Origin: Leptolyngbyaceae cyanobacterium | Lineage (GTDB): Bacteria; Cyanobacteriota; Cyanobacteriia; Cyanobacteriales; Aerosakkonemataceae | Direction: 5' to 3' | DNA: 64,000 nt | Assembly (NCBI GenBank): GCA_036703985.1 | Contig: DATNQN010000022.1 | Span: 124,001-188,000, forward strand | Shown: positions 1 to 64,000 of the stretch, one piece after another | Numbering within the stretch: the stretch's first letter is position 1 | Layout: the number at the start of each line of letters is the position of its first letter | Notes under the pieces: generated by a model | The model's database searches: none | What the model was told of the DNA's origin: nothing | The model's input: the letters and a program-made list of their open reading frames with translations, nothing else | Translations under genes and position numbers: made by a program

Positions 1-43
1 CGAATTTTTATTCTTCAGATTTCAGATTTCATCCTTTATCTCT

Positions 44-475
44 ATGGATAGACGACCAATCGTTGACAGGCAGCGAGAGCATCAAGCTAATGAAAGAACT
101 TTTTTAGCTTGGTTGCGGACTTCTATCGCTTTAATTGGCTTTGGATTTGCGATCGCTCGTTTTGGCTTGTTTCTCAGAGAATTAGAATCTGCACTCAGAC
201 AACAAAATACTGCTAGTCCTTCTTTTATTAATTCTCAAAATCTCGGATTGAGTTTGGTATTAGCGGGTATTCTAATCATTGCCTTATCTGTTTGGCGCTA
301 CAATCAAGTTTTTCGACAAATCGAAACTAGCAATTATCAGCCGAATCGTTTAATGGTATGGTTGACGGCGATCGTGGTAGCGATCGTCGGTATTCTTAGT
401 ATTCCTTTTGTTTTGTGGCGAGAACCATCTACTCCCAGTAAAATACCAGCAGCCAAAGAACTCAGAATGAAATAA
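44..475 (+). CDS. DUF202 family small membrane protein
   Basis: This 143-residue protein has the DUF202 (YidH-like) layout. A soluble N-terminus carries the conserved block NERTFLAWLRTSIALIGFGF, with the invariant Arg-Thr before the first membrane helix (about residues 28-45). Two more hydrophobic segments follow at about residues 67-83 and 105-123. The family has no established biochemical role and is probably an inner or thylakoid membrane protein. The gene is convergent with hemL and a GC-rich hairpin separates the two. The start is the first ATG, just inside the window, and its promoter lies outside the window or in the first 43 bases. Family assignment is confident; function is unknown. 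Confidence 0.8.
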   Translation: MDRRPIVDRQREHQANERTFLAWLRTSIALIGFGFAIARFGLFLRELESALRQQNTASPSFINSQNLGLSLVLAGILIIALSVWRYNQVFRQIETSNYQPNRLMVWLTAIVVAIVGILSIPFVLWREPSTPSKIPAAKELRMK

Positions 476-499
476 CCCCGCCTGGATACAGACGGGGTT
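474..499 (-). terminator. Hairpin between DUF202 gene and hemL
   Basis: AACCCCG at 474-480 pairs with CGGGGTT at 493-499 around a 12-base loop. Read on the minus strand the stem is followed by TTATTT, so it can end hemL transcription. Its first bases overlap the stop codon of the convergent DUF202 gene. It was judged by eye, without a folding calculation. Confidence 0.45.
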
Positions 500-535
500 G
501 CAAAGAAAACTGCACTAAAAAGAGGACAAACCTTT

Positions 536-1834
536 TTATAGGCCGGACATTACTTCTTTCGCAGCTGCTAAAGTGCGATCGATATCTTCCTCTGTATGAG
601 CAAGAGAAGTAAACCCTGCTTCAAACTGAGACGGTGCAAGATAGATACCGTGCTCTAACATACCGCGATGAAAGCGGCTAAACTTGCTCAAATCCGATTT
701 TTTAGCGTCCTCGTAATTGTGAACGGGGCCAGATGTAAAGAATAACCCGAACATCGCGCTGATATAACCGCCACAGCTAGCATGACCGGTTTGCTTGGCA
801 ATTTCGAGCAGTCCGTCACTCAGCTTTTTGGTAATCTTTTCTAAATACTCGTAACTACCAGGTTTTTGAAGTAATTCGAGGGTTTTAATGCCGGCAGTCA
901 TCGCCAGTGGATTGCCAGACAGAGTGCCTGCTTGATACATTGGCCCGGAGGGAGCTACCAAAGACATGATATCTCTCCGCCCGCCATAAGCGCCTACTGG
1001 CAAACCGCCGCCAATTACTTTCCCCAGCGTGGTGAGATCCGGAGTAATACCAAATTTTTCTTGAGCTCCGCCGTAAGCAATGCGAAAACCCGTCATTACT
1101 TCATCAAACACCAGCAAAGCCCCGTTTTCTTGGGTTAGCAAGCGCAAACCTTCTAAAAATCCTGCATCGGGGGTAATAAATCCAGCATTACCTACTACTG
1201 GTTCTAGAATGACACCCGCAATTTGGCCTGGGTTTTCCGCAAATAAAGCTTTAACAGCTTCTAAATCGTTATAAGGAGCAGTTAGGGTATTTTCAGTAAC
1301 GGATTTGGGAACGCCTGGAGAGTCAGGTAAACCGAGAGTTGCTACACCAGAACCCGCCTTGACCAAGAACATATCGGCGTGGCCGTGGTAGCAACCCTCG
1401 AACTTGATGATTTTGTCCCGTCCGGTAAAAGCACGCATCAAACGCAGTACGGCCATACAAGCTTCGGTACCGGAGTTGACAAAGCGCACCATTTCAATGC
1501 TGGGAACCGCATCGATCACCATTTCTGCCAGGACATTTTCCTGCACTGAAGGAGCGCCGAAACTAGTACCTTTTTCTAAGGCTTTATGCAGTGCTTCAAT
1601 TACTTCTGGGTGGGCATGGCCGCAGATGGCAGGCCCCCAAGTGCCCACATAGTCGATGTATTGATTGTCATCAACATCCCAAATGTAAGCGCCTTTCACT
1701 CGGTCAAAGACGATCGGTTGTCCTCCTACCGATTTGAACGCTCGCACGGGCGAACTCACGCCTCCCGGCATCAGTTTTTGAGCCGCCGCAAATATTTCTT
1801 CTGATTTGGTGGTTTTAAAAGAGGTGGTCACCAA
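536..1834 (-). CDS. hemL: Glutamate-1-semialdehyde 2,1-aminomutase
   Basis: This PLP enzyme converts glutamate-1-semialdehyde to 5-aminolevulinate, the entry step of C5-pathway tetrapyrrole synthesis that feeds chlorophyll, heme and bilins. The 432-residue length is normal. The N-terminal [13 protein letters not shown], the SGTEA phosphate-binding turn near residue 121, the FDEVMTGFR aspartate that contacts PLP, and the Schiff-base lysine K272 in [11 protein letters not shown] are all visible. The start is non-ATG: TTG at 1834 or GTG at 1831, with AGGAG 6 or 9 bases upstream. It is transcribed alone and is convergent with the DUF202 gene. The family assignment is very secure. Confidence 0.97.
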
Positions 1835-1959
1835 AGTTATCTCCTTAATTTTGAGTCCGATCCTGGGTTAGGTAGCTAAAAATATGCCTCAGGATAGTCA
1901 CGAGCCGCAGATCAACAATCTTAGACTCTTAAGTAATCAAACATAGCTCTAATAGAAAG

Positions 1960-2172
1960 ATGTTATACAAAAGCAATCAAGATTTACCCGCAGATGTAAG
2001 AGATTGTTTGTCAGAGGCGGCCCAAGAGTTATACCGAGCCGCTTTTAATTGTGCTATTCACTGGTACGGCGAAGAATCGAAAGCTCACCAAGTTGCTTGG
2101 AGTGCTGTCAAATCTCAAGCGGCAAGTCTTAACAGTACCATTAATAGAGGCCCAACAACTCTTTTGGCCTAG
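1960..2172 (+). CDS. ChaB-like small protein
   Basis: This 70-residue protein opens with MLYKSNQDLP, followed by DCLSEAAQELYRAAFN and, near the C-terminus, KAHQVAWSAVK. These match the ChaB family pattern (YKxxxDLP, AQxIYxxAFNxA, AHxVAWxAVK). ChaB is annotated as a putative regulator of cation transport in E. coli, but its molecular role is not established and cyanobacterial copies are uncharacterised. There is no signal peptide or membrane segment. It lies between the divergent hemL and the downstream hisIE on the same strand, 80 bases before the hisIE start. The call is good at family level only. Confidence 0.75.
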   Translation: MLYKSNQDLPADVRDCLSEAAQELYRAAFNCAIHWYGEESKAHQVAWSAVKSQAASLNSTINRGPTTLLA

Positions 2173-2252
2173 AGTTGTCGCGATCGCATAGCAGTCAACA
2201 GGATTAAGATGATACACTGAATTCTGCTGTTTACCCATCTTTAAATACGGGT

Positions 2253-2903
2253 ATGTCTGCTCCGGAGTCAACCACTTTTTCTCAATCTATTCCCTTGGAC
2301 GAAATTCGCTACGATGAACGGGGTTTAGTACCGGCTATTGTTCAGGATTATCTGGATGGTGCTGTGTTGATGATGGCTTGGATGAATCGGGAGTCGTTAG
2401 AAAAAACTATTTTAACTGGTAGAACTTGGTTTTGGAGTCGTTCCCGCGCTCAGTTGTGGCCGAAAGGGGAAACTTCCGGGCACGTCCAGAATGTGAAAAG
2501 TATTCGTTATGACTGTGATAGCGATGCGCTACTCCTAAGTGTGGAGCAGGTGGGAGATATTGCTTGCCACACTGGTGAGAGGAGTTGTTTTCATCAAGTG
2601 GACTCTCAAAAGGTAGCGCCGCCAGCCGATACTCTGTCTCAGGTATTTGAGGTGATTTGCGATCGTCGCGATCGTCCGAAAGAAGATTCTTATACCTGCA
2701 AGCTATTCAACGGCGGCGATAACAAAATTTTGAAGAAGATTGGGGAAGAAGCCGCCGAAGTGGTGATGGCTTGTAAGGATGATGATAAGGATGCGATCGC
2801 TGGTGAAGCTGCCGATCTCATATATCACACTTTGGTTGCTTTAGCATATCACCAAGTCGATATCAAAGCGGTTTATCGCAAATTGCAAGAACGTCGGCGC
2901 TAG
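2253..2903 (+). CDS. hisIE: Bifunctional phosphoribosyl-AMP cyclohydrolase / phosphoribosyl-ATP pyrophosphatase
   Basis: A fused enzyme for steps two and three of histidine synthesis: the HisE half hydrolyses PR-ATP and the HisI half opens PR-AMP. The HisI domain (about residues 15-120) shows [27 protein letters not shown], the metal-binding DCDSDALL and CHTGERSCF. The HisE domain (about 125-216) shows [20 protein letters not shown] and EAADLIYH. The 216-residue length is typical of the fusion. The ATG at 2253 was chosen because the HisI domain starts soon after it. An intrinsic terminator follows and runs into the 3' end of the convergent MFS gene. Confidence 0.97.
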
Positions 2904-2941
2904 GGAAAGTCTGAAGGATGAAGTTAAAAATGTTCTCCCCA

Positions 2942-2970
2942 CCCCCATCGCTTTCAGCTTGGGGGTTTTT
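2942..2970 (+). terminator. Intrinsic terminator of hisIE
   Basis: CCCCC at 2942-2946 and GGGGG at 2961-2965 form a stem followed at once by TTTTT. It overlaps the last codons of the convergent MFS transporter gene, so one sequence serves as terminator and coding end. Confidence 0.7.
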
Positions 2971-4237
2971 CGCTAACTAAGATTCGGTTGAGGTATTGCA
3001 AAATTCCCAGTGTTATCAATACGCTGACTGCTAAACTCAACCAAAAACTGTAGACAACGGCGATATTTCGATCCATTGCCCAACCTCCTAAAGGAGGGCC
3101 AATTGCATATCCAACTGCCCAGCATAACGAGTTAATGGAAAGATAAACTCCTCGAAGGTCTGGTGGGGCAAGATCGGCAACTAGGGAAGAGGCAAAAGGG
3201 GTATAGGAGACAATAGCGATCGCAAATACTCCCATTGCTAAGATAGCCCAAAGCAATGGCCAGCTGGACGCGACCCCGGTTACCCAAAGCAAACAAAATC
3301 CTACTGCCCAGAGTAAGGCAGAAATACTCAAAGCTTTAGGCTGACTAAACCGCTTTAAGATTCGCGCGATCGGCATTAGACACAAAATGGTCAAAATCAT
3401 GTGCCAAGTGAATAAGGCACTAATAGTACTGGTCGAAAAACCCGTAGAATTGGCAATTGATATATACTTATTGAAATATAAGGGCATGGTACTGTGTAGT
3501 TGAGAAATGTAAGTAGTAAAAATAACATTGACTACTACAAAGACCGACAAACGGCGATCGCTTAGTGCTGTAATCCAACCATCAAAAGGTGATTGACCAT
3601 GACTATTGATTGCCTTTGGTTGATAAGTTTGCTCGATCGCAAAATAAACCACCCCAAAAAACACCAAAAAAGATAGCCCATCAATCAAAAATAGCGCTCT
3701 ATAAGCACCAGTCGTCGCAATTAATCCGCCGCCTAAAATGATTCCCGTCCCCAAGCCCAAGTTATCTGCTAATCTAGCGAGCGCGTAAGCTTCCTTTCGA
3801 TGTTCACCTTCAGTTAAATCCGCTACCACTGCTTCTGTTGCAGGCCAGTAAAAACCCATACCCAACCCCATCAGCAAATTACCAGCGACTAAAGACGAGA
3901 AATTGCTAGTAGTAGCTAAGGCAAAGGATGCAACGGCAGAAATAGCCGCAGAAAGCAATAAAGTCCGCCGACGACCCCAAAAGGTCGAGTCCGCAAATAC
4001 ACCCCCTAAGATGCGACCTACTACACCAGAAATCGAAGCACTTCCCAAGGCGATACCTACTTGAGTAGCCGATAAAAATACTTGATTAACAAAAAAAATC
4101 GGTGCGTAAAATAAAGTGAAACCAGTGCCAACTTCCAACAGGAATCGACCAGCAGCGAGAATCCATACTTGACGATTGAGGGGAGGAAATGAGAATAATT
4201 GCGGTTTGGGTAACAATTTTACGGAATTAAGCGTCAT
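2954..4237 (-). CDS. Major facilitator superfamily transporter
   Basis: This 427-residue integral membrane protein has about 12 hydrophobic segments. The MFS loop 2-3 signature is seen around residues 70-92 (GRILGGVFAD, then GRRRTLLL), followed by GLGMGFYWPATEAVVADLT in the first half and LAPPDLRGVYLSINSLCWAVG in the second. It is presumably a proton-coupled exporter or importer in the cytoplasmic membrane. The substrate cannot be told from sequence; the overall look is of drug or sugar efflux carriers. It is monocistronic, convergent with hisIE and divergent from the TPR protein gene. MFS membership is sure; substrate is unknown. Confidence 0.9.
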   Translation of the reverse strand: MTLNSVKLLPKPQLFSFPPLNRQVWILAAGRFLLEVGTGFTLFYAPIFFVNQVFLSATQVGIALGSASISGVVGRILGGVFADSTFWGRRRTLLLSAAISAVASFALATTSNFSSLVAGNLLMGLGMGFYWPATEAVVADLTEGEHRKEAYALARLADNLGLGTGIILGGGLIATTGAYRALFLIDGLSFLVFFGVVYFAIEQTYQPKAINSHGQSPFDGWITALSDRRLSVFVVVNVIFTTYISQLHSTMPLYFNKYISIANSTGFSTSTISALFTWHMILTILCLMPIARILKRFSQPKALSISALLWAVGFCLLWVTGVASSWPLLWAILAMGVFAIAIVSYTPFASSLVADLAPPDLRGVYLSINSLCWAVGYAIGPPLGGWAMDRNIAVVYSFWLSLAVSVLITLGILQYLNRILVSEKPPS

Positions 4238-4417
4238 CTACCAGGTTATCATCCCCTTTTATAGGGTTGAACCCTAGTTTAAAAATCTGCTTTTGGTCGG
4301 TTGTCTATTTTTTCCGTTTATCCAAAAGCCTAAACAAGTAAAATTTCTCGTTTCTAGGGTGTACTGCTAATTCATTACCCATGTATCATTTCCAGATAAA
4401 GAGGTGCAAATAACACC

Positions 4418-5329
4418 ATGAAAGCCATTCAACAAACAATTGCTATTGTAGGAATCGCCACTGTACTGGCTAGCATTTCTCCCGCTGTCCAGGCTCAATC
4501 TAAACCAAACGAATCTAGGTCGAACACGACTTCTCAAACAGAAGCAAAACCAAATTCTCGCACCGAATCAACACCGATCGAAGCAGAGTCCAAACCAGAC
4601 TCTACTGAAGTAACTCCTACTCAAGTCGAATCAAAACCGGATTCTACCGAATCAACACCTACCCGTAATACCAATTCAAGTCCTAGTCGCAATACTGAAT
4701 CCACTCCCAGAACCGGATCAACTTCAGAACCTTCCTCAAACACTCAAATGAGTGCCGTGGAACTTTATAACCGGGGTATAGAAAAGGCTAGACAAGGGGA
4801 TTATAAAGGAGCAATTGAAGATTACACGGCAGCCCTCAAGCTGAATCCCGAACTCACTCAAGCTTATATCAATCGAGGTTATGCTCGCTATTTCTTGAAA
4901 GATTATCAAGGTGCGATCGAAGATAGTACCGAAGCTATCAAACTCGACCCCGATAATGCAAAAGCTTATATTAATCGGGGTAATGCTAAAGATGATTTAA
5001 AAGATCATCAAGGTGCTGTCGAAGATTATAACGAAGCGATCCGTCTCGACCCAAATGATGATAAAGCTTACTACAATCGGGGCATTGCTTACAACAAATT
5101 AGAAAAGCATCAAGAAGCACTTCAAGATTACACGAAGTCTATTCAACTCAGACCGGATTTTGCAGAAGCTTTCTTCAATCGCGGTGTGACTTACTACAAT
5201 CTAAAAAATGCTCAAGCAGCCCTCAAAGATTTCCAAAAAGCTGCTCAACTTTTTAAAGAGCAAGGAAATACACAAGCTGTTCAATCTACTCAAGAAGCAA
5301 TTCGCACTATTCAACAAACCCAAACTTGA
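4418..5329 (+). CDS. Exported tetratricopeptide-repeat protein
   Basis: A 303-residue protein. Residues 1-26 are a Sec signal peptide ending PAVQAQ. Residues about 28-108 are a low-complexity Ser/Thr/Pro/Glu linker with repeated SKPDSTE-like units. Five TPR units of 34 residues run from about 112 to 290, each with the NRG-x-A...AIEDY...AI-LDP pattern. TPR domains mediate protein-protein contact; the partner is unknown. The protein should act in the periplasm or lumen, the linker serving as a flexible tether. The gene is divergent from the MFS gene and ends at a perfect 14 bp hairpin. TPR content is certain; role is unknown. Confidence 0.88.
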   Translation: MKAIQQTIAIVGIATVLASISPAVQAQSKPNESRSNTTSQTEAKPNSRTESTPIEAESKPDSTEVTPTQVESKPDSTESTPTRNTNSSPSRNTESTPRTGSTSEPSSNTQMSAVELYNRGIEKARQGDYKGAIEDYTAALKLNPELTQAYINRGYARYFLKDYQGAIEDSTEAIKLDPDNAKAYINRGNAKDDLKDHQGAVEDYNEAIRLDPNDDKAYYNRGIAYNKLEKHQEALQDYTKSIQLRPDFAEAFFNRGVTYYNLKNAQAALKDFQKAAQLFKEQGNTQAVQSTQEAIRTIQQTQT

Positions 5330-5344
5330 GCATGAATTAAAAAT

Positions 5345-5381
5345 GAGAAATTAAAAACTAATTTACTGTTTTTAATTTCTC
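5345..5381 (+). terminator. Hairpin after the TPR gene
   Basis: GAGAAATTAAAAAC at 5345-5358 is perfectly complementary to GTTTTTAATTTCTC at 5368-5381, with a 9-base loop and then TCTTTCTCT. It is AT-rich but long, and sits 15 bases after the stop codon. Confidence 0.55.
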
Positions 5382-5422
5382 TCTTTCTCTAAAAAAGTGC
5401 AAGTAGTGTTGATTTTTACCAA

Positions 5423-5480
5423 GGCAGAGCGCTGTAATTTATTCAAGTTATTTTGAATCGAATCTTATAAATGCTCTGCC
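5423..5480. other. Nested inverted repeats upstream of spp
   Basis: GGCAGAGC at 5423-5430 and GCTCTGCC at 5473-5480 are complementary. Between them TTCAA (5442-5446) and TTGAA (5453-5457) form a second small stem. The element lies 84 bases before the spp start codon and may be part of its leader. No known riboswitch class was recognised. Confidence 0.35.
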
Positions 5481-5564
5481 CAAAATTTATTAAGACTAAA
5501 GAGGATTAGCTGCTTTCAATTTTAGAAGCTCTACTGTAAAACTAGGAAATAGTTTCTTCTAATT

Positions 5565-6314
5565 ATGACACAGTTCTTGTTTGTAACAGATTTAGATAAT
5601 ACTTTAGTAGGTGACGATCGAGCTTTGGAAAAACTCAATAACCTATTAAGCCAACATCGCCAAGAACACGGAACGAAAATAGTTTACGCGACAGGACGTT
5701 CTCCTCAACTCTACCAACAACTTGTCGCGGAAAAAAATCTTTTATCACCGGATGCTTTAATTGCCGCAGTGGGTACGGAAATTTACTATCAGGATAGCAG
5801 TAATCCAGACCCCACTTGGTCTGGTCAACTTTCGGTAGGCTGGAACCGGGAAGAAGCAGAATCTATCGGCGCTAACTTTAGCGACCTCGTACCTCAACCA
5901 TCATCAGAACAGCGCCCTTTTAAAGTTAGCTATTTTTTAGCAGAAACAGCAGCCCCAGAAGTGATACCTCGTTTGGAATCATTATTACAAGAACGCGGTA
6001 TCGATGCTCGGTTAATTTATAGCGGTGGTAAAGATTTAGATATTTTGCCTCGTAATGGTAATAAAGGTTTGGCAGTACAATTTCTGCGCCAACATTGGGA
6101 AATAGACCCCCAACAAACAGTGGTATGCGGTGATTCTGGTAATGATATTGCTTTATTTAATGTAGGAGAACCAAAAGGTATTATTGTAGGAAATGCTCAA
6201 CCAGAACTCCGTAATTGGTATGAAGCAAATTTAGCTGATTATCGGTATTTAGCACGGGCAAATTGTGCTGGAGGAATTTTGGAAGGCTTACATCATTTTG
6301 GCTTTCTAACATGA
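5565..6314 (+). CDS. spp: Sucrose-phosphate phosphatase
   Basis: This HAD-superfamily phosphatase removes phosphate from sucrose-6-phosphate, the last step of sucrose synthesis after sucrose-phosphate synthase. The nucleophile and acid/base aspartates D9 and D11 sit in VTDLDNTLVGD. YATGRSPQLYQQL matches motif II. A lysine is in GGKDLDILPRNGNKGLA, and CGDSGNDIALF (about 188-198) supplies the Mg2+ ligands. The Synechocystis SPP has the same order of motifs and about the same length (249 residues here). No sucrose-phosphate synthase is in the window. The stop codon overlaps the ruvA start as ATGA, so the two genes are translationally coupled. Confidence 0.92.
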   Translation: MTQFLFVTDLDNTLVGDDRALEKLNNLLSQHRQEHGTKIVYATGRSPQLYQQLVAEKNLLSPDALIAAVGTEIYYQDSSNPDPTWSGQLSVGWNREEAESIGANFSDLVPQPSSEQRPFKVSYFLAETAAPEVIPRLESLLQERGIDARLIYSGGKDLDILPRNGNKGLAVQFLRQHWEIDPQQTVVCGDSGNDIALFNVGEPKGIIVGNAQPELRNWYEANLADYRYLARANCAGGILEGLHHFGFLT

Positions 6315-6937
6315 TTAATTTTTTGAAAGGCACGGTAGTTGGTTTTCACAAAACTAGTAGCGATCGCATGACGCTGGTTTTTGAGGTTAACCAAATTGGC
6401 TACGAAATGCAAGTCCCACCCCGTTTAGCAGAACAGTTAAAACCACAGGCAGAAATCGTCCAAATCTTCACTCACTTACAAGTGCGAGAAGATCAAATGA
6501 GTTTGTACGGTTTTGCTTCAGCGGCAGAACGAGATTTGTTTCGGCAATTGGTCAGCGTAAATGGCATTGGAGCAGCTTTAGCGATCGCTCTTTTAGACAC
6601 CTTGGGACTGCCAGACTTAGTGCAAGCGATCGTCACCGGTAATATCCGCGCCTTAGCCAAAACTCGCGGTGTCGGCAACAAAACCGCCGAACGCATTGCC
6701 TTAGAATTGAAAACCAAGCTGGCAGAATGGCGGCACTCGGCTGGCGTCGCCACTGCTCGTTCCGTAGGCCCTTCGCCAGAAATCGTAGAAGACGTAGAAA
6801 TGACTCTCTTAGCTTTGGGATATACCAACAGCGAGGTGATGAAGGCATTAGAAGCCATTAGTCAGGATGGTTTAGTCGCGAAAAGTAAAGAAGCGGAAGA
6901 ATGGATCAGGGCTGCGATCGCTTGGTTGAGCCAGTAA
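6311..6937 (+). CDS. ruvA: Holliday junction branch migration protein RuvA
   Basis: RuvA binds four-way DNA junctions as a tetramer and loads the RuvB helicase. From the ATG at 6311 the protein is 208 residues, the family norm. An OB-fold begins MINFLKGTVVGF, two helix-hairpin-helix motifs are visible (LVSVNGIGAALAIALLDTLG and ALAKTRGVGNKTAERIALEL), and a C-terminal RuvB-binding helical domain ends EEWIRAAIAWLSQ. A longer in-frame start at 6263 lies inside spp and is rejected, because the family starts with the OB strand. Its ATG overlaps the spp stop by 4 bases. No ruvB or ruvC is in the window, as is common in cyanobacteria. Confidence 0.96.
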   Translation: MINFLKGTVVGFHKTSSDRMTLVFEVNQIGYEMQVPPRLAEQLKPQAEIVQIFTHLQVREDQMSLYGFASAAERDLFRQLVSVNGIGAALAIALLDTLGLPDLVQAIVTGNIRALAKTRGVGNKTAERIALELKTKLAEWRHSAGVATARSVGPSPEIVEDVEMTLLALGYTNSEVMKALEAISQDGLVAKSKEAEEWIRAAIAWLSQ

Positions 6938-7116
6938 TTTAATTAATATCAGAGATTTATTTTTAACTAATAAAAAAATAATTTGTAAATCAAGTATCTT
7001 TCTTTAAAAATATGCCTAAAGAATTAGGTACAAAATAGATTTATTTCTCTAGGGTGATAGGCAGCCTCGGCTTAAAACCAGAAAATGTATTTATCACCAC
7101 AAGGTAACAAAAAATT

Positions 7117-8859
7117 ATGACAACTACCAAATCTAATAAAATAACTAGCCAAGTTGATTCTAGCGCAAAACTTAATAAGACTAATCAGGAAAGCACTAAA
7201 AAAGATAAAGCTAGTCTGGTTGAATTTAGCTTATTTGCTCCTTATAACAAAGCAGCATCCTTAATTGGGTCTTTTTCCGATTGGCAAGAAATCCCAATGG
7301 AAAAAGGTAAAGATGGTTATTTCCGCACCAATGTAGAACTAGAAGACGGAGTTCATCAATATAAATTTCGCATTCAATCAAAAAGCTGGTTCTTTGAACC
7401 AGATCAATGGGTAGATGTCATCGATCCTTATGCAACCGACGTTGATGAAAGCCAAGGAGTTGGCAACATCAGAATCAAAGACGGTAAAAGAATCGTCGAT
7501 ACATATGTTTGGAAACACGATGACAAACCGCTCCCGCAAGATCGTGAATTAGTTATTTATGAAATGCACATCGCTGACTTTTCTGGCGGTGAAGATGACC
7601 CCAATCCACGAGGCAAATACAAACACGCGATCGAAAAATTAGATTACCTTTGCGAACTGGGAATTAATGCCATCGAATTAATGCCAGTTAAAGAATATCC
7701 AGGCGATTACAGTTGGGGTTACAATCCCCGCTATTTTTTTGCCACAGAAACCAGCTATGGCACGACAGAAGAATTAAAACAATTCATTGACGAGTGCCAT
7801 GCACGGGGTATTCGCGTCATCATGGACGGGATTTACAACCACTCGGAAGCATCTGGTCCCCTTACTCAAATCGATCACGATTATTGGTATCACCACTCTC
7901 CCCGCGATCCTGATAATAGCTGGGGGCCAGAATTTAACTACGAACATTATGACGAAAATCTAGACATTAAACCCGCCTGGAAATTCATCGGAGATACAGT
8001 CCGTTTTTGGATTGAAGAATATCACATTGATGGTATTCGCTATGATGCGGCACGGCAAATGGCCAATTACGACTTCATGCACTGGATCGTTCAAGAAACT
8101 AAAAAAACAGCTTCCATGAAGCCTTTTTATAATATTGCTGAATATATCCCCGATACACCATCTATTACTAACATTGACGGCCCAATGGATGGTTGCTGGC
8201 ATGATAGTTTTTATCACTGCGTCGTACCACACATTTGCGGTGATATGTTCGATCTAGAGCGCCTCAAAGAAGTAATTGATTGCAAGCGCCGAGGTTATAT
8301 GGGCGCTACAAATGTCGTCAATTACATCACAAATCACGATCACAATCGCGTCATGGTGGAGTTGGGAGAGCGCAATATTTTTGATGAAGAAGCTTTTAAG
8401 CGCATCAAACTGGGAGCCGTCATATTAATGACAGCTATTGGCGTCCCCTTAATGTGGATGGGACAAGAGTTTGGCGAATACAAACCAAAAAGTACCGACC
8501 CTTCCAAAATTGATTGGACGCTACTACAAAACGACCTAAATCGCGGTTTGTTTGAATACTACAAAGGATTAATTAACCTGCGGAAAAACAACCACGCTCT
8601 TTACACCGAGAACATTGACTTTTTCCATGAAAATCCAGAATGCAAAGTATTTGCTTACACGCGCTGGAATGATGAAGGCTCTCGTGTCGTAGTAGTAGCA
8701 AATTTCTCCGATAGCTATTTAGCCGGCTACACCGTTCCTAATTTTCCAGCCGATGGTAACTGGCATGAGTGGACATATAACTATGATGTGGAAGCTAAGG
8801 ACGGCCAAATAATGATTGACTTAGCTGAGTACGAAGCAAAAGTGTTTGTTTGGCAGTAA
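7117..8859 (+). CDS. GH13 alpha-amylase family enzyme with CBM48 domain (copy 1)
   Basis: A 580-residue glucan-active enzyme. A hydrophilic tail (1-33) precedes a CBM48 glycogen-binding domain (about 35-115; VEFSLFAPYNKAASLIGSFS, DPYATDVDE) and a GH13 TIM barrel. The catalytic set is complete: DGIYNH (region I, 237-242), nucleophile D310 in DGIRYD, acid/base E342 in YNIAEYIPD, and the transition-state pair in NHD (406-408). A C-terminal beta domain follows. The WGYN and CHARGIRVIMDGIYNH stretches resemble branching enzymes and malto-oligosyltrehalose trehalohydrolases, so the exact reaction is open. A close paralogue lies at 13006. It is convergent with the cyanophycin synthetase gene across a palindromic repeat. 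Confidence 0.85.
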   Translation: MTTTKSNKITSQVDSSAKLNKTNQESTKKDKASLVEFSLFAPYNKAASLIGSFSDWQEIPMEKGKDGYFRTNVELEDGVHQYKFRIQSKSWFFEPDQWVDVIDPYATDVDESQGVGNIRIKDGKRIVDTYVWKHDDKPLPQDRELVIYEMHIADFSGGEDDPNPRGKYKHAIEKLDYLCELGINAIELMPVKEYPGDYSWGYNPRYFFATETSYGTTEELKQFIDECHARGIRVIMDGIYNHSEASGPLTQIDHDYWYHHSPRDPDNSWGPEFNYEHYDENLDIKPAWKFIGDTVRFWIEEYHIDGIRYDAARQMANYDFMHWIVQETKKTASMKPFYNIAEYIPDTPSITNIDGPMDGCWHDSFYHCVVPHICGDMFDLERLKEVIDCKRRGYMGATNVVNYITNHDHNRVMVELGERNIFDEEAFKRIKLGAVILMTAIGVPLMWMGQEFGEYKPKSTDPSKIDWTLLQNDLNRGLFEYYKGLINLRKNNHALYTENIDFFHENPECKVFAYTRWNDEGSRVVVVANFSDSYLAGYTVPNFPADGNWHEWTYNYDVEAKDGQIMIDLAEYEAKVFVWQ

Positions 8860-8881
8860 CTAACTAGCTCGACAAAACTTG

Positions 8882-8948
8882 AGAAACCGGGTTTCTTAAC
8901 TAAAAATCTACTCTTTCAGATTTAGTTACTGCCAGAAACCCGGTTTCT
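8882..8948. repeat. Palindromic GAAACC/GGTTTC repeat pair, likely bidirectional terminator
   Basis: AGAAACCGGGTTTCT (8882-8896) and AGAAACCCGGTTTCT (8934-8948) are each near-palindromes and complementary to each other. Between them, TAACTAAAAATCT pairs with AGATTTAGTTA, giving a long composite hairpin. It lies between the convergent GH13 and cyanophycin synthetase genes. Related copies occur at 39551-39610 and 41406-41438. Confidence 0.75.
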
Positions 8949-8970
8949 AATTCCGGTGCGAAATCTTAGT

Positions 8971-10884
8971 TTACAAAATCTTCGTAATTTCCTTGAGATA
9001 AACCCGCTTAAAAGGTTCTTCCGCTCCCAGGCTATACTGTTCTATTAAACCTTTTCCTCGAATCGAAACATTGTTTTGTTCCTTCACAACAACGATCGAG
9101 TCTTCATCAATATCTCGCACCAGCATCATTTCAGTCTCTGTTGGATTATCCAGCACTACTACATTGCTACCTTGGTAAAACATTCCGTCTCTTTCCAAAA
9201 TCTCTTCTGGGTACTCGGCTAGGAGCAAATCTAGTTTAGGATTGCGTAGCAAATTTTGCACGTTCGTGTTGTAATCCTTGTGGAGAATTTTTTCCGAGCG
9301 GTTGATAAAAACTGCATCTCGGCAAACTGCGCCAATTACCCAGTCGGGATGATGGAGAAGAACATGATCGATCGTTTCTTGCAATTCTTGAACTGAAACC
9401 CGATTGAAGGTAATTAAAGGTATTCTGGCATCCAAACCAGACTTAAAAAAGGTTTCTAAAATGTAAGATGGTACATCAACGCTTTCCCCAATAGCTGGGT
9501 TTAAGTGCATGAAAATTCCTGGTGCGGCATTGATTTCTAAAATAGCGAAATTACCAGATTTCCAAGACTTAGAAATATCTTGAGTAATGACATCAATACC
9601 CAAGCAAGTCAAACTAAAATGCTGCGCGATATCTTGTGCCAGGATAATATTATCAGGGTGAAGTATGCGAGTTGCATCTATGCTTAAACCACCAGATGAT
9701 AGATTAGCTACTTTTCGCAAATAAACTATCCTATCTTTAGCTAGTATGCTATCTAACGATAGTTTTTGTTCGGATAAATACATCTCCATCGCTTCATCCA
9801 ACTGAATTTTACTCATCGGTGAAGTGGGTGTATCCAAACGTTCCGGCTTGCGATTCTCTCGCTTAATTAATTCGGCAATAGTTGAATAACCATCCCCAAC
9901 TACAGAAGCCGGACGACGTTCCGTAGCAGCTACGAATCTGCCATTAACGCATAGCAGTCGAAAATCTGCCCCTTTGATACTTTTTTCGACAATTACTTCG
10001 ATTGCTTGTTCTTCAGGAATTGCTCTGAGCGCTCTACCAAAAGCAAATTCTAATTCTTCTTGGTTTTGCACGTCTGCTGTCACCCCAATTCCTTTGTGTC
10101 CGACTACAGGTTTAACTGCTACTGGGTAACCAATTCTTTCTGCTACGATCTTTGCTTCTCCCAAAGAGAAAACAATATCACCTTTCGGAACTGGAAAACC
10201 AAATGTATTTAAAAAAATCTTACAGTCATCTTTACGGGTAGTAAAATCCGAATCTAAATGACTATCGTTATTAAAAGTGGTTGCTACCCCACGAATTAAT
10301 TTTTTTCCATAGCCGTATTGCATGAGTCTTTCATCCCACAAATAAAAGGTGGGAATTCCTTTTTGGCAAGCAGTACGTAACAAAGCGTAGACTGTCGGCC
10401 CACCATAAACAGATTGCCGAAAGACATCCTGAAGCTTTTTGATCTGATTTTCTAACGAAAAGTCTTCATCATGCTGAGTAATCGCTTCAAACCAATCCCA
10501 AACACAATAAATTACCCCTCGGCTGGTACGGGCATGAAGTGATTCAACCCCAATCCTAAAATAGTCAGGATATTGTTTATAACTCCACCGTTCGAGGTGT
10601 AAACCCATGTCGAGTTTTCCTACTTCTGAGACTGTTCGAGCAAACAGATGAGCATGGGATTGGTAATTTTCATTGCGTATTTGTGGGTAACGTTCTCCAA
10701 TAATTAAGGCATATTCCTCAATAGGTAAAGTTGGTAAATGCCCGGTGAAACCAAAATCAAACACTACCGCCCCACTATCTAAGTAGGGGTTTGGGCCAAT
10801 GTAATACTTCAAGTTGAAAATATCGAAAGCATCTGTTTTTCTGGCATTAATGCGTACTGTTTCGATTAGTTGGTCTTGAATCAT
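8971..10884 (-). CDS. cphA2: CphA2-type cyanophycin synthetase
   Basis: A 637-residue homologue of cyanophycin synthetase, which builds multi-L-arginyl-poly-L-aspartate, the nitrogen reserve. A CphA-type N domain (about 1-160) precedes an ATP-grasp domain (about 222-482) with AVKPVVGHKGIGVTA, VEKSIKGADFRLLCVNG, RKVANLSSGG and the metal-binding EINAAPGIFMH. CphA1 is about 870-900 residues and ends in an active Mur ligase domain. Here that domain is only about 150 residues (488-637), and the position of its GTNGKTTT P-loop reads FNRVSVQEL. This is the CphA2 architecture, reported to join beta-Asp-Arg dipeptides rather than free amino acids. Divergent from the 68-residue ORF and cyanophycinase. 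Confidence 0.85.
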   Translation of the reverse strand: MIQDQLIETVRINARKTDAFDIFNLKYYIGPNPYLDSGAVVFDFGFTGHLPTLPIEEYALIIGERYPQIRNENYQSHAHLFARTVSEVGKLDMGLHLERWSYKQYPDYFRIGVESLHARTSRGVIYCVWDWFEAITQHDEDFSLENQIKKLQDVFRQSVYGGPTVYALLRTACQKGIPTFYLWDERLMQYGYGKKLIRGVATTFNNDSHLDSDFTTRKDDCKIFLNTFGFPVPKGDIVFSLGEAKIVAERIGYPVAVKPVVGHKGIGVTADVQNQEELEFAFGRALRAIPEEQAIEVIVEKSIKGADFRLLCVNGRFVAATERRPASVVGDGYSTIAELIKRENRKPERLDTPTSPMSKIQLDEAMEMYLSEQKLSLDSILAKDRIVYLRKVANLSSGGLSIDATRILHPDNIILAQDIAQHFSLTCLGIDVITQDISKSWKSGNFAILEINAAPGIFMHLNPAIGESVDVPSYILETFFKSGLDARIPLITFNRVSVQELQETIDHVLLHHPDWVIGAVCRDAVFINRSEKILHKDYNTNVQNLLRNPKLDLLLAEYPEEILERDGMFYQGSNVVVLDNPTETEMMLVRDIDEDSIVVVKEQNNVSIRGKGLIEQYSLGAEEPFKRVYLKEITKIL

Positions 10885-11258
10885 TGATTACCTCCGTTTG
10901 CCTAAACAATTAATTGATTTATTCTGTTGAGAGATACTGACCATCCCTATCAAGTTAAATTTGTCATTAGCCATTAGTAATAAATTAGTTAAAAATGGCC
11001 AAAAAATTTGTTTGTAGCCATGCAGAGTTAAATTTAGCGCCATCTCAGATTCCTTTCCTCTATCAAAGGTTATCATTATATTTTTATTTGAGAAAATATT
11101 TATATTTAACTCGAATTGTATATATTTCTTCATCTTTAACATAAGCTTTGAGTATTAAATAATCAACTGTATTTAATTAAATTTTAAAATCTCACCTTTG
11201 ACAGGTACGAAGTAAACTTAAACTGTTTGATAATGGGATAAGAAGGGAGGATACGCAC
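10885..11258. other. Divergent intergenic region, cphA2 / 68-residue gene
   Basis: About 370 AT-rich bases. Near the rightward gene there is TTGACA at 11198-11203 and GATAAT at 11229-11234, too far apart (25 bases) to be one canonical promoter, but GATAAT is a plausible -10. GTCATTAGCCATTAGTAATA around 10973 looks like a decayed STRR heptamer tract. A minus-strand 84-codon reading frame here has no coding look. No perfect NtcA site was seen. Confidence 0.5.
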
Positions 11259-11465
11259 ATGAATACTACCAAAACCAACCTTAGAAATGAAGTAAGAGAG
11301 CTAGCTGAAGAAGCTTTCCAAAGAAAGCTTATTTCTGGTTATGGTGATGGTTCAAATAGAAATGAATTCCAGATCGTTTGCAATGGTAAGCCAAAGCATT
11401 TTCTGCTCGAAGAAGCTCGGCATTTGTTGATGGCTTTAATAAATGGTCAGGCTAAAAACTGCTAA
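11259..11465 (+). CDS. 68-residue conserved-looking small protein in cyanophycin locus
   Basis: Not recognised. The 68-residue product is soluble, charged and predicted mainly helical, with no signal or membrane segment. It opens MNTTKTNLRNEVRELAEEAF and its C-terminal half reads KPKHFLLEEARHLLMALING, like a small alpha/beta or helix-turn-helix module. A strong ribosome-binding site, AGGGAGGA, sits 7 bases before the ATG, and an intrinsic terminator (11511-11534) follows, so it looks like a real short transcription unit. It lies between cphA2 (divergent) and cyanophycinase (same strand), which suggests a link to cyanophycin or nitrogen control. That link is inference only. Confidence 0.65.
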   Translation: MNTTKTNLRNEVRELAEEAFQRKLISGYGDGSNRNEFQIVCNGKPKHFLLEEARHLLMALINGQAKNC

Positions 11466-11510
11466 TTAAAACATTTTTCCGATCTTAATTCCCATAGATT
11501 TTTTTTATAA

Positions 11511-11534
11511 CCCCTAATAATAGGGGCATTTTTG
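11511..11534 (+). terminator. Terminator of the 68-residue gene
   Basis: CCCCTA (11511-11516) and TAGGGG (11521-11526) form a 6 bp stem with a four-base loop, followed by CATTTTTG. It separates the small gene from the cyanophycinase promoter. Confidence 0.6.
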
Positions 11535-11606
11535 ATTTGGCCTATAAATCTTACGCAATTTTAGAAATTGTCTAACTGTATTGTTTTATTGAATTTCTAG
11601 CTTTTA

Positions 11607-11620
11607 GTATCAAAATCTAC
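11607..11620 (+). promoter_or_regulatory. NtcA-type binding site upstream of cphB
   Basis: The sequence GTA-TCAAAATC-TAC is an exact match to the NtcA consensus GTA-N8-TAC. It is 73 bases before the cyanophycinase ATG. About 24 bases after it TTTTAT (11645-11650) could serve as the -10 hexamer, near the spacing of NtcA-activated (class II) promoters. NtcA is the cyanobacterial global nitrogen regulator. Site identity is seen directly; regulation is inferred. Confidence 0.65.
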
Positions 11621-11693
11621 CAATTGGATGTGTTAATTAAATGATTTTATGTGTTTTATTTAAATTATTGATTAAATAACATCTGGAGTGGAT

Positions 11694-12521
11694 ATGTCTT
11701 CAAGTCAAGCCAGTGGTCAACTACTCATTATTGGTGGTGCGGAGGATAGAGAAGGTGATTGTAAAATTCTGCGAGAGTTTATTCGCGCTGCTGGAGGTGT
11801 TAAGGCCAGAGTTGCCGTTATGACTGCTGCAACAAGTCTACCTAGAGAAGTAGGAGATGATTATACTAGAATATTTGAGCGGTTAGGGGCTGAAGATGTT
11901 AAAGTAATCGACACGCAATATCGAGAAGATGCTAGCAGAAGTGAGTATTTAGAAATAATTCAAAATGCTACAGGTGTATTCTTTACAGGGGGAGATCAAG
12001 CCCGCATTATCAGCTTAATTAAAGACAGTGAACTAGATCAAGCTATTCATAAACGTTATGCAGAAGGAATCGTTGTGGGAGGCACGAGTGCTGGTGCTGC
12101 TATGATGCCTGATGTGATGATTGTTGAAGGGGAATCTGAAACCAATCCTCGCGTTGATACAGTAGCTTTAGGCCCTGGTATGGCTTTTTTACCGGGAATT
12201 GTAGTAGACCAGCATTTTTCGCAACGGGGAAGGTTGGGAAGGTTGGTTTCAGCCTTAACGCAGCAGCCAGCAGTTTTGGGAATTGGTATTGATGAAAATA
12301 CCTCTGTACTAGTGCAGAATAACCAGTTCACCGTGATTGGTGCTGGTGCTGTTACTGTGGTTGATGTGGCAGAAATAACTCATGAAAATTTGGACGGACT
12401 TTTAAAGGATGAAGCTTTAGCGATTTGCGGCGCGAAGCTACATATTTTGCCAGAAGGATATCGCTTTAATTTGGAAACTCGAAAGCCGATATTCAGTCAT
12501 CTTACTACTCAAGCTGCATAA
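11694..12521 (+). CDS. cphB: Cyanophycinase
   Basis: A serine peptidase of family S51 that degrades cyanophycin to beta-Asp-Arg dipeptides in the cytoplasm. It shows LLIIGGAEDREGD, VFFTGGDQARI and the nucleophile serine in GGTSAGAAMM, then DQHFSQRGRLGRL and GIGIDENTS, all typical of CphB. Length is about 275 residues, as expected. The ATG at 11694 is preferred over the in-frame GTG at 11688, because GGAG (11685-11688) overlaps that GTG and is correctly spaced from the ATG. An NtcA-type site lies 73 bases upstream and a strong terminator follows. It is the degradative partner of the adjacent cphA2. Confidence 0.95.
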   Translation: MSSSQASGQLLIIGGAEDREGDCKILREFIRAAGGVKARVAVMTAATSLPREVGDDYTRIFERLGAEDVKVIDTQYREDASRSEYLEIIQNATGVFFTGGDQARIISLIKDSELDQAIHKRYAEGIVVGGTSAGAAMMPDVMIVEGESETNPRVDTVALGPGMAFLPGIVVDQHFSQRGRLGRLVSALTQQPAVLGIGIDENTSVLVQNNQFTVIGAGAVTVVDVAEITHENLDGLLKDEALAICGAKLHILPEGYRFNLETRKPIFSHLTTQAA

Positions 12522-12544
12522 GTAATTAGTTGATAAGAGTATAA

Positions 12545-12591
12545 GGGTAAGATATGTAATTGCGATTGGCAATATCTTACCCCTTTTTTTT
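12545..12591 (+). terminator. Intrinsic terminator of cphB
   Basis: GGGTAAGATAT (12545-12555) pairs perfectly with ATATCTTACCC (12572-12582). A run of eight T follows at 12584-12591. Confidence 0.88.
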
Positions 12592-12633
12592 GAAAAATTT
12601 ATTAGAAATTTTAAACATTATTTAATTATTTAG

Positions 12634-12732
12634 TTAGCTAGTAATTGTAGCAAAGTAATAGGCTAAAGAAATTAATCCAATACCAATTCCACCACTTGAA
12701 ATCAGGGGAATCCATTCCCATAGTGTAGGCAT
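12634..12732 (-). CDS. 32-residue single-span membrane peptide
   Basis: A short reading frame encodes MPTLWEWIPLISSGGIGIGL, then about 12 more residues (ISLAYYFATITS), 32 in all. It has an amphipathic aromatic N-terminus and one transmembrane stretch with small-residue GxGxG spacing. The ribosome-binding site is excellent: AGGAG at 12739-12743 on the minus strand, six bases before the ATG. The size and shape recall photosynthetic or respiratory small subunits, but I could not match it to Psb, Psa, Pet or Ndh small subunits that I know. It is convergent with cphB and divergent from the second GH13 gene. Coding status is inferred from the ribosome-binding site and hydrophobic pattern. Confidence 0.5.
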   Translation of the reverse strand: MPTLWEWIPLISSGGIGIGLISLAYYFATITS

Positions 12733-13005
12733 CTTTTTCTCCTAAGATTTTCCTTTTCTTATATTTTGTTCATTCATATTTGTAACAGCCTCTCTCTTCA
12801 GCAACATTTCAATTTCTTAAAAGCATCTTCCTTAAGTTATAAATACAATCCGGAAAACTTGAATGTTAATTATAGTTACTGAGTTTTGAGGATTGTAAAA
12901 TTAATTAAAGTTTAATTTGTCTCTATTTCTTAAGGTTGATGATTCAAGAATTTAAAAGATAGAAAATTTGCCTAATTTGTTTTATTAATCAGGAAAACAA
13001 GCTTC

Positions 13006-14679
13006 ATGGCGTCTGCGATCGAATTTCAATTATTTGCTCCCAATAACAAAGAATCAGCCTTGATTGGCTCTTTTTCCAATTGGAAAGAAATTCCAATGGA
13101 GAAAGATAAAAATGGTTATTTCTATACCGTAGTAAATCTAGATGATGGTGTTTATCAATATAAATTTCGAGTCCGATCGCAAAGCCCATCTTTTCAAAAT
13201 GACCAATGGGTAGAAGTAATAGATCCCTATGCAGCGGACGTGGATGAACATAAAAAAAATGCTGTTATAAGAATTAAAGATGGCAAGCGACTTATTGATG
13301 ATTATATTTGGCAACATGATGACAAATTGTTACCAGATAATCATCAATTAGTTATTTACGAGATGCACGTAGCTGATTTTTCGAGCGGAGAAATAGATCG
13401 AGATAAAAAAGGTAGGTATTTAGATGCGATCGCAAAATTAGATCACCTAAGTGAATTAGGGATTAATGCGATCGAGTTAATGCCAATTAACGAGTATCCT
13501 GGCGATTATAGCTGGGGTTATAAAGTGCGTCATTTCTTTGCTACTGAATCCAGTTATGGTTCTACTGAAGATTTAAAACGTTTTATTGATGAATGTCATG
13601 CTAGAAATATTCGAGTTATTCTTGATGGAATTTACAACCATACGGACGAAGAATGCCCCTTGTTGATGATAGATCGTAATTACTGGTATTACGAGCATCT
13701 GCACTACCCGGAAGACCCCGGCAATTATTGGGGGCCTGAATTTAATTACAACAACTATGATGAAAAATTAGATATTAAACCAGCTTGGAAATTTATCGGT
13801 GATGTAGTGCGATTTTGGGTGCAAGAATACCATATTGATGGAATTCGTTTTGATGCAGTACGTCAATTAAATAATTACGAATTTTTAGAATGGATTGGCA
13901 AGGAAGCGAAAAAAGCTGCCGCACCTAAACCTTTTTACAATATTGCCGAACACATTCCCGATACGAGTAAGGTAGTGAGTCCTGAAGGGCCACTTGATGC
14001 CTGTTGGCACGAAAGTTTTCGATATTATATAGTTCCCCATATTTGTGGAGAAAAATTTGAATTAGAAAAACTCAAAGAGGTTCTAGACCCAAAGCAACAG
14101 GGATATGCTGTTAGTACTAACGTAATTAATTATTTGGCTACCCACGATCGCGAACATACGATGAGAGAATTAGGCGATCGCGGTATTTTCGGTGAAGATG
14201 CTTTTCGACGAACTAAATTAGGTGCTGTTTTGTTACTGACCGCAATGGGTGTACCCATGCTGTGGATGGGAGAAGAATTTGGCGAACACAAGCGAAAAAG
14301 CGAAACAGTAACTCAGCCGAAGAAAATAGCATGGCCTTTATTGGAAAGGCCGGAAAATCGCAGTTTATTCGAGTATTACAAACGGTTGATAACTCTCCGT
14401 AAACAAAATTTGGCTCTTCAACACGATCGCATAGAATTTTTTCATGAAGATCCCGACAACAAAGTGCTAGCCTACGTTCGTTGGGACGATCGCGGTAACC
14501 GCGTTGTAGTAGCAATCAACTTCTCAGATCGATATTTGCCAAATTACCGAATTCCTCATTTCCCTGCGCCTGGAAAATGGCTAGATTGGATGAGTGACGG
14601 TCACTTAGAAGCTGGAGATGATAATTTGGCGATCGACTTACCGGAATATGAAGCCAAAGTTTTAGTTCATCAGTACTAA
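13006..14679 (+). CDS. GH13 alpha-amylase family enzyme with CBM48 domain (copy 2)
   Basis: A 557-residue paralogue of the enzyme at 7117, collinear with it along its length but lacking the 33-residue hydrophilic tail. CBM48 spans about 4-85. The barrel keeps DGIYNH (208-213), nucleophile D283 in DGIRFD and acid/base E315 in YNIAEHIPD. The region IV triplet reads THD (379-381) where copy 1 has NHD. The IELMPxxEYPGDYSWGY block is shared with copy 1. It acts on alpha-glucan, with the exact reaction unresolved (branching, hydrolysis or trehalohydrolase-like). ATG 13006 starts right at the CBM48 domain. Downstream lies rpsO, 76 bases away with its own -10-like TATTAT. Confidence 0.85.
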   Translation: MASAIEFQLFAPNNKESALIGSFSNWKEIPMEKDKNGYFYTVVNLDDGVYQYKFRVRSQSPSFQNDQWVEVIDPYAADVDEHKKNAVIRIKDGKRLIDDYIWQHDDKLLPDNHQLVIYEMHVADFSSGEIDRDKKGRYLDAIAKLDHLSELGINAIELMPINEYPGDYSWGYKVRHFFATESSYGSTEDLKRFIDECHARNIRVILDGIYNHTDEECPLLMIDRNYWYYEHLHYPEDPGNYWGPEFNYNNYDEKLDIKPAWKFIGDVVRFWVQEYHIDGIRFDAVRQLNNYEFLEWIGKEAKKAAAPKPFYNIAEHIPDTSKVVSPEGPLDACWHESFRYYIVPHICGEKFELEKLKEVLDPKQQGYAVSTNVINYLATHDREHTMRELGDRGIFGEDAFRRTKLGAVLLLTAMGVPMLWMGEEFGEHKRKSETVTQPKKIAWPLLERPENRSLFEYYKRLITLRKQNLALQHDRIEFFHEDPDNKVLAYVRWDDRGNRVVVAINFSDRYLPNYRIPHFPAPGKWLDWMSDGHLEAGDDNLAIDLPEYEAKVLVHQY

Positions 14680-14755
14680 CTATCAACTGTATTTCTCTAC
14701 CTACTAACGGCTGTGATATTATAAAAGACTGCTGCATACAAACATTAATTAGATC

Positions 14756-15025
14756 ATGGCCCTCACGCAAGAGCGTAAACAACAACTCATTACTGAATAC
14801 CAAGTTCACGAAACTGACACGGGATCGGCAGATGTGCAAATCGCTATTTTAACCGAGCGCATCAACCGTCTCAGCGACCATTTGAAAAATAACAAGAGCG
14901 ATCACGCTTCTCGACGGGGATTGTTAAAGCTGATCGGTCAACGCAAGCGTCTGCTGTCCTACATTAATAAAGAAAATAAAGAGCGCTATCAAGCATTAAT
15001 CGGTCGCCTGGGCATTCGTGGTTAA
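14756..15025 (+). CDS. rpsO: 30S ribosomal protein S15
   Basis: An 89-residue primary 16S rRNA-binding protein of the small subunit central domain. The family signature is complete: [38 protein letters not shown] and [10 protein letters not shown]. Length equals the bacterial norm. It is followed after 5 bases by the pam68-like gene, so the two are cotranscribed. Confidence 0.98.
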
Positions 15026-15030
15026 ATTTT

Positions 15031-15528
15031 ATGCCATCAGAACCTCAACCCACTACCAAAGCAGACAATACGAAAAAAGACTCTTCCCCAGGTAAAGAGC
15101 GATTACCGTTTGAACCGAAGAAAAATCGCCATAAAACGGCTAAAAATGCTCCAGGAAATCCGGTGGCGGTTAAAAAACAAAACAAATTGCCATCGGCTTC
15201 ACAAGCAGACACCGCAATCCCAGAAGCCGTTAGTCGGCGTATGCTAAGGCGAATGGCTATTTTTTCCGGTGTACCCTCTTCTTTGGGTATTGCTACTTTT
15301 ATTGTCAGCTACATCGTAATTAGCCATGCCTGGTTTAAACTGCCCAATTCAGCAGTAGTACTGGTAAGTATGGGCTTTTTTGGTCTGGGTGTCTTGGGGT
15401 TGAGCTATGGTGTTCTTTCTGCATCTTGGGATGAAGAAAAACTAGGCAGTATTTGGGGCTGGGAGCAGTTTACCGTTAATTGGGGACGAATGACCGCAGC
15501 ATGGCGATCGAGCAAGGAAAAAAACTAA
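15031..15528 (+). CDS. PAM68-family photosystem II assembly protein (DUF3464)
   Basis: A 165-residue membrane protein with a basic, Lys/Pro-rich N-terminal tail (1-65), then RRMLRRMAIFSGVPSSLGIA leading into two membrane helices (about 78-100 and 110-132), and a C-terminal SASWDEEKLGSIWGWEQF. This is the PAM68 (DUF3464) pattern. The Arabidopsis and Synechocystis homologues help early photosystem II assembly and chlorophyll insertion into CP47 at the thylakoid membrane. It lies 5 bases downstream of rpsO in one operon. Family assignment is good; the function is transferred from characterised relatives. Confidence 0.85.
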   Translation: MPSEPQPTTKADNTKKDSSPGKERLPFEPKKNRHKTAKNAPGNPVAVKKQNKLPSASQADTAIPEAVSRRMLRRMAIFSGVPSSLGIATFIVSYIVISHAWFKLPNSAVVLVSMGFFGLGVLGLSYGVLSASWDEEKLGSIWGWEQFTVNWGRMTAAWRSSKEKN

Positions 15529-15801
15529 CCTTCTCTGCATTTCGATCGCGCTGCCGCAAATTACCTATGCCAAAAGTGCAACAAACTGGTTGCCTGCTAT
15601 TGGTCTGATATGAGAGATTATCTTTAAAATCAGCAAATATTTAAGACAAAGCAGTCAACCTTAGTAAAGTTGCACTCAACCTGCTTGCTATCCCGCTCTG
15701 ACTTGAAATATTTATTCTGAGTTGCCCTAACTAAATCAATTAGCCTATAAGTTACCTTTTAGCCTTTCTGCACGCAAAAAACTTAAAAAAGGATTTTCCA
15801 T

Positions 15802-16863
15802 ATGATCGTAGTAATGAAAATCGGCTCTCCAGAAGTCGAGATTGCTCGTGTTAGCGAAGAACTCTCTACTTGGGGGCTATCACCGGAAAAAATTGTTGGG
15901 AAACATAAAGTAGTAATTGGCTTAGTTGGGGAAACTGCCGATCTCGATCCCCTGCAAATCCAAGAAATTAGCCCTTGGATCGAGCAAGTACTGCGAGTGG
16001 AACAGCCATTTAAACGGGCTAGCTTAGAATACCGTCACGGCGAACCGTCAGAAGTGATAGTTTCTACTCCTAATGGGCCAGTTCCGATCGGTTTACATCA
16101 TCCCTTAGTAGTTGTTGCTGGGCCTTGTTCCGTAGAAAATGAGGAAATGATCGTAGAAACGGCACGGAAGGTCAAAGCAGCTGGGGCGCATTTCCTGCGT
16201 GGTGGTGCTTACAAACCTCGGACTTCTCCCTATGCCTTCCAAGGACATGGTGAAAGTGCGCTGGAGTTACTCGCCGCCGCCCGTGCAGCGACTGGTCTCG
16301 GTATTATTACCGAATTAATGGATGCTGCCGATCTAGAAGTTCTAGGCGAATATGCGGATGTCATCCAAATTGGGGCCCGCAATATGCAGAATTTCTCCTT
16401 ACTCAAAAAAGTTGGGGCGCAACCAAAGCCAGTTCTCCTCAAACGAGGTATGGCTGCTACGATTGAAGATTGGTTGATGGCAGCCGAGTATATTTTGGCA
16501 GCTGGCAATCCGAACGTAATTCTCTGCGAGCGCGGTATTCGCACGTTCGATCGCCAATACGCACGCAATACTTTAGATTTATCTGCGATCCCGGTTTTAC
16601 GCAGTCTCACCCACCTACCGATCATGATCGATCCCAGTCACGGTACTGGTCGTGCCGAATACGTACCTTCAATGGCAATGGCTGCGATCGCTGGCGGTGC
16701 AGACTCTCTGATGATTGAAGTTCACCCCAATCCTGCTAAAGCTTTATCTGATGGGCCGCAATCCCTTACTCCAGAACGGTTTGAGCGTTTGATGCAAGAA
16801 TTGGCTGTCGTAGGCAAAGCAATGAATCGTTGGCCACAGCCCGTTGCTGCCGCTTTAGCATAA
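15802..16863 (+). CDS. aroF: 3-deoxy-7-phosphoheptulonate synthase (AroF, type I-beta)
   Basis: DAHP synthase condenses phosphoenolpyruvate with erythrose-4-phosphate, the first step of the shikimate pathway. This 353-residue form has an N-terminal ferredoxin-like regulatory domain (about 1-75) and a catalytic barrel. Motifs include VVAGPCSVENEEM, LRGGAYKPRTSPYAFQG, QIGARNMQNF, KRGMAATIEDW, CERGIRTFD and DPSHGTGR. These are the PEP- and metal-binding elements of the KDO8PS/DAHPS I-beta family. Feedback control through the N-terminal domain is expected from relatives. It is a single gene ending at a 14 bp hairpin. PheA of the same pathway family is at 43.0 kb. Confidence 0.95.
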   Translation: MIVVMKIGSPEVEIARVSEELSTWGLSPEKIVGKHKVVIGLVGETADLDPLQIQEISPWIEQVLRVEQPFKRASLEYRHGEPSEVIVSTPNGPVPIGLHHPLVVVAGPCSVENEEMIVETARKVKAAGAHFLRGGAYKPRTSPYAFQGHGESALELLAAARAATGLGIITELMDAADLEVLGEYADVIQIGARNMQNFSLLKKVGAQPKPVLLKRGMAATIEDWLMAAEYILAAGNPNVILCERGIRTFDRQYARNTLDLSAIPVLRSLTHLPIMIDPSHGTGRAEYVPSMAMAAIAGGADSLMIEVHPNPAKALSDGPQSLTPERFERLMQELAVVGKAMNRWPQPVAAALA

Positions 16864-16893
16864 ACATAAAGTTTTTATACTTATACCTCAATA

Positions 16894-16927
16894 TTCAAAG
16901 GCCAGCTTTAAATAGCTGGCCTTTGAA
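16894..16927 (+). terminator. Hairpin after aroF
   Basis: TTCAAAGGCCAGCT (16894-16907) pairs perfectly with AGCTGGCCTTTGAA (16914-16927) around a 6-base loop, 30 bases after the aroF stop. The T-run is weak, so it may be a terminator or a 3' stabiliser. Confidence 0.6.
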
Positions 16928-16952
16928 TTGCAATAAAGAAGAAAGAAGAAAG

Positions 16953-16985
16953 AAAAACGGGCTAACCATACCTTGGTCAACCCGT
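16953..16985 (-). terminator. Intrinsic terminator of ycf35
   Basis: On the minus strand ACGGGTTGACC (16985-16975) pairs with GGTTAGCCCGT (16967-16957) over 11 positions including two G-T pairs, and is followed by TTTTTC. It lies 24 bases beyond the ycf35 stop codon. Confidence 0.8.
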
Positions 16986-17008
16986 GAGCCTGGGAACGCG
17001 CAGAGCAA

Positions 17009-17362
17009 TTATTTTTGCACGACCAACTTAACATTGGCATTTTGCAGACCACGCTGTTTTACTTCTGCCAGAGTCTTATTCACAGCGTACTTCTGATTGA
17101 TAGAATTAATCAGTTCTGTTTGGTTGTGTTTCTTAGCAACACCCCACAAGTCGGCAATCAGGTCAAAAGTACCGTCGCTGTTACGAGACCAGCCCAGATC
17201 GTATTCGCCTTCTAAAACTGCAACCAAGTCAGCCCGAACGCGCTGGCCATTATAGCCACGAACATCAGCGTTCGACTTTACAGAGATGCCCAAGTCACGC
17301 AGAGAAGTTTTCAGGATTTCGGCATCGGTGATTTTGGTACGCAGTGTGCTAAAGTGAGACAT
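17009..17362 (-). CDS. ycf35: Ycf35 / DUF1257 protein
   Basis: A 117-residue soluble protein beginning MSHFSTLRTKITDAEILKTS, with DVRGYNGQRVRADLVAVL, DLGWSRNSDGTFDLIADLWG and QKYAVNKTLAEVKQRG. These are hallmarks of the DUF1257/Ycf35 family, encoded in red-algal plastids and nearly all cyanobacteria. The molecular function is not established. It is the last gene of a minus-strand series after a ribbon-helix-helix gene and ycf46, separated from ycf46 by 143 bases holding three stem-loops. An intrinsic terminator follows. Family identity is certain. Confidence 0.92.
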   Translation of the reverse strand: MSHFSTLRTKITDAEILKTSLRDLGISVKSNADVRGYNGQRVRADLVAVLEGEYDLGWSRNSDGTFDLIADLWGVAKKHNQTELINSINQKYAVNKTLAEVKQRGLQNANVKLVVQK

Positions 17363-17505
17363 TTGGATTTCCTCCTAGAGAAGTTAGAAACAAACGACAA
17401 CTTGTTTGGTCAGATGCAGCCGCGTGATTTGGGAGCGCGGCTTTTATTCAATTTACTGCTAGCAAATGCTAGCCTTTCCTCCTGTTGGGAAGCAGGAGAA
17501 AGCTT
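17363..17505 (-). other. Intercistronic stem-loops between ycf46 and ycf35
   Basis: Three hairpins lie in 143 bases: CTCCTG/CAGGAG (17479-17484 with 17493-17498), GCTAGC/GCTAGC (17458-17463 with 17468-17473), and AGCCGCG/CGCGGCT (17418-17424 with 17436-17442). The last has a T-run only on the plus side. They could process or stabilise the ycf46-ycf35 transcript. Confidence 0.45.
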
Positions 17506-19026
17506 TTAGAACTCCATTCGCTGATACTCAGCGACTGAAGCCGCAGCTGGTCTAGCACGCTGTCTTGCCCAATCTCGCAGGGCTGTTACTTGCTCGGTCA
17601 TCGTCCTAGACAGCGGTTGCGTTGCCTTGATGGCAGCGATAATATCCAACTGCGTAAATTCTCTGTCTTGGGCAAACGCTTCATACATTGCCGCTACCAG
17701 CGCTTGCTCAATTTCCGCTCCAGAAAATCCATCTGAAACTTTAGCCAGCTGATCGAGATCGAAGCGAGATAGTTCCCGATGTCGCTTAGCTATATGAATA
17801 TTAAATATCTCTTGACGTTCTTCTGGAGTAGGCAAATCTACAAAGAAAATCTCATCAAAACGGCCCTTCCTCAAAAATTCCCCTGGTAACCTTTCCACTC
17901 TGTTGGCAGTTGCCATCACAAACACAGGAGAACTTTTCTCTTGCATCCATGTCAGGAAGGAACCGAATATTCGGCTTGAAGTGCCTCCATCGGAGTCAGC
18001 CGAGCCTGCGCTACCTGCAAAAGCTTTATCTAACTCATCAATGAACAGAATAACTGGAGAAATTGATTCAGCCGTCTTTAGTGCATTTCTGAGATTAGCC
18101 TCTGAGCGACCCACCATTGAGCCGTCATACACTCTTCCCATGTCCAGCCGCAACAGTGGCAAACCCCAAAGGCGGGAAGTTGTTTTGGCGATCAGTGACT
18201 TACCGCATCCCGGTACGCCCAGGATCAGCATTCCTTTCGGTTGAGGCAAACCATACTCTCTAGCTCTTTCTGTAAAAGCATTGGAGCGTTGCTTCAGCCA
18301 TCTCTTTAGCTCTTCTAAGCCACCTACGGAATCTATAGTTTCGTCTTCTTCGATATATTCCAGTATGCCGTTACGTCGGATTAATTGCTTTTTCTCAGAA
18401 AGAACGATGTCTACTTCGGCTTCGGTTAAGCGACCTGTGGTAACTTGAGCTTTGCGGTATACTTTTTCCGCTTCATCCTTGGTTAAACCCAGGGCTGCTC
18501 TTAAGAGTTTTTCCCTCGCTTCCGTCGTCAATCTACGAGCACGAGCCGTATCTAAGTGTTGGGTTAAAACCTGATTCAGCTCTGCCATGTCCGGTAGCGG
18601 GAAATCCAGAACTACAACTTCCTTCTCCAACTCTATAGGTATTGTTTGCACCGGGGACATCAAGATGATGCTTTTTTGGGTGCCCTTAAAGCTGGCGATC
18701 GCATCCCTCAGCCATCGCGTTGTCTGAGGATCGTTAAAGAACGGATGCAGATCTTTGAAGATGAAAATACTAGAATCTCGCTGTGGGTCTCGCTGTCGGT
18801 TCATCGCCCACTCAATCGCCGCTTGTGGCGAAACGGTGTTATGCTGGATGCTGCGAGGTTGGCCGTGTTCGACCATTCCTTGGGTTACCGTCCAGACAAA
18901 AACCCGTCGCTGAGGTTTCATTTGAGCGATTGTTGATATTGCCTGCTCTGCCCGCTCTTCCTCGGAAGTAACGAGGTAGATCAGAGGGTATTGAGCTTGA
19001 ATCAGAACGCTTAGTTCTTCTTTCAT
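17506..19026 (-). CDS. ycf46: Ycf46 AAA+ ATPase
   Basis: A 506-residue AAA+ protein. The N-terminal about 200 residues hold a degenerate P-loop-like fold (YPLIYLVTSEEERAEQ, SIFIFKDLHPFF). The active ATPase module follows: Walker A GVPGCGKS near residue 270, Walker B VILFIDELDKAF, the second region of homology with arginine FLRKGRFDEIFFVDLP, and a C-terminal helical lid DGFSGAEIEQALVAAMYEAF. This is the Ycf46 layout found in cyanobacteria and red-algal plastids. The Synechocystis homologue is stress-responsive and has been linked to inorganic-carbon and light acclimation, but the substrate is unknown. It precedes ycf35 and follows a ribbon-helix-helix gene on the same strand. Confidence 0.93.
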   Translation of the reverse strand: MKEELSVLIQAQYPLIYLVTSEEERAEQAISTIAQMKPQRRVFVWTVTQGMVEHGQPRSIQHNTVSPQAAIEWAMNRQRDPQRDSSIFIFKDLHPFFNDPQTTRWLRDAIASFKGTQKSIILMSPVQTIPIELEKEVVVLDFPLPDMAELNQVLTQHLDTARARRLTTEAREKLLRAALGLTKDEAEKVYRKAQVTTGRLTEAEVDIVLSEKKQLIRRNGILEYIEEDETIDSVGGLEELKRWLKQRSNAFTERAREYGLPQPKGMLILGVPGCGKSLIAKTTSRLWGLPLLRLDMGRVYDGSMVGRSEANLRNALKTAESISPVILFIDELDKAFAGSAGSADSDGGTSSRIFGSFLTWMQEKSSPVFVMATANRVERLPGEFLRKGRFDEIFFVDLPTPEERQEIFNIHIAKRHRELSRFDLDQLAKVSDGFSGAEIEQALVAAMYEAFAQDREFTQLDIIAAIKATQPLSRTMTEQVTALRDWARQRARPAAASVAEYQRMEF

Positions 19027-19149
19027 TTCGCCACGACCTACTAACTACCGAATAGAGACGGTGCAGACCTTGCCAGAATTTTAAGATAGAGCTTTACCTA
19101 GCTATTTTTATTGACGATCGCTTCTCTAATATTTCAAGAGACTGCGATT

Positions 19150-19506
19150 TTAGCAGGGAACTAACTCTTCTTCACCTTGTTGATCGGTTTCCGGTGTTAC
19201 CGATACCTTTTCAACTGGGATATCTTCTTCTGGCAGTACACCTGGCTGTTTCTTAAGGGAAACTAACTCTCCCTGTTGCATTACTAGCGAACCCGTACAC
19301 TCCGGACAACTGTAGACCCGATGCGTTTGCCCGTACATTGCTTCTATTTCATCTACCACTTCAGGGTGTGATAGGTAGAAAACAATGGCTTTTTCGGCAA
19401 TCGCTGACATCGGCTCTGAGTCAATTGCGGCTTTTATTTTGAGTTGACGATGCAGCTCTGGTGAAAGATACAACGTAACCTTTTGTTTATCTTGCATATG
19501 ACTCAT
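19150..19506 (-). CDS. Ribbon-helix-helix (CopG-like) protein
   Basis: A 118-residue protein. KVTLYLSPELHRQLKIKAAI near the N-terminus is the beta-strand plus helix of a ribbon-helix-helix DNA-binding fold, continued by AIAEKAIVFYLSHPEVVDEI. A later YSCPECTGSLV has one CxxC pair only, so it is half a zinc ribbon at best. The tail is acidic. The start may be ATG 19506 or ATG 19497. It is 123 bases upstream of ycf46 on the same strand and could be cotranscribed or regulate the group. RHH fold is likely; DNA target unknown. Confidence 0.7.
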   Translation of the reverse strand: MSHMQDKQKVTLYLSPELHRQLKIKAAIDSEPMSAIAEKAIVFYLSHPEVVDEIEAMYGQTHRVYSCPECTGSLVMQQGELVSLKKQPGVLPEEDIPVEKVSVTPETDQQGEEELVPC

Positions 19507-19893
19507 CAGTCGTTCTACCCGGGTATGTTTATCATCCTATGGATTAGAAAGCTTGGTGTCAAGACATCAAGCTGCTTTAACGGCAATATTGTTACATTTG
19601 TTAACATTGTTTTTTCAATCTGCCATCCTAAGCATTGTCAAGGTTCCAGAGAAATTACTTTCTTACTTCTAAAGAAGGAATTCTCCGTTTAAAAGAATAC
19701 GGAAAGAGGGCGAGAATTTTCGCGTTCGATTTCGATGGATATATCACTGCCTTTTCCCTGGACAGAAGCATTTCCCTTTCTCCTACTTCCCTTATTCTGT
19801 AGAAGCGATCGGAAATTTCCGCTCATCAAAATTTCTCTTTTGCTGGGGTTTTCAGAAAATGCTAAATTTGTTATAGTGATATTCCTGAGATAC
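19507..19893. other. Gap between RHH gene and tRNA-Cys
   Basis: About 390 bases with no convincing gene. The right end carries the tRNA-Cys promoter. A 72-codon minus-strand frame here overlaps the tRNA and is rejected. Confidence 0.5.
19849..19877 (+). promoter_or_regulatory. Promoter of tRNA-Cys
   Basis: TTTTCA (19849-19854) and TATAGT (19872-19877) are separated by exactly 17 bases. The -10 ends 16 bases before the mature tRNA 5' end. Confidence 0.5.
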
Positions 19894-19965
<72 letters not shown>

Positions 19966-19971
19966 TTTAAA

Positions 19972-21000
19972 TCAGTCAGGTAAACCAACAAGGTTACCTT
20001 CACCAGCAATCACCTGCCCGATCGCATAAGCAGCGATGTCGCGAGACACAAACCAATTAATCGTTCGGTCAACTTGGTTGGAAGGTATTAACAACATAAA
20101 GCCGATTCCCATATTGAAAGTCTCGAACATAGATTTTCGGCTTACATTACCTGCGGTAGCTATCCAATCAAAAATTGGTAAAACAGGCCATTTGCCGGGA
20201 TCGATTTCAATAGACAGCCCTTTTCCCAGACAGCGAGGTAAATTTTCCGGCAGTCCCCCACCCGTAACGTGAGCCATGCCATGAATTTCCAAACCAGCTT
20301 GGCGGGCAGCTAAGACAGGCTTAACGTAAACCTTAGTAGGTGTCAACAAAACTTCCCCTAAAGTTTGGCCTTCTAGTTGAGTAGGACGATCGCTCCAGTT
20401 AAACCCACCATCTGCAACAATCTTTCTGACCAAACTGTAGCCATTACTGTGAACTCCAGCAGAGGCTAACCCAATTGCTACATCGCCTATTTTCACTTGC
20501 GAACCATCTAGCAATTGACTTTTTTCCACAATTCCCACGCAAAAACCAGCCAGATCGTACTCTCCCGATCCATAAAAACCGGGCATTTCCGCTGTCTCTC
20601 CTCCCAAAAGGCTACAACCAGCCATTTCACAACCTTTTGCGATACCTGCAACCACCTGAGTTAATTGTGTCTTGTCCAGGTGACCAGTAGCTAAATAATC
20701 CAAAAAAAACAAAGGTTCTGCCCCAGATGTCAAAACATCATTGACGCACATCGCTACCAAATCGATTCCAACGCTATCGTGGCAGTTCAGATCGAAAGCC
20801 AACTTTAGTTTCGTACCAACACCATCCGTTCCTGAAACCAAAACGGGTTCTTGATATCCTGCTGGTACTTGGAAAAAACCGCTAAAACCACCTAGTCCAC
20901 CAAGCACTTCCGGTCGATGGGTACGATGCACTAAAGTACGAATTCCCTCTACAAAAGAGCGACCCGCTTCAACATCAACACCCGCTTCTCGATAATCCAT
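19972..21000 (-). CDS. purM: Phosphoribosylformylglycinamidine cyclo-ligase
   Basis: AIR synthetase closes the imidazole ring of FGAM with ATP, step five of purine synthesis. From the ATG at 21000 the product is 342 residues and starts [20 protein letters not shown], as in other cyanobacterial PurM. An upstream in-frame ATG at 21075 would add 25 unrelated residues and is rejected. Family motifs include [55 protein letters not shown] and [15 protein letters not shown]. It is monocistronic and divergent from the RlpA-like gene. Its 3' end faces tRNA-Cys with 6 bases between. Confidence 0.96.
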
Positions 21001-21498
21001 TCTAAAAACTCCAGCTTGAGTCACTACGTAGGGTACAAATAAGCTGACCCGATCGCATTTTCCAAGCCATATCACTGCACGTTGTATTCTACCAAGAACT
21101 ATGTTGCGAGCCTCTATGCTATGCCTGCGGCACGCTACGTGAATAGTTTCCGCTCGCCAGGGATAAACAAGCGCATAAATTGCGAAAACTTTATGTAAAT
21201 TTTTGGTAAAGTTTTATTTTAGCTCTTATTCCTTAAAAAGCTCCCAAACCATTACTACAAGGCAAATTCACCATTTAGAAGTCTGTAAAGTTTTCATGAA
21301 AACATAGTTCAATCCAGGGCAACACCGATCCCCAAACACAAAAGTTCGTGATAACCTGTTGCAGTTCCAAATAAAGAGATAAACACGGAACGAGTACGAA
21401 TTGAGGGAAAAGTTTACATTTTGGGTGCTAGCCCCTGCTCGATTCTTTCAAGGCAGCAACTGATGTTGCTCTTCTCAACCTAAATTGACGAAAAGCTT
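21001..21498. other. purM / rlpA divergent region with a repeat-like tract
   Basis: About 500 bases between divergent genes. At 21113-21145 the sequence contains CTATGCCTGCGGCACGCTAC followed by GTGAATAG, which resembles a dispersed cyanobacterial intergenic repeat family. I did not find a second copy in this window. The rest holds presumptive promoters of both genes but no clear hexamer pair was assigned. Confidence 0.35.
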
Positions 21499-22731
21499 AT
21501 GAATCAACGACTTTGGAGTGGCCTGATTGCCACCTTGGTAACAACTGCACTCAGTGCGACATCATCGACGCACGCTGAGCAACCAATAGCAGTTGAAAAC
21601 ACTACAGAAGCTAATCATTTAACAGCTTCTCAACCTACAAACCAGGCAAACTCTCAAGCCTTAGATTTAGTCAAGGTAGGTTCCCAATCCCAGAAAGTAA
21701 GTAATGCCGATACTTACAATGAGGCTGATGCCACGAATTCTGGTACTCCTACATTTCAAGCTAATGCACAAACCCCAGAAGTGGTTAAAGTAGGCGAGTA
21801 TCAATCGCGACTTGGAAGCGACATCGATACAACTACGATCGCCAAAATTCAACCCCACCAGTTAGCAGGACGCGAAGCTGTCACGTTGTACGTTCGAGAT
21901 ATTCCAGTCCTGACGTTCTTGGGAACAACCTCAACTAACATCAATACCATCAAAGAAGGCAAAACTGGAGATAGCAAAGAAACATCTACCAGTAATCATA
22001 CCGAACAAAAAGCTGATTCACAAAGCGATCCGGTTTGGCGAGCCACGGCGATCGCCGCCAGACTAAATCAGCTAAGCCGTGACAATATCGATGCGAAAAC
22101 TATCACGGTCATCTGGAATCCAGAAAACAACTCTTCCAGGGAAACGCCGAATCTCCGCACAGAAAGAAATACAGCAAGAGTGCAACCCCAGCGAGAAAGC
22201 TACATCATTAAAGTTGATGATGAAGAACTGGTAAAAATAGACGCCAACACAAGGCTTCCCGACACCACCAATAATCTTGCCCAAGATGCCCTGCAAGTGA
22301 CTAACCGACTGCGGCGACTAATCGGAAATGCCGAACCATTAAGAAATATTGCAGGTAGACCTGCTCCACAACCCGTGCGAATTGCTTTTTCTAGAAGTCC
22401 CCAAGTAGTATCGCGCTCTAGAGGTACTGCATCTTGGTACGGGCCTGGTTTTCATGGTAATCGCAGTGCTAATGGCGAAATATTTAATCAGAATGCTCTT
22501 ACTGCCGCCCATCGCACCTTACCTTTTGGAACGCGGGTAAAAGTAACTAATCTTAACACCGGTCTTTCAGTAGTAGTGCGTATTAACGATCGCGGCCCGT
22601 ATTCCGGTGGCCGAATCATTGACCTTTCCGCTGCCGCCGCACGAGTTATCGGCATGATGGGTACTGGTGTGGCTCCCGTTAACTTAGAGGTACTGGGTAA
22701 ACAAGAAACGGTAGCTATTGAGGAAAATTAA
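21499..22731 (+). CDS. RlpA-like septal/cell-wall protein (DPBB domain)
   Basis: A 410-residue exported protein with an N-terminal signal sequence (about 1-27, ending [14 protein letters not shown]), a long low-complexity Thr/Asn/Gln-rich middle, and a C-terminal double-psi beta-barrel (about 310-405). [36 protein letters not shown] and [19 protein letters not shown] are the RlpA/Barwin signature including the catalytic-site aspartate. Pseudomonas RlpA is a lytic transglycosylase specific for naked glycan strands. Cyanobacterial versions are annotated as septal-ring or RlpA-like proteins. There is no SPOR domain here. It is monocistronic, followed by a hairpin and then panC-cmk. Confidence 0.88.
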
Positions 22732-22794
22732 CAACTTTGCTCAGAATTTGGCAGTTTCTTTCCGCTAAAGCTAACTGATTGAATAAGGGTTAAA

Positions 22795-22820
22795 AAACCT
22801 TTCCAAAAGGAAGTAGGTTT
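22795..22820 (+). terminator. Hairpin between rlpA and panC-cmk
   Basis: AAACCT-TTCC (22795-22804) pairs with GGAA...AGGTTT (22809-22820) with a two-base bulge. No T-run follows, so it is only a possible terminator. Confidence 0.35.
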
Positions 22821-22879
22821 ATTGAACAGTTAGCGATAAACTACTAACGGTCGAGTTGGGTTGGAACCAGGAGTTAGTA

Positions 22880-24565
22880 GTGCTACTCTTTACGACAGTT
22901 GCTGCACTGCGCTGCTATTTGCGTTTAAGCCAGCTTGAACAACTATCGTTTATCCAAGACTATGCTGTTAATCGTCCTCACTCAAATGTTGAGGCAGGAC
23001 GATTAACTCCCTACATCGGATTTTTTAACCAGGAAGTGGGTTTAGTTCCCACGATGGGAGCGTTACATCAGGGTCATCTCAGTCTTATTCAACGTGCTAA
23101 ACAGCAAAACGGGATAGTTATCGTTAGTATTTTTGTTAATCCATTACAATTTGGGCCAACAGAGGATTTTCAAAAGTATCCCCGCCAGTTAGAACATGAC
23201 TGGCAACTATGTGAAAAAGTTGGAGTAGATGCTATTTTTGCACCTACTCCAGAAGAAATTGGCCTAGCAGTTGGGATAAACTCATCTGAAGGCAGTCTTA
23301 CTACAACTGTCGTGCCTCCCGAATCGATGACATCCGTGTTGTGCGGTCGTTCTCGGATCGGTCATTTTCAAGGAGTGGCGACGATCGTAACCAAGTTATT
23401 GAATTTGGTACAACCAACCAGGGCATATTTTGGCCAAAAGGATGCTCAGCAACTAGCTATTATCCGGCGTCTGGTGCGGGATCTGAACATACCTGTAGAG
23501 ATTGTTCCTTGTCCGATCGTCAGAGAACCTTCCGGACTCGCGCTTAGTTCTCGCAATCAATATTTAACAGCAGAACAAAAAGAGCAGGCAGCAGTGTTGT
23601 ATCGTAGTTTACAGAAGGCCGAACAAGCTTTCTTAGCTGGCGAACGCAGCACAAAAGAATTGATCGCGATCGCTGAGCTAGAATTAGCAACGGTTCCGGC
23701 TATTGAGCCAGAATACGTTGAATTAGTAGATACTCATACACTGATGCCTTTAGACAAAATAGAGGAGGTTGGACTTTTGGCGATCGCAGCGAGGTTGGGT
23801 TCTACTCGCCTCATAGACAATGTTCTACTCAGAAACCGTCAGCCCATTGTAGCCATTGATGGCCCCGCAGGAGCAGGTAAATCTACAATAGCTCGGTCTT
23901 TAGCCCAAGCGTTGGGCTTGCTATATCTAGATACGGGAGCTATGTATCGAGCGATCGCTTGGTTGGTGCTTCAATTAGGAATCTCCGTTGATGACCAACC
24001 GGCAGTAGCAGAAATAGCTAGTAAATGTAAAATTGAGCTTAAACAAAGCGAAGACACTACATTTGATGGAACTTCTGGAGAATCATCTTTAAAATCAGCC
24101 CCCGTCCTTCGAGTGTGGATTAACGGTCAGGAAGTTACCCAGGCGATTCGTTCATCGGAAGTAACGAGTCATGTTTCTGCGATCGCTGCTCAAAAAGCCG
24201 TTCGCTCCGAACTAGTTAAACAACAACAGCTTTGGGGTGAAACGGGTGGTATCGTCGTCGAAGGTCGGGATATTGGCACCCATGTTTTCCCAGATGCTGA
24301 ATTAAAAATCTATCTAACTGCTTCAGTTGAAGAAAGAGCAAAGCGCCGTCAGCAAGACCTCAAAAATCAGGGTGAAAAAAGCTTGAGTTTAGAGGAAATG
24401 CAACAAACTCTTTCCGAACGAGACTGGAAAGATAGCACCCGCGACATCGCGCCTTTGCAAAAAGCACCAGACGCAATTGAAATTAATACTGATAGTTTGA
24501 GCATAGCTGAGGTTACGGCTCGGATTGTTAGCCTCTACCAAGAAAGGGTCGGTGTACAAAACTAA
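22880..24565 (+). CDS. panC-cmk: Bifunctional pantoate ligase / cytidylate kinase
   Basis: A cyanobacterial fusion. The N-terminal PanC half joins pantoate and beta-alanine in pantothenate (CoA) synthesis; the C-terminal Cmk half phosphorylates CMP and dCMP. PanC shows GLVPTMGALHQGHLSLI, FVNPLQFGPTEDF, FGQKDAQQLAIIRRL and GLALSSRNQYL. Cmk shows the Walker A DGPAGAGKSTIAR, LYLDTGAMYRAIAW, EGRDIGTHVFPDA and ERDWKDSTR. The start is GTG 22880 with AGGAG six bases upstream, giving 561 residues. An in-frame ATG at 22856 lies upstream of that ribosome-binding site. About 25 extra residues lie between the first strand and PTMGALH. A strong terminator follows. Confidence 0.95.
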   Translation: MLLFTTVAALRCYLRLSQLEQLSFIQDYAVNRPHSNVEAGRLTPYIGFFNQEVGLVPTMGALHQGHLSLIQRAKQQNGIVIVSIFVNPLQFGPTEDFQKYPRQLEHDWQLCEKVGVDAIFAPTPEEIGLAVGINSSEGSLTTTVVPPESMTSVLCGRSRIGHFQGVATIVTKLLNLVQPTRAYFGQKDAQQLAIIRRLVRDLNIPVEIVPCPIVREPSGLALSSRNQYLTAEQKEQAAVLYRSLQKAEQAFLAGERSTKELIAIAELELATVPAIEPEYVELVDTHTLMPLDKIEEVGLLAIAARLGSTRLIDNVLLRNRQPIVAIDGPAGAGKSTIARSLAQALGLLYLDTGAMYRAIAWLVLQLGISVDDQPAVAEIASKCKIELKQSEDTTFDGTSGESSLKSAPVLRVWINGQEVTQAIRSSEVTSHVSAIAAQKAVRSELVKQQQLWGETGGIVVEGRDIGTHVFPDAELKIYLTASVEERAKRRQQDLKNQGEKSLSLEEMQQTLSERDWKDSTRDIAPLQKAPDAIEINTDSLSIAEVTARIVSLYQERVGVQN

Positions 24566-24610
24566 AAAGTAAATCCAAGTTTGGGATTACATAGTGATTT
24601 AGTAGATAGA

Positions 24611-24652
24611 TAGGTTGGGTGGAAAAGTAGTAAAACCCAACCTATTTTTTTT
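24611..24652 (+). terminator. Intrinsic terminator of panC-cmk
   Basis: TAGGTTGGGT (24611-24620) pairs perfectly with ACCCAACCTA (24635-24644), followed by eight T. Confidence 0.9.
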
Positions 24653-24663
24653 AAGAATTTACT

Positions 24664-24687
24664 AAAAAAGGGAGCTAGACGCTCCCT
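24664..24687 (-). terminator. Intrinsic terminator of Fd-GOGAT
   Basis: On the minus strand AGGGAGC (24687-24681) pairs with GCTCCCT (24675-24669), followed by TTTTTT. It lies 44 bases beyond the glutamate synthase stop and only 11 bases from the opposing panC-cmk terminator. Confidence 0.85.
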
Positions 24688-24730
24688 AGAGTTAAAGTTT
24701 TTAGTAATGTTCAAGGCATTTCTTGATTCA

Positions 24731-27700
24731 TTACTGAGTAACTACCAACTCTTTAGTTGCTTCTGGATTAGCTTCTGGAGAATCTGCCTCTGAGGGCGGT
24801 ACAAGCTGCCAGAACTTCGGCAAGTACGCTGCCCAATTCTCCAAAATTGTCTTAGCTTTTTGGCTACCAGTACGCGCAGCATGAGAACCGATCAAATCCT
24901 TCAACTGTTGTTCTCCAGCAGGAGTTACCACCCGTTGAACTTTAACGATTTCCGGATTTACTTTTTCTTTGAAGCTATCATCTTCATCCAAGAAATAAGC
25001 TAACCCACCAGTCATCCCAGCGCCTACATTTCGACCTACTTTACCTAAGACGACGATTACTCCACCGGTCATGTATTCGCAACAGTGGTCGCCGGCACCT
25101 TCAATCACTGCTTTAGCAGCAGAATTTCGCACCGCAAACCGTTCTCCTGCTTGACCTAGTGCAAATAGAGTACCGCCAGTTGCTCCATAAAGGCAAGTGT
25201 TACCCACAATTACGTTTTGAGATGGGTCATAGGTAGCACCTGCTGGAGGTTTAATGGCAATTTCTCCACCGTGCATCCCTTTACCTACGTAATCGTTAGC
25301 ATCTCCTTCCAAATTCAAGGTCATTCCCGGTAGGTTGAATGCACCAAAGCTTTGGCCTACGCTACCGACTAAATTGAGCGTAATTTGGCCTTCAAAGCCG
25401 TTATTACCATATTGAGCAGCGATCGCACCCGCGAGTCTTGACCCGATCGTGCGATCGGTATTGACAACTCGAATGGTCTTGCTGACTTCTTTTTGTTCTC
25501 GAATTGCGGCTTGAATGTCTGGATCGTTCAATAATTGGTCATCCAATACTGGCCCATTGCTATGCACTTCTTCGTGAATTAACCAAGCACGATTTTCTCG
25601 CGTATCCGGTAAGTGCAGAATGCAGTCTAAATTCAGCGATTCTGTTTTAGTTAATTTGACTTCCGGACGCATTTTCAAGAGGTCTGCCCGACCGACAACT
25701 TCATCCAAAGATCGATAGCCGAGATGGGCGAGAATGCTACGTACTTCTTCAGCTATGAAATAGAAGAAGTTGACAACGTGCGCTGGGATACCAGTAAACC
25801 GCTTCCGCAGTTGTTCTTGCTGGGTTGCTACACCGACGGGACAGTTATTCGTGTGGCAGATGCGAGCCATGATACAGCCTTCAGCAATCATCGCGATCGA
25901 ACCGAAGCCGAATTCTTCAGCGCCCATCAAGGCACCCATTACCACGTCCCAACCGGTTTTCAAACCGCCATCTACTCGCAGCAAAACGCGATCGCGCAAA
26001 CCATTTTCCATCAACACCCGATGTACTTCTGTCAATCCCAATTCCCACGGGGAACCTGCGTGCTTGATCGAACTCAATGGCGAAGCGCCTGTACCGCCAT
26101 CGTGACCGGAAACTTGGATGATATCTGCATTTGCCTTAGCAACACCAGCCGCAATCGTACCGATCCCGACTTCCGCTACCAGCTTTACGGATACGGCTGC
26201 TTTGGGATTGATTTGGTGCAAGTCAAAAATTAACTGTGCCAAATCTTCGATCGAATAAATATCGTGGTGGGGTGGCGGAGAAATTAAAGTTACACCAGGT
26301 TTCGATCGCCGTAACATAGCAATATAAGGGCTTACCTTTTTACCGGGCAACTGTCCGCCTTCGCCCGGTTTTGCGCCTTGGGCAATCTTAATTTCCAATT
26401 GCTGGGCACTCATCAAGTATTCGGGAGTTACCCCAAAGCGACCGGAAGCAACTTGTTTAATGGCGCTAGAAGCAGTATCGCCATTTCGCAACCCATTTAA
26501 ATGAGGAAACAAGGTAGATTTGCCTTCCTCATTCACGTCATCTAAGATTTTGTAGCGTTTAGGGTCTTCTCCACCTTCACCGGAGTTAGATTTACCTCCA
26601 ATGCGGTTCATGGCAATTGCCAGCACTTCATGGGCTTCTGGAGACAAAGCACCGAGGGACATTCCTCCCGTACAGAAGCGCTTGACAATATTTTCTACTG
26701 ATTCTACTTCTGAAATAGGGATGGAAGTGCGATCGCTCGTAAATTCTAGTAAATCCCGCAAAGCCGTAATCGGACGTTCTTGTAGTAGTTTCCGGTAAAG
26801 TTCGTAATAGTCATTGGTTATTTGTTCTTTGTCATTAGTATTTCCTGATGACGAATGACCGTTAGCAAATGACGAAACAGCTTTATGTAAAGCTTTTGCC
26901 ATTTCCGGGCTATTCATGTGGTATTCTCCACCCGGACGATATTGCACGAAGCCAAGGTTTTCCAACTTCTTAATCGTGATGGCTGGGAAGGCTTTTTGGT
27001 GGAATGACATCACTTCCGTCGCTAATTCTTTGACAGTTAAACCACCAATGCGTGAAGGAGTACCTTTAAAACCTAAGTTGAGTAAATCTTCGCCAATCCC
27101 AATTGCCTCGAAAATTTGCGCCCCTTGATAGCTGGAAAGCAGAGAAATGCCCATTTTCGAGAGGATTTTTAATAGGCCGTCTTCGATCGCTTTTCGATAA
27201 TTGCTTAAAGCTTTATCCAGAGTACAAGCCGTAATCTTCCCTCTTTCCATTAAACTTTGGGTTTTCGGATCGTGCCACCAAGCACGTACCGTTTCCCAAG
27301 ACAAATAAGGATTGACAGAGGAAGCACCGTAACCGATTAAACAAGCGAAGTGGTGAGTACTCCAACATTGGGCTGTATCCACGATCAGAGAAGCTTTCAT
27401 CCGCAAACCTTCCGCAATCAGGTAGTGATGAACTGCTCCGACAGCTAACAAAGGTGGAATATAAGTATAATTTTCACCGATTCCTTCACCTGCCCTGTCG
27501 CTCAATATTAAAATCTTTTTGCCATTACGAACTGCTTCGGCTGCTTTTTGGCAAAGACTGCGAACGGCAACGGATAATCCTTCTGGCCCACTATTCACTT
27601 CCACCAAAGTAGATAAATCAGCCGTAGCAAATTCCGAGTTCCGAATCGCCTCTAAGTCTGCATCTCCGAGTACGGGAGAATCTATTTTCAGCAAACGGGC

Positions 27701-29482
27701 ATATTCCGGCTTCACTTCCAACAAATTGCCCCGTTCTCCCAATTTCATCGTCAAGGACATCACCAGCTTTTCCCGCAACGGGTCAATTGCTGGATTAGTT
27801 ACTTGGGCAAAACGTTGTTTGAAATAGTCATATAATAAATGGGATTTTTCTGACAACACTGCTAAAGGTATGTCATCTCCCATACAAAATGTCGGTTCTT
27901 TGCCAGTGGATGCCATCTCGTGGACGATCATTTCCACATCTTCTATGGTGTAACCAAAGGCGGTTTGCAAACGCAGCAACGTTTGGCTATCCAGGGGCGA
28001 TTTTTCACTGAAAGGTTGTGGTTTGAGGGTTTGTCTCGATTTCAACCATTCACCATAAGGGTAAGCTGAAGCAGCCCGTTGTTTGATTTGCCAGTTTTTG
28101 AGAACTTCGTGGCTTTGCAAGTCAACCGCAATCATTTGCCCCGGGCCAAGGCGTCCTTTTTCCAAAATATCTTCTTCGGGAACATCGACCACGCCAGCTT
28201 CAGAGGCGACGATAATTAAACCGTTGCGGGTGATGGTATAACGGGCGGGGCGCAAGCCGTTGCGATCGAGTGTAGCACCAACTTTTTTCCCGTCGCTGAA
28301 TACCAACAGGGCAGGGCCATCCCAAGGTTCTTGAATGCCTGAGTAATATTCGTAAAAATCAATAATTTCCGGATAATTAGCTAATGCTGGCTGATTTTGA
28401 TAAGCTTCTGGCACCATCATCATCAAGGCTTCTGATGGAGTGCGCCCTGACATCACCAGCAATTCTAATACGTTGTCTAAATTGGCCGAATCGCTATTTT
28501 TCGCATCTACCGATGGTTTGAGATCGTTAATCCCTTCTCCCCAAACTGGATGAGAAATTTCGGCTTGACGTGCCATCATCCAGTTAATGTTACCTAACAG
28601 AGTGTTGATTTCTCCGTTGTGTCCCAACAAACGCATCGGTTGGGCTAATGGCCATTTGGGTAAAGTGTTGGTGCTGAAGCGGCGGTGATAAACGGCAAAA
28701 GCACTCTCATAGTGAGGATTTTTCAGGTCTAAATAGAATTCTGCCAGGATTGCCGATCGCACCATTCCTTTATATACGATCGTGCTATTAGAAAACGAGC
28801 AAATGTAAAAATCATCCGACCATCTTAAAGGCGATTCCGTTTCCAGCGTTCTACCGATACGGCGACGCACTCTATATAGATGTCGGTTTAATTCATCGCC
28901 ACGCAAATTTTCCGAAGATACGAACAATTGGGAGATGTACGGTTGATTTTCTCTAGCTTGAATCCCCAATACTTCCGGTTTTACAGGTACTTCCCGCCAT
29001 CCTAAAAGAGCGAGATTTTCCTCAAGCAACACTTTTTCTACAATTTGACGCCCTACTGCTGCTCGTGCTGGCTCTTTAGGTAAAAATACCATGCCTACTC
29101 CGATTTTTTCGCGATCGGGCATTGGCTTACCATTATCTGCAAACCATTGATTAACCATTCCCCAAGGAATGGCAGTCATCACGCCAGCGCCATCTCCGGA
29201 GTCTCTATCTGCGCTACAACCGCCGCGATGTTCCAAACAAGCCAAAGCAGATAATGCTTTACTAACGATATCGTGGCTAGCTTGGTTATCTTGATTCGCG
29301 ATAAAGCCTACACCACAAGCATCTCTTTCTTCCACCAGCCATTTTTGACCGGGGTAAGGAAAGCCATGATGCTTATTTTCCTCTACTCCTGCATTTTGGC
29401 TAGAGGTAGATTGGCTGCTCGCAAGATGCACTTTTGTGTTAATCGTGGAATCATTCATACTGTTCGTGCCTAATTTAGTCAT
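24731..29482 (-). CDS. glsF: Ferredoxin-dependent glutamate synthase
   Basis: Fd-GOGAT transfers the glutamine amide to 2-oxoglutarate with electrons from ferredoxin, giving two glutamates. The 1583-residue chain carries an N-terminal glutaminase domain whose nucleophile is C56 in RDACGVGF (the first 55 residues are probably trimmed), a central domain, an FMN barrel with [22 protein letters not shown] and [13 protein letters not shown], the 3Fe-4S cysteines in [19 protein letters not shown], and a C-terminal beta helix. No small NAD(P)H subunit gene is adjacent, which fits the ferredoxin type. Residues about 870-891 appear to be a repeat-derived insert. Upstream, GTA-N8-TAG on the minus strand is one base from an NtcA site. 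Confidence 0.96.
26808..26872 (-). repeat. STRR-like heptamer tract inside Fd-GOGAT
   Basis: The plus-strand text AGTCATTGGTTATTTGTTCT then TTGTCATTAG matches, with a few changes, the heptamer repeats TCATTGG/TCATTTG seen at 59441-59469, and is followed by GATGACGAATGACC. In the protein it encodes [19 protein letters not shown], a low-complexity stretch not expected between the ALHKAV and YELYRKLL segments. The frame is kept. Confidence 0.6.
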
Positions 29483-30336
29483 CTAGATTTTTTCAGTGAT
29501 GGTTAAAATCTACTGCCCTTGGATTTAACGGCAGTTCTAGGATCGAAAAATTTGGTAAAAATTCGCTTCGGTTAAGGGGTTTTGAAGTTTCCCCTCAAAT
29601 CATGACCTTGATTCTACTTACCCTTACAATACTTCCTTGGCAGTTGGCCATTCATCTAAAATACCGATCTATTTTTATACCAGGATTAAGACTCTGGCAG
29701 CGCGATCGCTCTTATCCTCGTCTAAACTCTATCCTGATGGCCACAAAAATAACCTTTCCCTAAATACCTCATTTGAGAGAGGGAGCTTTGGCTAAGATGG
29801 CAGAATAAAATATTATAAAAAATACGTTCGTCAAGCAATCCCTAGCCGATACGGAAATTACCCATTCAGCCCAGTGGGTAATTTACTAGTCTTTTTCGTT
29901 AAAACTAACTTCTAACAAAGCCTCCAATCTTCTAATTCATTAGACAAATCCCCAACTATTCACAAGTTTGATTGACGGAGAATATTTTAGCAAGCAACGG
30001 ATATTGCCAAGAATTTATTGTTTTACAAATAGAAACTATTGACTAAAATAGCTTAATTTCAGAAAAACCATAAAATTAGCAAATAAATAACTAATAATCA
30101 CAATTTTTTTAGTAATCGAACTCTGACGCTCGAGCCAAGCCGGAACAATAGCCTAACTTTCAGTCATAATTTTCTGAAATTAAGGGCAGCTACTTTTCCG
30201 TACTTCCAGTCTCGTCTTAAACTGTAATTCCACGTTCTAGCTTGAGAATGACAAAAATATTCTATATATAGACTGGACACATCTGATGTCCTTAGTATTT
30301 TGTTTGGGAATACACATTCAAAAAAGCTGAAGAAGC
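29483..30336. other. 854-base divergent region with an orphan hairpin
   Basis: No convincing gene. It holds the promoters of glsF and of the phosphodiester-glycosidase gene. AAATTACCCA (29855-29864) pairs perfectly with TGGGTAATTT (29875-29884), then ACTAGTCTTTTTCG. The hairpin has no annotated gene upstream on its strand, so it could end a small RNA. The NtcA-like half-match CTA-N8-TAC lies at 29614-29627. Confidence 0.45.
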
Positions 30337-32307
30337 ATGATCGTACAGCGTAAAATCCGATTCTCCTCTTCCTGGTTAATAGTGCCAATAGTAACTATCT
30401 CTCTATGGATGGCAACTTCTTTACTTAGAAAAAAAGAAGATTTAGTGTTAGCCAAACCAATGACTGTACTAAACCAACAACTTCCCGTCAAAGTTCCCCA
30501 ACCTCCTTCAAACCGCCCTAAGTTGATTTTGCAAGGTAAGCAAATCTCTTTAAATGGTCGAGTTTGGCAGGCAGCTTGGAGTCAATGGCAAATAGGTACT
30601 GGTTCGGCCACAATTCGCACCGCGATTAGCGATATCGGGTTAATGCGGATCGTGGGAGTAGAGTTACTCAGCACTTGGAATTTTAACAGACAACCAGTGC
30701 AGTGGTTTTCCCAACCAGAAATAGAACCCTTAATGCTTACCGCCTGGTTAACCAATCAATATCGCTATTTGGATATCAGCGATTTAGCAATGATGAAAGG
30801 TTGGCAAATTAAGGTTGATGGTAAAACTCTCCGGATTACTTCCCCCGAAGCAATGGTACGGGAAATTCGTCAGGGTAAGCAGGCTGAGGGTAAACGGATT
30901 GTTTTGGATTTAAATGGGCCAACTCCTTGGCAAGTCAGCCAAGAAGGTGCTGTACTTACCCTGAAAGTTGATGCGAAAGCCGATCCCATGCTGCTAGAGC
31001 GATACATTCCCAAAGTCCCTGACGGAACTAATCCAATAAATGGCAATACTTTATCCGGCGGCGATGAAGAGAATGAAATTTTTCCTACCATTCCGCCTGC
31101 TACCGTTTCGCCCTCGGAAATTGTACCGCTCAAATTGCAAAGTAACCAAAACCAAACCACCATTGAATTACAAGTCCCTAATGGTTTGCGTGCCAAAGTG
31201 TGGTCTTTACCAGCACCATACCGTTTAGTAATCGACCTCGCCCCTGAAGTAATGATAGATAGAGATATTATGTGGGCGCCAGGACTACGTTACAGGCAGC
31301 AAATGGTGATTTTGGGAGATTCGCGTTTCCCAGTAGTATGTTTAGAGATTAATCTGCGTCAATCTGTTAAACTGAGACCCATTTGGAGTAAAGCAGACAG
31401 TTTAGTAGGAATTACTCCCTTAGTTGAAATGGCTCAGCATTGGCAAGCCGCAGGAGCAGTTAACGGAGGATTTTTTAATCGTAATACTCAGTTACCTTTA
31501 GGAGCAGTGCGTCGAGATGGTCAATGGATATCCAGCCCAATTTTGAATCGAGGTGCAATTGCTTGGAATGATAATGGAGATGTGAAAATCGGCCATCTCA
31601 GCCTGTTGGAAAACTTAATTACTTCTACTGGCGAGCGTTTACCAATTGTTTCTGTTAATAGCGGCTATGTCCAACCTGGTATTGCAGTTTTAACTCGTAA
31701 TTGGGGCAAAAATTATACGCCTCTTACCGATCGAGAAACTTTAGTTACCGTACAAAATAATCAAGTAACTATTATTGAAAAATACGATCGCAATCCTCCC
31801 CCAGAAGTAGTAAATAATAAAGCATCTTTTTCTATTCCTCCAGATGGTTATTTGCTAGCTTTCAGAAACTATCCGGAAGTTCCTTCCCTGACAGTAGGCT
31901 CTGCTGTCCGATTAGAGAATTACCCCGTTCCTCTAGAATTCCAGCGTTATCCTCATATTTTAGGTGCAGGCCCGGTTTTATTGTTAAATAATCAAATTGT
32001 TTTGGATGGTAAGGCAGAACAATTCCGCGACGCTTTTATTCAACAGTCTGCTTATCGCTCAACGATTGCACGCACAGCATCGAATACGATTCTAATTGCT
32101 ACTGTTGGAAGTCGTACTGGTGGTCTTGGCCCTACTTTAAACGAAATCGCGCAAATAATGAAAACTATGGGCGCAGTGGATGCGCTAAATCTAGACGGAG
32201 GTAGTTCTACTAGTCTATATTTGGGTGGAGAATTACTCAATCGTTCGCCTCGTACTGCCGCTCGCGTTCATAATGGTTTGGGAATTTTCCTGCCAGTCAA
32301 TCCCTAA
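30337..32307 (+). CDS. Phosphodiester glycosidase (NAGPA/DUF2233) family protein
   Basis: A 656-residue membrane-anchored or exported protein. A hydrophobic signal/anchor (about 12-28) is followed by an N-terminal region with an AMIN-like stretch (RIVLDLNGPTPWQVSQEGA near 190) and another beta unit (IELQVPNGLRAKVWSLPAPY). A C-terminal NAGPA-type domain (about 370-655) shows AGAVNGGFFNRNTQLPLGAV, VNSGYVQPGIAV, HILGAGPVLLLNN and ALNLDGGSSTSLYLGG. The family includes the enzyme that uncovers mannose-6-phosphate and bacterial cell-wall-linked hydrolases; substrate here is unknown. Periplasmic glycan work is likely. It is a single gene, divergent from glsF. Confidence 0.85.
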   Translation: MIVQRKIRFSSSWLIVPIVTISLWMATSLLRKKEDLVLAKPMTVLNQQLPVKVPQPPSNRPKLILQGKQISLNGRVWQAAWSQWQIGTGSATIRTAISDIGLMRIVGVELLSTWNFNRQPVQWFSQPEIEPLMLTAWLTNQYRYLDISDLAMMKGWQIKVDGKTLRITSPEAMVREIRQGKQAEGKRIVLDLNGPTPWQVSQEGAVLTLKVDAKADPMLLERYIPKVPDGTNPINGNTLSGGDEENEIFPTIPPATVSPSEIVPLKLQSNQNQTTIELQVPNGLRAKVWSLPAPYRLVIDLAPEVMIDRDIMWAPGLRYRQQMVILGDSRFPVVCLEINLRQSVKLRPIWSKADSLVGITPLVEMAQHWQAAGAVNGGFFNRNTQLPLGAVRRDGQWISSPILNRGAIAWNDNGDVKIGHLSLLENLITSTGERLPIVSVNSGYVQPGIAVLTRNWGKNYTPLTDRETLVTVQNNQVTIIEKYDRNPPPEVVNNKASFSIPPDGYLLAFRNYPEVPSLTVGSAVRLENYPVPLEFQRYPHILGAGPVLLLNNQIVLDGKAEQFRDAFIQQSAYRSTIARTASNTILIATVGSRTGGLGPTLNEIAQIMKTMGAVDALNLDGGSSTSLYLGGELLNRSPRTAARVHNGLGIFLPVNP

Positions 32308-32519
32308 GTTGATAAAGCTTTTTTAAAGGAAAAGGTCTTTAGATGAAGAATTGATATAAATTCTCTCGATCGACCACTTAACTAGTGACATTTAGGGGAG
32401 AGGTTTTGTTATGTTGAGGATCGGGTTTTCTAAATTTACTAGCTTATAGTAAAACCTTACCTTCTTCTTCATATACCTATCAAACTACTTGATTTGGTGA
32501 GTTACTAAGGAATAACATC

Positions 32520-32930
32520 ATGGTTCAATCTCAAGAAATTTCCCAAATCCCTTCCTTATCTCAATTTGTTAACCCTAATGCCGTTGCTGCTACAGAATTG
32601 CGTCCTTGGGGTTCTTTTACTACCTTAGAGGAAGGCCGTGGTTATAAAATTAAGCGGATTGAAGTGAAACCGGGTCATCGATTAAGCTTGCAAATGCACC
32701 ACCATCGCAGCGAACACTGGATAGTAGTTTGCGGTACTGCGAAGGTTACTTGTGGAGATGAAGAAAGATTGCTGGGGAGTAATGAGTCTACGTATGTTCC
32801 TCAGTGTACCCTTCATCGTTTGGAAAACCCTGGTGTGATTCCGCTAATTTTGATCGAAGTGCAAAACGGAGAATATCTAGGGGAAGATGATATTGTCCGT
32901 TTCCAAGATGATTATGCTCGCGCTAAGTAA
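32520..32930 (+). CDS. Cupin protein, mannose-6-phosphate isomerase type II C-domain
   Basis: A 136-residue protein equal to the C-terminal cupin half of type II phosphomannose isomerase/GMP. It has [40 protein letters not shown] (metal-binding histidines), GNG-like loop [20 protein letters not shown] and [20 protein letters not shown]. The nucleotidyltransferase half is absent, as in stand-alone cyanobacterial cupins of this family. It may isomerise mannose-6-phosphate to fructose-6-phosphate for GDP-mannose supply, or act only as a related sugar cupin. It is monocistronic, with a terminator hairpin after the stop. Confidence 0.85.
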
Positions 32931-32942
32931 AGCTTCTTTTGA

Positions 32943-32990
32943 GACTGAGGGTTGAGACAGTATTGCTTAACCCCCAGTCTGTATAATTTT
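32943..32990 (+). terminator. Terminator after the cupin gene
   Basis: GACTGAGGGTTGAG (32943-32956) pairs with CTTAACCCCCAGTC (32966-32979) with one mismatch and one G-T pair. TGTATAATTTT follows. Confidence 0.6.
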
Positions 32991-33030
32991 AGGTGGTGAC
33001 TATTAATAGCTAAGTGTTTGAGTAGATATA

Positions 33031-33360
33031 ATGATCGCGATCAGCAAAGCCGCTTCTGCTGAAATAAAACGTCTCAGTGGGAAAGCAAAACAGCCATACT
33101 CTTTATTACGCCTGGGAGTTCAGCCAGGAGGCTGTTCGGAAATGTCTTATACAATGGAGTTCGACCAAAGCCTCCAGCCGGACGATCGGATATATGATTG
33201 TAACGGTCTGCAAGTAGCGATCGCGCCACGAGATTTAAAATATATAGAAGGTCTAACTATAGATTATTCAGAAGATTTGATGGGTGGTGGGTTTCGCTTC
33301 CATAATCCCAACGCCACTAAAACCTGTGGTTGCAGTAATTCCTTCTCCACTAGCGATTAA
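33031..33360 (+). CDS. Iron-sulfur cluster assembly accessory protein (IscA/SufA-like)
   Basis: A 109-residue A-type Fe-S carrier. The three conserved cysteines are present: one in LGVQPGGCSEMSYTMEF and two in the C-terminal TCGCSNSF. VDYSEDLMGGGFRFHNPNA-like spacing (here LTIDYSEDLMGGGFRFHNPN) is typical. Such proteins receive and pass clusters to apoproteins in the cytoplasm. In this window it lies 108 bases before rpsL and may be read together with the str operon. No iscU, sufS or other assembly gene is nearby. Confidence 0.93.
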   Translation: MIAISKAASAEIKRLSGKAKQPYSLLRLGVQPGGCSEMSYTMEFDQSLQPDDRIYDCNGLQVAIAPRDLKYIEGLTIDYSEDLMGGGFRFHNPNATKTCGCSNSFSTSD

Positions 33361-33468
33361 AAAAAATTGGCCTAAAAATCTTTTTAATCATTGACGCATA
33401 TCCAGTAAAATGGATATAATTACCATTTGTGGTTAAATTAAAACAGCCAACGTTGTAGAAAAGAGGTC

Positions 33469-33849
33469 ATGCCCACAATTCAGCAATTAATTCGTGATGA
33501 ACGCCAAAAAGTACGTAAGAAAACTAAATCTCCAGCGTTGAAGGCTTGTCCTCAGCGCAGAGGCGTTTGTACAAGAGTTTATACAACAACTCCTAAAAAA
33601 CCCAATTCAGCTTTACGCAAAGTGGCGAGAGTCCGCCTTACCTCAGGTTTTGAAGTAACTTCCTACATACCGGGTATTGGCCATAACCTGCAAGAACATT
33701 CGGTAGTAATGATTAGAGGGGGTCGGGTAAAAGACTTGCCCGGTGTTAGATATCACATTATTCGTGGAACTTTAGACACGGCTGGTGTTAAAGATCGCAA
33801 ACAAGGCCGTTCTAAATACGGAACTAAGCGTCCTAAAGCTACGAAGTAG
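33469..33849 (+). CDS. rpsL: 30S ribosomal protein S12
   Basis: A 126-residue decoding-centre protein. [40 protein letters not shown] (the lysine classically altered in streptomycin resistance is unmodified), [18 protein letters not shown] and [17 protein letters not shown] are all present. It is the first gene of the str operon, but 551 bases separate it from rpsG, more than usual. Confidence 0.99.
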
Positions 33850-34400
33850 TATTAGCTGTTAACCCTCCAAGCCAAGCAAGTTCGATCGCCAAAAAGTTGC
33901 TTAATCGATACCTGCCTTGCAACGCACTCCTTAGGGAAAGCCCGATCCGATTTAAAAAGCCTCAGCACTAAATAAGATGTAGTTTAATATCTAACAATTA
34001 AGTGTGAAGGGTTTTGTATTTAGTGATACGGAGCAGTCCGGGCAAATCAGGACTAACCTCTTAACTTGTCCGCAGATCTCTAAGGCAGTAAAGATGTGAG
34101 TATAAATTCAGAACGCAAAGCAAGCTGGGTAGAGACGTAAATATTACAGAATAAGCACAGCTAAAAACCATTTCTTTGAGGTTTTTGAACTGCAAGATGG
34201 GACAAGCCGAAACACGGCTTTGTAGTCGGTTGAAAGCTTGGTAAAACAAAAACATCTGGCAGGTAAAGGCAACTGTGTTTGGTAAATAGACTGAATCAGC
34301 TAAAAATCTGCCTTACTTGAGTTGGCGGAGTCTCAACAGTCTAAAAACAACTGAGAAGCATCTAACATCTAAATTTTTAAGTTCCATCTGAAGGCTGAAT
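33850..34400 (+). other. Long rpsL-rpsG spacer
   Basis: 551 bases without a credible ORF. Short stems are visible (for example GCCGAAACACGGC near 34207) but none is compelling. The spacer may carry an internal promoter or an S7-type translational control leader for rpsG; no clear signal was seen. Confidence 0.4.
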
Positions 34401-34871
34401 ATGTCTCGTCGTACCCTTGTACAAAAACGTCCCGTACCACCCGATCCGGTATATAACAGTCGCCTGATTAGTATGATGGTGAGACGGGTGATGCAAAGTG
34501 GCAAAAAGTCGGTAGCATCTGGCATCGTCTATGATGCGATGAAAATCATTGAAGAAAGGACAGGTGGCGATCCGCTGGAAACTTTCGAGCGGGCTGTCCG
34601 AAATGCTACGCCTTTGGTAGAAGTAAAAGCTCGTCGGGTAGGTGGTGCTACGTACCAAGTGCCGATGGAAGTACGGGCAGACCGAGGCGCAACTTTAGCG
34701 CTACGCTGGTTAATTCAATTTTCCAGATCGAGAAGTGGAAAATCAATGGCCAGCAAATTAGCTAACGAACTAATGGATGCTGCTAACGAAACAGGTAGCT
34801 CCATTCGCAAACGGGAAGAAACCCACCGGATGGCAGAAGCAAATAAGGCTTTTGCTCATTATCGGTATTGA
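34401..34871 (+). CDS. rpsG: 30S ribosomal protein S7
   Basis: A 156-residue primary 16S rRNA-binding protein of the 30S head. It starts [74 protein letters not shown] and the C-terminal [19 protein letters not shown] match the family over full length. In the str operon, upstream of fusA by 92 bases. Confidence 0.99.
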
Positions 34872-34963
34872 TTTCCCTATGACCCTTTTGGTCAACAAAA
34901 AGTATAGAATCTTAACAGAGAGTAACGAAGTAAATATCTGCGGCAATAACCAAGGAGGTAGCC

Positions 34964-37039
34964 GTGGCACGTACCGTCCCGCTTGAAAAAACACGCAACA
35001 TCGGGATTGCAGCCCACATTGATGCGGGCAAAACAACAACAACAGAACGGATTCTGTTCTATTCCGGTATGGTTCACAAGATTGGAGAAGTCCATGAAGG
35101 AACCACCGTAACTGACTGGATGGAGCAAGAGCGGGAGCGAGGAATTACCATTACTGCTGCCGCAATCAGCACCAGTTGGAAAGATCACAAGATCAATATT
35201 ATCGATACACCAGGACACGTTGACTTCACGATCGAAGTCGAACGTTCCATGCGGGTATTGGATGGAGTAATCGCTGTATTCTGCTCGGTAGGTGGAGTAC
35301 AGCCTCAATCTGAGACTGTATGGCGGCAGGCAGACCGGTATAACGTGCCTCGGATCGCCTTTGTAAACAAAATGGATCGGACGGGAGCAAACTTTTATAA
35401 GGTTTACAACCAGCTTCGCGATCGCGTAAGAGCAAATGCGGTGCCAATTCAACTTCCCATTGGAGCAGAAAACGACTTCAAAGGGATTATCGATTTGGTG
35501 CAGATGCGTGCCTTGATGTACAGGGACGATCTCGGTCAGCAAGTGGATGAAACTGAAATTCCAGCAGAGCTTAAAGAGCAAGCTGAAGAGTTTCGTACTA
35601 AGCTGATCGAAGCAGTAGCCGAAACAGATGATGCCTTGACCGAAAAATACCTGGAAGGGGAAGAACTGACGTTAGAGGAAATCAAAACTGCTCTACGCAA
35701 AGGCACGATCGCAGGCACGATCGTACCGATGCTGTGTGGTTCTGCCTTCAAGAACAAAGGCGTTCAGCTACTTTTGGATGCGGTAGTTGATTACCTACCC
35801 GCACCAATAGATATTCCTCCCATCAAAGGGCAACTGCCAAATGGGAACGAGGTATTGCGGCACGCCTCAGATGATGAGCCACTGTCAGCTTTGGCCTTCA
35901 AAATCATGGCAGACCCCTATGGTCGCCTTACCTTTATTCGCGTCTACTCAGGTGTCCTGAAAAAAGGAAGCTACGTTTTTAACGCCAGCAAAGGTAAAAA
36001 AGAACGGGTTTCTCGCTTGATCGTACTTAGAGCAGACGATCGCATCGAAGTAGATGAAATGCGAGCAGGCGATTTAGGGGCAATCTTGGGCTTGAAAGAT
36101 ACCTTTACTGGGGATACTCTCTGTGAGGAAAACGCACCAGTAATTCTGGAATCCTTGTTCATCCCAGAACCGGTCATCTCCGTTGCAGTAGAACCAAAAA
36201 CCAAGCAGGATATGGAGAAGCTCTCCAAAGCCCTGCAAGCTCTGTCCGAAGAAGATCCCACATTCAGAGTCTTTGTCGATCCGGAAACCAACCAAACAGT
36301 TATTTCTGGTATGGGTGAGTTGCACCTGGAAATTCTGGTTGACCGGATGCTGCGCGAATACAAGGTAGAAGCAAACGTCGGTGCGCCGCAAGTTGCTTAC
36401 CGAGAAACAATTCGCAAACCAGTCAAGGCTGAAGGTAAATTCATCCGTCAGAGTGGTGGTAAAGGTCAGTACGGTCACGTAGTAATCGAAGTGGCACCAG
36501 GAGATCCAGGTACCGGCTTTGAATTTGTTTCTAAGATCGTGGGCGGTACAGTACCAAAAGAGTACATCAGCCCTGTTGAGCAAGGAATCAAAGAAAGCTG
36601 CGAATCTGGTATTTTGGCAGGATATCCAGTGATTGACCTGAAAGCTACTCTGGTAGACGGGTCTTATCACGAAGTAGACTCCTCTGAAATGGCTTTTAAA
36701 ATTGCTGGCTCAATGGCAATCAAAGAGGCAGTGATGAAGGCTTCACCAGTTCTGTTGGAGCCTATGATGAAAGTTGAGGTGGAAGTTCCCGAAAACTTCT
36801 TGGGAGATGTCATGGGAGACCTCAACTCTCGTCGCGGTCAAATTGAAGGAATGGGCTCCGAACAAGGGATTGCCAAAGTAACCGCTAAGGTACCTCTGGC
36901 AGCAATGTTTGGCTACGCTACGGATATCCGGTCTAAAACCCAAGGTAGGGGCATTTTCTCAATGGAATTTAGCCACTACGAAGAAGTGCCTCGCAACGTG
37001 GCTGAAACTATCATCGCCAAGAGTAAAGGGAACGCATAA
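34964..37039 (+). CDS. fusA: Translation elongation factor G
   Basis: A 691-residue GTPase that drives ribosomal translocation. G1 [14 protein letters not shown]2-region [11 protein letters not shown]3 DTPGHVDF and G4 NKMDRTGA are present, followed by domains II-V ([62 protein letters not shown]). The start is GTG 34964 behind a textbook AAGGAGGT ribosome-binding site, six bases away. It is in the str operon, 23 bases before tuf. Confidence 0.99.
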
Positions 37040-37062
37040 CTAAGAAAAGGAACATCTGATTC

Positions 37063-38292
37063 ATGGCACGCGCAAAGTTTGAACGTAATAAACCCCACGT
37101 AAACATCGGTACGATCGGTCACGTTGACCACGGCAAAACCACTCTGACGGCAGCAATTACCATGACCCTGGCAGCGATGGGTCAAGCGAAAGCTCGTAAA
37201 TATGATGATATTGATGCCGCTCCTGAAGAAAAAGCACGGGGTATCACGATTAATACAGCCCACGTTGAGTACGAGACTGCTAATCGTCACTACGCTCACG
37301 TAGATTGTCCAGGTCACGCGGACTACGTGAAAAACATGATCACTGGTGCCGCTCAAATGGATGGAGCCATTCTAGTAGTGTCCGCTGCTGATGGCCCAAT
37401 GCCCCAAACCCGGGAGCATATCCTGCTGGCACGGCAGGTAGGCGTACCTAACCTGGTTGTCTTCTTGAATAAGAAAGACATGGTTGATGATGAGGAATTG
37501 TTGGAGCTAGTAGAACTAGAAGTTCGCGAACTCCTCAGTTCCTATGACTTCCCAGGTGACGATATTCCCATCGTGGCAGGCTCTGCTTTGCAAGCATTGG
37601 AACACATGGTTGCTAACCCGAAAACTCAGAAGGGTGAAAATGAGTGGGTAGATTGTATCTACAAACTGATGGATGCAGTTGACTCTTACGTTCCCACTCC
37701 AGAACGGGAAATTGACAAGCCTTTCTTGATGGCAGTAGAAGACGTATTCTCGATCACAGGTCGGGGTACGGTAGCTACTGGTCGGATCGAACGCGGTAAA
37801 GTGAAAGTCGGCGAAACCGTAGAGCTAGTGGGAATTAAAAATACTCGCAGCACCACGGTAACTGGTGTAGAAATGTTCCAGAAGACTCTGGAAGAAGGAA
37901 TGGCTGGCGATAACGTTGGCTTGCTCCTGCGGGGTATGCAAAAAGCTGATATCGAACGCGGTATGGTGCTAGCTAAGCCCGGTTCGATTACCCCTCACAC
38001 CGAGTTTGAGTCGGAAGTATACGTTTTGACAGAGAAAGAAGGCGGTCGTAAAACGCCCTTCTTCCCTGGCTATCGTCCTCAGTTCTACGTGCGGACAACC
38101 GATGTAACTGGAACCATTAAGGCTTTCACTGCTGATGATGGTAGTGCTGCTGAAATGATCATGCCGGGAGACCGGGTGAAAATGACCGTTGAATTGATCA
38201 ACGCGATCGCGATCGAACAAGGAATGCGCTTCGCTATTCGTGAAGGCGGTCGCACCATCGGTGCAGGTGTTGTTTCCAAGATCATCAAGTAA
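37063..38292 (+). CDS. tuf: Translation elongation factor Tu
   Basis: A 409-residue GTPase that delivers aminoacyl-tRNA to the ribosome. It has [15 protein letters not shown], the switch [43 protein letters not shown] and the C-terminal [13 protein letters not shown]. The length, about 15 residues over E. coli EF-Tu, is usual for cyanobacteria. It follows fusA by 23 bases. A long hairpin separates it from rpsJ. Confidence 0.99.
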
Positions 38293-38312
38293 CACCGTAT
38301 CCATTGAATAAT

Positions 38313-38347
38313 AAAGGAGCAGAAAGGAAACTCCTATCTGCTCCTTT
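38313..38347 (+). terminator. Hairpin between tuf and rpsJ
   Basis: AAAGGAGCAGA (38313-38323) pairs perfectly with TCTGCTCCTTT (38337-38347) around 13 bases. There is no T-run, so it may attenuate or stabilise the transcript rather than end it. Confidence 0.5.
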
Positions 38348-38435
38348 ACTATCCCGATTACTCAAAAAAAAACTGACCAGACACTCAGATTAGGTGTCTA
38401 TACAAACAAATTACTCAGAACCTAGAAAATTTAAA

Positions 38436-38753
38436 ATGGCAACTCTTCAGCAACAAAAAATTCGGATTCGCCTCAAAGCTTTCGATCGTCGTTTGCTCGA
38501 TACCTCTTGCGAAAAAATTGTCGATACAGCTAATCGCACGCAAGCTACCGCTATTGGCCCGATTCCTTTGCCAACTCGACGGAAAATTTATTGCGTTCTT
38601 CGTTCTCCTCACGTAGATAAAGATTCCCGCGAACACTTTGAAACGAGAACTCACCGCCGGATTATCGATATTTATCAACCTTCCTCTAAAACAATTGATG
38701 CGCTGATGAAGCTGGATTTACCAGCAGGTGTAGATATTGAAGTAAAACTCTAG
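38436..38753 (+). CDS. rpsJ: 30S ribosomal protein S10
   Basis: From the ATG at 38436 the protein is 105 residues and starts [20 protein letters not shown], the invariant cyanobacterial S10 start. [37 protein letters not shown] and [12 protein letters not shown] complete the family pattern. A longer in-frame GTG start (38394) adds 14 non-conserved residues and is rejected. S10 is a 30S head protein and, as NusE, part of antitermination complexes. In cyanobacteria it ends the str operon as here. Confidence 0.98.
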
Positions 38754-38891
38754 ATTCAGTTCATCAATCTCTTTTTCAATTTATATGCCTTTTAGGGTTA
38801 GTTCTAAAAGGCTTATTTATTAGCTTGTTATTGATGTTTTTTGATTCAGATAGGTTAAAGTAGTTAAAGAAGCGCCGTTATACTCAATACT

Positions 38892-39530
38892 ATGGCACCC
38901 TCCTCGATTGCTGTGCGAGAGCTTGCTCTTTTCCCGCTACCAGAAGTAGTGTTATTTCCCGGTAGACCCCTGCCACTGCATATCTTTGAGTTTCGCTACC
39001 GAATCATGATGAACACGATTCTCGAGAGCGATCGCCGCTTTGGGGTGCTACTGATGGAACCGTCTGGAAAACCCGCTTCTGTGGGATGTTGTGCTGAAAT
39101 AATCCGACATCAGCGTTTACCAGACGATCGGATGAAAATACTTACTGTCGGCCAACAACGTTTTCGCGTGTTAGAGTACGTGCGAGAGAAGCCTTATCGA
39201 GTCGGCTTGGTAGAATGGATCGAAGATCGGCCACCAGAAAAGGAATTGTATTCTTTGGCAACAGAGGTAGAACAACTATTGCAAGATGTGGTACGCCTTT
39301 CCGCTAAGTTGACCGACCAAAATATCGAATTACCTGATGATATTCCAAGTTTGCCTAGAGAGTTGTCGTATTGGGTTGCTAGTAACCTCTACGGTGTACC
39401 AGCCGAACAGCAGGCGCTCTTAGAAATGCAGGATACGGTAGCTAGATTAGAACGAGAAGCAGAGATTCTCACTTCTACCCGCAATCACCTAGCGGCTCGG
39501 ACTGTTCTTAAAGATACGTTCAAAAACTAA
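38892..39530 (+). CDS. Lon-protease N-terminal (substrate-binding) domain protein
   Basis: A 212-residue protein consisting of a LON N-domain without ATPase or protease parts. LALFPLPEVVLFPGRPLPLH and IFEFRYRIMMNTILESDRRF, GVLLMEPSGKPASVGCCAEI, ILTVGQQRFRVLEYVREKPY and a C-terminal helical bundle are characteristic. Such proteins may bind unfolded or specific substrates; the actual role is unknown. It lies downstream of the str operon, an arrangement I recall from other cyanobacteria. It is followed by a copy of the GAAACC/GGTTTC palindrome. Confidence 0.88.
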   Translation: MAPSSIAVRELALFPLPEVVLFPGRPLPLHIFEFRYRIMMNTILESDRRFGVLLMEPSGKPASVGCCAEIIRHQRLPDDRMKILTVGQQRFRVLEYVREKPYRVGLVEWIEDRPPEKELYSLATEVEQLLQDVVRLSAKLTDQNIELPDDIPSLPRELSYWVASNLYGVPAEQQALLEMQDTVARLEREAEILTSTRNHLAARTVLKDTFKN

Positions 39531-39550
39531 ATATAATATAAGATTACCAA

Positions 39551-39610
39551 TACTGGGTTTCTTGGAAAATTGCGATCGCATTTGCAATCCACAATTCAAG
39601 AAACCCGGTA
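39551..39610 (+). repeat. GAAACCC/GGGTTTC inverted repeat
   Basis: TACTGGGTTTCTTG (39551-39564) pairs with CAAGAAACCCGGTA (39597-39610) with one G-T pair, around a 32-base loop that includes the HIP1 octamer GCGATCGC. TTTTATTTTG follows, so it can work as the terminator of the Lon-N gene. It is the same sequence family as at 8882 and 41406. Confidence 0.7.
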
Positions 39611-39751
39611 TTTTATTTTGCTTAAATTTATTAAATCCTAAGTTGGATTAGGGGTAGAATTCAGAAGCCACGAGCCATAAGCCTTGCGCTTTAGGTTTGA
39701 TAGCCTAAAAAAATACTCATGTTTCATAATTTTCATAAATAAAGTAAAGTC

Positions 39752-40591
39752 ATGAATACCATAGATGATGAAATGGTGGAGCGAATTGCCCAGCTTTTAG
39801 AAAATTTGCCTAGCAATTACCTTTACCAACCAGATCTTTTAACAGAAGATCAGATTAATGAATGGAATCAGCTTAGAAACAATAACATTTTAATTGCTAA
39901 TTGCTTGCGACAGCAATATTATCTACTAGAGGAAGCCATTTATAAAAAAGAAATTTCTCAAAATAAGTACTATTTAGTCTTGCAGATGGTAGAGCAGTAT
40001 AAAGCTCGTTGGGAACTTTTCCAAGTAGCAGAAAAATATGTGAAAATTTTTCACAGCAAATTAAAAATATTAAATGCTTATATAGAAAAACTGCCTCATC
40101 CAATGAAAAACTTATGGCACAAATTGGTTCACAAAGTTTCTTTAGAAAAGTATCCTTTTGAATCTGCATATGATTTATTCGTTGAGACTTTAAGAGAAGA
40201 AACAGATGAAGTTTTTCGTTGTAGCCTAAATTACTACGTAGTACCAATCAAAAAATGGCGCGAAGCAACTACGCAAATGACGGAAATTTTAGATAAGGGT
40301 AAGAAAGATGGTATTTATCCTAAACTAAAAAATGGAGAAATCAACGCACTAAAAAATAAACTAGGTTTGGACAAATTGGGTTTTTCTTGGCTAGGAATGA
40401 CTTTATTAGTATGTCAACTGGAAGCACCTAAAGATAAATTACTTCGAGAAAAGCTAATTGCATATAACCAAACCCTAAAAGAAGCACTTAGCATAGCCGT
40501 TAAAGCCAGCCAAAAGGTTCGCAGCTTTGTATGGGACAAAGGAAAAGTGATTTATGCTTCAGGCGCAGGCGGAATTTATCCTAGACCTTAA
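39752..40591 (+). CDS. Hypothetical protein, helical, 279 residues
   Basis: Not recognised. The product is charged and almost wholly alpha-helical by composition, with no signal peptide and no membrane segment. It opens MNTIDDEMVERIAQLLENLP and has several Lys/Glu-rich helices with heptad-like spacing (about 55-100), including EKYVKIFHSKLKILNAYIEK. There is no motif of a known enzyme. It is likely lineage-specific. The gene is AT-richer than its neighbours and carries a short leader, which could mean horizontal acquisition. It lies alone between two copies of the palindromic repeat, with a PEP-CTERM gene 90 bases downstream. Confidence 0.7.
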   Translation: MNTIDDEMVERIAQLLENLPSNYLYQPDLLTEDQINEWNQLRNNNILIANCLRQQYYLLEEAIYKKEISQNKYYLVLQMVEQYKARWELFQVAEKYVKIFHSKLKILNAYIEKLPHPMKNLWHKLVHKVSLEKYPFESAYDLFVETLREETDEVFRCSLNYYVVPIKKWREATTQMTEILDKGKKDGIYPKLKNGEINALKNKLGLDKLGFSWLGMTLLVCQLEAPKDKLLREKLIAYNQTLKEALSIAVKASQKVRSFVWDKGKVIYASGAGGIYPRP

Positions 40592-40681
40592 CAAAAATTC
40601 ATATCTGGATCGATTTTGATCGCCAGTTAGGGAACCAAACCTAAACTAAGTCCAGAAAATAATTTTTCTGGGAGTCAAGCT

Positions 40682-41395
40682 ATGCTGAACCAAAAGTTTA
40701 AGAAAGTTCTAGCTGCTACTACCGGGGCAGTTTTATCTTTGGCAATTGTCCAAAGTAACCCTGCCAAAGCAGCAAATTTTACAACTCTCTTCTTCGAGAA
40801 TTTTGAATCAAATCTCTCTCAATGGACGGGAAAAGATAATGGAAGTCATTCTGGAGTAATTGTTAACGATCCTTTGGGAAGTGGCAAAGCCCTTTCATTC
40901 ACTAGCTTAAAAAATGGGGGAGATATTTTTTCCCTCCAAAGTTTCAGCAGTCCTTTTCAAACCTACCGCTTGTCATTCGACTATCTTGGTTTAGCAAACC
41001 GATGGAGTCGTCCAAATGATTTAGGCGGTTTTGTTGGATATCGCACTACCTTATCAGGAAATGCAGATGTATGGTTAGCTGGAACGAGTCGTAACTCTAT
41101 TAACTTAGTTCAAAATTTTTTGGAATTACCAGACACGGGAAAATGGGAACCTATTTCTATTTCATTTGCTACCAATAAAAGCATTCAGTTAACCCTAGAA
41201 GACTACTTTTATTCGTGGGGAGTGGCTGGTGATGTTTATTTTGATAATATCAAGTTGGAAACAATGCTGCCCCCTACTAAATCTGTACCTGAACCTGTTT
41301 CTATTTTCGGTTTGTTGACAGTAACCATCTTAGCTTTTGCTTCCGCAATGAAGAAAAAGCTATCTTTTGATCGACAGGAAATTAAACTCAGATAA
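40682..41395 (+). CDS. PEP-CTERM sorting-domain exported protein
   Basis: A 237-residue secreted protein. The signal peptide spans about 1-31 (ending NPAKAANF). The mature part begins FTTLFFENFESNLSQWTGK and has a beta-rich, concanavalin-like composition (YFDNIKLETM). A C-terminal PEP-CTERM signal reads SVPEPVSIFGLLTVTILAFA followed by a basic tail starting MKKK. In other bacteria this tripartite signal is processed by an exosortase and goes with exopolysaccharide; no exosortase is in the window. The ligand is unknown. The sorting signal is clear. The gene ends 10 bases before a palindromic repeat. Confidence 0.85.
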   Translation: MLNQKFKKVLAATTGAVLSLAIVQSNPAKAANFTTLFFENFESNLSQWTGKDNGSHSGVIVNDPLGSGKALSFTSLKNGGDIFSLQSFSSPFQTYRLSFDYLGLANRWSRPNDLGGFVGYRTTLSGNADVWLAGTSRNSINLVQNFLELPDTGKWEPISISFATNKSIQLTLEDYFYSWGVAGDVYFDNIKLETMLPPTKSVPEPVSIFGLLTVTILAFASAMKKKLSFDRQEIKLR

Positions 41396-41405
41396 TTAGG
41401 ATTAC

Positions 41406-41438
41406 AGAAACCCGGTTTCTTTAAGAAACCGGGTTTCT
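41406..41438. repeat. Tight AGAAACCCGGTTTCT inverted pair
   Basis: AGAAACCCGGTTTCT (41406-41420) and AGAAACCGGGTTTCT (41424-41438) are complementary with a 3-base spacer. The pair sits between the convergent PEP-CTERM and membrane-protein genes, so it likely ends transcription in both directions. Confidence 0.75.
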
Positions 41439-41451
41439 AAAATACCTACTT

Positions 41452-42852
41452 TTACCGAGTAGGCTGATTCAACCGATAAAAACCATGCCAGTTAACCACA
41501 GCTAACCATGCAACTGATAGTAATCCTGCCAGACTAAGAGTTAAACCACTATATGGTACTAATAATCCTAAAACTGGCAGAATTGCGCCCGTAATAGTAC
41601 AAATTATCGCTGCTAAGGAAGCACGCAAGTTTCTACCCAGCCCCCAGGCTAAAGCTAGCAAAAACAAAGAAATTGCCATCCAAGCTAGTTGAGGGTCAAT
41701 AATGCGGCTAGTGTAGGTTAGAGATAAGATACAGGCAAAAAATACACCTGCTGCGATCGCTACATTTTGCCAACTCATTGGTAATGATAAATACAGCAAT
41801 AATAACCACCAAATAAATAAAGCGGGAGCTAATGTAAGTAATCGGGGCAAAATTCCTAAATTCTGCACTTTGCTAGTTGCTGTAAACACTCCAAATGGAT
41901 TAAGAACCGATACATTATTCTCAAATATCCAGGTATAACGAGTACCTTGTCCTTCAACCTTACTTTCAGTTGGTACAATCCCACTAGCAAAATCAGCACC
42001 AGGAAAATTTGCCAACACATTCAGCCGGAAATTAGAAAGTAATTGTCCGTTAGCGTTATAAACCCAGCGTGGCGCACCTAGAGCTTGATAGGTTATTTTA
42101 AAACGAGTTTCTTGTCCTGGCGCAAGCCGAAATGGAAAGCTATATTCGCCTGGATTAGTAGGGTTTAACCTGTTACCGTTCTGCTCTACTTTAAAATTTT
42201 GTAGCAATGAATAACCGTTAAGTGGAGATATCTCAAAAAAGAAATTCTGTGTTGCTGCTAATTGGTTGACAACTAAGTAATCAGCTACAAAATCTACTCG
42301 ATAAATTGCACGACCATTTTTTTGCGGATCGGGAGTTTGATCGATTTTTACTTGAACTTGCGAACCGGAAACTCTTAAAAAACGGTTGATAGTTCGCGTT
42401 TCCTGTACGCGGACGATTCTATTACCAACTTGAGTATTGTAAGAATAAGGTTCTTCAATTACATAGCGAACTTGCGGTGCAGGCTGTTCTAACCTTTCTC
42501 CAGCAACGCTTTCAGCTACTTGCGTTACTCTTGCTCTCTCCCAAAAGTGGTAACGATTAGCCAATGTCGAGCACACAAAAAAACCAGTGATTACTAAAAA
42601 GAAAATTAATACTCCATGTAACAGGATTCGTAATAACACCGAGTAGCCTTCCAGCCATTGTCTGATTAAAATAGCTGGTTCTACTTCATCGTGGCGGCGA
42701 GAAAAGTTAAGTAAAGCTAGTGCAATTCCTAAAAAGGCAACAATGCTTCCCAAAATAAACAGTATTCGCCATAATTTTGTGCCAAATTGGATTAGCTGTG
42801 TTGGCTGTGTGAGATCTGGTAAGCCGGGAATCCCTTGAGCAGCTTCAAACAT
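41452..42852 (-). CDS. Hypothetical polytopic membrane protein, 466 residues
   Basis: Two N-terminal membrane helices (about 30-48 and 75-95) flank a short cytosolic loop. A large extracytoplasmic beta-rich domain follows (about 100-330, with QVRYVIEEPYSYNTQVGNRI and FPFRLAPGQETRFKITYQAL), then about five C-terminal helices (WWLLLLYLSLPMSWQNVAIA onward). This topology is loosely like CreD-type inner membrane proteins, but no specific motif proves kinship, and I do not assign a function. The start ATG 42852 gives a short cytosolic head. It is convergent with the PEP-CTERM gene and upstream of nothing obvious on its strand. Confidence 0.7.
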   Translation of the reverse strand: MFEAAQGIPGLPDLTQPTQLIQFGTKLWRILFILGSIVAFLGIALALLNFSRRHDEVEPAILIRQWLEGYSVLLRILLHGVLIFFLVITGFFVCSTLANRYHFWERARVTQVAESVAGERLEQPAPQVRYVIEEPYSYNTQVGNRIVRVQETRTINRFLRVSGSQVQVKIDQTPDPQKNGRAIYRVDFVADYLVVNQLAATQNFFFEISPLNGYSLLQNFKVEQNGNRLNPTNPGEYSFPFRLAPGQETRFKITYQALGAPRWVYNANGQLLSNFRLNVLANFPGADFASGIVPTESKVEGQGTRYTWIFENNVSVLNPFGVFTATSKVQNLGILPRLLTLAPALFIWWLLLLYLSLPMSWQNVAIAAGVFFACILSLTYTSRIIDPQLAWMAISLFLLALAWGLGRNLRASLAAIICTITGAILPVLGLLVPYSGLTLSLAGLLSVAWLAVVNWHGFYRLNQPTR

Positions 42853-43036
42853 AAAAATTTTGGTAATTCAATAAAGATGTTTTTTCTCTTAATAAATAAC
42901 AAGGTTACTGAGATTAATCAGGTGTTTATGCTGGAGAATAAATAGTTTCAATGATTTAGTTTAATGAAAATTTATCTTCTTTACCATAAAATATCATCAT
43001 TTCGTGATGGGAGAAACCGAATTAATGAAATCTTTT

Positions 43037-43897
43037 TCAATTACTAGATGCTTCTACCTCTATTGGCAAGACCGTGTAGCTACCGAAAATTTTTAAAGTT
43101 TCTGTATGAGTGATTAATTCATTTAAACCAGCTTTTACAAATGGTTGATTGGCATCAGCTTCCAGGTCGATAAAAAATAGATATTCGCCTAGAGATCGCT
43201 TAGTAGGGCGCGATTCGATCCGGCTTAAATTAATATTTCGTTTGGCAAATATATCTAATGGTTTGGCTAGTGCGCCCGGTACATTAGCTGGAACGCTAAA
43301 AGCTAACGAAGTGTGAGTACCTCCTGGTGAAGGCTGTAAACTCAATACCCAGAAACGAGTATAGTTACCCAGGTAATCATTAATCGGACAAGCCAGTATT
43401 GGTAAATTGTATAGTTCGGCTGCTCTTTGAGAGGCGATCGCAGCTGCTGTCCGATCCCATTCGAGATCTTTAAGCGCCTCGGTAGTGGAATTCATCGGTA
43501 CTAACTGCACCGATGGTAAAAATTTGTCCAACCATCCCTGACACTGCGCCAAAGCTTGTGGATGAGAATAAACTGTTCTAATTTCTTCTAAATTAGCTGC
43601 ATATGATAGCAAAGCATGACAAATTGGCATGACCAAAGCTTGTTGGATTTGCAGCTTATCCAGTCGCCATAAACTATCTAGCGTCATCGTCACGCTACCT
43701 TCTAAAGAATTTTCCACTGGTACAACAGCCAAATTAACTAATCCTTGGGCTGTTGCTTCCAGTGTTTGGGCAATGCTGGGATAAGGACACAAAAGCGATT
43801 CAGTTCCTTTTTCCCGGACTAGCCAATTGGCATAAGCTAAGGCAGCTGCTTCTGCGTAAGTACCAGTTGGTCCCAAATGGGCAATCGATAAGTTCAT
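43037..43897 (-). CDS. pheA: Prephenate dehydratase
   Basis: A 286-residue monofunctional enzyme that turns prephenate to phenylpyruvate in phenylalanine synthesis. It starts MNLSIAHLGPTGTYAEAAAL. The substrate-binding NLAVVPVENSLEGSVTMTLD, the catalytic region DRTAAAIASQRAAELY and NDYLGNYTRFWVLS are seen. The C-terminal ACT domain has GALAKPLDIFAKRNINLSRI then ESRPTKRSLGEYLFFIDLE, giving phenylalanine feedback. No chorismate mutase domain is fused. It is divergent from the DUF1997 gene. Confidence 0.96.
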   Translation of the reverse strand: MNLSIAHLGPTGTYAEAAALAYANWLVREKGTESLLCPYPSIAQTLEATAQGLVNLAVVPVENSLEGSVTMTLDSLWRLDKLQIQQALVMPICHALLSYAANLEEIRTVYSHPQALAQCQGWLDKFLPSVQLVPMNSTTEALKDLEWDRTAAAIASQRAAELYNLPILACPINDYLGNYTRFWVLSLQPSPGGTHTSLAFSVPANVPGALAKPLDIFAKRNINLSRIESRPTKRSLGEYLFFIDLEADANQPFVKAGLNELITHTETLKIFGSYTVLPIEVEASSN

Positions 43898-44138
43898 AAA
43901 ATTAACGCTCAGTTTGTTGATAATTTCCCGTAGCAGGGTAAACCTTTGCTGGATAGATATTCCGGATAATTGGTATTTCTTTATGAAGATTTACGATCGC
44001 ATAAATAACGATTTTGTTCCGAACTCTATAACTTAGGGCTGAATAGCTCTATTATTATTAAAACTTTCCCCCAAAGTTTTAAGAACTGTAAAGTAAAATT
44101 AATTAAGAATTGTATAGTACAGCGTTTTTCTTCCTCCT

Positions 44139-44717
44139 ATGCACACCCGATTCGACGCCTCCCAATCAGTTCAAATGGCTGTTCCAGAACAGCCCATACC
44201 AATTAAACATTATTTACGCCAGCCTCAACGTCTGGTACAAGCTCTCGTAGACCCATCTCGGATAGAGCAGCTGAGTGAAGAACTGTTCCGCTTGAAAATG
44301 CGCCCTTTGAACTTTATGATGCTGACTCTTCAGCCTACCGTTGATATGCGAGTATGGTCGGAAAGCGATGGTACGGTTCATTTAGAATCAGTTGGCTGTC
44401 AAATTCGGGGTATCGAATACGTCAACCAGCGCTTTGCTCTCAACTTAAAAGGACGGCTTTTTCCATGCCAGATTAACGGAGTGACTCACCTGAAAGGAAA
44501 AGCAGACTTACAAGTTCAGGTTGAGCTACCGCCGCCTTTTTGGTTGACCCCTAAACCAGTGCTGGAAGCCACGGGTAATGGGTTACTCAAAAGCGTGTTG
44601 TTAACAATTAAACATCGTTTGATGCACCAATTACTGTTGGACTATTGTAAATGGGCGACAGTGACGAACGAGAATACTGCTTCTGCACAAGCACCTGCGA
44701 TCGTCACCAATGGTTAA
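44139..44717 (+). CDS. DUF1997 family protein
   Basis: A 192-residue soluble protein. HYLRQPQRLVQALVDPSRIE, FRLKMRPLNFMMLTLQPTVD, DGTVHLESVGCQIRGIEYVN, LKGKADLQVQVELPPPFWLT and ATGNGLLKSVLLTIKHRLMH are typical of DUF1997, a family of cyanobacteria and plastid-bearing eukaryotes. The fold is probably START/SRPBCC-like with a lipid or pigment cavity, which is inference. No biochemical role is established. It is divergent from pheA. Confidence 0.85.
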   Translation: MHTRFDASQSVQMAVPEQPIPIKHYLRQPQRLVQALVDPSRIEQLSEELFRLKMRPLNFMMLTLQPTVDMRVWSESDGTVHLESVGCQIRGIEYVNQRFALNLKGRLFPCQINGVTHLKGKADLQVQVELPPPFWLTPKPVLEATGNGLLKSVLLTIKHRLMHQLLLDYCKWATVTNENTASAQAPAIVTNG

Positions 44718-44917
44718 TCAATTTTTCCCATCCCGATTCGCTTTCTTCTGTGGTCAATAATCTTTCCCCTGCTTACTCAAGCTCCTCTGCCATAAATAGT
44801 AAAAGTAGCAGCGCTTAGGTGAACTGGAAGCAGATCGTCGATCGCCAATAGTTTAATCAAAATAACCGCGATATTAGCGATCGTTTCAATAAAGAAAAAT
44901 TTTTCCTCGCCCTTTCC

Positions 44918-45625
44918 TTAGTCCCTATTCCCTTTCTGGCAGGGACGAAAAGAAAGGCGATGCCAACGGGTGGGGCCATAATTTTCCAATGCCAAAATAT
45001 GTTTAGCAGTGCCATAACCTTTATTAGCCTCTAAACCGTATTCCGGATATTTGGCAGCTAAACGAATAATTAATTCATCCCGCCACACTTTCGCCAATAT
45101 ACTTGCTGCTGCGATCGCCACTAATTTTTCATCGCCTTTGACGATGGATTGTTGCGGGACTGGCAAATCTGGAATCGGCCATTTTCCATCTACCAAGCAA
45201 AGAGTTGGCTGCATCTTTAACTTGAAGACAGCTTTTTTCATTGCCAACAAAGAAGCTTGAAAAATATTCATCCGATCGATTTCGCGAGGCGATACCCAAC
45301 CAATTTGGTAATCTAGGGCAACTGCCTTGATTTGTTCGGCAAATCTTTTGCGCCCGATGCTAGTTAATTTCTTACTATCTTTCACTCCCGCCGCCGCCAA
45401 TTCAGTAGTGACAGCATTTGGTAAAATTACGGCGGCTGCCACTACTGGGCCAAACAAACAGCCCCTTCCTACTTCATCTATTCCCGCAATCAGTTCTTGA
45501 GAAGGAGAAATAGTTAAAGAGAAAGAAGAATGAAGGGGGGTATGAGGGGAAGAAGATAAGGGAAGAATTGGCGATCGCTCATTTTCTACCCTTACTGACT
45601 GATTAATCGAAACGATTTCTTCCAT
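44918..45625 (-). CDS. rnhB: Ribonuclease HII
   Basis: This enzyme nicks RNA in RNA-DNA hybrids and removes misincorporated ribonucleotides. The catalytic Asp-Glu pair is D50-E51 in AGIDEVGRGCLFGPVVAAAV. KDSKKLTSIGRKRFAEQI and the later acidic residues in LCLVDGKWPIP and AAASILAKVWRDELI are present. An unusual 40-residue N-terminal extension, rich in Ser/Pro/His, precedes the catalytic core, which normally begins near residue 9. The start could therefore be downstream, but no better ATG with a ribosome-binding site was seen. It follows rne by 29 bases in one operon. Confidence 0.94.
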   Translation of the reverse strand: MEEIVSINQSVRVENERSPILPLSSSPHTPLHSSFSLTISPSQELIAGIDEVGRGCLFGPVVAAAVILPNAVTTELAAAGVKDSKKLTSIGRKRFAEQIKAVALDYQIGWVSPREIDRMNIFQASLLAMKKAVFKLKMQPTLCLVDGKWPIPDLPVPQQSIVKGDEKLVAIAAASILAKVWRDELIIRLAAKYPEYGLEANKGYGTAKHILALENYGPTRWHRLSFRPCQKGNRD

Positions 45626-45654
45626 TCCCTCATTCCCATCTTCGTTCGTTCACT

Positions 45655-47862
45655 TTATTGATTGCCATCGGATTCGATCGCGGAAGAACGGCGACGGCGA
45701 CGGCGACGCATACTCAGATCGCCATTTTCCGTTTCGGTTGCTGTCTCTGGGACGCGATCGGCTTCCGAACTGATATCGCCTGTATAGATGTCTTGGTCTT
45801 CGCTATCCCGATCCGAGTCATCATCTTCGCCAGAATAATTGGGAACCCTTCGCTCCTCTTCTATCTCTGTCGTAATCCGATTAATTGCCTCTGTGCTAGG
45901 TTGAGATGTTTCTAACAGAGCATCTTCATCTGCCTGTCCGGGCAATTTAACGATCACGGTCGAGCTTTTTGGATTTTTCACCTGGCGATTTAAGCGCACC
46001 AAAGGAGATACCCCCATGAACGCATAAACCTGCTGTTCTTCCGGGGACATTTCCACAGAAATAATTTCTGGGGGTGTAGTTTCCGGCTTAATCGGTCGGT
46101 TAGTGCGATCGGGATCGAGACGCAGCCCTTTGGCAGTACGTTCGGAATAAGGTCTAGCAGATGTAGGCATTTCTGTTTCGTTGAGCCATTTTCCCGATTC
46201 TCCGATCGCACCGGGAGATGAAGTGGGAGAGATAAAGCCACTGCTCGGTCTTGCCGGTTCTTCGTCTCCCAAACCAATTCGGCGGCGGCGACGACGGCGA
46301 GCATTCGCACCTAAACCCCGTTCTTGATAGTTGGGATGATTGAGCAAGTCGAGGTCTGGCAAGTCGCCCTCAGGAGCCAAATCATCTGCGTATGCTTCTG
46401 TATCCCAGTAATTGTCTCTAACTGGGACTTCCCTTGCAGGAGGCTCGCTCTTGGGAGTTGGGGAGGGTAATACTGGACGGCTGGTTTCTGTCGGAAGGGT
46501 GACTCGGTAAGAAGTTCCTTGATATTCCGGTGCTTCTTCTACACCGGGAAAAGCATTGCGGGCGGCGGTGGTGGGAGTAGTTTCTCTTGGTGGAATTACT
46601 ACCGATTCTCGTTCGCGAATGCCACTTTCACCAGGTAAATGAACTACATGACCCAAACCGCCACAGGTGGGGCAAAGGCGACCGAATAGCTCGTAAATGT
46701 TTTGACCTTGGCGTTTGCGGGTTAGTTCTACTAAGCCTAGTTCGGACAATTGGGCGATTTGGGGCCTAGCTTTATCGGCTTTGAGAGCTTTATTGAAATG
46801 CTCTAATACCTGTAGCTGGTCTCGCCGGGAGTCCATATCGATAAAGTCAACGATAATTACACCTGCCAGGTTCCGCAAACGTAGCTGACGAGCGATTTCC
46901 GTGGCGGCTTCGCAGTTCGTCCACAAAACGGTTTCTCGCGCTGTGGCAGAACGGGTAAAAGATCCGGAGTTAACGTCAATTACCGTTAGTGCTTCTGTGG
47001 GTTCGATAATGATGTAACCACCAGAAGGCAAATCTACTCTCGGTTTGAGGGCTTCTCGAATGGCGGCATTGACTCGGAAGTAATCCAAAATAGATAAGCG
47101 ATCGCGATGATGGTCGATCAACACTCCTTGTGGTGCTTTCCCCGCACTCCAATTCATCAAGTGTTGCTTGACTCGCTTGACGCCTGTGTGGGAATCTACC
47201 ACGATGCGATTGACATCCTCGCTGTACATATCTCGTAGCACTCGCTGCACGAAATCATCATCCCGATTCAAAAGGGCAGGTGCTCTAGTGGCAACTGCTT
47301 CTTGTTGAATGGCTTCCCACTGTTTTTGCAGCGCTTCTAAATCTTCAATAATTGCTTCTTCCGGGCGGTTTTCTGCTTCTGTTCGTACTAATAAACCCAT
47401 TCCAGCTGGTTTGAGCAGAATTGCTAATGCTCTTAATCGGTTGCGTTCGTTTTCGCTCTTGATTCGTCGGGATAAGTTAACACCGCGACCGAAGGGCATC
47501 AATACCAGGTAGCGTCCTGGTAAGGTAATATTGCCAGTCAGCCTGGGGCCTTTATTTCCCGTTGGCTCTTTCATTACCTGCACCAGTACTTTTTGCTGAG
47601 GCGTCAATAATTCGGTAATTGCCCCAGAGGTACGTTTTAATCGGAGTGGCCCTAAGTCTGATACGTGAATAAATCCGTTACGTTCCGGATCGCCAATATT
47701 AACAAATGCTGCATCTATACCGGGAAGTACGTTTTCTACAGTACCAAGATATATGTCACCAACTTGATGGTTGCCAGTGGCAACGATTAGTTCTTGAATT
47801 TGATCTTCGGAAAAAACAGCAGCGATGCGATGCTGCTCGGCGATAATAATTTGCTTTGGCAT
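45655..47862 (-). CDS. rne: Ribonuclease E/G
   Basis: The main endoribonuclease of RNA decay and processing, 735 residues. An N-terminal S1 domain (about 38-125; VGDIYLGTVENVLPGIDAAF and GFIHVSDLGP), a 5'-sensor/RNase H region, and a DNase-I-like catalytic domain with ALTVIDVNSGSFT and IIVDFIDMDSRRDQ are complete. CPTCGGLGHV supplies the Zn-link cysteines. The C-terminal half (about 410-735) is disordered, with Arg-rich clusters ANARRRRRRRIG and near the end RRRRRRRSSAIESD, matching the cyanobacterial nonapeptide reported to bind PNPase. It lies downstream of a 1.6 kb non-coding region and before rnhB. Confidence 0.96.
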   Translation of the reverse strand: MPKQIIIAEQHRIAAVFSEDQIQELIVATGNHQVGDIYLGTVENVLPGIDAAFVNIGDPERNGFIHVSDLGPLRLKRTSGAITELLTPQQKVLVQVMKEPTGNKGPRLTGNITLPGRYLVLMPFGRGVNLSRRIKSENERNRLRALAILLKPAGMGLLVRTEAENRPEEAIIEDLEALQKQWEAIQQEAVATRAPALLNRDDDFVQRVLRDMYSEDVNRIVVDSHTGVKRVKQHLMNWSAGKAPQGVLIDHHRDRLSILDYFRVNAAIREALKPRVDLPSGGYIIIEPTEALTVIDVNSGSFTRSATARETVLWTNCEAATEIARQLRLRNLAGVIIVDFIDMDSRRDQLQVLEHFNKALKADKARPQIAQLSELGLVELTRKRQGQNIYELFGRLCPTCGGLGHVVHLPGESGIRERESVVIPPRETTPTTAARNAFPGVEEAPEYQGTSYRVTLPTETSRPVLPSPTPKSEPPAREVPVRDNYWDTEAYADDLAPEGDLPDLDLLNHPNYQERGLGANARRRRRRRIGLGDEEPARPSSGFISPTSSPGAIGESGKWLNETEMPTSARPYSERTAKGLRLDPDRTNRPIKPETTPPEIISVEMSPEEQQVYAFMGVSPLVRLNRQVKNPKSSTVIVKLPGQADEDALLETSQPSTEAINRITTEIEEERRVPNYSGEDDDSDRDSEDQDIYTGDISSEADRVPETATETENGDLSMRRRRRRRSSAIESDGNQ

Positions 47863-49500
47863 TCAAATTCCTCAAAAATAAGCACGCTTTCTTCAGGGGA
47901 TCTATCCGCACTAAGGCACGAACAATCTCCAAAAGTGCTTCTTGGTTTTGTCTGAAATAGTAATAAGGTTCAACAGAAGAGAATCAAATATTTGCTACTC
48001 CCCAGAAAATGGCTGGAGAACCACAAATTAACCAACATTCACGCCATATTTCTACCAAATTTTCTATCGTCCACAGTCTACAAGCTGATGCTAAAGTTTT
48101 AACTTCGGACTTCGATAGGGTTAGCTTTGCCCTGAAGAATTCACTCTTTGTAATAACGGTTTACCCAACTATGCTTGTAGCAAATTAAACAAGTTATTAG
48201 AAAAACACGCTTTTACAGAAGTCCTCCGGTCAATATTAGCGGCTTGGGTTTTAAGGACAAAATTCGATCGAGGTGTCCCAAATATTTTTAAAGATTGGCA
48301 AAGCTTGAGCTTTGGACATATATTTGGACTCTTGCGTTCAACTGTTGGCGCTTTACCGATCGGTCGATTAGGTAGTGAGAAATTTCGCTTTTGACAAACA
48401 GCAAATCTCAAAGTTTCGTGTAATTCAAGCTGTACTGTAGGTAAGCGGTTCAACGGAACGTTGGCAACGCTAGTAAATATTTTGTTAAACCCAGCCCTAC
48501 TAATATGCGGGTACTAACAGTGGCATCCCTGAATTGGTTAACAAGCTACATCAGCTTCCTGTGAAGTACCCCTACTAAGCTTTGCGATAGTTGGGACTGC
48601 CAACTAAAACAAAGACTGAGGACGGTTTGATTCGTCTATGGCTGATGCCATGCTTCTCATCGATCGGTTCCCGTTCGATCTGCTGTTGCCATTTTGGGGA
48701 CATCCCAATCAGGATGGTTCGGAACTTATATCCGAAATTATGGCCTTATACAGCGTCCACAGGCAGCAGTCTGCTTTTATAGCAGACGGTAAATTTCTTG
48801 CGACGGACTTCCCTCTAGATTGAAGGTGATAACACACCAGCTAGGTAAATCCGTTCCCCGAGATCCGGTCGAGTACATACTTAAATTTGCCTGTCAGTAA
48901 ACTCTGCTATACACCTTTTCTAGCATCGTGAAAGTAAATTTAACTATCACGATCGCGATCGGTATTGGTAGCAATTTGCTAATCAAATAGTAACCGTAGT
49001 TGCTCTATTCAAATTTCACGCTTCCATCACTATAAGTGGTTGCCGTGAGAGTGACATGAGAAACTAAAGTCAAATTGAGTGGTTGATAGGAATACTTTCC
49101 AGGTTGACCTTAGCTTGCTTCCCCCTAGCAATAGCGTTAAGGTTCGGAGTTAGTTTTCCTCAATACTCAACTATAGCCAAATGTTGTTTGTCGAGTTAAC
49201 CACTCGCGAGTTGCTTACATTAACCGCCGCTGGCGGATCTTTGATTAACTCTCTCATCGGATCTTATCACACTAGTTAATTTTTGAGCATGATTTGACTG
49301 AAACAAGAAGTGATGAAGTGATGCACTACAACTATTAGGAAAGCACAAGTAGTAGTCCCGAATACCCTTATGATATACCTAGCATGGTACGAGCAGATGG
49401 GCAGATCGGGGGGCAACTCTTGTATGGGAATCAAACCGTCCGGTACGATTGGTTGTAGTGGGAAGCTGAATGCTGCAAAGAAAAAATAGATAATTCCTTG
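47863..49500 (-). other. 1.6 kb non-coding region, probable rne leader
   Basis: The largest gap in the window. No ORF has a coding look. On the minus strand it lies between a radical SAM gene and rne and may hold a long 5' leader. Stems include GTCTGCT/AGCAGAC (48769-48775 with 48781-48787) and a 14 bp inverted pair at 48620-48633 and 49428-49441. RNase E limits its own mRNA through its leader in E. coli, so a similar role here is plausible. rnpB and tmRNA hallmarks were looked for and not seen. Confidence 0.5.
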
Positions 49501-52122
49501 CTAGCTTAGGATCAGTTTTAGGCGATGAACTTTTAACAAGTTGATTCTACAACCTGCCATTTGTTCCAACATATAAATCACTTGTTCGGGCCGCAGCAAG
49601 TTCCCATCATTGTGACAACTGCCTACATAGTATAGGATTTGGGGCTGTTCTGGGTGGTAAGAATCCGGGTCGAGAAGCCGTAACTCGAACAGGCGATCGC
49701 GCAAGTTTACCAAATGGGTTTTACCTGATTTGGTGGTATGTTCTACCGTGATGCGATCGGCATTTTTGACGGCGTTTATCCAATTTTCCCATTGTTCGAC
49801 GGCAGCATCAACAGATGACTCAACGGTCAAAAAATATGCTGCTTTTTCCAAAGATTGAGTAGCGGAAGGGGCTTTTAAGTCTACTTCTTCAACTCGGTAG
49901 ACTGGAATGTTTGAGGGTAGTTGCTGGGCTAACTTTGGTAAGAAAGTTGCCGCATCCATAGCCTCTGTCAATTCAAAGTCTACGATTTCTCCCTCGCTGG
50001 TGGCTCCTAGCGGTAGTGCGTTGGCAATGGAAATTTTGGGACTTGCATGGAAACCGTTGGTAAAAGCGACGGGTAGGGATGCGCGTCGCACGGCGCGATC
50101 GAATAAACGAGCTAAATCCAAATGACTCATTAAAGCCATATCGCCCAGTTTGCCAAACCAAACCCGCAACCTTGCTTTCGCAACGTAATTAGGCGTAAAA
50201 TGCCCGACAAATTCGGGTATTGGTAAAGGTGGAACAACTATATTATGACCGAAATCGGTTCCGCAAACACCACAATGGGAACAGCCATCGAAAGAACAAT
50301 CGGGAACTGTGGCTGCTGCTAAGGCTTTTTGTAAGTCCGCTTTGAGCCAGCTTTTATCTATTCCGGTATCGATACGATCCCAAGGTAGGGGTCGATCTAG
50401 TAGGGTATCGGAGATAGTTTCTTCGCCAGCCACTCGTCCCCAATCACCATTCCCCAATACGGTTTCACCATTTTCTACTAAGCGATATTTCCAGGTTAAA
50501 CCAGCTTCGGCGATCGCATTTCCCCAAGCGGCATGAGCTCGCTCTACGCTATCAAACCAGGAGTCCATCCCGGCTCCTAGTTGCCAAGCGCGATAAAGTA
50601 CGGACGCTAATCTGCGATCGCCCCTTCCGATAAAATCTTCCATTGCGGAGATTCGCACGTCGGTAAAGTTTGCCTTTACCCCTTTCATCCATCGAAACTC
50701 TTCTCTTAAGAGCGCTTGTTTCCGTTCAAACTCAGCGGTAGAAACGGAATGCCACTGGAAAGGAGTATGGGGTTTGGGAGTAAAGTTAGAAATCGTTAAA
50801 TTAAACTCGACTGGCTTTCTACCTTTTTCTCTACATTCTTGTCTCAGCCAACGGACGGTTTCGGCAATACCCAACACATCGACATCGGTTTCCCCTGGCA
50901 AACCGATCATGAAATAGAGTTTAACTTTATTCCAACCTTGCTCGTAGGCAGTTTTGACTCCTCTAAGTAATTCTTCGTTAGTCAAACCCTTGTTAATAAT
51001 GTCGCGCATCCGCTGAGTGCCGGCTTCTGGGGCAAAAGTAATACCGCTTTGGCGCGTACCGCCGATGATGTTGGCGATATTTTCATCAAATCTATCTACC
51101 CGCTGACTTGGTAGGGACAGGGAAATATTTTCGTCTTTCAAGCGATTTTTAATTTCCACTCCCACGGCGGGTAAGGCCAGATAATCGGAACAACTGAGGG
51201 ACAATAAGGAAAACTCATTGTAGCCAGTTTCCCGCATTCCCTCTTCAATTGCTTCGATCACTTGTTCTGGTGCGACATCTCGCGCCGGACGAGTCAGCAT
51301 TCCCGGTTGACAAAAGCGACAACCGCGAGTACAACCACGTCTGATTTCAATGGTCAGGCGATCGTGTACCGTTTGCACGTAAGGAACCAATCCGATTGAG
51401 TAGGCGGGAATGGGAGCGGCTACTCGTCGTAAAATGCGAGTTGGTACGTCGGGACGATTGGGATGGACTGACCCATCTTCTGCCATATCGTAAAATTGAG
51501 GCACGTAAACGCCGGGTATTTGTGCCAATTCGAGCAATAAATTTTCTCGACTCAATCCGGAGGTTTTGCCTTCTTCTAAAATTAAGCCGATTTCCGGGAG
51601 TAGTTCTTCTCCATCTCCCAAGGCAAAAAAGTCAAAAAAGTCGGCGTATGGTTCGGGGTTAGAGGTTGCCGTTTGTCCTCCGGCAAAAATGAGGGGTATT
51701 TTGCTGCCTGCTTGTTCCCTTTCTTTCCAGGTAAGGGGAATTCCTGCTAAATCCAACATTTCCAAAATGTTGGTAGCGCCTAATTCATAGCTGAGGCTAA
51801 ACCCTAAAATATCAAAATCCGTCAAGGGTCGCCTGGACTCGACGGCAAAAAGGGGTGTGTTAGTAGTTCTTAATTTGGTTGCTAGATCTGGAGCCGGTAA
51901 GTAAGCGCGATCGCACAACTGCCGGGGCTGGGTGTTCAAAATATTGTAGAGAATAATATGTCCCAAGTTGGATGCCCCAACTTCGTAGACTTCGGGATAA
52001 GTTAACACCCAACGGACAGTTGCGGCATCCCACGATTTATGTACTGCTCCTAACTCGTTACCTAGATAACGGGCTGGTTTGAGAATCTCGGATGTTAGTA
52101 ATTCTTCTATTGCTACTGCCAC
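49501..52122 (-). CDS. B12-binding-type radical SAM protein (TIGR03960) fused to DUF2344 (TIGR03936)
   Basis: An 873-residue fusion. The N-terminal about 200 residues form a cobalamin-binding-like domain (LGHIILYNILNTQPRQLCDR, FSLSYELGATNILEML). The radical SAM core has the CxxxCxxC cluster in IRRGCTRGCRFCQPG and FAPEAGTQRMRDIINKG. A Cys-rich linker CSFDGCSHCGVCGTDFGHN precedes the C-terminal DUF2344 domain (KARLRVWFGKLGDMALMSHL, NGFHASPKISIANALPLG). These two parts are often adjacent or fused and lie next to RNase E/G genes in many bacteria, as here. The chemistry is unknown; an RNA or tRNA modification link is inference. Confidence 0.9.
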   Translation of the reverse strand: MAVAIEELLTSEILKPARYLGNELGAVHKSWDAATVRWVLTYPEVYEVGASNLGHIILYNILNTQPRQLCDRAYLPAPDLATKLRTTNTPLFAVESRRPLTDFDILGFSLSYELGATNILEMLDLAGIPLTWKEREQAGSKIPLIFAGGQTATSNPEPYADFFDFFALGDGEELLPEIGLILEEGKTSGLSRENLLLELAQIPGVYVPQFYDMAEDGSVHPNRPDVPTRILRRVAAPIPAYSIGLVPYVQTVHDRLTIEIRRGCTRGCRFCQPGMLTRPARDVAPEQVIEAIEEGMRETGYNEFSLLSLSCSDYLALPAVGVEIKNRLKDENISLSLPSQRVDRFDENIANIIGGTRQSGITFAPEAGTQRMRDIINKGLTNEELLRGVKTAYEQGWNKVKLYFMIGLPGETDVDVLGIAETVRWLRQECREKGRKPVEFNLTISNFTPKPHTPFQWHSVSTAEFERKQALLREEFRWMKGVKANFTDVRISAMEDFIGRGDRRLASVLYRAWQLGAGMDSWFDSVERAHAAWGNAIAEAGLTWKYRLVENGETVLGNGDWGRVAGEETISDTLLDRPLPWDRIDTGIDKSWLKADLQKALAAATVPDCSFDGCSHCGVCGTDFGHNIVVPPLPIPEFVGHFTPNYVAKARLRVWFGKLGDMALMSHLDLARLFDRAVRRASLPVAFTNGFHASPKISIANALPLGATSEGEIVDFELTEAMDAATFLPKLAQQLPSNIPVYRVEEVDLKAPSATQSLEKAAYFLTVESSVDAAVEQWENWINAVKNADRITVEHTTKSGKTHLVNLRDRLFELRLLDPDSYHPEQPQILYYVGSCHNDGNLLRPEQVIYMLEQMAGCRINLLKVHRLKLILS

Positions 52123-52439
52123 AACAACACTCTCGTAGATTTCTAAGACAAGGCATCTGTAGTGTGTCTGTCCTAATCAATTAATCATACTTGTTCTGAC
52201 TCGTGAGAGTGCTTTCTTTTGGCGGATCAGAATAAAAATTGCGCTGGTTTCTAAGGTGGTTGGCAATTAAGCGCTTTCAGCTTGATTTAGTAAAAATTAG
52301 TGTAGAGAGAACAAACGGCTTTTTCTCATGCCAAAACACTGCTTGAGCCCAAAATAAGGACGCTGAGCAGGTTAGGCAAGCTCGGATTTGTAGCAAAACC
52401 TTGTTTGTTTCAAAATGATTTTTTAGGATGGAGGCCGGA
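52123..52439. other. Gap between radical SAM and STAS genes
   Basis: 317 bases between two minus-strand genes. No ORF, repeat or clear hairpin was recognised. It presumably holds the promoter of the radical SAM gene. Confidence 0.4.
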
Positions 52440-52802
52440 TTATGCGATCGCTAAGTGGTTAGAAGCCTGAGCCAGTGCTTTTTCAAAAGCTGCTTGATTT
52501 TCAAAGATCTCGAATACTCTATCTAATTGAGTTAGTTCAAAAATAATCCGGATGGAAGCAGATATACCGCAAAGGCTAAATCTCTGGTTGCGACCTTGAC
52601 TCAAAGTGAGAGCGGAAACTAGTACCATCAGGCCAGCACTATCTAAAGATTCTACTTCTTCCATATCAACTAATACAGTAGCTGTTGGTTCGGCTGTAAT
52701 CGCTGCTGCCAACTCACGGCCAAATTCCGAGGCGTTAGCTGCATTCAAATGGCCATTTGGTCTGATAATTGTCGTTGGGGAAGTCGTAAATCTGGTCTGC
52801 AT
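52440..52802 (-). CDS. STAS-domain (anti-sigma factor antagonist-like) protein
   Basis: A 120-residue single STAS domain. IIRPNGHLNAANASEFGREL is strand 1 to helix 1. VDMEEVESLDSAGLMVLVSA holds the switch serine (S55), the phosphorylation site in SpoIIAA-like proteins. RFSLCGISASIRIIFELTQL and VFEIFENQAAF complete the fold. Such proteins release a partner when dephosphorylated, but no kinase or sigma factor gene is adjacent, so the partner is not known. It is monocistronic on the minus strand, with an unusual structured element about 180 bases upstream of its start. Confidence 0.85.
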   Translation of the reverse strand: MQTRFTTSPTTIIRPNGHLNAANASEFGRELAAAITAEPTATVLVDMEEVESLDSAGLMVLVSALTLSQGRNQRFSLCGISASIRIIFELTQLDRVFEIFENQAAFEKALAQASNHLAIA

Positions 52803-52984
52803 AATTCCATCTCCCTTAATAATCTGTAAAGAATTGCTCTTGATGCTTTCGACTTTATCCTTTGAGTCGTGGGATTGCCTACTATTTTTCAGGGTTTTTA
52901 CGGAATCTTCATTTTCCTATGCCACTTATTTAAAGTTTTGAGAAAGAAGAAGGGTTAATAAAGTATGTAAATATACGGAAATGC

Positions 52985-53037
52985 ACTGCCTGAGTTTTGG
53001 TCTGTAGAAGGATAGACCGTAATTGGACTTAGGCAGT
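52985..53037. ncRNA. Candidate structured RNA or regulatory hairpin
   Basis: ACTGCCTGAGT (52985-52995) pairs with ACTTAGGCAGT (53027-53037) over 11 positions with one G-T pair. Inside, GGTCT (52999-53003) pairs with AGACC (53014-53018) around GTAGAAGGAT. A closing stem, internal loop and apical stem make a compact two-part hairpin. There is no T-run, so it is not a plain terminator. Strand and transcription are unknown. Confidence 0.4.
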
Positions 53038-53393
53038 TATTCTACTCTAGAAAAGCCGGACTAGCTAGCTCAGCAAAAACAACTTTCCTGAGAATGTTTT
53101 GTGCGATCGCATACCCCTTAGGATAGAAATCACTAATATTGAAACAGTGATAGTCCTTCTTTGCTGCTATACTGCCTTGGTTCTGTCTACACCGAACAAG
53201 ACAGATTTCCGGAAATGCCAAAAACTTGCGATTACTAACAAAGGAAAAAAGCCAGCAGTTAGGGGCTAAATTCTGCTAAGTTAATGAAGAATTACGAAAA
53301 AATACTGATACACCCTGCCAAACGAGGTTTTCGTCGGCTTTACTCTCCAGTTTTGTAGCTATTTTAAAGTCAACCATAATTTCTAGTTAGGGT

Positions 53394-53440
53394 GCTGTGA
53401 GTGAGATCACTGAAAATTAAGGCTTGAGATCACTCACAGC
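53394..53440 (+). promoter_or_regulatory. Inverted repeat before the 64-residue gene
   Basis: GCTGTGAGTGA (53394-53404) pairs perfectly with TCACTCACAGC (53430-53440). In addition, TGAGATCACT occurs twice (53402-53411 and 53425-53434), so the two arms also contain AGTGA-GA-TCACT style half-sites. It ends 51 bases before the GTG start. It may be an operator for a dimeric regulator or a leader hairpin. Confidence 0.45.
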
Positions 53441-53491
53441 AATCTGCCTTGAGCAGAAAATTAGAAACTATAAGGAGTTCTGCCCACAACC

Positions 53492-53686
53492 GTGGAAGCT
53501 AAAAACGAGATTCGCCATCTAGTAGAAAAAGCTCTCTTTATTCGGCAACTGACTCCGGATATCGAGGACGAGATCAATTACGAATTGACCCGACTGGGTT
53601 ACATCTCAGACGTTGATTACGAAGCCCTAGAATTATTAATGGATGAGATGGATGCGGGTCGAATCAAATTAGTCCCTAGTTACTAA
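53492..53686 (+). CDS. 64-residue conserved-looking small protein
   Basis: Not recognised. An acidic, helical protein with no signal peptide and no membrane segment. It opens MEAKNEIRHLVEKALFIRQL and continues with DIEDEINYELTRLGYISDVD, then YEALELLMDEMDAGRIKLVP. Length and composition resemble a family of small cyanobacterial regulators or adaptors, without a named function. The start is GTG 53492; AGGAG lies 14 bases upstream, farther than ideal. A strong inverted repeat precedes it. The coding look (even codon use, regular helices) supports it as real. Confidence 0.65.
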   Translation: MEAKNEIRHLVEKALFIRQLTPDIEDEINYELTRLGYISDVDYEALELLMDEMDAGRIKLVPSY

Positions 53687-54034
53687 AACAAAATAAGCTT
53701 TCAACTTTAATTTTAGGTAATCAATTTAGAACAAGCCCTGAAAAGGCTAACCCCTATATTGTGTTCCATAGTTACCTCATTTAAGGTTATCTATAGCTTT
53801 TTTTCATTCCTATCTTCATTTAAATTAATTTAATACCGCAATGGTTTGGGAGTAATTTTTTTTCAGAACTAGATTGTAATGAAAAATTTTTCTTGATGGC
53901 GTTAGTACCAGTTTATATGTTACGCGAGCAAAATTAATAATTCCTGATGTCAAATCAACTGAAAAATTAATATTTCGCAGATAAACTTACCTAGCAGCGC
54001 TTTATTAAGAAATATTATAACTCGCCTCGAATAT
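53687..54034. other. AT-rich gap
   Basis: 348 bases between convergent genes. No ORF, repeat or clear terminator was recognised. Confidence 0.4.
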
Positions 54035-54403
54035 TTAAAACTTGTTTTGGTACGCTTGCCAAACTCGCCGCACGAAAAGCTGGAGTTGTTGGTGTGCGAT
54101 CGAAGTACGATCGGTATGAGTTTTTGAAATTTGTAAGTGTGTAAAAAGCGGCACTACTTCCGTATCAAGGGCAGGTCTGAAAAAAAATGTCGGCCAAAGC
54201 AAATCTGCGCCTTGTCGCAGATCGTACAAACTAGGTTCTAGTTGGTCTGAATTTCGATCGGAAGGAGAAATGGCCAACATCAAAGGACGCAGCCAAGTCA
54301 TCTGGCGAGATTCTACAATTTGAATGACTTCTCCGTATAGCTGTGTTCCTTCGTACTCCAAACAGACGATTTGTTTTGGTTGAAAGTCAACAGCAGAATT
54401 CAT
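54035..54403 (-). CDS. Hypothetical 122-residue protein adjoining the tnpB element
   Basis: Not recognised. From ATG 54403 the protein reads MNSAVDFQPKQIVCLEYEGT, then QLYGEVIQIVESRQMTWLRP, then SLYDLRQGADLLWPTFFFRP, ending RRVWQAYQNKF. It is soluble, beta-rich at the start and helical at the end. GGAG lies nine bases before the ATG. The frame stays open upstream to 54526, but those 41 residues are read from the right end of the tnpB insertion sequence, so the longer form is an artefact. The element thus landed 50 bases upstream of this gene and may have replaced its promoter. Confidence 0.7.
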   Translation of the reverse strand: MNSAVDFQPKQIVCLEYEGTQLYGEVIQIVESRQMTWLRPLMLAISPSDRNSDQLEPSLYDLRQGADLLWPTFFFRPALDTEVVPLFTHLQISKTHTDRTSIAHQQLQLFVRRVWQAYQNKF

Positions 54404-54452
54404 GGTGGTTTGCTCCCATATCAGAAAAGAGTGGTTTTTGCTGCTAATTATT

Positions 54453-54600
54453 TTGACACTCACCGCCCGAAAAGTACGGTGATTCTTTGTTCGCAAACCC
54501 AACTTGCTCGGGCAGGATTTCTCCAACCTAAGTAGAGGTCGAATCTCCCAAAGCGTTCGGATCTGAGATCCAAGTTCCCGTATGCCCTACGGTACTCAAG
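54453..54600 (-). ncRNA. Putative omega-RNA / right-end region of the tnpB element
   Basis: TnpB proteins use a right-end-derived RNA whose 3' tail is the guide. Here the RE overlaps the tnpB 3' coding region and ends at the hairpin and GTGTCAA near 54453. The adjoining host bases, AAAATAATTAGCAGC on the minus strand, would be the guide. The RNA is inferred from position and family knowledge. Confidence 0.45.
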
Positions 54601-55679
54601 GCTAGTTTCAGAATGTTGATAGCAGCATTCCAATCTCTATCCAAAACAAAACCACATTCACATATATGAGTTCTTGTGGATAGAGACTTTTTGACTATTG
54701 CACCACAGCTAGAACATTCCTGAGAAGTATAAGCCGGATTAACTGCCACAGTTACTCTGCCAAACTTAACCCCAAAATACTCTAACCATTTTCTGAATTG
54801 ATGCCAACCAGCATCATTAATAGATTCAGCGAGACAATGATTTTTTACTAATTTTTTTATCCTCAAATCTTCATAGGCTACCAAATCGTTAGATTGGATT
54901 ACGCAACGCGCCATTCTCTTGACGTGTTCTTCACGTTGCCTACTTATTTTGAGGTGTACTCGCCCTAATTTATTAACAGCTTTTTTCCGGTTGATCGAGC
55001 CTTTCTTTTTACGAGAAACACGACGTTGATAAAACTTCAGCCGTTTCTTACCTGTTCGATAAAACCTGGGGTTAGGTTCAGTATGTCCGTTGCTATCTGT
55101 GTAGAATTCTTTTAAACCCACATCCAGGCCAATTGTTTTACCAGTTGGTTGGGTTTCTGATTTATTGTTTACACTAACTAAAAATTGAACGTAATACCCA
55201 TCAGCACGACGGACTAACCTAACCCGTTTGATCTGTTCTGGTTGGTAGAAATTGAGATCCCACGTACCTTTTAGTTTTAGCTTGCCAATCTCTTTTTTGT
55301 CGGTAAAAGTGATTTGCTTCCTAGTTTCAGATAATTTCCAACCAGAAGTTTTGTATTCCACTGAGCGAGAATTTTTCTGAAATTTGGGATATCCCTTGTG
55401 ACCGGGAACAGCCTTTTTGCAATTGTCATAAAATCGAGCTATGGAACTGTAGGCACGTTCAATAGAAGCCTGACAAGCACTTGAATTCAAAGCGTTAACA
55501 AAAGGAAACTCATGTCTAAGAGACTTACTAAGACGATACAATTCTTTTTGTCCTATACCTGTGCGATCCATCCAAAAACGGATAGCTTTGTTACGGACAA
55601 ATTGAGCAGTCCTAATTGCTTCCTCAATCGCTGTATATTGAGATGCTTTTCCTTTAGCTTTGAATTCTAAAACAATCAT
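54528..55679 (-). CDS. tnpB: TnpB, RNA-guided nuclease of an IS605-type element
   Basis: 383 residues from the ATG at 55679; an upstream start at 55703 adds 8 residues not typical of the family. An N-terminal wedge/REC region (MIVLEFKAKGKASQYTAIEE, KAVPGHKGYPKFQKN) leads to a RuvC nuclease. The three acidic residues are present: D in TIGLDVGLKEF, E in VAYEDLRIKKL, D in GFVLDRDWNAAINIL. The zinc finger has two Cys pairs, CSSCG and CECG. No stop or frameshift interrupts it, so it may be active. TnpB of ISDra2 cuts DNA beside a transposon-adjacent motif using omega-RNA. Nucleotide style differs little from neighbours. Confidence 0.93.
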   Translation of the reverse strand: MIVLEFKAKGKASQYTAIEEAIRTAQFVRNKAIRFWMDRTGIGQKELYRLSKSLRHEFPFVNALNSSACQASIERAYSSIARFYDNCKKAVPGHKGYPKFQKNSRSVEYKTSGWKLSETRKQITFTDKKEIGKLKLKGTWDLNFYQPEQIKRVRLVRRADGYYVQFLVSVNNKSETQPTGKTIGLDVGLKEFYTDSNGHTEPNPRFYRTGKKRLKFYQRRVSRKKKGSINRKKAVNKLGRVHLKISRQREEHVKRMARCVIQSNDLVAYEDLRIKKLVKNHCLAESINDAGWHQFRKWLEYFGVKFGRVTVAVNPAYTSQECSSCGAIVKKSLSTRTHICECGFVLDRDWNAAINILKLALSTVGHTGTWISDPNALGDSTST

Positions 55680-55703
55680 TTTGCGTGGATTACTCCTACG
55701 CAA

Positions 55704-56075
55704 AACAGTATAGCATATAAAAAGTACCCTTAGAAGGAAGAGGCTTTAGATCCATTTTTTTGTAAAAAAATTCTCTTATTTGGTGACTAGAGTACGAAAT
55801 AAATGATATAAATAAGTGTTAAGGACTATAAAGGCAAAAATCAAACCGTGCTTTTTGCTACATAAAGCCGATAAAACAGTTATAACACTGGTGACTAGCT
55901 CAGGTAAGCAACAATTAAGATCGTTGATGAGTTGGGTATAATCATCGGTTTTGGTAAGCAAAGTCCATTTTTACAGCATTCCAAACCATTGCCCAAACCT
56001 GCTATGTTTGGGTAATTCGTATGAAAACAAAAAAGATCGACCAAATTTTACTGAATTTACGGGGAGGATAGAGTA
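55704..56075. other. Gap between tnpB element and clpS
   Basis: 372 bases. The left part belongs to the unresolved left end of the tnpB element, including a TATGCTATACT -10-like stretch on the minus strand. A 61-codon minus frame (55776-55961) has a hydrophobic look but no support. The right part holds the clpS promoter. Confidence 0.4.
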
Positions 56076-56357
56076 GTGTCTGTCGAGACCCTTGAAAAAC
56101 GTTCAACGTCTCGGAAACTTGCACCTCGCTATCGGGTGCTACTGCATAACGACGACTTCAACCCAATGGAGTACGTTGTCCAAGTTTTGCTGACTACTGT
56201 GCCGAATCTGACTCAACCGCAGGCAGTCAGTATCATGATGGAAGCTCACAACAGCGGAATTGCACTGGTAATTACTTGCGCTCAAGAACACGCAGAATTT
56301 TACTGTGAAACTTTGAAAAATCATGGTTTGACTAGTACGATCGAACCGGAAGAGTAG
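56076..56357 (+). CDS. clpS: ATP-dependent Clp protease adaptor ClpS
   Basis: A 93-residue adaptor that hands N-degron substrates to ClpAP/ClpCP. APRYRVLLHNDDFNPMEYVV is the N-end-rule pocket with the conserved Asn-Asp-Asp pair. LTQPQAVSIMMEAHNSGIAL and TCAQEHAEFYCETL continue the fold. Cyanobacteria often have two ClpS forms; this looks like the longer canonical one. The start is GTG 56076 with GGGGAGGA upstream. A CPBP-family protease gene follows by 17 bases, and both are probably cotranscribed. Confidence 0.94.
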   Translation: MSVETLEKRSTSRKLAPRYRVLLHNDDFNPMEYVVQVLLTTVPNLTQPQAVSIMMEAHNSGIALVITCAQEHAEFYCETLKNHGLTSTIEPEE

Positions 56358-56374
56358 CGAAAAATTGAGGATTT

Positions 56375-57190
56375 TTGAAAGTTAAACTGATTGATTTAGC
56401 TGGCTATCCTTTCCCCCTAAGGATAGCTTCGTTGCTAATAATTTTACTCTTGGTATGGTTGCCGATCGCCATACCGATTAATTTTTTAGTACGTGACAGA
56501 AACTTGGTAACAATTCTGACAATGGGATTGTTATTTATCGAGTTTCTGCTGCTGCTTAAGTTTTGGGGCAAAAAAGTTTATCGGCAACCCTATTTATTGA
56601 AAAATTACGGTTTAGTAAGAACGCGAAAAAATTTTTTAGAGCTTTTAAAAGGTCTGAATATTGGCTTTGTTTTTACCCTTAGTTTGTTTGCGCTAGAGGG
56701 ATTATTCGGTTGGGTGGTTTGGCAAAATTCAGATAATTTACCGAGAATAATTTTAGAAGGATTAATTAGTGCTTTGGGTATTGGTTTTGCAGAGGAATTA
56801 GTATTCCGAGGCTGGCTTTTAGATGAATTGGAACGAGATTATCGACCGGGTATAGCTATTTGGGCAGACGCAATTATTTTTGCTAGCTTACATTTTCTCA
56901 AACCCCTAAACGAGATGATTCGCACTTTGCCTACCTTTCCAGCATTATTGTTATTGGGTTTAACTTTAGTTTGGGCGAAGCGAGGTAGTAAAGGACGTTT
57001 AGGATTATCGATCGGTTTGCACGCTGGGTTAGTTTGGGGTTATTACATAATTAATGTAGGACAGCTAGTGCAATTTTCCAACCAAGTTCCTGAATGGGTA
57101 ACTGGAATTGATAAAAATCCTTTAGCTGGAGTGATGGGTCTGATTTTTTTGAGTATTTTGGGGTTTTGGATGAGGAAAAGGATCGGATAG
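56375..57190 (+). CDS. CPBP-family intramembrane glutamic endopeptidase
   Basis: A 271-residue protein with about seven hydrophobic segments. The motif set of the CPBP (Abi) family is present: GFAEELVFRGWLLDEL with E140-E141 and R145, then FASLHFLKPLNEM, then SIGLHAGLVWGYY, each supplying a catalytic or metal-site residue. Rce1-type peptidases cut prenylated proteins; bacterial ones have varied or unknown substrates. The start is TTG 56375 with GAGG four bases upstream, close to but weaker than usual. It follows clpS by 17 bases. Family is secure; substrate is unknown. Confidence 0.85.
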   Translation: MKVKLIDLAGYPFPLRIASLLIILLLVWLPIAIPINFLVRDRNLVTILTMGLLFIEFLLLLKFWGKKVYRQPYLLKNYGLVRTRKNFLELLKGLNIGFVFTLSLFALEGLFGWVVWQNSDNLPRIILEGLISALGIGFAEELVFRGWLLDELERDYRPGIAIWADAIIFASLHFLKPLNEMIRTLPTFPALLLLGLTLVWAKRGSKGRLGLSIGLHAGLVWGYYIINVGQLVQFSNQVPEWVTGIDKNPLAGVMGLIFLSILGFWMRKRIG

Positions 57191-57352
57191 AACGACCAAG
57201 AAAATACTTACTTCAAGGCAAATTTTTGAAGCAATAAAAACAATTTTAGAGAACTCACAACTACTTAGGTTCAAATTAGTAAAACTTAATAATTTGGCAG
57301 CCTATAGCTTAGAGTTATCTTTACGTTCTAAATAAGAGAGAGGAATTCTAGA

Positions 57353-58057
57353 CTAATCCTCCTTGATAATATGCTCTATTTCCCCTATTTTTAACGGAAT
57401 TTTAATTGCTTGTGGTAACTGCGAGACTGCTTCTAACATAGTTCCTACCAAACAAACTCCTACTAAACTCACCCCTTGTAAATTAGCATCTTCCAATTCA
57501 GCACAAAGCAAATTTGCTCCCGTCAAGTTTACTCCCGTTAAATTTGCACCGCGTAAATTTGCTTCTTCTAAATTTGCATTAGTTAAAGTAGCGCCTTGTA
57601 AATCTGCTTGACTCAAATCTGCGCCTTGTAAATTGGCTCCGCTAAGATTAGCCCCACGCAAATCTGCACCGCGTAAATCTACTCCTTTTAAATTTACGCT
57701 CATTAAATTAGCACCGCTTAAAAAAGCGCCTGCAAAGGATGCTTGAGTTAACTTAGCACCCATTAAATTAGCACCTCTTAGATTGCTTCCTCGCAAGTCA
57801 GCGCCAGTTAAATCCGCTTGCATTAAATTAGCACCTAACAAGGTTGCTCTTAAGTCAGCAGCGATCAATTGAGCGCTTAATAAATTAGCTCCTTCTAATC
57901 GAGCAGCTTCTAATTTTGCGCCACTTAAGTTAGTGCCAACTAAGGTAGCACCGGCTAAGTTAATTCCTCGCAAGTTACTGCCAGATAAATCTTCGTCTTC
58001 TAAATTTATTCCAGGCAGTTGTTTGATTTTTCCCGCACGAATGTTTTCTAAGTCCAT
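57353..58057 (-). CDS. Pentapeptide-repeat protein
   Basis: A 234-residue protein built nearly entirely of A(D/N)LxX pentapeptide repeats from about residue 20 to 210. Short examples are ANLMQADLTGADLRGSNLRG and ANLSGANLQGADLSQADLQG. The repeats form a right-handed quadrilateral beta helix. Such proteins are numerous in cyanobacteria and their functions are mostly unknown. It lies 5 bases after the DICT-domain gene on the same strand, so it is cotranscribed with it. No signal peptide is present. Confidence 0.92.
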   Translation of the reverse strand: MDLENIRAGKIKQLPGINLEDEDLSGSNLRGINLAGATLVGTNLSGAKLEAARLEGANLLSAQLIAADLRATLLGANLMQADLTGADLRGSNLRGANLMGAKLTQASFAGAFLSGANLMSVNLKGVDLRGADLRGANLSGANLQGADLSQADLQGATLTNANLEEANLRGANLTGVNLTGANLLCAELEDANLQGVSLVGVCLVGTMLEAVSQLPQAIKIPLKIGEIEHIIKED

Positions 58058-58062
58058 AAAAC

Positions 58063-59433
58063 TTAACTATTAGTTTGTTGATAAGTTTTAGATTCTGTAA
58101 TTGATAAAGGTTCTAGTAGCCACATTCCAGATGTTACTCTCGGTGGAGTAATTGGTAGATTTAATCCCTGTTGTAAACCCATCACTAATAATGCTAGGGT
58201 TTCTACTAGTTTGGGGTCCCATCGTTTCCCTGCTTCGGCTTGGCACTCAGCTAAAACATGGGATAGGATTTCCTCTCTACTAAGATTTTCTGCTTCTTTT
58301 GCTAGTTGTGTAATTCGCTGTTCAAAATAAGCAACTAATCCCAGTATTCTCGATTCCAAAGGGATAGCATCGTGAGAAACGCCACCGGGAGATCCGCTAC
58401 CGTTCCACCATTCAGTTTGATGGGTGATAATATGCGCGATCGCTTGCAATCTGGGCATTGCACGCAAAGCTTGTACCCCAGGTTCTAAATGACAACAAGG
58501 TGCTTCTTCTAATGGACTAACAGTTGTCACTCCCAAAGGAACTAAGCCGTGTAAAAATCCAGCTAAACGCAATCGTTTTAATTGCCAAGCAGGAAGGTCT
58601 AAAAGTTGCCCCATCACTTCTGCTAAAGCTGCCACCTCAGCAGTTGCCATTGGATTACCAGTATTAGCTAATTCCATTAATTGCGCCATTCGCACGAAAG
58701 CTTGTAATTCGTTGGAAACTAAATTGATATCCAAGTCTTCTAAGTGAGATGGCTGTATTTGTTCGGTAATTAAATGCTGTTGGCTGGTGTGAAGATAATC
58801 TACTACGCGAGAAACGATTTCTCCTAAATTATCTTGTTGGGAATTAGCTGCTTGTTCGGTAATTTCTTTAACTTGTTCTGTTAAACTTTTTGCTAGTTCT
58901 GGATTATAGCGATCGACATGAGCGATCGCTAAATTTACCGTTTCCAAAACTAACCCGGGTTCAAACGTCCAAAAACCATAAAATTTCCGCTCGCGGTCTT
59001 CTTCTGGCGCACCTTCTGCACCATAATCAGATGGTGATAATTCTTGACAAAGTACCATTGCCGTGTAGCTCGGTGACAAAATCATCAAGTGCCATTCTTG
59101 GGCTACCGGATCGACTGTTTCCAATCCTACCAAAGCTACATTAGACAAGTTGCTAGTTGGGTGCTCTGCAAAGCCGCTATCTGGGGCTGCCAAGATTGCG
59201 ATTTGGCGGGATTTTTTGGCAATTTCCCCATATCTTTCTGCCTCTTGAAGATACCATTTACCTCTTTGAAATGCGGTAATCATTAAGGGAGCGGTATGAG
59301 AAGTGAGGATACTATCTTCTAAGGCGTGACAGAGGGCGACTAGGGTATTTTTGTAATACACTCCAAATCGCAAAGGTCTTGGCCCTGATTTATGGGCATC
59401 GGCTAATTGTTGCAGTATAGAACCTTCTAACAT
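58063..59433 (-). CDS. DICT-domain sensor with degenerate HD-GYP-like domain
   Basis: A 456-residue soluble protein. The N-terminal DICT domain (about 1-170; FGVYYKNTLVALCHALEDSI, WHLMILSPSYTAMVLCQEL) is found in light- and redox-linked signalling proteins. The C-terminal part (about 260-430) resembles HD-GYP phosphodiesterases but with key changes: LHGLVPLG replaces the HDIGK metal site and HQTEWWNGSGSPGG replaces the GYP motif, so it is probably inactive. The usual downstream stretch persists as IPLESRILGLVAYFEQ. A likely signalling receptor without catalysis. It is between the radical SAM gene (72 bases) and the pentapeptide gene (5 bases). Confidence 0.8.
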   Translation of the reverse strand: MLEGSILQQLADAHKSGPRPLRFGVYYKNTLVALCHALEDSILTSHTAPLMITAFQRGKWYLQEAERYGEIAKKSRQIAILAAPDSGFAEHPTSNLSNVALVGLETVDPVAQEWHLMILSPSYTAMVLCQELSPSDYGAEGAPEEDRERKFYGFWTFEPGLVLETVNLAIAHVDRYNPELAKSLTEQVKEITEQAANSQQDNLGEIVSRVVDYLHTSQQHLITEQIQPSHLEDLDINLVSNELQAFVRMAQLMELANTGNPMATAEVAALAEVMGQLLDLPAWQLKRLRLAGFLHGLVPLGVTTVSPLEEAPCCHLEPGVQALRAMPRLQAIAHIITHQTEWWNGSGSPGGVSHDAIPLESRILGLVAYFEQRITQLAKEAENLSREEILSHVLAECQAEAGKRWDPKLVETLALLVMGLQQGLNLPITPPRVTSGMWLLEPLSITESKTYQQTNS

Positions 59434-59440
59434 GATTTAG

Positions 59441-59501
59441 TCATTTGTCATTTGTCATTGGTCATTTGGTAGTAGTTAGTAATTATTTTTACTAACTACT
59501 A
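59441..59501. repeat. STRR heptamers plus 13 bp inverted repeat
   Basis: TCATTTG, TCATTTG, TCATTGG and TCATTTGG stand in tandem at 59441-59469. Right after, TAGTAGTTAGTAA (59470-59482) pairs perfectly with TTACTAACTACTA (59489-59501). Together they fill the spacer between the radical SAM and DICT genes. Heptamer STRR tracts are a known class of cyanobacterial repeat. Confidence 0.75.
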
Positions 59502-59505
59502 AATA

Positions 59506-61080
59506 TTAATTACCAACTGTTACCAGTTGTTTTTCTTTTGATTCAATGGGTGCAGAAAGGGCTTCTTCTAAATCGGCACAACCCAATTTTTCTTCTAAAA
59601 TCTTCATTACTTCTCGTCCGAAGTCATTGGGATTTTGACGCCATGCTTGCAGACAAACTTCGCCAAAGAAAGAACCGAGGGGTTCGGGATTCCAGAGAAG
59701 TTTTTTGGCTGTCCAAGGCATCAGACTCATGGGGTCGTAACCGGGTTTGAGGATATTATTTTCAAAGGCATATTCTTCTAAATGGGTATGGGGTTGCAAA
59801 CCGATAAAGAAGATGGCTGGTTCTACTTTGTCTCTGCCAAAAATCCGCTCTAGTTCTCGATGATAGGCGATGGTTTGACGAATGGTTTCCGGGCGTTCAT
59901 CGATTACGTTAAAGGAATAGTTTACGGAAACTAGGTCATTAAAGCCAGCTGCTTTTAAGTCGCGACAGTTTTGTAAGACGGTACGCAGGTTATAACCCAT
60001 TCGCATTTTCCGCACTAATTCCTGAGAACCACTGGTAATTCCAATTTCAAAGTAGTTCATTCCCGTTTTTGCCATCAAGTCACACAACTGGGGTGTCAAG
60101 TTGTCTGCTCTGATGTATGCTGCCCAGTGAATATCTCTCATGCCAGCATCGAGAATTTTTTGTAATAATTCGATCGCATCATCGATAAATCTGCGGGCTG
60201 GGATAAACTGAGCATCGGTAAACCAGAAGTTGCGAATACCCCTGTCATAAAGTTGACGCATTTCGGCAACCACTTCATCGGCTGGGTTAATGCGTACTTG
60301 TTTTCCTTCAATGACAGTGTAAACGCAATAGCAGCAGTTGTGGGGACAACCGCGCTTGGTTTGGACGCCGATGTAGAAGTCTTTATCTTGTAAGTAGTAG
60401 GGAAATTCTGGCCAGATGGTTTCGATGTAATCGTAGTTGCAGGCGGTTTTCTCAATATTAGTGGGTGCTTCGTGGATCATGCGATCGCGCGGTTTGGTTT
60501 CTCCTACCACGTAACACCTTTCGTCAGAAATATCTTGTCCTTTCAAGAGTTTTTCTAACAACGCTTCCCCTTCACCTACAGAAACGATTGTCCCAGGTGG
60601 CAAACTTTTCCCCAACTGTTCGTAAAATACGCTGACTGCGCCACCACCGACAACGGCACGGGCATTAACGCGATACTTCTTCGCCCGTTTCAATCCTCGT
60701 TTAATCAATCCCAGGTTGCGCCACAGTTCCGTATAGTACGCGCTAGTTACTCGGAGACCGCCCAGCGCCCCTCTCAACCTGAGTAGGGGATTTTTCGCAT
60801 AGTAGAACTCAAAAGCGTGTTGCAGCGGATTACCCCCTCTGCCTCCCACGGGCGCATAAATCTGAATGTCCCGCCAGGAGAAAACTAGCAGAGTGGGCTG
60901 GAATTCATCTATACAAGCATCGAGGGCAGCAACAAAGTCTAAAGGTGGCACTGTTCCCAAGTCAAAAATCCGTTGTAGAATTTCTGGAAATAGCTTGTGA
61001 AGGTGATCTGCTAAGTAAACAACACCGATCGGGAAAATCGGATTGCATGGAAGACGGACGTAAAGGATGCGAGTTTCCAT
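59506..61080 (-). CDS. B12-binding/radical SAM protein, cyanobacterial high-light acclimation type
   Basis: From ATG 61080 the product is 524 residues and starts METRILYVRLPCNPIFPIGV. A cobalamin-binding-like domain (about 10-190) with PTLLVFSWRDIQIYAPVGGR, RGALGGLRVTSAYYTELW and VVGGGAVSVFYEQLGKSLPP precedes the radical SAM core with the cluster motif KRGCPHNCCYCVYTV. I recall this family as annotated 'photosystem II high light acclimation radical SAM protein'; the chemistry is unknown. A longer start at 61098 adds six residues. It leads the radical SAM-DICT-pentapeptide group on the minus strand. Confidence 0.85.
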   Translation of the reverse strand: METRILYVRLPCNPIFPIGVVYLADHLHKLFPEILQRIFDLGTVPPLDFVAALDACIDEFQPTLLVFSWRDIQIYAPVGGRGGNPLQHAFEFYYAKNPLLRLRGALGGLRVTSAYYTELWRNLGLIKRGLKRAKKYRVNARAVVGGGAVSVFYEQLGKSLPPGTIVSVGEGEALLEKLLKGQDISDERCYVVGETKPRDRMIHEAPTNIEKTACNYDYIETIWPEFPYYLQDKDFYIGVQTKRGCPHNCCYCVYTVIEGKQVRINPADEVVAEMRQLYDRGIRNFWFTDAQFIPARRFIDDAIELLQKILDAGMRDIHWAAYIRADNLTPQLCDLMAKTGMNYFEIGITSGSQELVRKMRMGYNLRTVLQNCRDLKAAGFNDLVSVNYSFNVIDERPETIRQTIAYHRELERIFGRDKVEPAIFFIGLQPHTHLEEYAFENNILKPGYDPMSLMPWTAKKLLWNPEPLGSFFGEVCLQAWRQNPNDFGREVMKILEEKLGCADLEEALSAPIESKEKQLVTVGN

Positions 61081-61615
61081 TGTTGACTTGTGTATCAAAA
61101 ATTACTATGTATACGCTGAAAAGATACAGCTAAATGGTTTGGTGGCCATTGCTGCTGTGGATGCTTTTCTCAGGAATTATGATTATTTTCATATAACTTT
61201 ACGATAGCATCGACTTTTCTCATAGATAGAGTAATTTTGCGGAAATTGGCCAGCTGGTTACCCTTGAGGTAAAGGACAATACAGATTATTTTGGCAAAGG
61301 CAAATATGGATATCGCATCAAATACCGATCGGCGAACATCTTTTTTACCCTAATAGCTCGGAAAATCAGCTTTTTTCTATAGCCCCATCCGTGATTCCAA
61401 AAAACTTTCTTAAAATAGAAGACTCATCTAGTTAACTCTGTTATTCCACTGAGATACTCTCAAAAATTAGTAGCATATAACACAAAATACTTTATAACTT
61501 TAGATAGATATTTTATATATTTAGTAAGTTGGTAGTCGCAGTTACAACAAACCGGGATCGCTCGGTGTTAAGTTTTTCAATAACATCTAATTCGGTACCA
61601 AACTGCTCAGGAAAT
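61081..61615. other. Divergent gap, radical SAM / DUF1830 gene
   Basis: About 530 AT-rich bases. A TTG-initiated extension of the DUF1830 frame (61529) was rejected. No repeat, RNA gene or clear hairpin was recognised; promoters of both genes are expected. Confidence 0.4.
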
Positions 61616-62008
61616 ATGGCTCAGATTCTTGATCCCCTACCGCCTGACTCCCAAAACAACATTCTTTGCTGCTATGTAAATGCTACCAGCAAGGTTCAAG
61701 TTGCCCGGATATCAAATATTCCTAACTGGTATTTTGAAAGGGTTGTCTTCCCAGGACAAAGGCTGGTTTTTGAAACAATACCCGAAGCATTGTTGGAAAT
61801 TCACAGTGGCATGATGGCCAGTGCTATTTTGTCAGATAAAATACCTTGCGATCGCTTGCGGGTAAATGAAGAGCCTTCTGAGGATGCTTCTCCCATTCAG
61901 CGGCCACTAGAGGAAGAAACAAAAAAACTTCCTAAAAGAGAACCCATTAACAACACTGTAGAAAAAACTACATTTTTTTCAAATCCTGTTTTAGCAATTG
62001 CCAAATAA
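61616..62008 (+). CDS. DUF1830 domain protein
   Basis: From ATG 61616, 130 residues. MAQILDPLPPDSQNNILCCY is followed by VNATSKVQVARISNIPNWYF, ERVVFPGQRLVFETIPEALL and SAILSDKIPCDRLRV, the DUF1830 core. The last about 45 residues are a charged, low-complexity tail. A longer start at TTG 61529 adds residues not conserved in this family; AGGA close before 61616 supports the shorter form. DUF1830 is a cyanobacterial family with no assigned function. Confidence 0.85.
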   Translation: MAQILDPLPPDSQNNILCCYVNATSKVQVARISNIPNWYFERVVFPGQRLVFETIPEALLEIHSGMMASAILSDKIPCDRLRVNEEPSEDASPIQRPLEEETKKLPKREPINNTVEKTTFFSNPVLAIAK

Positions 62009-62144
62009 GATCGCCAATTTAATATCATCCACGATATTTCAAGGTGTGTTCCTGATTTTGTGCTAGGAATTTCATATAAAGCCCATGAGTTACTTTTTTA
62101 CTCATGGGTATGAAATTTCCGATTTGATAAGTAGGTAAAGCACC

Positions 62145-62582
62145 TTGAATCTACCTGATTTTCTTTGGTTATGGAAGATAGCCGCTTGGTCGATGGGATT
62201 ATCCATCGTGGGTTACCTGTTGCTGGCTGCCAGCGGTTTTTTCATGTTTTACATTCGTCGATCGCAGCAACCGCGCCTTAGCTGGTTACGCCCTTTTCAT
62301 TACGCGATCGGCATTATCGTGGTCGGCTTAGTATTAGTACTACTTACGATCGGTATTGTGGGAACTTTAGGCCACTATGGTAGCTTGAATCATTCAGTAC
62401 ACTTACCGATCGGTTTAGCGGTGGTAGGGTTAGTTCTCATCTCGGCTGGTAGCGCTACCTTAATTAGTCCACGGTATCCTTGGGCTAAACCACTTCACAT
62501 AGGAACGAACATTCTTTTGTTTTTTGGATTCGTGGCAGTTTCTTTAACTGGCTGGAGTGTTGTCCAAAAATACTTACCTTGA
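62145..62582 (+). CDS. DUF4079 family membrane protein
   Basis: A 145-residue protein with four hydrophobic segments (about 12-36, 50-72, 82-104, 116-138). The conserved motifs are SGFFMFYIRRSQQPRLSWLR and PFHYAIGI, and RYPWAKPLHIGTNI near the end; paired histidines in the two helical halves suggest a heme- or quinone-associated cytochrome-like fold, which is inference. The start is TTG 62145 with AGGT ten bases upstream, or a later start. Function is unknown. Confidence 0.7.
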   Translation: MNLPDFLWLWKIAAWSMGLSIVGYLLLAASGFFMFYIRRSQQPRLSWLRPFHYAIGIIVVGLVLVLLTIGIVGTLGHYGSLNHSVHLPIGLAVVGLVLISAGSATLISPRYPWAKPLHIGTNILLFFGFVAVSLTGWSVVQKYLP

Positions 62583-62948
62583 ATTTACTCTCTCGTAAGT
62601 AAAGTAGGTTAAATGTATAGTAGCTTACTTTATACAAGATTTTAGTAAAACAAAATACTATCCTCCATTATTTTTAAATTAAGAGAAAATAGGGTATTTT
62701 TGCGAAAAACTCGGGCTGACTCGATAGTTTACCCTCTCCTCGCTGCTTATATTTATTTTTAGCCTCCAGATGTATACCTTAAGAGTAGATAAATAATTTT
62801 TTAAACTGCTTCGGCAGTCCGTATATTCCTAAATAAGTAAGTTATCTTAAAGAATTCTTAAAATGTTCCGGAAGAAGGAGTTGAGTAAGTGAAGATTCAG
62901 TAAATATACTGAATAAAGTATAGTTGTCTATAAATTCCGTGGTCAGAA
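62583..62948. other. AT-rich gap
   Basis: 366 bases between two plus-strand genes. No ORF, tRNA or strong hairpin was seen. A minus-strand 98-codon frame overlapping its right end is taken as a shadow of the next gene. Confidence 0.4.
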
Positions 62949-63218
62949 ATGTCTTACTCTCCTTTAGCTCCAGGCTTCTTTGTAGTTGCTTCCAATGGTC
63001 TCCCCGCCATCGAAGAATCTCGCCAGGGTAATTACGTATTGGTTTTTCTTCGGCGGGCAGATGCGATCCAGTACTCCGAGCAAATGTCAGAGATTCGTCA
63101 CGTCTCAAAAAAAGATTACGCGATCGCAACAATGCCAATCCACCAGATACAACGTTTACTAAGTCACCGCCTGGTCAAGGTTTGCGTGATCGACAAGTGG
63201 GATGCGATCGTTGCTTAA
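62949..63218 (+). CDS. Hypothetical 89-residue protein
   Basis: Not recognised. A soluble, slightly basic protein: MSYSPLAPGFFVVASNGLPA, then LVFLRRADAIQYSEQMSEIR, then MPIHQIQRLLSHRLVKVCVI, ending DKWDAIVA. It could be a small alpha/beta domain. It looks coding by composition and even codon use with HIP1 inside. No signal peptide or membrane segment. It may be coupled to the next frame, whose first ATG overlaps its end. Confidence 0.6.
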   Translation: MSYSPLAPGFFVVASNGLPAIEESRQGNYVLVFLRRADAIQYSEQMSEIRHVSKKDYAIATMPIHQIQRLLSHRLVKVCVIDKWDAIVA

Positions 63219-63282
63219 AAGCAGTCAACTGAAAATCGACTGCTATATTATTACAATAAGTAAAGTTTCAAAAGTTTTCCCC

Positions 63283-63918
63283 GTGTCCTCATCTTCAGCC
63301 GATCGTCAGTCTTCTGAGATAAATAACTATTCGCTAAGTGGTGAACAGGTAAAATTACGTACTCTTTCCGACGAAATACCTCAATTATCGGTTTTCCGTA
63401 TTTCTCCCCTGATTCGGTTAACCCTGCTAACTTTGTACGTAGCCCTTACCATCCCTTTGCCATTTTTAGCCCAAGTTACGGCAGCACCAGTATCACCATC
63501 ACTACTGTGGTTGGGGATAATTTTAGGAGCGGTAGCTTTGTATGGGATTCTCAGCGAAAAAGTGATATTAGACGAACGAGGGATTCAGGTAAGTTATCCT
63601 CGCTGGATACCGAGCTTTTTTCGGAAAGGTTGGTCTTTACCTTGGGTAGAGGTAAAAGATTTAAGATGCCGTAGCACGGGTCAGGGAGGGCTGGTTTACT
63701 ACTTTGTCAGCACCTCCGATCGAGCTTACTTATTGCCGATGCGAATAGTTGGTTTTGCTCAAATGGTGAAGCAGGTACAAGCTAAAACGGGCATTGATAC
63801 TATAGATGTTCGCCCCTTAGCCCAACCCTGGATGTATTTGATTTTATTAGTTTTTACCTTAATATTGCTATCGATCGACGCTTGGACGATTTCTACTGCC
63901 GTTGCCTCCGGATTTTAA
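63283..63918 (+). CDS. Hypothetical membrane protein, PH-like
   Basis: From GTG 63283, 211 residues. A longer ATG start at 63202 overlaps the upstream gene by 17 bases and adds 27 residues with little sign of conservation. Two N-terminal helices (about 45-65 and 75-92) are followed by a PH-like beta domain (LSEKVILDERGIQVSYPRW, PWVEVKDLRCRSTGQGGLVY, LLPMRIVGFAQMVKQVQAKT), then a C-terminal helix (about 185-206). This layout is like small bPH-domain membrane proteins, but kinship is not proved. Function is unknown. Confidence 0.65.
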   Translation: MSSSSADRQSSEINNYSLSGEQVKLRTLSDEIPQLSVFRISPLIRLTLLTLYVALTIPLPFLAQVTAAPVSPSLLWLGIILGAVALYGILSEKVILDERGIQVSYPRWIPSFFRKGWSLPWVEVKDLRCRSTGQGGLVYYFVSTSDRAYLLPMRIVGFAQMVKQVQAKTGIDTIDVRPLAQPWMYLILLVFTLILLSIDAWTISTAVASGF

Positions 63919-63951
63919 ACTAAAGATTAAGTTATTTAGAGATTTCTTACC

Positions 63952-64000
63952 TTGCCCACCGGACATCATCCCTTACTAAAGTTAGAGCAGGTTAGCCAAA
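63952..64000 (+). CDS. Start of a possible ABC transporter ATPase (partial)
   Basis: The last 49 bases read, from a TTG, as a protein start containing PTGHHPLLKLEQVSQ. HPLLKLEQVS is how many ABC ATP-binding subunits begin. No Walker motif is inside the window, so this is only a weak pointer; the gene is cut by the window edge. Confidence 0.3.
   Translation, partial: MPTGHHPLLKLEQVSQ

Follow-up and report, generated by a model that had tools for sequence, protein, structure and literature searches.

The 68-residue protein encoded next to cphA2 in the window, the 64-kb stretch of DNA that was analysed, may be a third, dedicated component of CphA2, acting as an accessory or a regulator and made from its own promoter. 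We give this proposal an even chance. It is based on genetic linkage, co-occurrence, purifying selection, promoter-like sequence, and a predicted fold. The locus is a second cyanophycin locus of the CphA2/CphB2 type seen in filamentous cyanobacteria and their relatives, and the same genome also carries a CphA1/CphB pair. Re-deriving the six reading frames, which occupy both strands, confirmed where the first-pass annotation had placed the genes. The features are as follows.

7117..8859, plus strand: GH13a, a GH13/CBM48 probable alpha-glucan enzyme of 580 residues, from the orthologous line on the cphA2 side
8971..10884, minus strand: cphA2, cyanophycin synthetase 2 of 637 residues, assigned by structure matches and CphA1 tests
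11189..11210, plus strand: conserved 22-bp element upstream of the 68-residue gene, PWM score 22.4
11194-11206, plus strand: 13-bp near-palindrome ACCTTTGACAGGT inside the 22-bp element
11229..11234, plus strand: putative -10 box with the sequence GATAAT, 22 bp downstream of the palindrome
11259..11465, plus strand: 68-residue companion gene of cphA2, characterized by linkage, co-occurrence, selection, and a predicted alpha-beta-beta-beta-alpha fold
11511..11526, plus strand: weak terminator-like hairpin after the 68-residue gene
11688..12521, plus strand: cphB, cyanophycinase of 277 residues (TIGR02069), with a GTG start and a possible ATG start at 11694
12634..12732, minus strand: 32-residue hydrophobic, putative membrane peptide with AGGAGA before its start (both judged by eye)
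13006..14679, plus strand: GH13b, a GH13/CBM48 enzyme of 557 residues, from the orthologous line on the cphB side

The strand of cphA2 is opposite to that of its neighbours, a point omitted from the first-pass annotation.

Residues 1-635 of the 637 in the synthetase match the solved chain 8fxh with an E value of 2.4e-288, and the protein also matches chain 7ta5; we take both to be CphA2, the entries being titled RimK-domain protein and glutathione synthase. Against the CphA1 equivalog model of NCBIfam the protein scores 340 bits, below the cut-off of 850, and with 637 residues it lacks the C-terminal part present in the 899-residue open frame of CphA1 in the same genome. The N-domain motif of CphA1 given in PMC9262961, Cx19HxxEH, does not occur in the CphA2 of the window, whereas the genome's own CphA1 has it. 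By these comparisons, the synthetase is of the CphA2 type rather than CphA1. The cyanophycinase scores 330.4 bits against TIGR02069 (cut-off 126.6) and carries GTSAG at position 132, presumably the nucleophile serine motif of the enzyme. By the established biochemistry of these families, CphB cleaves cyanophycin to beta-Asp-Arg dipeptides, and CphA2 re-joins these dipeptides into polymer. Pfam and NCBIfam bear out the identities proposed earlier, namely GH13/CBM48 enzymes, a cyanophycin-synthetase-like ATP-grasp protein, and a cyanophycinase. In its full-length match, its short form, and the absence of the CphA1 primer motif, the protein resembles the CphA2 of nitrogen-fixing cyanobacteria, reportedly described by Klemke in 2016, but the best nifH match in the host reaches 219.5 bits, short of the curated cut-off of 394.35, and CphA2 therefore occurs here in an apparent non-fixer.

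The second cyanophycin locus of Anabaena PCC 7120 contains all0571, which is cphB2, and alr0573, which we take to be cphA2; gene numbering, taken alone, places asl0572 between the two, a position that fits the 68-residue gene. PMC2823733 lists asl0572 as a hypothetical protein of 75 residues and a Clade B signature protein. Among the matches listed in a search of open-licence literature, nothing on the 68-residue gene appeared other than this table entry for asl0572, which is weak evidence of absence.

The distribution of the 68-residue gene was examined in even draws of 388 genomes from the host order and 292 from the phylum, and in 80 named cphA2 loci, some strains being shared between the named and the sampled loci. 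CphA2 was present in 110 of the 111 genomes of the order with a strong match to the gene, counted after the exclusion of five weak distant matches. Where the two genes share a contig (108 pairs), the 68-residue gene is the divergent neighbour of cphA2 in 106, across a gap of 130-1488 bp. In the phylum sample, a hand comparison showed that all 25 genomes with the gene fall among the 33 of 292 with CphA2, the CphA2 cut having been set by eye in the gap between E values of about 1e-199 and 1e-76. The gene was present in 74 of the 80 named loci, which lean to close relatives because they were taken from the top of 227 confirmed loci ranked by similarity. In 10 loci it keeps its place next to cphA2 with no cphB (at least 200 aligned residues) visible in the available sequence of that side, and three loci have cphB without it. 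The edge of a cphB is visible approximately 7.4 kb off in one of those 10 loci (L072). In another locus (L042), the 68-residue gene and cphB together lie 7.7 kb away from cphA2.

The association is not absolute. One genome (G528) keeps the 68-residue gene with no CphA2, another (G541) has the two genes 3.9 Mb apart, and in four strong matches (G294, G371, G510, and G585) the aligned stretch crosses a stop codon. Strong matches were missing from 23 of 133 CphA2 genomes, so CphA2 seems able to work in the absence of the 68-residue protein; some of these absences may be misses, because only up to 15 candidates per genome were scored for the 68-residue gene and 3 for CphA2. Two genomes (G346 and G358) carry a second copy away from cphA2 and five contain distant relatives with E values of 1e-5 to 1e-7, which leaves room for other roles in the wider family. 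Purifying selection on the gene is indicated by its median dN/dS of 0.23, taken over 950 non-independent sequence pairs. That the 68- and 32-residue reading frames are spurious was ruled out by their homologues and, for the former, also by dN/dS. The terminator-like hairpin behind the 68-residue gene is weak evidence, because the scanned region held 11 such sites against 6.0 expected, a modest excess.

Upstream of the gene, the 22-bp element is the only PWM match scoring at least 12 in the window, and a strict palindrome pattern falls at the same place. Its position before the 68-residue gene is the same in most relatives, and of the 58 loci with a palindrome match, 41 have a spacing of 21-22 bp from the palindrome to the -10 box, compared with a mean of 2.0 in shuffles preserving base counts only, as did all shuffles of the element and of NtcA sites. 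The element occurs in 70 of the 74 named loci with the 68-residue gene and in none of the six without it; the first figure is partly circular, because most of these loci also served to train the PWM, with L042 and the loci without the gene outside the training set. In L042, the element accompanies the 68-residue gene, away from cphA2, and two loci (L182 and L183) have the gene with no element above threshold. These observations point to a conserved putative promoter belonging to the 68-residue gene itself. It looks activator-dependent, because the near-palindrome is centred approximately 41 bp before the inferred transcription start.

This arrangement resembles the layout of NtcA-activated (class II) promoters outlined in PMC3898017, both in the position of the palindrome, about 41 bp ahead of the inferred start, and in the fixed spacing of the -10 box, but the palindrome here is ACCTTTGAAAGGT and not GTAN8TAC. 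The latter is absent from the cphA2/68-residue intergenic region of the window, and NtcA control of this region was rejected since GTAN8TAC was found in 9 of 69 regions against 7.9 in shuffles, one intergenic region over 900 bp having been excluded from the scan. The longer TGTAN8TACA was found in four of the 69 regions (L075, L085, L130, and L140, not the window) against 0.82 in shuffles. A guessed 'NrrA-like' pattern matched 0 of 69 regions, a result that carries no information. A second conserved block, M1, was seen approximately 160-230 bp upstream of the 68-residue gene in most aligned rows examined, and is weak in the window with a score of 3.6.

The 68-residue protein of the window has no Pfam or NCBIfam match at E values up to 0.01; with 70 family members searched against Pfam the best value was 0.0083, in five members only, and against PHROGs it was 0.052. 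Invariant residues include L24, I25, S26, G27, G29, E36, Q38, G43, K44, P45, and H47. The protein is confidently predicted to adopt an alpha-beta-beta-beta-alpha fold, which was repeated on a Nostoc homologue with a pLDDT of 93.4 and a pTM of 0.81. Foldseek with two family models found no clear relative (best E 0.66 and 0.44), and a search of PDB sequences with the family profile yielded no hit with an E value under 0.5. The best structural match was T7 Gp1.2 (Z 5.3, rmsd 3.1, 64 aligned); others include the C-terminal domain of LINE-1 ORF1p (Z 4.4, rmsd 2.8, 61 aligned) and the double-stranded-RNA-binding domain 9jvc (Z 2.7, rmsd 4.7, 56 aligned), all of them weak, as Z values under 8 may reflect no more than a common arrangement. 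In the proposal of a dedicated CphA2 component, the protein, expressed from its own, activator-dependent-looking promoter, would most likely bind CphA2, or the polymer at CphA2, and tune re-polymerisation.

Its tie to cphA2 makes the 68-residue protein a well-motivated candidate for a regulator or a granule protein, as the first-pass annotation had suggested for both small proteins. A possible but less favoured reading is that it is a DNA- or RNA-binding regulator of the intergenic region shared with cphA2, and of its own promoter, instead of an enzyme partner. Regulators are usually encoded divergently from their targets, so the gene order fits this reading equally. The palindromic element occurs once per locus in 69 of the 70 named loci that carry it (one locus has one extra match), and the strict pattern has three matches in the 7.7-Mb genome against four for a reversed control pattern; this is what a factor acting mainly on its own promoter would be expected to show. 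The modelled topology, which we take to be that of double-stranded-RNA-binding domains, and the weak LINE-1 ORF1p and 9jvc matches may also be in its favour, with the caveat on low Z values given above. However, searches of the window protein against Pfam and NCBIfam and of the 70 members against Pfam revealed neither a helix-turn-helix nor any known DNA-binding family, and the family pI ranges from 4.9 to 10.0 (median 6.6, window protein 8.7), so there is no consistent positive charge. In L042, moreover, the element has gone with the 68-residue gene and is not kept at the cphA2 promoter. That the protein is instead a structural component of cyanophycin granules, binding the polymer rather than CphA2, is improbable: it is small and, by the model, compact, and is encoded beside synthetase and cyanophycinase, but in the phylum sample its gene occurs only in CphA2 genomes and in none where the best match is CphA1-like.

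The flanking GH13 genes raise a separate question. GH13a matches the Pfam models Alpha-amylase (1.6e-28) and CBM_48 (5.1e-10) and is 63% identical to GH13b over 555 residues, in agreement with the paralogy noted earlier. The catalytic residues D310/E342/D408 are kept in 64 of 64 aligned homologues from both lines and align with those of a solved TreZ, the malto-oligosyltrehalose trehalohydrolase. TreZ and GlgB are the best NCBIfam matches, but GH13a and GH13b reach only 217 and 204 bits for TreZ (cut-off 538.8) and 188 and 181 bits for GlgB (cut-off 577), so the pair apparently forms a separate group, whose members probably act on alpha-glucans. In the tree, from which proteins with stops, fewer than 450 aligned residues or less than 50% identity were excluded, GH13b forms a separate clade of 18 with a support of 1.0, indicating that the genes belong to two separate orthologous lines, GH13a to that of the cphA2 side and GH13b to that of the cphB side. 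Two proteins, L041 on the cphB side and one of L161, group in the larger clade. L072, L073, L076, L078, L079, L084, L091, and L094 were left out of the tree as presumed duplicates of loci from the genome set; L079 is not a clear duplicate, and no GH13 match was found there.

The 32-residue peptide has no Pfam or NCBIfam match. Of 40 genomes searched, 8 (counting the host) contain matches to its gene at E values up to 0.1, and in several relatives the homologues lie in open frames of about 33 residues. In L161 and L163 it is enclosed by two GH13 genes, and no cph gene lies in the interval. It appears to go with the GH13 genes rather than to belong to the cyanophycin unit.

In the synteny check proposed by the first-pass annotation, 29 of 60 named loci had a GH13 gene no more than 6 kb away on the cphA2 side, and 13 of 65 had one at that distance on the cphB side. 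Of the loci with at least 6 kb available on both sides, 10 of the 53 named ones and 3 of the 26 sampled ones, the window being counted among the latter, hold all five main genes. Synteny across relatives rules out a chance block, and the arrangement, as far as the compared genomes tell, is old and conserved. Among the matches listed in open-licence literature, no report of GH13 genes beside cphA2 was found, again weak evidence of absence.

The GH13 enzymes are ancient neighbours whose functional coupling to cyanophycin is plausible. They may instead be bystanders, which inherited an old ruvA-rpsO gene order and have no functional tie to cyanophycin, an explanation we regard as evenly poised. 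The linkage may be passive because, in the evenly drawn sample, rpsO is as often near cphA2 as GH13a is (8 of 24 loci each, besides the window). In two genomes (G312 and G304), the GH13 pair lies by ruvA with cphA2 on another contig, and GH13b has decayed in several Microcoleus-type loci. On the other hand, GH13a stands by cphA2 without rpsO in 18 of 53 named loci (at least 6 kb on both sides), and a hand count uncorrected for ancestry found it in 27 of 33 CphA2 genomes compared with 13 of 259 without CphA2.

The original suggestion for this block, a coordinated carbon-nitrogen module, is unlikely if it is taken to mean that a single control governs all the genes. The five-gene layout is conserved, and PMC12661447 describes aberrant glycogen accumulation under heterotrophy in Synechocystis without cphB. 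However, the strands and gaps imply several separate transcription units, and the genes of the locus are not one operon. The use of both strands, the separate upstream regions, the terminator-like site, and the finding that rpsO is near cphA2 as often as GH13a leave the module without clear support. The conserved element is found at the 68-residue gene in the loci scanned, apart from the one extra match, and GTAN8TAC stands near its shuffled level. NrrA, going by the title of a paper, is said to control both cyanophycin synthesis and glycogen breakdown, which was counted in favour of the module.

A broader scheme, which we put forward tentatively and consider rather doubtful, is that the 68-residue protein is a control subunit regulating CphA2, that an activator recognises ACCTTTGAAAGGT at essentially one promoter, and that loci with the GH13 pair link the rebuilding of cyanophycin to the turnover of glucans. 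The previously unnamed 68-residue protein, whose gene follows CphA2 with few exceptions, offers a genetic handle on why CphA2 is kept beside a full CphA1, and the conserved promoter could serve as bait for finding its regulator. The GH13 neighbours provide a testable, though weaker, link between the nitrogen and carbon reserves.

The block proposed in the first-pass annotation fills the interval between ruvA and rpsO, with the genes in the following order:

6263-6937, ruvA, one boundary of the block
7117-8859 (+), GH13a, the GH13/CBM48 gene on the cphA2 side
8971-10884 (-), cphA2, cyanophycin synthetase
11259-11465 (+), the 68-residue gene
11688-12521 (+), cphB, cyanophycinase
12634-12732 (-), the 32-residue gene
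13006-14679 (+), GH13b, the GH13/CBM48 gene on the cphB side
14756-15025, rpsO, the other boundary

A synteny comparison showed that GH13 genes do occur with cphA2, the 68-residue gene and cphB in relatives: all five are found together in 10/53 named loci (from the best 80 of 227 confirmed by similarity) and in 3/26 loci of an evenly drawn sample, the window counted in (loci with 6 kb or more of sequence on each side), and the block is thus real and conserved. The synthetase matches the solved chains 8fxh and 7ta5, which we take to be CphA2, over its full length, fails to reach the CphA1 equivalog cut-off, and lacks the CphA1 N-domain motif present in the CphA1 of the same genome, which by sequence identifies it as CphA2. 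The nearest named homologue found, CphA2 of Argonema antarcticum, is 81% identical. The genome (7.68 Mb in 151 contigs) carries a separate CphA1 on a different contig with a cyanophycinase of its own, making the block a second, CphA2-type locus. The cphA2/cphB2 pair is already known, and CphA2 polymerises β-Asp-Arg dipeptides, according to the available text of PMC9262961. A sucrose-phosphate phosphatase gene (5565-6314, +; TIGR01485 over cut-off) immediately precedes ruvA and GH13a, in an order conserved among several relatives, and a gene for the glutamate synthase large subunit, of nitrogen assimilation, lies about 10 kb from the locus (24731-29482, -). Where the ends of GH13a and cphA2 converge (8880-8950), the palindrome AGAAACC(G/C)GGTTTCT was seen by eye in two copies, which perhaps form a two-way terminator.

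Of greatest interest in the block is the 68-residue gene rather than the GH13 bracket. Of 292 genomes drawn evenly from the phylum, 33 have CphA2 and 25 have the 68-residue gene, every one of the 25 being a CphA2 genome (compared by hand). In an even draw of 388 genomes from the order, with only strong matches to the small gene counted, CphA2 was found in 133, the 68-residue gene in 111, and both in 110. The two genes share a contig in 108 of the 110 genomes (median gap 337 bp), and 106 of these pairs are divergently oriented and 130-1488 bp apart, the exceptions being G062 (7.7 kb apart) and G541 (3.9 Mb apart). One genome, G528, holds the 68-residue gene and GH13 remnants without CphA2. The gene lies beside cphA2 with no cphB on that side (none of at least 200 aligned residues, among loci with 6 kb or more of sequence there) in 5/65 named and 5/28 sampled loci, and the reverse case, cphB without the 68-residue gene, occurs in one named and two sampled loci. 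Because it is retained by cphA2 in the absence of cphB more often than the reverse, the gene follows cphA2, not cphB. L072, counted as lacking cphB, shows a cphB edge about 7.4 kb off, and L060 holds a 21-residue remnant of cphB. Purifying selection acts on the small gene, with a median dN/dS of 0.23 across 950 non-independent sequence pairs; four of the strong matches contain a stop codon inside the aligned stretch.

Upstream of the 68-residue gene, a 22-bp element (consensus ATATAACCTTTGAAAGGTGCAA) with a 13-bp near-palindrome scored at least 16 in 66/70 intergenic regions, using a model trained on most of the same loci. Its start is 70-100 bp ahead of the gene in 64 of the 66, the others being L109 (188 bp) and L079 (1,032 bp). 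When whole loci of up to ~18 kb were scanned, the element was found in 70/74 named loci with the gene, 0/6 named loci without it, and 0/80 shuffled loci; a single second match occurred in one named locus. Among extra loci, it precedes the gene in L042, L176 (a duplicate of L072), L177 and L184, was not found in two that also carry the gene, L182 and L183, and was found in 0/11 without it. Of the 58 regions in which the palindrome was matched, 41 have a TATAAT-like box (at most one mismatch) 21 or 22 bp past it, versus 2.0 in shuffles. This fixed spacing places the palindrome centre near -41, which, judged from sequence, would be the activator position of class II promoters. NtcA-activated promoters have this layout, with the activator near -41 (available text of PMC3898017). 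An NtcA site was rejected as the identity of the element, since the sequence differs. A strict pattern gave three matches in the window's own genome, not above the reversed control, so no wider regulon is visible there. On the other side of the intergenic region, GGGTGTTTAG is present upstream of cphA2 in 44/69 regions of relatives (in the examined ones, ~17 bp ahead of the start), and midway there is a second block, whose core is CTATC.

Across 70 distinct members, the 68-residue protein has 17 invariant positions, centred on LISGxG, E-x-Q and GKPxH. AlphaFold2 predicts a helix, three strands and a helix; the mean pLDDT is 86.0 for the protein encoded in the window and 93.4 for a homologue from Nostoc (pTM 0.81). 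The predicted topology resembles double-stranded-RNA-binding domains, with scores too low to use, and no match stood out in searches of family models and solved structures. Distant relatives were found in five genomes (E 1e-5 to 1e-7). One relative, in L192 (7995-8318, -), adjoins a gene named by eye as lysyl-tRNA-synthetase-like, hinting at a wider small-protein family.

The two bracketing GH13 genes, described earlier as paralogues, are indeed 63% identical to each other; both have intact catalytic residues and score below the cut-offs for TreZ and GlgB. A midpoint-rooted tree of 64 homologues resolved clades of 46 (41 cphA2-side, four from stretches without cphA2, one cphB-side) and 18 (17 cphB-side, one from a stretch without cphA2), with support of 0.94 and 1.0, respectively. 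This split by side suggests that the bracket is probably old, not a recent tandem copy. GH13a lies near cphA2 in 8/24 sampled loci (window excluded) and rpsO equally in 8/24, and rpsO is also present in 9/10 sampled loci with a cphA2-side GH13a (window counted in), consistent with GH13 genes being neighbours without a functional tie to the cyanophycin genes. However, GH13a is near cphA2 without rpsO in 18/53 named loci and is present in 27/33 CphA2 genomes versus 13/259 others (counted by hand), these counts and those for rpsO all being inflated by shared ancestry. GH13 remnants lie beside cphB or the 68-residue gene in L117, L118, L129, L139, L148 and L191 (mostly Microcoleus), and in L187, from a genome (G203) without an intact CphA2 match, a decayed cphA2 tail (15079-15234) lies ~8 kb from GH13a.

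In the window and in G295, cphB and GH13b flank the 32-residue gene. Its neighbours in G312 and G304 are two GH13 genes, with cph genes absent from that stretch and cphA2 on another contig. From this arrangement, the locus looks like two modules, with cphA2, the 68-residue gene and cphB nested inside GH13a, the 32-residue gene and GH13b.

By its numbering, Anabaena asl0572 lies between all0571 and alr0573 (presumably the Anabaena cphA2), as the 68-residue gene lies between cphB and cphA2. The available text of PMC2823733 lists it among Clade B signature proteins, as a hypothetical protein of 75 residues. A survey of cyanophycin gene clusters covers CphA1, cyanophycinase and dipeptidases, and its available text does not contain 'amylase', 'glycogen' or 'hypothetical' (PMC10206079). 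No nifH over the curated cut-off was found in the host genome, though CphA2 is present, or in 8/13 other hand-chosen genomes, so the locus is not confined to nitrogen fixers; the title of a 2016 study by Klemke reportedly ties CphA2 to nitrogen-fixing cyanobacteria.

Links to carbon have been published for the cyanophycinase: in the available text of these sources, a Synechocystis cphB mutant accumulates glycogen under heterotrophy (PMC12661447), and Anabaena cphB2 (all0571) is calcium-responsive (PMC4915528) and responds to a CO2 step-down (PMC7699953). These links concern cphB of Synechocystis and cphB2 of Anabaena, and none is on the GH13 genes themselves. In these enzyme families, CphB releases β-Asp-Arg, which CphA2 can re-incorporate. 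The 68-residue protein might be a regulator acting on the intergenic region shared by cphA2 and the small gene, a reading nearly as simple as the one we propose. Given that it tracks CphA2 and has its own putative switchable promoter, we propose that the 68-residue protein would be a control part deciding when re-polymerisation by CphA2 is allowed.
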